Shown here: in pieces, positions 1 through 36,606 of the stretch | How the letters are laid out: each line of letters begins with the position of its first letter | Position numbering within the stretch: position 1 is the first letter of the stretch | Source: Chromatiales bacterium | GTDB taxonomy: Bacteria; Pseudomonadota; Gammaproteobacteria; Steroidobacterales; Woeseiaceae | DNA length: 36,606 nucleotides | Reading direction: 5' to 3' | Assembly (NCBI GenBank): GCA_004282875.1 | Contig: SHLT01000017.1 | Coordinates: 1-36,606, forward strand | Made by a program: the position numbers and the translations under genes | Notes under the pieces: generated by a model | Databases searched by the model: none | What the model was told of the DNA's origin: nothing | Seen by the model: the letters and a program-made list of their open reading frames with translations, nothing else

Positions 1-540
1 CCCGAGTACGCCTATGACATTACGGGCATGATCGTGTCCTACCGTCATCACGACAACAACAGCCGCATGCACGCGCTCGCAAACGATCACCTGAACATGC
101 TCGACGTGTGCGTAATCTGGGGCGACAACACCGCCAACGAACGCCTGCACAAAATCGATTTCTGGAACGGCATATTCACCTGCAACGTCAAGACGCGCGA
201 CCAGCAGGCGTGGGACGCGTTCAACATGGACCAGCTATCGAACAATCACCTGATTTCCGATGACGAATTTGTCCGCAGGCAGGTAAGGAAAATCAGGATT
301 GGCGACCAGGTACGCGTGCGAGGCTACCTGGCGTCCTATTCGAGCGGTGGGGGTTACAAACGCGGTACCAGTACGACGCGTACCGACACGGGTGACGGCG
401 CCTGCGAAACCATTTACGTGGAAGACTTCGAGATTGTAAGACCGGCAACGAGTCGCTGGCGCCTCTCGATGTGGGCGTCGCTGGCCGTGTTACTCGCCGG
501 ACTCTTTGTCCATTTCCGGAAACCCTACCGGCCGTATTGA
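1..540 (+). CDS. Hypothetical membrane protein, C-terminal fragment (5' end outside window)
   Basis: The reading frame is open from the first base, so the true start is probably upstream and what is visible is the C-terminal part; an internal ATG at 28 is the first methionine in view. The fragment has a soluble part followed by a single hydrophobic segment close to the C terminus (around WASLAVLLAGLFVHF) and a short basic tail, so it looks like a tail-anchored or last-helix membrane protein. A central stretch, KIRIGDQVRVRGYLASY, has the feel of an OB-fold-like beta strand region, but this is only an impression. I do not recognise the family. It converges with the fabR-like gene, with only 4 bp between the two stop codons. 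No function is proposed. Confidence 0.7.
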   Translation, partial: PEYAYDITGMIVSYRHHDNNSRMHALANDHLNMLDVCVIWGDNTANERLHKIDFWNGIFTCNVKTRDQQAWDAFNMDQLSNNHLISDDEFVRRQVRKIRIGDQVRVRGYLASYSSGGGYKRGTSTTRTDTGDGACETIYVEDFEIVRPATSRWRLSMWASLAVLLAGLFVHFRKPYRPY

Positions 541-544
541 GCCG

Positions 545-1159
545 CTAGGCCTGTCCCATGGCCTCGGAACCGCGCATGATCATGCGCACCTTGATGATTG
601 CCGCCTCGATGTACCGCTCGCGCTCTTCTGCGGGCGTATCCAGCAGCGCGATCCCCGTCGTAAACAGGATAGCGACCGTGGAGTCCGCCGCAAGCCGCGG
701 GTGGCCCAGCGGCACGCCGCGCCGGTCGGCGTCCCAGACCAGGAACTCTGCGAGGTCCCGTGACATCGTCACCAGCAGCTTCTCGGCGGCACTGCGAAAT
801 GCAGACTGCCGGGACAGGCTCTCCTGCAGGATCATCCGCGACATACCCTGGTTGCCAAAGATATAGTCGAACAGCGTCTCGACCGAGGCCCTGATTACCG
901 ACCGGCCTTCCGCCGCCTGCTCCCGGACGCGATGCATCAGGTTCACCAGCGTCGTGCCGTGCTCGTCGATGAGCGCCAGGCCCAGGCCCTCCATGTCATG
1001 GAAGTGACGATAGAACGACGTCGGTGCGATTCCGGCGAGCTTGGCCACCTCCCGAAGGCTCAGCGTGTCGAAACTGCGGCCGGACGCGAGTTCGGCGGCC
1101 ACGGCGTCCATAAGTCGCTGTCGCGTCTCTTCTTTTTGTTGTTTTCTCGTGACCTTCAA
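545..1159 (-). CDS. fabR: TetR-family transcriptional repressor, FabR type
   Basis: Predicted DNA-binding repressor of fatty acid genes. The 204-residue protein has an N-terminal TetR helix-turn-helix at about residues 10-57, including LSLREVAKLAGIAPTSFYRHF, which is nearly the same as the recognition helix of FabR. The C-terminal ligand domain keeps FabR-like stretches such as SVIRASVETLF. In Enterobacteria FabR represses fabA and fabB and senses unsaturated versus saturated acyl-ACP/CoA; Pseudomonas DesT is related. The start is a TTG at 1159 with an AGGAA Shine-Dalgarno about 8 bases upstream; no ATG occurs until residue 17. It diverges from a beta-oxidation operon, and the intergenic palindrome at 1238-1253 matches a FabR-type operator. 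I infer that it controls that operon and perhaps itself, a job more like that of Pseudomonas PsrA. Confidence 0.85.
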   Translation of the reverse strand: MKVTRKQQKEETRQRLMDAVAAELASGRSFDTLSLREVAKLAGIAPTSFYRHFHDMEGLGLALIDEHGTTLVNLMHRVREQAAEGRSVIRASVETLFDYIFGNQGMSRMILQESLSRQSAFRSAAEKLLVTMSRDLAEFLVWDADRRGVPLGHPRLAADSTVAILFTTGIALLDTPAEERERYIEAAIIKVRMIMRGSEAMGQA

Positions 1160-1206
1160 GATCGGGGTTCCTGCATTGCCCTGCCCCGTCGCTGCAGCGC
1201 CGGGTA

Positions 1207-1234
1207 TTGCATCCTAGCAAAGGAATGGTACAGT
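1207..1234 (+). promoter_or_regulatory. Candidate sigma-70 promoter of the fadE-fadB-fadA-fadH run
   Basis: TTGCAT at 1207-1212 and TACAGT at 1229-1234 are separated by 16 bases and give a fair match to -35 and -10 boxes. The start point would fall near 1240, inside the palindrome at 1238-1253, a classic place for a repressor to act. Prediction by eye only. Confidence 0.4.
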
Positions 1235-1237
1235 TGT

Positions 1238-1253
1238 GCGTACAAGTGTACGC
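1238..1253. promoter_or_regulatory. FabR-type operator palindrome
   Basis: GCGTACAAGTGTACGC is a perfect inverted repeat with 7-base arms (GCGTACA / TGTACGC) and a 2-base centre. The arms match the GCGTACA half-site that I recall from FabR sites of gammaproteobacterial fabA and fabB promoters. It lies 41 bp before the fadE-like start codon and 78 bp from the fabR-like TTG, so it could serve both divergent genes. Confidence 0.75.
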
Positions 1254-1294
1254 TGAAAGTGGCGTGAGATGAAATCAGCCCAGAGAGAAACGGT

Positions 1295-3097
1295 ATGACG
1301 ACCTACAAAGCACCGCTTAGAGACATGCAGTTTGTGATGCAGGACCTCTTGAATATCGAGAAGCACTACCAGTCGTTGCCCGCGTGCGAAGAGGTCAACC
1401 AGGACCTCATCGACGCAATCCTCGGCGAAGCCAGCAAATTCTCCGAAGAAGTCGTGGCCCCTCTCAACGCAGTGGGCGATGAGGAAGGCTGCCAGATGCT
1501 GGAAAACGGCGAGGTGAAGACTCCCGCCGGGTTCAAAGAGGCCTACCAGCAATACGTCGACGCCGGCTGGCCGTCACTCGATCAGCCCGCGGCTTACGGC
1601 GGCCAGGATCTGCCGATGTCGATCGGCACGACCATCCGCGAGATGACCGGCACCGCCAACTGGTCCTGGGCCATGTACTCCGGGTTGTCCCACGGTGCCA
1701 TGGAGACCATTGACGAGCATGGATCCGAGGAACAGAAAGCCATGTTCATGGAGCCGCTGGTCAGCGGTCGCTGGACCGGCACCATGTGCCTGACCGAGGC
1801 GCACTGCGGCACGGACCTTGGGCTTCTGAAGTCGAAAGCCGAGCAAGCCGTCGACGGCACCTATCGCATTACGGGATCGAAGGTGTTCATCTCGTCCGGC
1901 GAACACGATCTCGCCGAGAACATCGTGCACATTGTCCTGGCGCGCTTGCCCGACTCGCCGCCGGGAACGAAAGGCATCTCGCTGTTTATCGTGCCGAAGT
2001 TCATTCCGAACGAAGACGGTTCTCTCGGCGACCGCAACGCCGTCACCTGCGGCGTCCTCGAACGCAAGATGGGCATTCACGGCAACTCGACCTGCCTGCT
2101 GAATTTCGACGGCGCGACCGGGTACCTGGTTGGCGAAGAAAACAAGGGCCTGAGCTACATGTTCACGTTCATGAATTTCGCCCGCCTCGGCACCGGGCTG
2201 CAGGGACTCGCTCATTCGGAACTCGCCTTCCAGAACTCCCTCGCCTATACCCGCGATCGTCTGCAGATGCGTTCGCTGTCGGGCCCCAAGAATCCCGGCG
2301 GACCCGCGGACCCGATCATCGTGCACCCGGACGTGCGCCGCATGTTGTTAACGCAGAAGGCGTTTGCCGAAGGCGGCCGAGCGTTGCTCTATTTCGCAAG
2401 CACGCAGGGCGACATACTGACCAAGTCCGACGACCCGGAAGCCCGCGAGCTTGCCAACCACGTTCTCGGCTTCCTGACGCCCATCATCAAGGCCTTCCTC
2501 ACCGAAACCGGCTTTGAAAGCGCCAATCTCGGTCTGCAGTGTTTCGGCGGCCACGGTTACATCAATGAATGGGGCGTCGAACAGAACGTTCGCGATGCCA
2601 GGATCGGCATGCTTTACGAGGGCACAACCGGGATCCAGGCCCTGGACCTTCTTGGCCGCAAAGTGCTCGGCACGCGCGGCAAGGCACTTACGCCTGTCAC
2701 CGGCTTTATCCTTGACTTCTGCAAGCGGGCTCGCAGCCGCAAGGAACTCAGGCCTTACCTGAAGACGCTGGTCCGGCTGACCAAGCAGTGGAAGGCACTG
2801 ACGCGGAAGATCGGTTTCGCCGCCATGCGCAACCGGGACGCCGTGGGCGCGGCCTCGGTCGACTACATCATGTTCTCCGGCTACGTGTTGCTTGGCGTTG
2901 CCTGGGCTGCCAGTGCGCGGGCTGCTTACCGGCGGATCGAGCAGGGCACGACCGAAGAAGCGTTTTATCGTGCGAAGATCCAGACTGCAGAATTCTACTT
3001 CGCCAAAATCCTGCCGCGAACTGCGACGTTGCTTGAAACAATGGGGACCGGCCCTGACTCGCTAATGAAAATGGAAGAAGACCAGTTCATTTTCTAA
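1295..3097 (+). CDS. Acyl-CoA dehydrogenase, FadE-like, about 600-residue class with extra C-terminal domain
   Basis: FAD-dependent first step of fatty acid beta-oxidation (acyl-CoA to trans-2-enoyl-CoA). The order is N-terminal helical domain, middle beta domain ([13 protein letters not shown] at about 164-176), C-terminal helical domain with [16 protein letters not shown], in which E442 is the expected catalytic base, and an extra C-terminal domain (about 470-600) typical of the 590-600 residue class. That class also contains DmdC (methylmercaptopropionyl-CoA dehydrogenase), so chain length cannot be read from sequence. It is much shorter than E. coli FadE (about 814 residues). The ATG is preceded by AGAGAG. 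It is the first gene of the run with fadB, fadA and fadH, which supports a general fatty acid role, and it lies directly behind the FabR-type operator. Confidence 0.88.
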
Positions 3098-3129
3098 GCG
3101 GACCTGATCGAAAACCAAAGAGGAAGACA

Positions 3130-8562
<5,433 letters not shown>

Positions 8563-8575
8563 TCAGCGGATAGCC

Positions 8576-9535
8576 TTACAAGCTCAGGCCGCAGGATTCG
8601 AACGCTTCACGAATCGTCGCCTTCTCCGCCTCGGTGAGCTCAAGCATGGGCGGCCGCACGCGCCCGCCGACCTGGCCGAGCAGTTCCTGCCAGTACTTGC
8701 CAAATGCCTGCGGCTTATCGGAAGGCTTCGAGCGCGCCATCGCCTCGCGCACGGGTTCGAGGCTGTCGCGCACGCGACGCGCCTCCTCGAACTTTCCAGC
8801 AAACGCCAGTCGCGTGTACTCGTCCATGCGTTTGTCGCTCTTCGTCTGCAGGTGATACGGCGGAGATGAACAGAGATAGAGTCGCCATCCGAGTTCCTCG
8901 ATATTGTCGAGCCAGTCGTCTTCCAACGATGTAGACACCTGGATCTTGTCACCAACCATGTGCGTCAGTTGCACGTACATGTCGCGTGGAACCGAGTACT
9001 TGATAGCGACGATATTGGGCAATTCGGCAATGCGCGCACACTCCTCCGGCTGCATCAGGTAGCCCGAATCCGGATGGCTCCACATGGCGATGCCAATGTC
9101 GAGACGGTCACAGAGCGCCTTGTAGTACTGGTACAGAACCTCGCCGCGTTCATGCACGAAGCTCAGGACCGGAGCGTGCACCACGATGTAGTCGGCCCCG
9201 CAATCCTGCGCATGCAGGGCAAGCTCCACGACCGTATCGAAGTTCTGGTCCGAGACGGACACGATAACCCCGGCCTTGCCGTCGCACTCCTCGACTGCGA
9301 TTTCGAAATTGCGCTTGCGCTCGGCGAGGCTCATCGAAAAGAACTCGCCCTGCTTCCCCGCGATGAACAGGCCCTTGATATCGAGGTCATCGACCCAGTG
9401 ACGGATATTTGCGCGCAGACCGGCCTCGTTGAGAGAAAGATCGTCGTTAAAGGGATTCAGGGCGGCGGCCCAGATCCCGCGCATGTTGTCGCGGGCATAA
9501 TCTTTCGCATCGAATTTCGAGTAGATAGTAGCCAT
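8576..9535 (-). CDS. DapA-family (dihydrodipicolinate synthase/KDG aldolase-like) lyase
   Basis: Class I TIM-barrel lyase or aldolase of the DapA/NanA family, 319 residues. The Schiff-base lysine is K179 in NIVAIKYSVP, and GKQGEFFSMSLAER (61-74) replaces the usual GxTGE loop. The active-site tyrosine of DapA would fall in the VVHAPVLSF stretch (119-127), where no tyrosine is present, so it is unlikely to be true DapA. The substrate is unknown. It is divergent from an NAD(P)-dependent aldehyde dehydrogenase; in other bacteria DapA-family dehydratases and deaminases work with 2-oxoglutarate semialdehyde dehydrogenase in sugar-acid or hydroxyproline breakdown, which is one possible reading. The ATG at 9535 has no Shine-Dalgarno; M18 (position 9484, MRGIWAAALNPF) is another possible start. 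Confidence 0.8.
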   Translation of the reverse strand: MATIYSKFDAKDYARDNMRGIWAAALNPFNDDLSLNEAGLRANIRHWVDDLDIKGLFIAGKQGEFFSMSLAERKRNFEIAVEECDGKAGVIVSVSDQNFDTVVELALHAQDCGADYIVVHAPVLSFVHERGEVLYQYYKALCDRLDIGIAMWSHPDSGYLMQPEECARIAELPNIVAIKYSVPRDMYVQLTHMVGDKIQVSTSLEDDWLDNIEELGWRLYLCSSPPYHLQTKSDKRMDEYTRLAFAGKFEEARRVRDSLEPVREAMARSKPSDKPQAFGKYWQELLGQVGGRVRPPMLELTEAEKATIREAFESCGLSL

Positions 9536-9541
9536 TGGCGA

Positions 9542-9555
9542 AATATACTTATAAT
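9542..9555. promoter_or_regulatory. Overlapping divergent -10 boxes, possible leaderless starts
   Basis: The 25 bp between the two start codons hold a perfect plus-strand TATAAT at 9550-9555 and a minus-strand TATATT at 9547-9542. Each ends 5-6 bases before its ATG (9561 plus, 9535 minus), so transcription would begin at or next to the start codon. No good -35 box is seen on either side. Confidence 0.4.
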
Positions 9556-9560
9556 CCGCT

Positions 9561-11015
9561 ATGCATACGAGAACCTCGATGACCCCCTATCCCGACCTGC
9601 ACCTCTATATCAATGGCGAATTCCGCAAGGCCGCCAGCGACCTGCCGGTACTGAACCCGGCAACCGAAGAGGAGATCGGCCGTCTGCCGCACGCGGAAAA
9701 AAGCGACCTCGACGATGCGCTGGACGCCGCTGAGCAGGGCTTCAAGACCTGGCGCAAGGTGGCACCGATCGAGCGGGCGAATGTCCTGTATCGGGCTGCT
9801 GCACTGATGCGCGAGCGGCAGGAAGAAATCGCGACTGCCATTACCGCCGAGCACGGCAAACCGCTCAGCCAGGCCCGCCTCGAAGTTATCCGCGGTTGCG
9901 AGTTTTTCGAATGGGATGCCGGCGAAGCCACGCGCACCTATGGGCGCATCATTCCCAGCGCGCCCGGTGCCCGCTACAGCGTGCATCATCAGCCGATCGG
10001 TACGGTTGCCGCGTTTTCGCCCTGGAATTTCCCGATGAGCCAGCCGTGCAGAAAGGTCGCGGGGGCCATCGCCTCGGGCTGTTCCATCATTCTCAAAGCG
10101 GCCGAAGAAACCCCGGCCGGGGCACTGCATATCGCGAGAGCGCTGCACGACGCCGGATTGCCGCCCGGCGTACTGAACCTCGTGTTCGGCACGCCGGCGG
10201 AAATATCCGACCACCTGATCCGGCAGGACTCGGTGCGCCTGGTCGCATTCACAGGCTCCACGGCCGTCGGCAAACACCTCACGACCCTGGCGGCACAGCA
10301 CATGACGCCGGTCCTGATGGAACTGGGCGGCCATGCTCCGGTGATCGTCTGCGAAGACACGGATGTCGAGGCGGCAGCTATCAGCGGTGCCGAACGCAAG
10401 ATGCGTAACGCCGGCCAGGTGTGCACCTCGCCCACGCGTTTCTTCGTGCATGAGAGTATTTTCGACGCCTATGCCGAAACGTTTGTGCGCCGCGCCGGCG
10501 CAACGATTGTCGGCAACGGCGTTGATCCCGATGTCGAAATGGGTCCCCTGGCCAACGATCGCCGCATTGGCGCACTGACGGACCTGGTCGACGACGCACG
10601 CGAGAAAGGCGCGGAGATCAGGACCGGCGGGAGCAGGCTCGGCGACACGGGCTATTTCTTCGAACCCACCGTGCTGGCCAACGTGCCGGACAACGCTCGC
10701 GTCATGCAGGAAGAGCCGTTTGGTCCGCTGGCCATCATCAACCCGGTCGCGTCGCTCGATGAGGCCATCGAGAAAGCCAACTCCGTGCCCTACGGACTGG
10801 CGGCCTATGGCTTCACCAATCGCGCCGATTATGTAGATCGCATGGTCGAGAGCATCGAGGCCGGCAATGTCTCGATCAATACGCTCGAGGCGTCATTGCC
10901 GGAAACACCCTTCGGCGGCGTAAAGTCCAGCGGCTACGGCCGCGAAGGTGGCACAGAGGGACTGCACAATTACATGATCACCAAGAACATCATGCACAGC
11001 CTGTCCATCGTCTGA
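9561..11015 (+). CDS. NAD(P)-dependent aldehyde dehydrogenase, succinate-semialdehyde dehydrogenase (GabD)-like
   Basis: Oxidises an aldehyde to the acid. 484 residues, the normal ALDH superfamily size. Seen: AFSPWNFPMS (151-160), the FTGSTAVGK nucleotide loop (230-238), the general base E254 in MELGGHAP and the nucleophile C288 in GQVCTSPTR. The overall look is closest to succinate-semialdehyde or 2-oxoglutarate-semialdehyde dehydrogenases; the exact substrate is not determined. It diverges from the DapA-family gene and the two may form one short catabolic route. Its 3' end meets the tryptophan dioxygenase gene convergently with a 5 bp gap. If the -10 box at 9550-9555 is real, the mRNA would be leaderless at 9561; a second ATG at 9579 gives the more typical family N terminus MTPYPDLHLYING. 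Confidence 0.88.
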   Translation: MHTRTSMTPYPDLHLYINGEFRKAASDLPVLNPATEEEIGRLPHAEKSDLDDALDAAEQGFKTWRKVAPIERANVLYRAAALMRERQEEIATAITAEHGKPLSQARLEVIRGCEFFEWDAGEATRTYGRIIPSAPGARYSVHHQPIGTVAAFSPWNFPMSQPCRKVAGAIASGCSIILKAAEETPAGALHIARALHDAGLPPGVLNLVFGTPAEISDHLIRQDSVRLVAFTGSTAVGKHLTTLAAQHMTPVLMELGGHAPVIVCEDTDVEAAAISGAERKMRNAGQVCTSPTRFFVHESIFDAYAETFVRRAGATIVGNGVDPDVEMGPLANDRRIGALTDLVDDAREKGAEIRTGGSRLGDTGYFFEPTVLANVPDNARVMQEEPFGPLAIINPVASLDEAIEKANSVPYGLAAYGFTNRADYVDRMVESIEAGNVSINTLEASLPETPFGGVKSSGYGREGGTEGLHNYMITKNIMHSLSIV

Positions 11016-11020
11016 GTCGG

Positions 11021-11866
11021 CTATAAATCGGTCCTGATCGCGAACAGCTCCGGGAAGAAGCTGGTCTCGATGGCTTTCTTGAGGAACGGCACGCCCGACG
11101 ATCCGCCGGTGCCCTGGCGATTGCCGATGATTCGCTGCACCGTGTACATATGCTTGAAGCGCCAGCCCTGGAAGGCGTCTTCTATGTCGACGAGTTTCTC
11201 GGCCAGTTCGTACAGCTCAAAATATTTCTCCGGATCGCTGTAAATGGCGAACCACGCGTCCTGTACGGACTCATTGGCCTCATAGGGCTCACTGAAATCA
11301 CGCTCGAGTTTGTCCTGGTCGATAGCGAAGCCGACATCACTGAGCCGGCGCAACACGACATCGTAAAGGCTGGGCTCTTCCAGGACTCGCTGCAGCTCCG
11401 CATAGACTTGCGCGTCATGGCGATGCACCTCGATCAGCTTGCTGTTCTTGTTGCCCAGCAGGAACTCGAGCTTGCGATAGCAGTACGACTGGAATCCCGA
11501 TGCCGGACCGAGCGTGTCGCGAAATTTCAGGTAGTCGACCGGCGTCATGGTCGACAGAATCGACCACGACTGCGTCAGCTGCATCAGTATCAGCTTGACG
11601 CGGGCGATCACCTTGAAGGCATGACGAAAATCGTTGTCCCGGACGTTGCGAATCGCGGCCTCGACCTCATGCCCGGCCAGTTTCAACCACAGCTCGCTGG
11701 CCTGGTGAATGATGATGAAGAGCATTTCATCGTGCTGGTCGGAAAGGCAGTGTTGTGCATCGAGAATATCGTCGAGGTGCAGATACCGGCCGTAGGTCAG
11801 CCGATCCTTCAGGTCGGTGTGGATGCCCTTCTCGACTTCTCTGTAATTCTTAGGCTTTCGGCTCAT
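11021..11866 (-). CDS. kynA: Tryptophan 2,3-dioxygenase
   Basis: Haem enzyme that opens the indole ring of L-tryptophan to N-formylkynurenine, the first step of the kynurenine route. The 281 residues match bacterial TDO. H54 in IIIHQASELWLK is the active-site distal histidine and H239 in WRFKHMYTVQRIIG is the haem ligand; the substrate loop GTGGSSGVPFL (residues 252-262) is intact. The start codon overlaps the stop of the monooxygenase gene by 4 bases (ATGA), so the two are translationally coupled and the gene is the last of the kyn run. Confidence 0.95.
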   Translation of the reverse strand: MSRKPKNYREVEKGIHTDLKDRLTYGRYLHLDDILDAQHCLSDQHDEMLFIIIHQASELWLKLAGHEVEAAIRNVRDNDFRHAFKVIARVKLILMQLTQSWSILSTMTPVDYLKFRDTLGPASGFQSYCYRKLEFLLGNKNSKLIEVHRHDAQVYAELQRVLEEPSLYDVVLRRLSDVGFAIDQDKLERDFSEPYEANESVQDAWFAIYSDPEKYFELYELAEKLVDIEDAFQGWRFKHMYTVQRIIGNRQGTGGSSGVPFLKKAIETSFFPELFAIRTDL

Positions 11867-13227
11867 TGCCGCTCTCCAAAGCTTGCTTTGGCCAGCGCAT
11901 GCAGCTGGTCCATGACGTACTGCTTGTCCCAGTCGTTTTCGATGCCCGGCAGCCCCATGATTTTTTCCATGACCCGGTTCTGCTCATCGCCGACGCGCAG
12001 CGCTTCGGCATAGGGCACCTCGGGTGAGAACGTCACCATCGAGTACAGCGGTGTCCACAGGCCGGGATAGCGCGCGCTGAACTTCGCTTCGATCATCTTG
12101 CGAATCTGGAATCGCCTGTCGCCGGACAGGTCGCTCATTTCGACGAAGTTACGCTTGGACAGTTCGGCGATGGCATCACCGTTGGGTTTGCGCGCATTTT
12201 CATAGGCCGGGAAAATCGCGTCCCAGTCGTGATCGTGCGTCTCGATGAGCCGGTTGAGTTCGGCGCAATCCTCAAACCCGCAATTCATGCCCTGGCCGTA
12301 GAATGGTACGATCGCGTGCGCCGCATCCCCGATCAGCCCCACCTTGCGGTTGAACGACCACGGGAAGACCTGCACGAGAAACAGTGGCGATGCCGTCTTC
12401 TCCATGAATGTATCCACAGGGTTTTCGAGATAGTCCATGGCATCGGCGAAGTTGGACTCGAAAAACGCCTCGACCGCCGCTCGTTCCTGCAAGGACTCGA
12501 ACGAGGGTTCGCCGGAATGATTCAGGAACAACGTGCAGGTAAACGTGCCGTCGGTGTTCGGCAACGCGATCAGCATGAAGTCCTTGCGTGGCCAGATGTG
12601 CAGCGCATTCTTTTCTATTTTGTGTGAGCCGTCCGCGTTGGCAGGGATATGGAGTTCTATGTAGCTCTGCGGCATGTAGGTTTGGCTGTAACTGAAGCGC
12701 GGCAGGTTGTGAGCCAGGCGCCGTACTTTCGAATTCGCACCGTCGGCCGCGAACAGGTAATCGGCATCGACCGTGACCTCGTGTTCGCGGTTCACCTGGA
12801 ACACGGTACGTGCCGTCTCGAAATCAACGTCCATGAGCCAGTGCTCGAAATGCGTTTCGATGCCCGCCTCCTGGTCCGCAATATCAAGCAGCTGCTGGTT
12901 GATGCCGCTACGCGACACCGACCAGATGGCGTTCCACTCCTTGCCGTATGGAAGCGCACTCAGCTCTCCGTCAATCCCGTGGATGGCGCGGTGAAACATA
13001 GGAATGGCTTCGGACTTTGCGTCGGCCCCGATACCGATCTGTTCCAGCGAGTGCCAGCCCCTGTCCGACAGGGCGATATTGATCGACCTGCCCTGGTAGA
13101 TACTGGTCTTGCGAGAGTCAGGGCGGCCCTCGTAAAGGCCAACTTCGTAACCGTGTCGGCCGAGCAAAATGGCAAGCAGTGCGCCTACCGGCCCCCCACC
13201 TGCTACCGTGAACTTGCCGCGGCTCAT
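11863..13227 (-). CDS. kmo: Kynurenine 3-monooxygenase
   Basis: FAD- and NADPH-dependent hydroxylation of L-kynurenine to 3-hydroxykynurenine. 454 residues. The N terminus has the Rossmann FAD loop GGGPVG (10-15), and the mid region shows [18 protein letters not shown], the second FAD motif of aromatic hydroxylases with the kynurenine-monooxygenase [12 protein letters not shown] continuation. Start and end both overlap neighbours by 4 bases (with kynU upstream and tdo downstream), a tight operon. The presence of this enzyme shows that the pathway goes on to 3-hydroxyanthranilate and not only to anthranilate. Confidence 0.94.
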
Positions 13228-14513
13228 TTGGACTCACCTTCTGCCAACAACGCACGCATGACCTTGCCGAAGGTAAAGACATCGGTGAAGGAATTATAGA
13301 GCGGCACCGGCGCCATGCGGATCACACAGGGCTCGCGAAAATCGACGATAACGCCGGCTGCGATCATGTCGTCGAACAATTTGCGTTCACGCCCGGCGAC
13401 ATCCATCGAAATCTGGCAGCCGCGCTGCTCGGGCTCGCGCGGCGTGATAAGACTGGTCCGGGCGTCCGGGAACTCCTGCGCCACTGCATCAATTGTAAAT
13501 TCGAGGTAAGCGGTCAGCCTCTCGCTCTTCTCTCGCAGCGCAGGCATGCCTGCCTCGGCGAACACGTCGAGCGATGCCTTCATGGCCGCCATTCCGAGAA
13601 TCGGCACGTTGCTCAACTGCCAGCCCTCGGCGCCCTCCATTGGCTGGAAGCCGCTCTTCATCTGGAATCGCGTCTCCTTGTCGTGCCCCCACCAGCCGCC
13701 AAAGCGCGGCAGATCGAAGCGGCGGCCATGACGCTCATGCACGAAGATGCCCCCGACATTGCCGGGACTGGAGTTCAGGTACTTGTAAGAGCACCACGCG
13801 GCGAAGTCGACGTTCCAGTCGTGCAACCTGAGCGGCACATTGCCCGCCGCATGCGCCAGGTCGAACCCCGCAACGGCGCCCGCGGCGTGTGCCGCTGCCG
13901 TGAGCCGCGGCATGTTGAAGAGCTGGCCCGTGAAGTAGTTAACGCCGCCGAAAAAGACCAGCGCAAGCTCATCGGCATGCGCGGCGATCGTATCCAGGAT
14001 GTCCTCTTCGCGGATAAGCGTCTCACCCTCGCGCGGTGCCACTTCGATGATGGCATCGTCGGGATCGAAGCCGTGAAACTGTGCCTGCGTCTCCAGCAGG
14101 TAGCGATCCGACGGGAACATCTTTGCTTCGGAGATAATCTTGTAGCGCGTCTGGGTAGGGCGATAGAACGACACGAACAGCAGGTGAATATTGGTTGTCA
14201 GCGAGTTCATGCAGACAACTTCAGACTCCTGGGCACCCACAATGCCGGCCATCGTCGGGGTCAGGCGCTCGTGGTAGCTGTACCACGGATTGGTCGAATG
14301 AAAATGCCCCTCGACGCCATACTTCGCCCACTCGTCGAGCTCGAGCTCGACGGCGGCTTTCACGGTCTTCGGCTGCAACCCGAGCGAGTGGCCCGTGAAG
14401 TACACGAGGTCGGGCGTGCCGAGCGACGGAAAATGGAACCGGTCGCGAAACGCCCGGAGCGGATCGGCCGCGTCCTGCGCCTCTGCGAACGCCAGTGATG
14501 AATCAAACGGCAT
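13224..14513 (-). CDS. kynU: Kynureninase
   Basis: PLP-dependent hydrolase that splits 3-hydroxykynurenine into 3-hydroxyanthranilate and alanine. Taking the ATG at 14513 the protein has 429 residues, the usual size. K244 in [16 protein letters not shown] is the PLP lysine, and the FDLAHAAGN stretch (217-225) supplies the cofactor aspartate. The frame stays open upstream to 14618, but the extra 35 residues lie inside the dioxygenase gene and are basic and unlike the family, so the 14513 start (1 base after the preceding stop) is preferred. Its stop overlaps the monooxygenase start by 4 bases. Confidence 0.94.
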
Positions 14514-14514
14514 G

Positions 14515-15964
<1,450 letters not shown>

Positions 15965-15989
15965 CAGGTGACTATCGCGCAGTTTCCGG

Positions 15990-17012
15990 TCAGGCGGCAA
16001 CCTCGGTCATTTTCGATCGCCCGACATCGAGCATGCGTTCGACAGCTGCGCGCGCGCGAACAGCGATGGCGGGATCAATTTCAATGGCCGGACTCAGCGA
16101 TTCGAGTGACTCGCGGATGTTGGCGAGCGTGATCTTCTTCATGTGCGGACAGAGATTGCAGGGACGGATGAACTCGACATCGTCGACGCCTGCCGAGACG
16201 TTATCGCTCATCGAACACTCCGTCACCATGAGCACCTTTGCCGGGCGCTCGTTAAGTACGTAGTCCTGCATCTGCGCCGTCGAGCCAACGAAATCCGACG
16301 TTGCGAGGACGTCCGGCGGGCATTCGGGGTGTGCGATGATCGTCAGATCGTCGTGGCCGGCGCGGAACGACTCGAGCTCCTCGGCCGTGAAGCGCTCATG
16401 CACTTCGCAGTGTCCCTGCCAGGTGATGATCTCCACATCGGTCTGTTCCGCAACGTACGCAGCCAGGTACTCGTCCGGCAGGAAAATCACTCGATCGCTG
16501 CCCAGCGACTCAACAATGGCCAGCGCATTACCCGACGTACAGCAGATGTCGCACTCGGCTTTCACTTCTGCCGACGTATTGACGTAGGTTACGACGGGCA
16601 CACCGGGATACTGCTCGCGCAGCCTGCGCACGTCCGCAGCCGTGATCGACTCGGCAAGCGAACAGCCTGCGTCGAGATCCGGCATCAAAACGGTCTTGTC
16701 GGGGTTCAGCAGCTTGGCAGTTTCCGCCATGAAATGGACACCGGCCAGGACGATGACGTCGGCATCCGTGTCCACGGCGCGCTGGGCCAGCGCCAGCGAA
16801 TCACCGGTGATATCGGCAACGCAGTGATAAATTTCCGGTGTCTGGTAGTTGTGCGCGAGAATGACCGCGTTCTTTTCCCGTTTCAGTTCATTGATCGCAG
16901 CAATGTGGGGCGCGTGGATTGGCCATTCGATATCGGGAATCACCTTTTTGACGCGCTCATAGAGATGCGCCACGTTCTCGATAGACCGGGGATCAGTATG
17001 GTTGACTGGCAT
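15990..17012 (-). CDS. nadA: Quinolinate synthase NadA
   Basis: 4Fe-4S enzyme that condenses iminoaspartate with dihydroxyacetone phosphate to quinolinate in de novo NAD synthesis. 340 residues. Probable cluster ligands are C117 in DAGCSLA, C231 in AHPECPPDV and C288 (or C285) in [20 protein letters not shown] (53-61) and [15 protein letters not shown] (141-155) are the usual substrate stretches. The ATG has an AGGTGA ribosome site 5 bases before it. It is the first gene of the minus-strand NAD cluster and diverges from the Nudix-type regulator. The intergenic region carries two palindromes and a promoter candidate. Confidence 0.95.
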
Positions 17013-17030
17013 GGTTCACCTGTACAATTA

Positions 17031-17047
17031 ATGCTCGTTTGGAGTAT
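17031..17047. promoter_or_regulatory. Palindromic operator candidate 1, nadA-regulator intergenic region
   Basis: ATGCTC-GTTTG-GAGTAT: two 6-base arms about a 5-base centre with one mismatch. It has the same design as the site at 17060-17076, 29 bp away. It lies 19 bp before the nadA start codon and downstream of the predicted nadA promoter. Confidence 0.6.
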
Positions 17048-17056
17048 ATATAGCGT

Positions 17057-17085
17057 ATTGTGCTCATAGAGAGCATAAATTTCAA
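17057..17085 (-). promoter_or_regulatory. Candidate nadA promoter
   Basis: On the minus strand TTGAAA (17085-17080) and CACAAT (17062-17057) are 17 bases apart. The palindrome at 17060-17076 fills the spacer and overlaps the -10, so a bound repressor would exclude RNA polymerase. Read by eye. Confidence 0.4.
17060..17076. promoter_or_regulatory. Palindromic operator candidate 2, nadA-regulator intergenic region
   Basis: GTGCTC-ATAGA-GAGCAT: arms of 6 bases with one outer mismatch and a 5-base centre, a near copy in layout of the site at 17031-17047. It ends 18 bp before the ATG of the Nudix-type regulator, so it could also serve autoregulation. Confidence 0.65.
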
Positions 17086-17094
17086 CAGTTTCCT

Positions 17095-18057
17095 ATGAAA
17101 GAGACCGAGACACTGGTTGACCTGCTGGGCGTAATCGTCGCCGTGACCGACGGCGCGCCGCGCGTCCTCGTGGTCGACAGAAACGACCAGATCGCGCTAC
17201 CGCATGGGCCGTTCGTCCCGGCTGATCACGCGAGTCTTGAAGAGGGCTTCCGCCAGCTGATCGAGGCACAGGCGGGGCTGGACCTGTTCTATATCGAACA
17301 GCTGTACACCTTTGGCAATCGGTTCCGAACCGTGGACGAAATCGACGGCGGTCCGCGGACCCTGTCAGTCGCCTACGTTGCACTGGCCCGCGAAGACGCC
17401 GTGCCCCTCGACGGTACGCGATGGGCCAACTGCTACGACTTCCTGCCATGGGAAGACTGGCGTAACGGGCGACCGGATGAGCTGGACTCGCTGATTGCGC
17501 CACGGCTCAAGGAATGGTGTGCGAAGACGCGTGCCCCGACCACGAGGCGCAATCGCGAGGAACGCATCAACGTCACCTTCGGGCATCCCGGTGAGACCGA
17601 AATGGATGCGGTGCTGACGCTCGAACGACTGGAATTACTCTACGATGCCGACATCATGGCGGAGTCCGAGCGCGACCAGCGTGCGATCGACGGAAAATCC
17701 GCGGCGCCCGCTGCAACCAACATCGGCGCCCCGATGGCGTCGGATCATCGCCGCGTCCTGGCCACGGCACTGGGCCGCATTCGCGGCAAACTCGCGTACA
17801 GGCCGGTGGTGTTCGAACTGCTGCCGGGCGAGTTCACCCTGTTGCAGTTGCAGCAGGTCGCCGAAGCGCTGAGCGGAACTCACCTGCATAAACAGAACTT
17901 CCGCCGCCTCGTCATGCATGCCAATCTCGTCGAACCGATAGGCCGGACAACGGCGGTCGGTCGCGGCCGTCCAGCCGAACTGTTCCGCTTCCGGCGCGAA
18001 GTGTTGGGGGAAAAACTTACCGTGGGATTGTCACGGCCAATCCTGCGCGGCGACTAG
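17095..18057 (+). CDS. Nudix-winged-helix regulator of NAD synthesis, NrtR/NadQ type
   Basis: Predicted repressor of the divergent nadA cluster. 320 residues: an N-terminal Nudix-like domain (about 5-145) and a C-terminal winged helix (about 235-310) with FELLPGEFTLLQLQQVAEAL, HKQNFRRLV and GRGRPAELFRFR, the pattern of NrtR. The Nudix box is decayed: where GX5EX7REUXEEXGU is expected, the protein has GPFVPADHASLEEGF followed by RQLIEAQAGL, so several metal-binding glutamates are missing and hydrolysis is unlikely; NrtR proteins use this fold to sense ADP-ribose or related metabolites. It is about 90 residues longer than common NrtR because of a linker at about 150-230, which is closer to the alphaproteobacterial NadQ type. 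Function is inferred from family and place, not shown. Confidence 0.82.
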   Translation: MKETETLVDLLGVIVAVTDGAPRVLVVDRNDQIALPHGPFVPADHASLEEGFRQLIEAQAGLDLFYIEQLYTFGNRFRTVDEIDGGPRTLSVAYVALAREDAVPLDGTRWANCYDFLPWEDWRNGRPDELDSLIAPRLKEWCAKTRAPTTRRNREERINVTFGHPGETEMDAVLTLERLELLYDADIMAESERDQRAIDGKSAAPAATNIGAPMASDHRRVLATALGRIRGKLAYRPVVFELLPGEFTLLQLQQVAEALSGTHLHKQNFRRLVMHANLVEPIGRTTAVGRGRPAELFRFRREVLGEKLTVGLSRPILRGD

Positions 18058-18085
18058 TGTGTTTATCGGTTTGCAATAGTATGGA

Positions 18086-19513
18086 ATGATGCGCCGTATG
18101 CTTGAGCTCGAGTTCTTTGGCGCTGCGGGCGAGGTCACCGGGTCTTGCCACATCTTGCGTGTTGGCGAGCGGCAGGTGCTCCTCGACTGCGGCATGATCC
18201 AGGGAGGGCGTGATGCCGAGGCGCGCAACGCGAAGCCGTTTCCGTTCGATCCGGCCGAGATCGATGCCGTCGTCCTCAGTCACGCACACCTCGACCATGC
18301 GGGCCGCTTGCCGTTGCTCGTCAAGCGGGGATTCTCGGGGAGCATCCACACGCAGAACGCATCGCAGGACCTGTGCGAAATACTGCTGAAGGATGCCGGC
18401 TATCTGCAGGAGAACCAGGCCGAGCGCCGCAACCGGTACCGCAAACCGCACGAGGACCGCGCCGTGCCGCTGTACACACTGGCCGACGCCGAGGACACGC
18501 TCCCGAGTTTTACCGGGCACCGCTACCACACGTGGTTTGACGTATGCGAGGGCATACGCGCCCGCTTCATGGACGCCGGCCACATCATGGGTTCGGCAAT
18601 TGTCGAAGTCGAGGTCAAGCACGGCACAGAGCAACGAACGCTGATATTCAGTGGTGACCTGGGGCAGTTCGACACGCCGATCCTGCGCGATCCGGAATTT
18701 CCGAAGCACGCCGACCTCGTATTGATGGAATCAACCTATGGTGGTCGCGCACATCGCAGCCGCGACGACACCCTCCTCGAACTCGAAGAGCTGTTCCGCG
18801 CGGCGCATGCCGAAAAGGGCAACATCCTGGTGCCCGCGTTCGCCGTCGGCCGCAGCCAGGAAATCCTCTATTTGCTCGGCAAACATTACAAAGAGTGGGG
18901 ACTGCATCGCTGGCGCATTTTTCTCGACAGCCCAATGGCCATTGCGGCGACCAAGGTCTACTGGGACCACCCGCATCTATATGACGACGAAGCGACCCGG
19001 CTTTCCAAAACAATGAACCCGATGCCGTCGCTACCCAACCTTATCCTGTCAAAAACTGCTGACGATTCGCGGCGCATCAATGACATCGAGGCAGGCGCAA
19101 TCATCATCGCGGGCAGCGGGATGTGCACGGGCGGCCGCATTCTGCATCACCTTAAGCGCAATATCTTTCGGCCGCGGGCGCGTGTGCTGTTCACGGGCTT
19201 CCAGGCGTACGGAACGCTGGGACGGCGCATCGTCGACGGCCAGAAGGAAGTCCGCCTGTTCGGGGATACCTACGACGTCAAAGCCCAGGTTTCGACAATC
19301 GGCGGCTTGTCCGCGCACGGCGACGCCGACGACATGAGCCGCTGGTACGGCTCCATTCCCGGGACACCGCCGGTGTATCTCGTGCACGGCGACGAAGACG
19401 CGGCCAGGGCCTTCAAGCACAAGCTGACATCGGAACACGGGGCGCAAGTCGCATTGCCCAAGCCGGGGATGCGGATCGATCTAAAGGCGCTCGCTGATAC
19501 GGCTGTTGCCTAG
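18086..19513 (+). CDS. Metallo-beta-lactamase fold, beta-CASP family RNase (CPSF73/Ysh1-like)
   Basis: Predicted zinc-dependent RNA-processing nuclease. 475 residues. The metal motif is SHAHLDHAGRLP (H66, H68, D70, H71), followed by a further metal histidine in DAGHIMGSA and the aspartate in FSGDLGQ. The beta-CASP insert carries ESTYGGR, FAVGRSQEILYLL and IAGSGMCTGGRILHHL, and the C-terminal part has GLSAHGDADD. This order is typical of stand-alone bacterial proteins related to archaeal and eukaryotic CPSF nucleases. The start is uncertain: ATGs at 18086, 18089 and 18098 are in frame and none has a clear ribosome site; 18098 (MLELEFFGAAGEVTGS) fits the family best. It converges with the dienelactone hydrolase gene, 4 bases overlapping. 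Its link to its neighbours is not evident. Confidence 0.88.
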   Translation: MMRRMLELEFFGAAGEVTGSCHILRVGERQVLLDCGMIQGGRDAEARNAKPFPFDPAEIDAVVLSHAHLDHAGRLPLLVKRGFSGSIHTQNASQDLCEILLKDAGYLQENQAERRNRYRKPHEDRAVPLYTLADAEDTLPSFTGHRYHTWFDVCEGIRARFMDAGHIMGSAIVEVEVKHGTEQRTLIFSGDLGQFDTPILRDPEFPKHADLVLMESTYGGRAHRSRDDTLLELEELFRAAHAEKGNILVPAFAVGRSQEILYLLGKHYKEWGLHRWRIFLDSPMAIAATKVYWDHPHLYDDEATRLSKTMNPMPSLPNLILSKTADDSRRINDIEAGAIIIAGSGMCTGGRILHHLKRNIFRPRARVLFTGFQAYGTLGRRIVDGQKEVRLFGDTYDVKAQVSTIGGLSAHGDADDMSRWYGSIPGTPPVYLVHGDEDAARAFKHKLTSEHGAQVALPKPGMRIDLKALADTAVA

Positions 19514-20382
19514 TCAAGCTGCTCGTGGAAGAACGCGATCGTGCGGTCCCAGGCGAGCTTTGCTGCCTCGGGGTTGTAGCGCGGCGTCGAGTAATTATGA
19601 AAACCGTGTCGCGTTCCGGGGTACACGTGCATCTCGTAGTTAACCCCGTGCTGTTTCAGCGCCGCCTCAAAATCCTCGCGTAAGGCGTTTACGCGCGGGT
19701 CATCTTCGGCATAGTGCACGAGCAGTGCGGCCTCGATGTTGCCAACCTTTTCAGTATCGGCAGCACGGCCGTAAAACGGCGCGCCGGCATCCAGCTCGTC
19801 GCCCATCTCGGTGGCCAGGAAATTGGTAGTTTCTCCGCCCCAGCAAAAACCGGTTGCGCCCAGCTTGCCGCTCGACAGTTCGTGCGTGCGCACGTAGCGG
19901 GCACTGTTCACCATGTCCTGCCGCAATTTTGCGTGATCGAGTGAGCGCTGCATTGTGCGTCCCTCGTCATCGTTGCCCGGATAACCACCCAGCGGGGCCA
20001 GCCCGTCCGGAGCCAGCGCCAAAAAGCCGGCAACGGCCGCACGCCGCGCAACGTCCTGGATATACGGGTTAAGGCCGCGATTCTCATGCACGACCAAAAC
20101 CGCCGGAAACGGGCCCTCACCGACGGGCTGCACAAGATAGCCGCGCATTTGCCCGGAATTACCGCCGGGTGAGTCATAGTCCACCCAGTTGGCCTTGATT
20201 CGCTCGTCGGTAAACAGGACTTCCTGGGCATCGGCGTAGTTCGGCATGAGTGCATTCGCCATCGCGACGCCAGTCACGGCAACCGCACCGGCGCGCTCGA
20301 AGAACTGCCTGCGGTCGATCCGGCCGTGGCAGTACTCGTCGTAGAGATCGTAAATCTGCGCGTTTATGTCCGGCTTGCTCAT
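19510..20382 (-). CDS. Dienelactone hydrolase family protein with Tat-like N terminus
   Basis: Alpha/beta hydrolase of the carboxymethylenebutenolidase family, 290 residues. The triad is visible as C180 (GFCWGGE), D228 (AEDDPR) and H259 (GTRHGFHN), with the family glutamate at E100 (VVHENRG). In front of the hydrolase domain are about 55 extra residues with RRQFFERAG at 24-32 and a hydrophobic stretch to about 46, which resembles a twin-arginine export signal set back from the start. The protein may therefore act in the periplasm. A GGAGAA ribosome site precedes the ATG. The true substrate is unknown. It lies 51 bp after the DUF1501 gene on the same strand. Confidence 0.87.
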   Translation of the reverse strand: MSKPDINAQIYDLYDEYCHGRIDRRQFFERAGAVAVTGVAMANALMPNYADAQEVLFTDERIKANWVDYDSPGGNSGQMRGYLVQPVGEGPFPAVLVVHENRGLNPYIQDVARRAAVAGFLALAPDGLAPLGGYPGNDDEGRTMQRSLDHAKLRQDMVNSARYVRTHELSSGKLGATGFCWGGETTNFLATEMGDELDAGAPFYGRAADTEKVGNIEAALLVHYAEDDPRVNALREDFEAALKQHGVNYEMHVYPGTRHGFHNYSTPRYNPEAAKLAWDRTIAFFHEQLD

Positions 20383-20433
20383 GGTCTGTTCTCCGCATCA
20401 AATCGACACGGGCCATGGTAAGCCTTACCCGCC

Positions 20434-21636
20434 TCAGGCGCGAACCAGGTCTCGCTGGTGCGGGGCGCTCCCGCTGTCGGGGAACACCGAGCGCTCAAGC
20501 AGCGTATCGGATATACGAAGATGGTCGGCCAGGACGCCTTTGAACAGGCTGCGCATGTCCAGGGTGGGCTTCAGGTCGCGGCCGTCATACAAGTCTGACT
20601 TGCCGAGACCGGGCCAGTCCGCCAGGACCCGGCCACCGTTGACCGCGCCGCCGACCAGGATCGCCGCCGCGGCCGTGCCGTGGTCGGTACCGCGTGTCCC
20701 GTTGACGTGAACGGTGCGGCCGAACTCCGTGACGACGGCGACCACCGTATTGGACCATGTGGACCCGAGACCCTCGCGCAACGCGACGAGGCCTGCATCC
20801 AGCCCGGCAAGCCGGTTCGCCAGCGCGCCGGTCGTGGTCCCCTGGTTAGCGTGCGTGTCCCAGCCGCCCGCCTCGAGTACGGCGATGCGCGGGCCGCCCT
20901 CGGCCGTGAGAAACCTGGCCGTCGCGGCCATTGTGGAGCGCACCTGTTCATTCGCCCTGTTACGGCCGCGCCGGGCTTCCTCACCCGCGTTCTCACCGGC
21001 AATGGCCTGGGAGTTGACCGCCTGCGCGAGGCGCCTGGCAAAAAACTCGTCATCGGCGTACAGGTCCTGCAAGCGGCGTATCGTGCTTTGCTCCGCATCG
21101 GGCAGTTGCGAGGGCGCCCAGCTCGTCACGGAATTCTCGCCGCGCAATACGAGCGGCGTGTTCACGCCCATGGCGATCGCCGTTTCATGACCCAGCGAAC
21201 CGCCCAGCGGTGTGAGTGCGCGATTGAGCCAGCCATCCCGCAACAAACCGACGTCGGACGCGCCGTTCTCGAGTACGTCCTGACCGTCAAAATGCGACCG
21301 TTCCCGGTAGGGGCTGGCCACGGCATGCGCGATCACGGCACGCTCTTTCCTGAACTCTTCGTACATCCCGGGCAGCGACGGGTGCAGCCCGAACAGGCTG
21401 TCCAGTTTGAGCAGTCCGCCGGCATTTCCCGGCGGCGGCAATGCCAGTTCCCCGCGCACCTTACGGTAGGCGGGGTCGCCGTACGGTGCGGCAATGGCGA
21501 GACCGTCCGCGGCGCCGCGCAGGATGACGAGGACGAATCTCGACTCCGTGTCGGCATTGGCGAACACGACGCCGGGCAACATCGACGCAAGCGCGCCTGC
21601 GCCTGCGGACCTGAGTATCTCTCTCCTCGTAACCAT
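20434..21636 (-). CDS. DUF1501 family protein with Tat signal
   Basis: Member of the DUF1501 family, related to the alkaline phosphatase/sulfatase-like fold, 400 residues. The N terminus is a clear twin-arginine signal: VTRREILRSAG followed by a hydrophobic stretch and an alanine-rich cleavage region ending near VVFANA (residue 28). Mature features are LVILRGAADGLAIAAPYGD, the GGWDTHANQG motif and TEFGRTVHVNGTRGTDHGTA, the usual family hallmarks. Its start codon is only 2 bp behind the DUF1800 stop, and the stop overlaps the CGGAGA ribosome site, so the two are coupled. The function of this pair is not established; it is often found together and exported. Confidence 0.9.
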   Translation of the reverse strand: MVTRREILRSAGAGALASMLPGVVFANADTESRFVLVILRGAADGLAIAAPYGDPAYRKVRGELALPPPGNAGGLLKLDSLFGLHPSLPGMYEEFRKERAVIAHAVASPYRERSHFDGQDVLENGASDVGLLRDGWLNRALTPLGGSLGHETAIAMGVNTPLVLRGENSVTSWAPSQLPDAEQSTIRRLQDLYADDEFFARRLAQAVNSQAIAGENAGEEARRGRNRANEQVRSTMAATARFLTAEGGPRIAVLEAGGWDTHANQGTTTGALANRLAGLDAGLVALREGLGSTWSNTVVAVVTEFGRTVHVNGTRGTDHGTAAAAILVGGAVNGGRVLADWPGLGKSDLYDGRDLKPTLDMRSLFKGVLADHLRISDTLLERSVFPDSGSAPHQRDLVRA

Positions 21637-21638
21637 GC

Positions 21639-23039
21639 CTATCTCCGTTGAAACTCAGGGGAAGCCAGCAGCAGCGTCAACGCCTGCGTGCCGCTTTCAG
21701 CGCGTGCGATCGCCTGCCGCGTCTTCGCGCTGAATGCCGGTCCGAGAACGGCATCGCCCAGCTCAACGGGCCGTGCCCGCGAGCCGACGACCCGGGCGAC
21801 CGTGTTGCACCATTCGATGCGTTTGTAGAGGCCGTCGGCCCCGCCCCACTGTGCTGCCGTATCCGGCCAGCCCTCCGGCGAGCCCGGACGAAACGGCGTC
21901 TGCGCCATCAGGTCCAGGGCGCCGACGACGAACCGCGCATTGTCCGGCACGTGATCGAACGCCCGGAACGTCGAGATCACGAAGTCGTGCGGTGTCTTGT
22001 ACTTGCTGTGCATTGCTTGCCACGGCTCGTCCGAATTGACGAGCGCCGTGTACACGGCACTCAAATCACCACCGGATTCGAGGTAGGTAGAGGCCAGCTC
22101 GTCGACGAGACCTGCGGGCGGCTCGTCCGCGACGAAGTGTCGCGCCAGCTTGGTGGCCAGGAAGCGCGCCGTGGATGGGTGTACCGCGAGATCGCGAAGG
22201 ACCGCTTCGCCCTGCTCGACGCCCGATTGCGGGTAGCGCTTGCCGAGCACCGTCTGAGTACCCGGCTCGTGAATGTTCTCGCGGAACTCGAACGTACCGG
22301 GCTCGCCCTCGGCGAACCGGCCTGCATAGTTCTCACCGCCGATCGACCAGCCCGTGATGACCTTGGCAAAGGTCGTTACATCGTCTTGTGTGTACCCGCC
22401 GTCAACGCCCAGCGTATGCAGTTCCAGTATTTCGCGCGCCAGGTTCTCGTTGAGTCCGAAATTCCGGTTGTTTCTGCGACGGCTGGCGCGACGTACCAGG
22501 GTCGACTCCGGCCCGGCAGAGCGCTGGTTGTCGAGGAACAGGATCATCGCCGGATGTTGCTCGACGGCAATCAGCAGGTCGGCGAACTTGCCGGTCACAT
22601 TGGGCCGGATTGCCTCGTTCTCGAACAGGCCGGCGATTGTTGGTAGTGGCTGCTTGTCAGCCGACACGGCGAAGTGGTTGGACCAGAAATGCACGAGCCG
22701 CTCATGAAACGGGTAATCGCTGGCGGCGGCAGTGCGGTACCGCGCGCTGATCTGCCCGACGTAGTGGCTGCGCGCAGTACGGCCGTACGTCCTGACGAAG
22801 TTTTCGGACGGAGCATCGCCTGCAGCGCGACTCATCTGCCGTTCCTGGCGACGCAGCTCCTGCACCTCGACCAGCACTTTGGATGAATGGTCCAGCGGCC
22901 GAATGTCGTCCGGCACGCGTGACGGCCCCTGCAATTGCTCAAGCAACCAGGCCGCCGGATTCCTGTCGGCGGTTTTCAGGTCACCCGGACGGGCCCCCAG
23001 CCCGAAGCGGTTCACGGCGATTACGGTTTTTTGTTGCAT
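21639..23039 (-). CDS. DUF1800 family protein
   Basis: Member of the DUF1800 family, 466 residues if started at the ATG at 23039 (MQQKTVIAVNRFGLGARPG), which has ACGGGG about 7 bases upstream. The frame is open to 23126 but the extra N-terminal residues are unlike the family. Family hallmarks seen are NRFGLGARPGD at the N terminus, HFWSNHFAVSADK, LNENLAREILELHTLGVDGGYTQDDV in the middle and FRPGSPEGWPD towards the end. No signal peptide is visible, unlike its DUF1501 partner. It is the upstream gene of the DUF1800-DUF1501 pair; the role is unknown. Confidence 0.9.
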   Translation of the reverse strand: MQQKTVIAVNRFGLGARPGDLKTADRNPAAWLLEQLQGPSRVPDDIRPLDHSSKVLVEVQELRRQERQMSRAAGDAPSENFVRTYGRTARSHYVGQISARYRTAAASDYPFHERLVHFWSNHFAVSADKQPLPTIAGLFENEAIRPNVTGKFADLLIAVEQHPAMILFLDNQRSAGPESTLVRRASRRRNNRNFGLNENLAREILELHTLGVDGGYTQDDVTTFAKVITGWSIGGENYAGRFAEGEPGTFEFRENIHEPGTQTVLGKRYPQSGVEQGEAVLRDLAVHPSTARFLATKLARHFVADEPPAGLVDELASTYLESGGDLSAVYTALVNSDEPWQAMHSKYKTPHDFVISTFRAFDHVPDNARFVVGALDLMAQTPFRPGSPEGWPDTAAQWGGADGLYKRIEWCNTVARVVGSRARPVELGDAVLGPAFSAKTRQAIARAESGTQALTLLLASPEFQRR

Positions 23040-23135
23040 AGAAACCCCGTCCGGAGCGCCCGATATGAATTTATAACGTTGCTCTACCGTATTGGTTGAC
23101 TGCGCACCTCTTTTATATGACGTCAATGCTGTAAC

Positions 23136-23167
23136 AAAAAAAACGGCGGCGCGTTTGCGCCGCCGTT
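23136..23167 (-). terminator. Rho-independent terminator of katG
   Basis: An 11-bp perfect stem (23142-23152 with 23157-23167, mostly GC) around a 4-base loop is followed on the minus strand by eight T residues (A run 23136-23143). It lies 30 bp past the katG stop and also insulates the DUF1800 gene from katG transcription. Confidence 0.93.
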
Positions 23168-23197
23168 CATAAGGCGAACTACCGAGTGTGCTCTGGC

Positions 23198-25692
<2,495 letters not shown>

Positions 25693-27897
25693 GTGTTTCG
25701 TACCGTCTCCGCAGCAGCCGCAAATACCGCATTCGTCGGCATGCTCCTGTGTGGCCAGGCTGCTCTGGCCGCCGAGAAATTGCTTGAGATAGGCATGCTG
25801 GAGAAGGCGCCCGAAATCGACGGCGTTATCGGCGTCGACGAGTGGGCAAAGGCAGCCAGCCGTTCCGACCTGCTGCAGGCCTCGCCTATCGAGTTCGCGG
25901 CGCCCTCCGAAGAGACCGCCTGGTATTTCGCCTATGACGAGACGACGCTTTATGTTGCCGCCGTCGCGCACTATGAGGATCCGTCATCGATCATCGCCAA
26001 CGTGCTGCGCCAGGGCGCGTCTCTCGGCGATGACGACTCGCTGAATATCCTTGTCGACGGCTCCAACAACAAGCGCAACGGCTACGTCTTCGCACTGAAC
26101 GCAAACGGCGTAAGGGCGGACGCGATCTTCACCAACGGCGTCGACCAGTCCGACGAGTGGGACGGCATCTGGCGTGGCGCAGCCACCCGCACCGAATCCG
26201 GATGGGCCATGGAGATGGCCATTCCCTTTAATACGGTGTCGTTTGATCCCGCGACCGATACCTGGGGCCTGAATTTCTGGCGCAATATCCAGCGCACGGA
26301 TGAAACGATCGCGTGGCAGTCGGTCGGCGGCGATGTCAATCCGACGGGATCCGGGGAGATGTCCGGACTGAGAAACCTGGACCAGGGATTCGGCCTCGAT
26401 ATTGTCCCCGCGCTGAGCGGCGTGCGGGTGAAAGGCTACAACGGCCTGGATTCTGACAATGAACTGAACCCCTCGCTCGACCTGCGTTATCGTTTTTCGC
26501 CGTCGATTAGCGGGCTGCTGACAATCAACACCGATTTCGCCGCGACCGAGGTCGACAACCGGCAACTGGGTCTCGACCGGTTCGGTGTGTTCTTTCCCGA
26601 GAAGCGCACGTTCTTTCTCGCCGACTTCGACATCTTCCAGTTCGGTGGCATCGTCGACGGCGGACCCTCCGGACTGGTCGGCACGGTGGCCGGAACCAAT
26701 GCAATGCCCTTCTTTTCGCGCCGCATCGGCCTGGGCGACGACAATCAGCCCGTAGACATCATTGCGGGCGGCAAACTCAGCGGTCGTACAGGGGCGCTGG
26801 GCTTCGGCGCGCTGCTCATCCGCCAGGACAGCTACGACGATATCGATGCAACAGATCTCGCCGTCGCCCGTGTCACGTACGACATCCTCGAGGAGTCCCT
26901 GCTCGGCGCCATCGCGACCTTCGGGGACCCCGGGTCCAATGACGACAATTCAGTGGCGGGGATCGATTTTCGTTATCGCAATACGCGCATCGGCAACGGG
27001 CGCATCCTTGCGGGCAATGCCTGGTGGCAACAGTCGTCCAGCGACGCTGTTTCCGGTGACGAGAATGCTGTCAGTGTAGCGTTCGCCCTGAGTGCCGATG
27101 AAGGCCTTTCAGCCGGCTTCCAGTACCAGCAGGTCGACGAGGACTACGCGCCGGCGCTGGGATTCGTCGACCGCAGCGGCGTGCGCCTATATTCACTCGA
27201 GGCGGAGCACGAGACAAAGTTTCGCAACAGTGACCTCTTCCAGGAATTCGAGGTCTCGGCTCGCGCATCCCGCTGGGAGTACCTCGACAGCGGCATGGTG
27301 CAGTCGGAAACGCTCCAGGTTATCCCGCTCCAGTTCGAGACGCTGTCGGGCGAGTTTGTTCGTGTCTGGTTTCGCCGCCATACCGAGGGATTGCTGACTG
27401 GCGACCAACCGCTCGACCGGCTCGGCGTCGCGCTGGACCCGGGAATCTACGCGTTCAATCGACCCGGTTTTTTTCTGCGCACCGCGCGCTACCGACCGCT
27501 GGGTTTTTCGCTGCGTGCCAACTTCGGCGATTTCTACAACGGCGAGCGACTCGAGCTTCGCCCTGAGGTTCGGTGGACGCCAAACCGCCATTTGAACACG
27601 TCGCTGACATTCGGTTTCAATCGCTTCGAACTCCCGGGTGAAAAGCAAATTACGCGGCAGGTCACCTGGAACACGGAAATCGCCTTCAACATCGACTGGT
27701 CGTTGATCACGAACGTGCAGTACGACAATCTCTCGGATGATCTCGGGATCAATGCGCGTCTGCGCTACAACGTAGCCGCCGGCAACGACATTTGGTTCGT
27801 TGTGAATCACAACATGCGTCGCGATGATTTCGATGATCGCTTTGATAACGACCAGACGACGGCTGTCGCCAAGATCCGCTACACGTTCCGCTTCTAG
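25693..27897 (+). CDS. DUF5916 protein: CBM9-like domain plus outer-membrane beta-barrel
   Basis: Predicted outer-membrane protein of unknown function, 734 residues. A signal peptide occupies residues 1-27 (ending QAALA). The next part (about 30-230) is a CBM9-like sandwich with APEIDGVIGVDEW near its start and WYFAYDETTLYVAA. From about 250 the sequence alternates like beta strands, contains FFPEKRTFFLADFDIFQFGG, a hallmark of DUF5916, and ends in YTFRF with the terminal phenylalanine of outer-membrane barrels. The start is a GTG at 25693 without a ribosome site; an in-frame TAA at 25681 prevents a longer form. It diverges from katG and is followed by a terminator hairpin. Confidence 0.85.
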   Translation: MFRTVSAAAANTAFVGMLLCGQAALAAEKLLEIGMLEKAPEIDGVIGVDEWAKAASRSDLLQASPIEFAAPSEETAWYFAYDETTLYVAAVAHYEDPSSIIANVLRQGASLGDDDSLNILVDGSNNKRNGYVFALNANGVRADAIFTNGVDQSDEWDGIWRGAATRTESGWAMEMAIPFNTVSFDPATDTWGLNFWRNIQRTDETIAWQSVGGDVNPTGSGEMSGLRNLDQGFGLDIVPALSGVRVKGYNGLDSDNELNPSLDLRYRFSPSISGLLTINTDFAATEVDNRQLGLDRFGVFFPEKRTFFLADFDIFQFGGIVDGGPSGLVGTVAGTNAMPFFSRRIGLGDDNQPVDIIAGGKLSGRTGALGFGALLIRQDSYDDIDATDLAVARVTYDILEESLLGAIATFGDPGSNDDNSVAGIDFRYRNTRIGNGRILAGNAWWQQSSSDAVSGDENAVSVAFALSADEGLSAGFQYQQVDEDYAPALGFVDRSGVRLYSLEAEHETKFRNSDLFQEFEVSARASRWEYLDSGMVQSETLQVIPLQFETLSGEFVRVWFRRHTEGLLTGDQPLDRLGVALDPGIYAFNRPGFFLRTARYRPLGFSLRANFGDFYNGERLELRPEVRWTPNRHLNTSLTFGFNRFELPGEKQITRQVTWNTEIAFNIDWSLITNVQYDNLSDDLGINARLRYNVAAGNDIWFVVNHNMRRDDFDDRFDNDQTTAVAKIRYTFRF

Positions 27898-27901
27898 CGA
27901 G

Positions 27902-27920
27902 AGGCTGTCTCAGCCTTTTT
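27902..27920 (+). terminator. Terminator of the DUF5916 gene
   Basis: AGGCTG-TCT-CAGCCT forms a 6-bp stem with a 3-base loop and is followed by TTTTT. It begins 5 bases after the stop codon and covers the last codons of the convergent FAH-family gene. Confidence 0.75.
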
Positions 27921-28605
27921 CGCCGATCGTAATCTCGAGCTCGGGAAGACCGTCGATATGGCCGACGATGCGGTCTCCCGGCTGCACCGGGCCAACGCCC
28001 GCCGGCGTTCCGGTGTAAATCAGATCACCTGGCTCCAAACGATCACCGGTCGACAGCGTGGCGATGATCTCGGCACAGCTCCAGATCATTTCCGCCAGGT
28101 CGGCACTCTGCTTCGTAACACCGTTGACGGCCAGCGAAATCGCGCCGCTCGCAGGCAAGGCGGCGCCATCGAGCGGCCGGATTGCGGTGATCGGTGCCGA
28201 TCGGTCAAACGCTTTGGCAATATCCCAGGGGCTGCCTTCCTTCTTCGCCTGCAGCTGCAAGTCGCGTCGCGTCAGGTCGATGCCTGCGGCATAGCCATAG
28301 ACGTTTTCGGCCGCTGTGCGATGGGGAATGTTCATGCCGCCTCTGCCGACCGCAAGCACCAGCTCAATCTCGTACTGCAGGTCCTCGGTTAGCGCGGGGT
28401 ACGGGACCGTGGAGCCGTTCTGCACGATCGCGTCCCGGGGTTTCTGGAAGAAAACAGGCTGGTCTCGTTCATCACCACCCATTTCGCGCACATGTGCCGC
28501 GTAGTTGCGGCCGACACAATAAATGCGCCGCACAGGAAACCGCTCGGCGCACCCCAGGACTGGGATCGAGACGATTTCAGGCGCTGGCACTGCGTAGGCT
28601 GACAT
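27910..28605 (-). CDS. Fumarylacetoacetate hydrolase (FAH) family protein
   Basis: C-C bond hydrolase or related enzyme of the FAH superfamily, 231 residues, the short form seen in fumarylpyruvate hydrolases and acylpyruvases. Typical stretches are IYCVGRNYAAHVREMG at 29-44, the metal-binding YEIELVLAVG (with E79, E81), GYAAGIDLTRRDLQ with the third metal ligand D, and GDLIYTGTPAGVGPV near the C terminus. The exact substrate cannot be told. It starts 18 bp after the RND permease stop on the same strand, so it may be transcribed with the pump, though a functional link is not obvious. Confidence 0.88.
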   Translation of the reverse strand: MSAYAVPAPEIVSIPVLGCAERFPVRRIYCVGRNYAAHVREMGGDERDQPVFFQKPRDAIVQNGSTVPYPALTEDLQYEIELVLAVGRGGMNIPHRTAAENVYGYAAGIDLTRRDLQLQAKKEGSPWDIAKAFDRSAPITAIRPLDGAALPASGAISLAVNGVTKQSADLAEMIWSCAEIIATLSTGDRLEPGDLIYTGTPAGVGPVQPGDRIVGHIDGLPELEITIGEKG

Positions 28606-28623
28606 ATCGGCGCCGACCCGTGA

Positions 28624-31600
28624 TTAGTGATCGTCTGCCGCGGCCGTCGCCGGACCCGGTCTCTGGAGCATGCGTCGGACGAACTGACGAATATCGTCCG
28701 CGATCAACATGTTGGTCGGCACCAGTATCAGCGTAATCAGCGTGGCAAAGAGAATGCCGAAGCCCAGAGAGATCGCCATGGGCACCAGGAATTGTGCCGA
28801 GGACGACTGGTCCAGGAGTAACGGTGTCAAGCCGAAGAACGTTGTCAGCGACGTCAACATCACCGGCCTGAATCTCGCGACGCCGGCACGTTCCACAGCC
28901 TCGTACAGTCCCTCCATCGCGCTGCGGCGTCTCTGGTTCACGTAATCGACCAGCACCAGGCTGTCGTTGATGGCGACGCCGGTCAGCGCCATGAGCCCGA
29001 GCATGCTCAGTATCGTGAGCGTCTTCCCCAGGAGCCAGTGGCCGATGACCGCCCCAATGATGCCGAATGGAATCACGGACATGATAACGAGCGGCTCGAT
29101 GTACGACTTCAGCGGCAGCGCCAGCATGCAATAGATCACGAACAGGACGATCAGGATGCCGGTCTGCAAACTGCCGAAAGTCTCGGCCTGCCGTCGCTGC
29201 TCGCCTTCGAAGGAATAGCTCACGCTCGGGTACTTGACGAGAAACTGGTCGAGATAGGCACTGATCGACTGTGTCATCAACGCCATGTTTGTATTTTCCT
29301 TGTCGACGTCGGCCGTTACGTTGAGCACGCGGTATCCATCGATGCGCCGAATCTCCGCGGGACCGCGTCCCGGCTTTATCTCGGCGACGTTGGCAAGAGG
29401 AATCTGGCTGCCCGTCGGCGTCGTGATCAGCATCTCGTTCAGAGACGCGACCGTGCTGCGTTCACCCAGAGGGAAGCGCACGATGACGCGGACGTCGTCG
29501 CGACCGCGCTGAATTCTCTGGGCCTGCAGGCCCTTGAAGCCGTCGCCGACCTGTCTGACGATGTCACTGCGCGTCAGCCCGAGCAGGTGACCCTGTGGCG
29601 ACAGATCGATTTGCAGCTCCTCTTTGCCATTTGACAGGCTGTCTTCGATCTCGAACACCCCCGGATAGGTGGTGAGATGCTGCTTCAGTTCGTCGCCAAC
29701 AGCATTGAGCGTTTCCAGGGAGTTGCCGCTGAACTGCACGTTGATGGGATCACCCGCGCGGAAGAAGGACGAGCGAAAGTTGAGACTCTCCGCGCCCGGG
29801 AGCCGGCCGATCAGGTTGCGCCACTCACCGCCCAGTGCATTGGTCGACAAATCAATGGTCCGGTCCTGCTTCGGCACGGTCTCCATCTGGACCCGCGCCG
29901 ATCCGGCACTCACGGTCGTCAGGATGTTCGTGATCATGCTCTGCCCGGTGTCGGGATCACGGTATTTATCCTGCAGGCTGAACGCAGCCTCGTAGATTTT
30001 CTCAGCGTGGCGATTCGTCACTTCGAACGGCGTCCCAGCGGGCATCGTAAGCGACGCAGTTGCCGTTTCGCCCTCGATACGAGGGAAGGTGACAAATCGT
30101 GTCCAGCCCGACGTGATCAGCGTAATCATGATGATCAGCACGCCCGTGAAGATTGCGATCGTCGCGTAACGATGCGCCAGCGCCGTTTTCAGGAGCGGCC
30201 GATAGTACTTCAGGATCGCGGCTTCAAAAGAATCGGCGAAGCGGGATTGCCAGGCCTGGAAGCCGGTCATCTTCTTGTCGTGTTCGTGCAAATCGATGTG
30301 TTTGAGGTGGGCGGGAAGGATGAGTTTCGATTCGATGAGCGAGAACAGCAGTACCGGGACCACCACCAGTGGAATCTGTGCAAATATCTCCCCCAGGCGG
30401 CCCTCGATGAACGCCAGCGGTCCGAACGCCGCGATCGTTGTCAGGATGCCGAAGGTGACCGGAATGGCGACCTCCTTCGTGCCCTGGATAGCCGCCGACA
30501 AGCCCTTGTCGCCAGCGCGCATGCGCGCATAGACGTTCTCACCCGTGACAATGGCGTCGTCGACCACGATGCCGAGAACGAGTATGAAGCCGAAAGCACT
30601 CATGAGGTTCAGGCTGACGTCGAACAGGTACATCACGATAAAGCCGCCGAAGAAGCTGATCGGGATGCCGAGGAACACCCATACGGCAATGGACGGGCGC
30701 AGGAACAGCGATAGCAGCAAAATCACCAGTATGCTGCCCTGCACCGCACTCGACGCCATGATACCGAGGCGATTCTCGAGGCGTTCGGAGTCATCGTCCC
30801 AATAGCTGAGCTGCAGCCCGACCGGCAAGTCGGCCTGGCGTGTATCGATGAATGCCCTGACCTTTTTCGATATTTCGATGGCGCTCTGGTCGCCAACCCG
30901 GGAAACGCCGATGAACGCCGCGTGCTTGCCGTTGAAGCGTGTGCGCATCGAGTCTTCCACGAAGCCGTCGATCACGGTGGCGATATCGGAAACCCTGACA
31001 ATGCTGCCGTCCGGATTGGTCTTGACGACGATCATCTCGAAATCGGCGCGACGATAGGCCTGCCCTTTCGATCGAATGAGTATGTCACCGCCGTCGGTGC
31101 GGACGTTGCCGGCCGAGAGATCAACCGAACTCTGGCGAATGGCCTGCCCGATGTCGGTCAGCGTTACATCGAATTCCCGCAAACGATCGGGCGACACCTC
31201 GATGGCAACTTCGTATTGCCGGACCGCATCCAGGTCGGCCCGAGTAATTCCGTCTATGCGCAGCAGGTCGTCGCGCACCTGTTCCGCAACCGTGCGTATC
31301 TCACTTTCACTGTAGTCGCCCGCGACCACGACATTAATGACGCTGAAACTACGCTGCCGCAGGCCGATGACCGGCTTTTCCGTGTCGGCAGGAAACGTGT
31401 TGATGGCGTCGACGCGGCCCTTGATGTCATCGAGAAGCTGGCGCGGGTCGTAGTCTTTGTCGATCTCGATACGCACGCTGGTCGACCCTTCACCCGACCG
31501 CGATACGATTTGATCGATGCCTTCAAGATCCTTGACCGCTTCTTCGATACGCACGGCGACGCCAAGCTCTATATCCTCAGGCGTTGCGCCACGCAGGGTC

Positions 31601-31743
31601 ACCCGGACGTCGATAGTGTCCGGGTCGGACGGTGGAAAGACCTCGAGACGAACGCCGTTGTTCATCGCCAGGAATCCGCCCATCAGTATTGAGATCATCA
31701 ACAGGTTGGCGGCAACGGAATTGCGTGCGAACCAGGCGATCAT
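28624..31743 (-). CDS. RND efflux transporter permease (AcrB/MdtC-like)
   Basis: Inner-membrane proton-driven pump of the HAE-1 RND type, 1039 residues with the usual 12 membrane helices and two large periplasmic loops (after helix 1 and helix 7). The proton relay is visible as D395 and D396 in GIVVDDAIVTGEN, with a partner-like stretch TGVAINDSLVLVDYVNQRR in the C-terminal half. The N terminus is of the form MIAWFARNSVAANLLM. The ATG overlaps the adaptor stop (ATGA). Drugs, detergents or metabolites are possible substrates; none can be named from sequence. Confidence 0.95.
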   Translation of the reverse strand: MIAWFARNSVAANLLMISILMGGFLAMNNGVRLEVFPPSDPDTIDVRVTLRGATPEDIELGVAVRIEEAVKDLEGIDQIVSRSGEGSTSVRIEIDKDYDPRQLLDDIKGRVDAINTFPADTEKPVIGLRQRSFSVINVVVAGDYSESEIRTVAEQVRDDLLRIDGITRADLDAVRQYEVAIEVSPDRLREFDVTLTDIGQAIRQSSVDLSAGNVRTDGGDILIRSKGQAYRRADFEMIVVKTNPDGSIVRVSDIATVIDGFVEDSMRTRFNGKHAAFIGVSRVGDQSAIEISKKVRAFIDTRQADLPVGLQLSYWDDDSERLENRLGIMASSAVQGSILVILLLSLFLRPSIAVWVFLGIPISFFGGFIVMYLFDVSLNLMSAFGFILVLGIVVDDAIVTGENVYARMRAGDKGLSAAIQGTKEVAIPVTFGILTTIAAFGPLAFIEGRLGEIFAQIPLVVVPVLLFSLIESKLILPAHLKHIDLHEHDKKMTGFQAWQSRFADSFEAAILKYYRPLLKTALAHRYATIAIFTGVLIIMITLITSGWTRFVTFPRIEGETATASLTMPAGTPFEVTNRHAEKIYEAAFSLQDKYRDPDTGQSMITNILTTVSAGSARVQMETVPKQDRTIDLSTNALGGEWRNLIGRLPGAESLNFRSSFFRAGDPINVQFSGNSLETLNAVGDELKQHLTTYPGVFEIEDSLSNGKEELQIDLSPQGHLLGLTRSDIVRQVGDGFKGLQAQRIQRGRDDVRVIVRFPLGERSTVASLNEMLITTPTGSQIPLANVAEIKPGRGPAEIRRIDGYRVLNVTADVDKENTNMALMTQSISAYLDQFLVKYPSVSYSFEGEQRRQAETFGSLQTGILIVLFVIYCMLALPLKSYIEPLVIMSVIPFGIIGAVIGHWLLGKTLTILSMLGLMALTGVAINDSLVLVDYVNQRRRSAMEGLYEAVERAGVARFRPVMLTSLTTFFGLTPLLLDQSSSAQFLVPMAISLGFGILFATLITLILVPTNMLIADDIRQFVRRMLQRPGPATAAADDH

Positions 31744-32969
31744 GGTGTTTCGCCCCCATCGCCGGCGCCGGCCGGCCGTACCCGGCCCTCAGCACCGCGC
31801 TCACTGTCGGCACTTCCCAGGATCGACACGCGAACGCCCGAGGTCACCTGGCCAAGGGGCGTGACGACCAGTTCATCTCCTGGCGCGATACCCGCGGTCA
31901 CAATGGCCTCACTGTCGTTCTGCCAGGCAATGTCGATGTCGCGTCGTTTGAGGACCCCATCTTCCACCACGTACACATAGGTCCCCTGGTAGATCGTGTT
32001 GTTGGGCACCACCAGCGCATTCGGCAGCGTCTTGCCCGCGAGTCTTGCCGTGACGTACTGGCCGATTTTCAGCGGCGTCCTGCCGGTCGCCGTCGTCCCG
32101 AATGGATCAGATATCTGTGCGATAACGTGCAGCTGCCGCGCTGTCTCGTCGATGGCGCTTTCGGTCCGCACCAACTCTGCATCCCAGGCTCCCTGGCTCG
32201 CGAGCTCCGAGCGTATTTCGACATGCCCGCCCGCTCGCGCCGTCTCATCTGTATGGCGATAGGTCTCCGGGAGGTCGATATACTGCAGGTCCCGGTTGCG
32301 CAGCGGTAAACGAATTTCGACCACATCGGTTGCGTAGATCTCGGCAAGCTGGGTATTCACCGATACGACCTGGCCCAGGTCGACAAACTTCCGCAATATG
32401 CGGCCCGCAAACGGCGCTCGAATCTGCGTGCGCTCCAGGTCCAACCGCGCTTTTTGCAGGGAGGACTCGGCGGAACGCACCCGCGCTTGCGCGGCCTTTA
32501 GCTGCGGTATGCGCAGCACGAGGTCCGTCGGCTCACCCGCATTGCCGAGCCGTTCCCAGTCTTCGCGAGCCTGCTGCGTACGTGCGTCCGCCTCAGCCAG
32601 CACTTGCTGTGCATCGGCAAGTGCGGCCTCGGCGATACTCACGTCCGCCGCGTAGTCACGCTCGTCGATCCGCAGCAGAACATCGCCCCGCTCGAAGAAA
32701 CCGCCGTCGCGCACGTTCGGATTGGTATCGACAATCTGCCCGCCGACCTGCGCAACCAGCATGCTGCGCACGCGCGGCTGCACCGTGCCGTAACTTTCGA
32801 TGCGAATCGTATAGTCACGCGCCGCAATCGTTTGCGTTTCCACCGCGATCTGCGGACCGTTCCCACCGGGTCGACGCTGCGCTTCGGGCGGATTGAGCTT
32901 GATGACCGCCGCAACGAGCAAAAAGATGCCGAGAATAACGACAGGAAGGAATTTCTTGGGTAGCGTCAT
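31740..32969 (-). CDS. RND periplasmic adaptor (membrane fusion protein)
   Basis: Links the inner-membrane pump to the outer-membrane channel. 409 residues: an N-terminal membrane anchor (about 5-24, FLPVVILGIFLLVAAVIKL), a first lipoyl half at about 70-95 (AQVGGQIVDTNPNVRDGGFF), a coiled-coil hairpin at about 110-185 rich in alanine and glutamate, the second lipoyl half (IRAPFAGRILRKFVDLGQVV), and beta-barrel and membrane-proximal parts. The start is 2 bp after the outer-membrane gene stop and the end overlaps the permease start by 4 bases. Confidence 0.93.
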   Translation of the reverse strand: MTLPKKFLPVVILGIFLLVAAVIKLNPPEAQRRPGGNGPQIAVETQTIAARDYTIRIESYGTVQPRVRSMLVAQVGGQIVDTNPNVRDGGFFERGDVLLRIDERDYAADVSIAEAALADAQQVLAEADARTQQAREDWERLGNAGEPTDLVLRIPQLKAAQARVRSAESSLQKARLDLERTQIRAPFAGRILRKFVDLGQVVSVNTQLAEIYATDVVEIRLPLRNRDLQYIDLPETYRHTDETARAGGHVEIRSELASQGAWDAELVRTESAIDETARQLHVIAQISDPFGTTATGRTPLKIGQYVTARLAGKTLPNALVVPNNTIYQGTYVYVVEDGVLKRRDIDIAWQNDSEAIVTAGIAPGDELVVTPLGQVTSGVRVSILGSADSERGAEGRVRPAGAGDGGETP

Positions 32970-32971
32970 GA

Positions 32972-34399
32972 TTATTGGGATCCGTCAAAATCGCCACCAA
33001 GGGCGAGATACAGTGCCAGGCGATTCTGCAGGCGCTGGTTCCTGAGCTGAACAACAGTTGCTTCGGCGTCGAAAGCCTGCCGCTGCGATTCGAGTACGGT
33101 CGTATAAGTGACCAGTCCCCGTTGATATTGGTCCAGTGCGAGGTCGAGCGCCGCCCGCGAATTTTTTTCCGCCTCGAGAAACGCCTCGTAGCGCGTTTCA
33201 AGCGATGCGCGGCGCGACACGGCGTTTTCGACATCGGCAAAGGCGTCGTATACGAGACCCAGCCACGCCTCCTCCGCGATGCGCAAGCGCATCAATGCCT
33301 GCTCTTCAATCGCGGCCAGCCGGCCCGCGTCGAACAGCGGCTGGGTTAGGCCGAAGGCGAGTGACCAGTTCGAGAAGCCACCGTCGAGCAACTCCGACAG
33401 CCTCACCGAGGTCGCACCGGTGCTGCCTGTAAGCAGCAACTGCGGGAAGCGGGCCTTGTGCGCTGCGGCGAGGTCGGCATCCGCAGCCAGCAGGTTGAGC
33501 CAGGCCTCGCGGAGGTCCGGTCTGCGCAACAGCAGCTCCGACGGCAGGCCCGTCGGAACAGGGTCGTTCAGTACCGGTAACTCGCCCGAAAAATCGGCTT
33601 CGCCATGCGGGTAACGGGCCAGCGAAAGCTGCAGCGCAGCCATCGCCTCGCGCTGGCTCTGCTGCTGCTGGGCAAGACTGGCACGCTCGCGCTCTACCTG
33701 GTTGCGTGCCAGGTAAAGGTCCAGAGCATCGTTCAGTCCTTGCCGGTATCCGCTCGCAACGATGTCATGACTGGCCTGTGTGTTTTCCAGCCGGCTCTCT
33801 GCAAGCGTGAGTAACTGCGTAGCTTCGAGGACATCGAAGTACTGGCCGGCGATCGTGCCCGCGACGCTGTACTCGGCCCCCTGGACGCGCGCTTCCTGTG
33901 CCGCGACCGAGAGCTCCGCCGCTTGCTGCGCTTTCGACAGTTCGCCCCAGAGGTCAACATCGAAGCGTCCGCTCACCGTCGCACTGTACGTGTCGACGCT
34001 GATGGTATCGCCGGCTTCATCCTCAAATTCACGCCTTGAGCCGTCCAGTCCCAGGTCGAATGCCGGGAAGCGTGAAGAGCGCGCGACCGCCGCCGCCTGC
34101 CGGGCGATCTGCAGCTGCAGCCTGTCCTGTTTCAGGGCGCGATTGCCGACCATGGATTCCGCCACCAGGGCGTCAAGGGTCGGATCAGAAAAAGACGCCA
34201 GCCAGCCAGCCTCGACCTCACCCGCGTCACCACCCCGAACCCAGGCTTCTGGTGCCTCGACATCCTCGGGAGCAACGCTGATGCCGCTTGTTGTACAGCC
34301 GGCCCCAAGAAACGCCGCCGCCCCGAGGGCAGGCAGGATAATACGGCTGCAAAAATAGCGCGCCAAAGTGAGTCGGCGAGGTGCAAAAAACTGATCCAA
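32972..34399 (-). CDS. Outer-membrane efflux lipoprotein, NodT/OprM (TolC superfamily) type
   Basis: Outer-membrane channel of the tripartite pump. A lipobox LGAGC lies about 30 residues into the protein started at 34399, after a basic and hydrophobic segment, so it should be lipidated. The body shows two TolC-type repeats, with long helices rich in alanine, glutamine and leucine, and LRRPDLREAWLNLLAADADLAAA, typical of NodT proteins. The preferred start is the TTG at 34399, preceded by AAGGAA 6-11 bases upstream. An ATG at 34429 in the same frame gives 485 residues but lacks a ribosome site. It is the first gene of the pump run and diverges from the cytochrome gene after 77 bp. Confidence 0.92.
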   Translation of the reverse strand: MDQFFAPRRLTLARYFCSRIILPALGAAAFLGAGCTTSGISVAPEDVEAPEAWVRGGDAGEVEAGWLASFSDPTLDALVAESMVGNRALKQDRLQLQIARQAAAVARSSRFPAFDLGLDGSRREFEDEAGDTISVDTYSATVSGRFDVDLWGELSKAQQAAELSVAAQEARVQGAEYSVAGTIAGQYFDVLEATQLLTLAESRLENTQASHDIVASGYRQGLNDALDLYLARNQVERERASLAQQQQSQREAMAALQLSLARYPHGEADFSGELPVLNDPVPTGLPSELLLRRPDLREAWLNLLAADADLAAAHKARFPQLLLTGSTGATSVRLSELLDGGFSNWSLAFGLTQPLFDAGRLAAIEEQALMRLRIAEEAWLGLVYDAFADVENAVSRRASLETRYEAFLEAEKNSRAALDLALDQYQRGLVTYTTVLESQRQAFDAEATVVQLRNQRLQNRLALYLALGGDFDGSQ

Positions 34400-34476
34400 C
34401 GGTATTTCCTTAGTCCCTGTTCGTGGCATGATCGGCCCGAATTATCGTAAGTATCGCATTATTGAGGAGTGAATCG
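34400..34476. other. Divergent intergenic region, efflux pump / cytochrome c'
   Basis: About 77 bp with AT-rich stretches on both sides (around 34440-34463). Ribosome sites are clear: AAGGAA for the minus-strand TTG at 34399 and GAGGAG (34464-34469) for the plus-strand ATG at 34477. I do not see a palindrome or a regulator site. Confidence 0.4.
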
Positions 34477-34959
34477 ATGAGGAAAAAGTTTGTAGCAATT
34501 CTGGTTGCGGGTGCCCTTGCTGCGGCGACGACGATCGTGTCCGCAGCGGACGAGCTGGAGTTTTCGGGGCAGATTGAAGCCCGACAGTCCTTGATGACCC
34601 TCTATAAGTTCAACCTCGGTGTGCTGGGCGCCATGGCGAGAGAACGGACCCCATATGATGCGGATACCGCCAAGGCCGCCGCAGACAACATGCTGGCGAT
34701 ATCGAATATGAAGAACGGCGCCATGTGGCCGACCGGCTCCGACATGAGTGCGGAAGGCTACGCGGGTGAAACGTGGGCGAAGCCTGAAAACTGGTCGAAC
34801 TATGCCGAGGTCAGCGAGAAGGCTGCCGCGATGAACGAAGCACTGGAAGTACTGGCCGCTGCCGCCGGTGATGGACTGGACGGGGTTCGCAGTAACCTGG
34901 GTGCAGTCGGCAACGCCTGCAAGGGGTGTCACGAGTCCTTTCGTGCCGACAAGGAGTAA
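34477..34959 (+). CDS. Cytochrome c' family protein (periplasmic c-type cytochrome)
   Basis: Small periplasmic haem protein of the four-helix cytochrome c' type, 160 residues with the ATG at 34477, which has GAGGAG 7 bases upstream; an in-frame TTG at 34462 is less likely. A signal peptide occupies residues 1-24 (KKFVAILVAGALAAATTIVSA). The single haem-binding motif is C148-K-G-C151-H152 close to the C terminus, as in cytochrome c'. The mature sequence starts with EFSGQIEARQSLMTLYKFNLGVLGAMA, the helix that usually carries the M or R near the sixth haem position. Roles may include NO binding or electron transfer. It is followed after 13 bp by the nucleotidyltransferase gene. Confidence 0.9.
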   Translation: MRKKFVAILVAGALAAATTIVSAADELEFSGQIEARQSLMTLYKFNLGVLGAMARERTPYDADTAKAAADNMLAISNMKNGAMWPTGSDMSAEGYAGETWAKPENWSNYAEVSEKAAAMNEALEVLAAAAGDGLDGVRSNLGAVGNACKGCHESFRADKE

Positions 34960-34972
34960 CGAAAGGCCCGAC

Positions 34973-35764
34973 GTGCAGATTCGTGACCACCACCAGCGTG
35001 CCATCGAGCGGCTGGCCGACTCGTACCGCGACGACCCGTGTTTTCGCGGCCTGATCATCGGTGGCTCGGTTGCCAAGGGGTACGCTCGCGCCGACTCGGA
35101 CGTAGACTTCCTTATCATTGCGACTGATGAGGAGTTCGAGCGGCGCTGGCAGACACGGGACCTGTTTATCAACCGGACCGACCTCTGCGACTACGAGGGT
35201 GGCTTCGTCGACGGCAAGATCGTCAATCTCGCCTACCTCGAGGAACTGGCTGACAAGGGTAACGAACCATCCCGGGCCGCGTTCCTGGGCGCGTTCGCCG
35301 CTTACTCGCATATTCCGGATCTCGATGCCCTGCTGCAACGCATCCCCGTCTATCCCGAAGCCGGGCACGATGAGCGCATTCGCGCCTTCTATTGCATGGC
35401 CTTCATGCAGCACTGGTTGATGCACGAAGCCGAGCGCCACGGTAACCGCTACACGATGACGCGCGCCGCCAGCCAGCTCGCGTTGTTTGCGGGCCGCCTG
35501 ATCCTCGCGCACAACCGCAGGCTCTTCCCGTATCACAAGTGGCTGCCGGTAAGCCTGGAGTCGGTCCCAGACAAGCCCGGCGAGCTGATGGCGTGCTTCG
35601 ACCGCTTGCTCAGCGAGCCCTGTGGCGACCACGCCACGGCCTTGTTCGAAACGGTTCGGGATTTCCAGGACTGGGGCGTCAGCGACCTGGAGGCGTACAC
35701 CTGGTTCATGACCGACGTGGAATGGAGCTGGATGCACGACAGAGCGCCGATCGAGGACTGGTAG
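34973..35764 (+). CDS. Nucleotidyltransferase-domain protein
   Basis: 263 residues starting at a GTG (34973) with GAAAGG 6 bases upstream. The frame is open upstream to 34868 but that part lies inside the cytochrome gene and the GTG gives a sensible N terminus. The N-terminal domain has the Pol-beta-like nucleotidyltransferase signature IGGSVAKGYARADSDVDFLI: G31/S32 and the metal aspartates D43 and D45. The C-terminal helical part ends in TDVEWSWMHDRAP. It may modify a small molecule or protein, or be part of a toxin/antitoxin-like pair; no partner gene (such as HEPN) is seen next to it. It is read with the cytochrome gene on the same strand and converges with the antiporter. Confidence 0.82.
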   Translation: MQIRDHHQRAIERLADSYRDDPCFRGLIIGGSVAKGYARADSDVDFLIIATDEEFERRWQTRDLFINRTDLCDYEGGFVDGKIVNLAYLEELADKGNEPSRAAFLGAFAAYSHIPDLDALLQRIPVYPEAGHDERIRAFYCMAFMQHWLMHEAERHGNRYTMTRAASQLALFAGRLILAHNRRLFPYHKWLPVSLESVPDKPGELMACFDRLLSEPCGDHATALFETVRDFQDWGVSDLEAYTWFMTDVEWSWMHDRAPIEDW

Positions 35765-35796
35765 GCGTTGTGTTCGGGCCCAACCGGCCCTGCTCC

Positions 35797-36606
35797 CTAG
35801 CCGACCAGCCCGACCAGCAGGAACCCGATGGCCGCAATACCCGCGGCCAGCAGCGCATAAGGCAGCTGTGTGCGCACGTGTTCGATGTGGTCGGAGGCAG
35901 AAGCCATCGAGGCCAGCACCGTGGTGTCGCTGATGGGTGAAGCGTGGTCGCCGAAAATCGCGCCCGAGATAGCAGCAGCCAGCATCAGCGACGGGGAAAG
36001 TCCCAGTGCAAGAGCGATGGGCATCGCTATCGGGATCATGATCGCGAATGTCCCCCAGCTCGAGCCCACCGAAAACGCGATGAACGCCGACACCAGGAAG
36101 ATCATTGGCGCCAGCAGTACCGGGTGGATATTACCCCGCACGGCATTCGCGACGTAGGTGCCCGTGCCGAGTTCCTGGGCAACATCGCCGAGCGCCAGCG
36201 CCAGTAACAGGATGATGGCGATGGGCAACAGGTCGCCCGCACCCTTCATGAATACTTGCATGAGTTCGGCAACCGAACAGTAGCCCTTAAACAGCGTCAT
36301 CACCCAGGCAACGGCGATCGCCATACAGACCGACCACAACACGGCCACCGAGCCGGAGCCATTGATGATGTTCCCGTCACCAGTGATATAGAGTGACACA
36401 GGCATCATGGCAACCATGGCGAGAATCGGCAGCACCATCAGCCAGGCGGATGGAATATGTGCTTCATCGTCAACCTTGTGCTCAGCGGACACATCGACCA
36501 GCGGTATGGCACCCGGCCACAAGACCTCCCCGCCCTGCGTCCTCGCCTCGGCCTTTTTCATCGGGCCGATATTGATGTTCTTCCAGATGACGAGGCCCGC
36601 CAGCAG
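35797..36606 (-). CDS. Na+/H+ antiporter, NhaC family, partial (5' end outside window)
   Basis: Only the C-terminal 270 residues are visible; the frame is open through the right edge, so the gene starts outside the window. At least six hydrophobic segments are present. The stretch SSWGTFAIMIPIAMPIA and the conserved GAIFGDHASPISDTTVLASMASASDH are hallmarks of the NhaC/DUF (MleN-like) antiporter family, with D and H residues that are expected to take part in ion exchange. The loop around residue 30 of the visible part (EHKVDDEAHIPSAW) is cytoplasmic or periplasmic. It converges with the nucleotidyltransferase gene. Confidence 0.88.
   Translation of the reverse strand: MLAGLVIWKNINIGPMKKAEARTQGGEVLWPGAIPLVDVSAEHKVDDEAHIPSAWLMVLPILAMVAMMPVSLYITGDGNIINGSGSVAVLWSVCMAIAVAWVMTLFKGYCSVAELMQVFMKGAGDLLPIAIILLLALALGDVAQELGTGTYVANAVRGNIHPVLLAPMIFLVSAFIAFSVGSSWGTFAIMIPIAMPIALALGLSPSLMLAAAISGAIFGDHASPISDTTVLASMASASDHIEHVRTQLPYALLAAGIAAIGFLLVGLVG

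Follow-up and report, generated by a model that had tools for sequence, protein, structure and literature searches.

A probable double NadQ operator upstream of nadA, with kynurenine genes behind it

Two palindromes between nadA and a divergently transcribed regulator gene very probably form a double operator for that regulator, the putative repressor NadQ. The locus lies in a window of 36,606 nucleotides, the whole stretch of Chromatiales DNA analysed here (contig SHLT01000017.1). The palindromes carry the NadQ motif, are conserved and sit on a predicted promoter, and the regulator is a member of the NadQ family. Regulator, motif and ATP response have already been published; the operator adds one more case to a described type, and its presence here is no surprise. 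Its interest is that the palindromes can be assigned to a known regulon, and that the relatives document, in a clean comparison, a two-site NadQ operator whose spacing is free. The less ordinary part of the locus is the set of kynurenine genes behind nadA.

Both palindromes, which a preliminary description had reported from the bare sequence, are indeed present. Site 1 (17031..17047, ATGCTC-GTTTG-GAGTAT) and site 2 (17060..17076, GTGCTC-ATAGA-GAGCAT) are centred at 17039 and 17068, 29 bp apart, and both fall within the 82-bp gap between nadA and nadQ (17013-17094). Their arms are identical at 10 of 12 positions, and each palindrome has one imperfect pair among its six (the third pair in site 1, the outer pair in site 2). 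The published NadQ motif is ttATRCTCannntGAGYATaa, with nadABC as the core targets (PMC5343134). Scored against the 12 fixed positions of its core, ATRCTC-N5-GAGYAT, site 1 matches at 12/12 and site 2 at 11/12. Site 1 is the single exact match to this core in the 3.39-Mb assembly, and nothing else in the 36.6-kb window reaches 11/12 or better. Two sites of at least 11/12 occurred in none of 1,000,000 Markov sequences of 82 nt. A pair of like 6-5-6 palindromes of any sequence, a layout fixed post hoc, occurred in about 172 per million; the bare two-palindrome pattern is thus less rare, and the case rests on the known motif and its conservation. A wider NadQ regulon in this genome was considered and set aside. 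No site was found near nadC, which sits apart from the nadA locus, and each of the 13 one-mismatch genomic matches that we inspected falls in a frame free of stops for 113-628 codons, as chance hits in coding DNA would.

The product of nadQ (17095..18057, plus strand, 320 aa) aligns over residues 9-318 with PDB 7q91, ‘NADQ transcription factor’ (phmmer, E 9.4e-69), and this match to a protein of solved structure is enough to place the divergent regulator in the NadQ family. The only Pfam match is a C-terminal NrtR/AraR-type winged helix (PF21906, E 1e-21), in which an HKQNFRR segment is invariant in nine relatives and is found in 7q91 as well. Pfam detects no Nudix domain at E 0.001. Where the Nudix box (GX5EX7REUXEEXGU) would be, the protein reads RQLIEAQAGL, with the catalytic glutamates replaced as judged by eye, which makes a working hydrolase unlikely. 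The preliminary name of ‘Nudix regulator’ needs correction: the match to 7q91 over nearly the full length indicates a NadQ with a degenerate Nudix-like domain, but not a member of the ADP-ribose-responsive NrtR family. NrtR itself was rejected as an identity, the NF050029 equivalog model scoring 63.9 bits against a cut-off of 400 and matching the winged helix only. NrtR (Nudix-related NAD regulator) has a homologous C-terminal winged helix and a role in NAD control, but differs from the NadQ of the window in N-terminal domain, motif and published effector.

NadQ (COG4111) is described from alphaproteobacteria, and from some beta- and gammaproteobacteria, as a regulator of NAD synthesis (Leyn 2016, PMC5343134). 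Its published effector is ATP, to judge by the title of Minazzato 2022 (doi 10.1016/j.jsb.2022.107917), cited in PMC12421817. The window resembles the described system (PMC5343134; PDB 7q91-7q94) in regulator family, palindromic motif, nadA target and the position of nadQ near NAD genes; conserved palindromes scoring 12/12 and 11/12 upstream of nadA are what a cognate NadQ operator would look like. By contrast, the window has nadX in the place of nadB, followed by kynurenine genes, has nadC elsewhere without a site, and carries two sites at 29 bp.

Conservation is, among these sequence comparisons, the strongest evidence that the palindromes are real. Our sample comprised 35 divergent nadQ|nadA loci, including that of the window, from one NadQ clade made up of the window's family and one genome each of two neighbouring families (f2 and f9). 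In all 35, both sites are present, each scoring 11 or 12 of 12, with CTC and GAG invariant. The proposal that these palindromes are a two-site operator for the divergent regulator, for which conservation upstream of nadA orthologues had been named as the test, thus gains support from the clade as well as from the published motif. In the more distant family f12, two divergent loci show a single site (11/12), and another distant divergent locus, L219, has no NadQ site; a double site is thus no general requirement of NadQ control. In other families the two genes are co-directional, nadQ coming first, and the interval between them contains one site or two, often a single one. Among 80 loci from named genomes, mostly of alphaproteobacteria and six of them from the window's NadQ clade, a site was found within the fetched stretch in 51 and a pair within 60 bp in 16; tandem sites are thus not peculiar to the window's family. 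Five loci of alphaproteobacteria and others (L215, L226, L263, L216 and L208) have paired NadQ-like sites 26-32 or about 57-64 bp apart, the latter roughly double the former. Among 19 related genomes (family or order) that lack a full NadQ, most of them near complete, 18 also lack nadA and presumably salvage NAD precursors; the one that retains nadA has no site upstream of it.

The distance between the sites bears on how they might act together. The preliminary description had taken 29 bp, close to three helical turns, as a cue for cooperative binding, and a rigid operator of this kind would place two dimers on the same helix face three turns apart. The sites are always kept together in the clade, and 29 bp in the window corresponds to 2.8 turns. 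The centre spacings in the 35 loci, however, range from 23 to 32 bp and are mostly 24 bp (15 loci) or 25 bp (10), the others being 30 bp (three), 29 and 32 bp (two each) and 23, 26 and 28 bp (one each). Even within the window's own lineage spacings of 24, 26, 28, 29, 30 and 32 bp occur, so helical phase is not kept among close kin, and alphaproteobacterial pairs stand 26-36 or about 57-64 bp apart. The cue therefore fails, and we regard rigid, phase-dependent cooperativity as improbable. Flexible cooperativity between the two sites is possible.

The overlap of site 2 with a predicted nadA promoter was borne out. A minus-strand TTGAAA-17-CACAAT (17085..17057) matches the consensus at 9/12, a score that is not above chance by itself (1 found versus 0.7 expected). 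Close relatives carry TTGAAC-17-CATAAT or similar at the same place, and relatives that bear nadB have TTGACA there, with an ambiguous -10 at a distance of either 17 or 20 bp. In the window, site 2 occupies the spacer of the predicted promoter and overlaps its -10; site 1 begins 9 bp downstream of the predicted -10, at about the expected start of the nadA transcript. Sites so placed on the predicted promoter are laid out as a repressor operator would be. Since the two also stand immediately upstream of nadQ, autoregulation is likely.

We infer the following course of control. A single NadQ dimer would occupy each site by means of its two winged helices. RNA polymerase would be blocked by NadQ at site 2, which sits between the -35 and -10 elements, and at site 1, past the -10 and over the expected start; NadQ would probably repress its own gene as well. 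The effector, ATP according to the published title, would loosen NadQ from the DNA. On release, nadA-nadX and perhaps the kynurenine genes behind them would be transcribed, yielding quinolinate for NAD.

A doubtful alternative to joint action is a division of the palindromes between the two promoters, with nadA served by site 2 (or by both sites) and nadQ by the other one. This would account for the constancy of double sites in the divergent clade and for the frequency of single sites where nadQ and nadA run in the same direction. Both sites, however, crowd the nadA promoter, and some same-direction alphaproteobacterial nadQ/nadA loci also carry pairs, which a nadQ promoter cannot explain in that orientation. 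It is far less credible that the palindromes act as RNA stem-loops, as an attenuator or leader element, rather than as protein sites. The plus-strand transcript of both sites does fold better than its shuffles (z -2.6), but that value is also expected simply from two palindromes with like arms, and the minus-strand leader folds no better than shuffles (z 0.97 and -0.14). Moreover, hardly a letter of the arms varies across the 35 loci, and the compensatory changes that a stem would tolerate are missing; the nadA transcript, too, is expected to start downstream of site 2.

The putative operon under this predicted double operator runs along the minus strand. Its first gene is nadA, encoding quinolinate synthase (15990..17012; PF02445, E 7e-115; equivalog models over cut-off), followed after 25 bp by nadX, encoding aspartate dehydrogenase (15167..15964; PF01958; NF009827/NF009828 over cut-off). 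After a further 91 bp come the genes for 3-hydroxyanthranilate 3,4-dioxygenase (HAO; 14515..15075; TIGR03037 and NF009763 over cut-off), kynureninase (13224..14513; TIGR01814 over cut-off), an FAD-dependent monooxygenase that is most likely kynurenine 3-monooxygenase (KMO; 11863..13227; PF01494) and tryptophan 2,3-dioxygenase (TDO; 11021..11866; PF03301, E 7e-70; TIGR03036 at 385.6 bits, just under its cut-off of 390.7). The product of 11863..13227 matches no KMO equivalog model and takes its name from its place among the kynurenine genes. From HAO to TDO, neighbouring genes are separated by a 1-base gap or overlap. No nadB scores over cut-off in the window's genome, and nadX probably stands in for it. 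With nadX and the kynurenine genes behind nadA in one direction, both known routes to quinolinate seem to share an operon. A KynB-type formamidase was found neither in the G000 assembly (86% complete) nor in most relatives with the other kynurenine genes; the tryptophan route is thus incomplete as annotated, unless another hydrolase serves.

G021, G006 and G219 have the same HAO-kynureninase-KMO-TDO run behind their NadQ operators; so does G151, except that no TDO was detected. In the NadQ tree, the kynurenine-carrying loci fall within a clade of 12 rows (support 100/100) whose inner branches are weak. No nadB passes the curated cut-off anywhere in this 12-row clade, several assemblies of which are incomplete; nadA-nadB is found in many relatives beyond it. 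Two members of the clade, G113 and G105, nest among nadX-bearing rows and carry, between nadA and HAO, an intact LysR-type gene that is divergent from HAO; its orthologue is absent from G000, G021, G006 and G151. In G065, the LysR-type gene (L040:12338-13221) looks as though it is decaying, with its match split into three and an in-frame stop. Outside the clade, G072 carries LysR|HAO-kynureninase-KMO-TDO-nadX at an unlinked locus with no NadQ sites near the cluster, and the kynurenine clusters of G133, G160, G195 and G172 are unlinked as well. The LysR-linked clusters of G113, G105 and G072 thus have the same gene order as the window, but differ in their divergent LysR-type gene and, in G072, in being unlinked to nadQ. 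In G205 (L166:6457-10666), the gene directly after nadA-nadX is that for kynureninase. HAO, KMO and TDO were not detected there, and HAO was not found in the whole genome.

Because close relatives keep the kynurenine genes behind a separate LysR-type regulator, the NadQ promoter may have captured the cluster in the window's lineage. One plausible history is that the cluster arrived beside nadA, was left without its regulator and fell to the NadQ promoter, nadX serving in place of nadB. We put at even chances the full proposition that NadQ took over the kynurenine pathway, with nadB gone, LysR lost and a single operon joining the aspartate and tryptophan routes to quinolinate. Somewhat less probable is a NadQ operon that ends after nadX, with HAO-kynureninase-KMO-TDO transcribed from a separate promoter within the 91-bp gap, outside NadQ control. 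The divergent LysR-type gene ahead of these genes in G113 and G105 points that way, as does the length of the gap in the window, which exceeds the roughly 50 bp of G151 and G219. The missing LysR orthologue in the four genomes named above argues against it, however, as do the failure to find a sigma-70-like promoter or terminator in the 91-bp gap and the co-directional run of all the genes, with short gaps or overlaps.

Should nadA and the kynurenine genes share a transcript, the locus would show the repressor of a cofactor pathway gaining control of a pathway for amino-acid degradation. In the literature available to this analysis, no report was found that treats kynurenine genes together with nadA, nadX and aspartate dehydrogenase. 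Possible intermediate stages of the takeover, with the LysR-type gene intact in some and broken in another, are visible in living relatives. The relatives of the window's lineage also include a MAG labelled Woeseiaceae.
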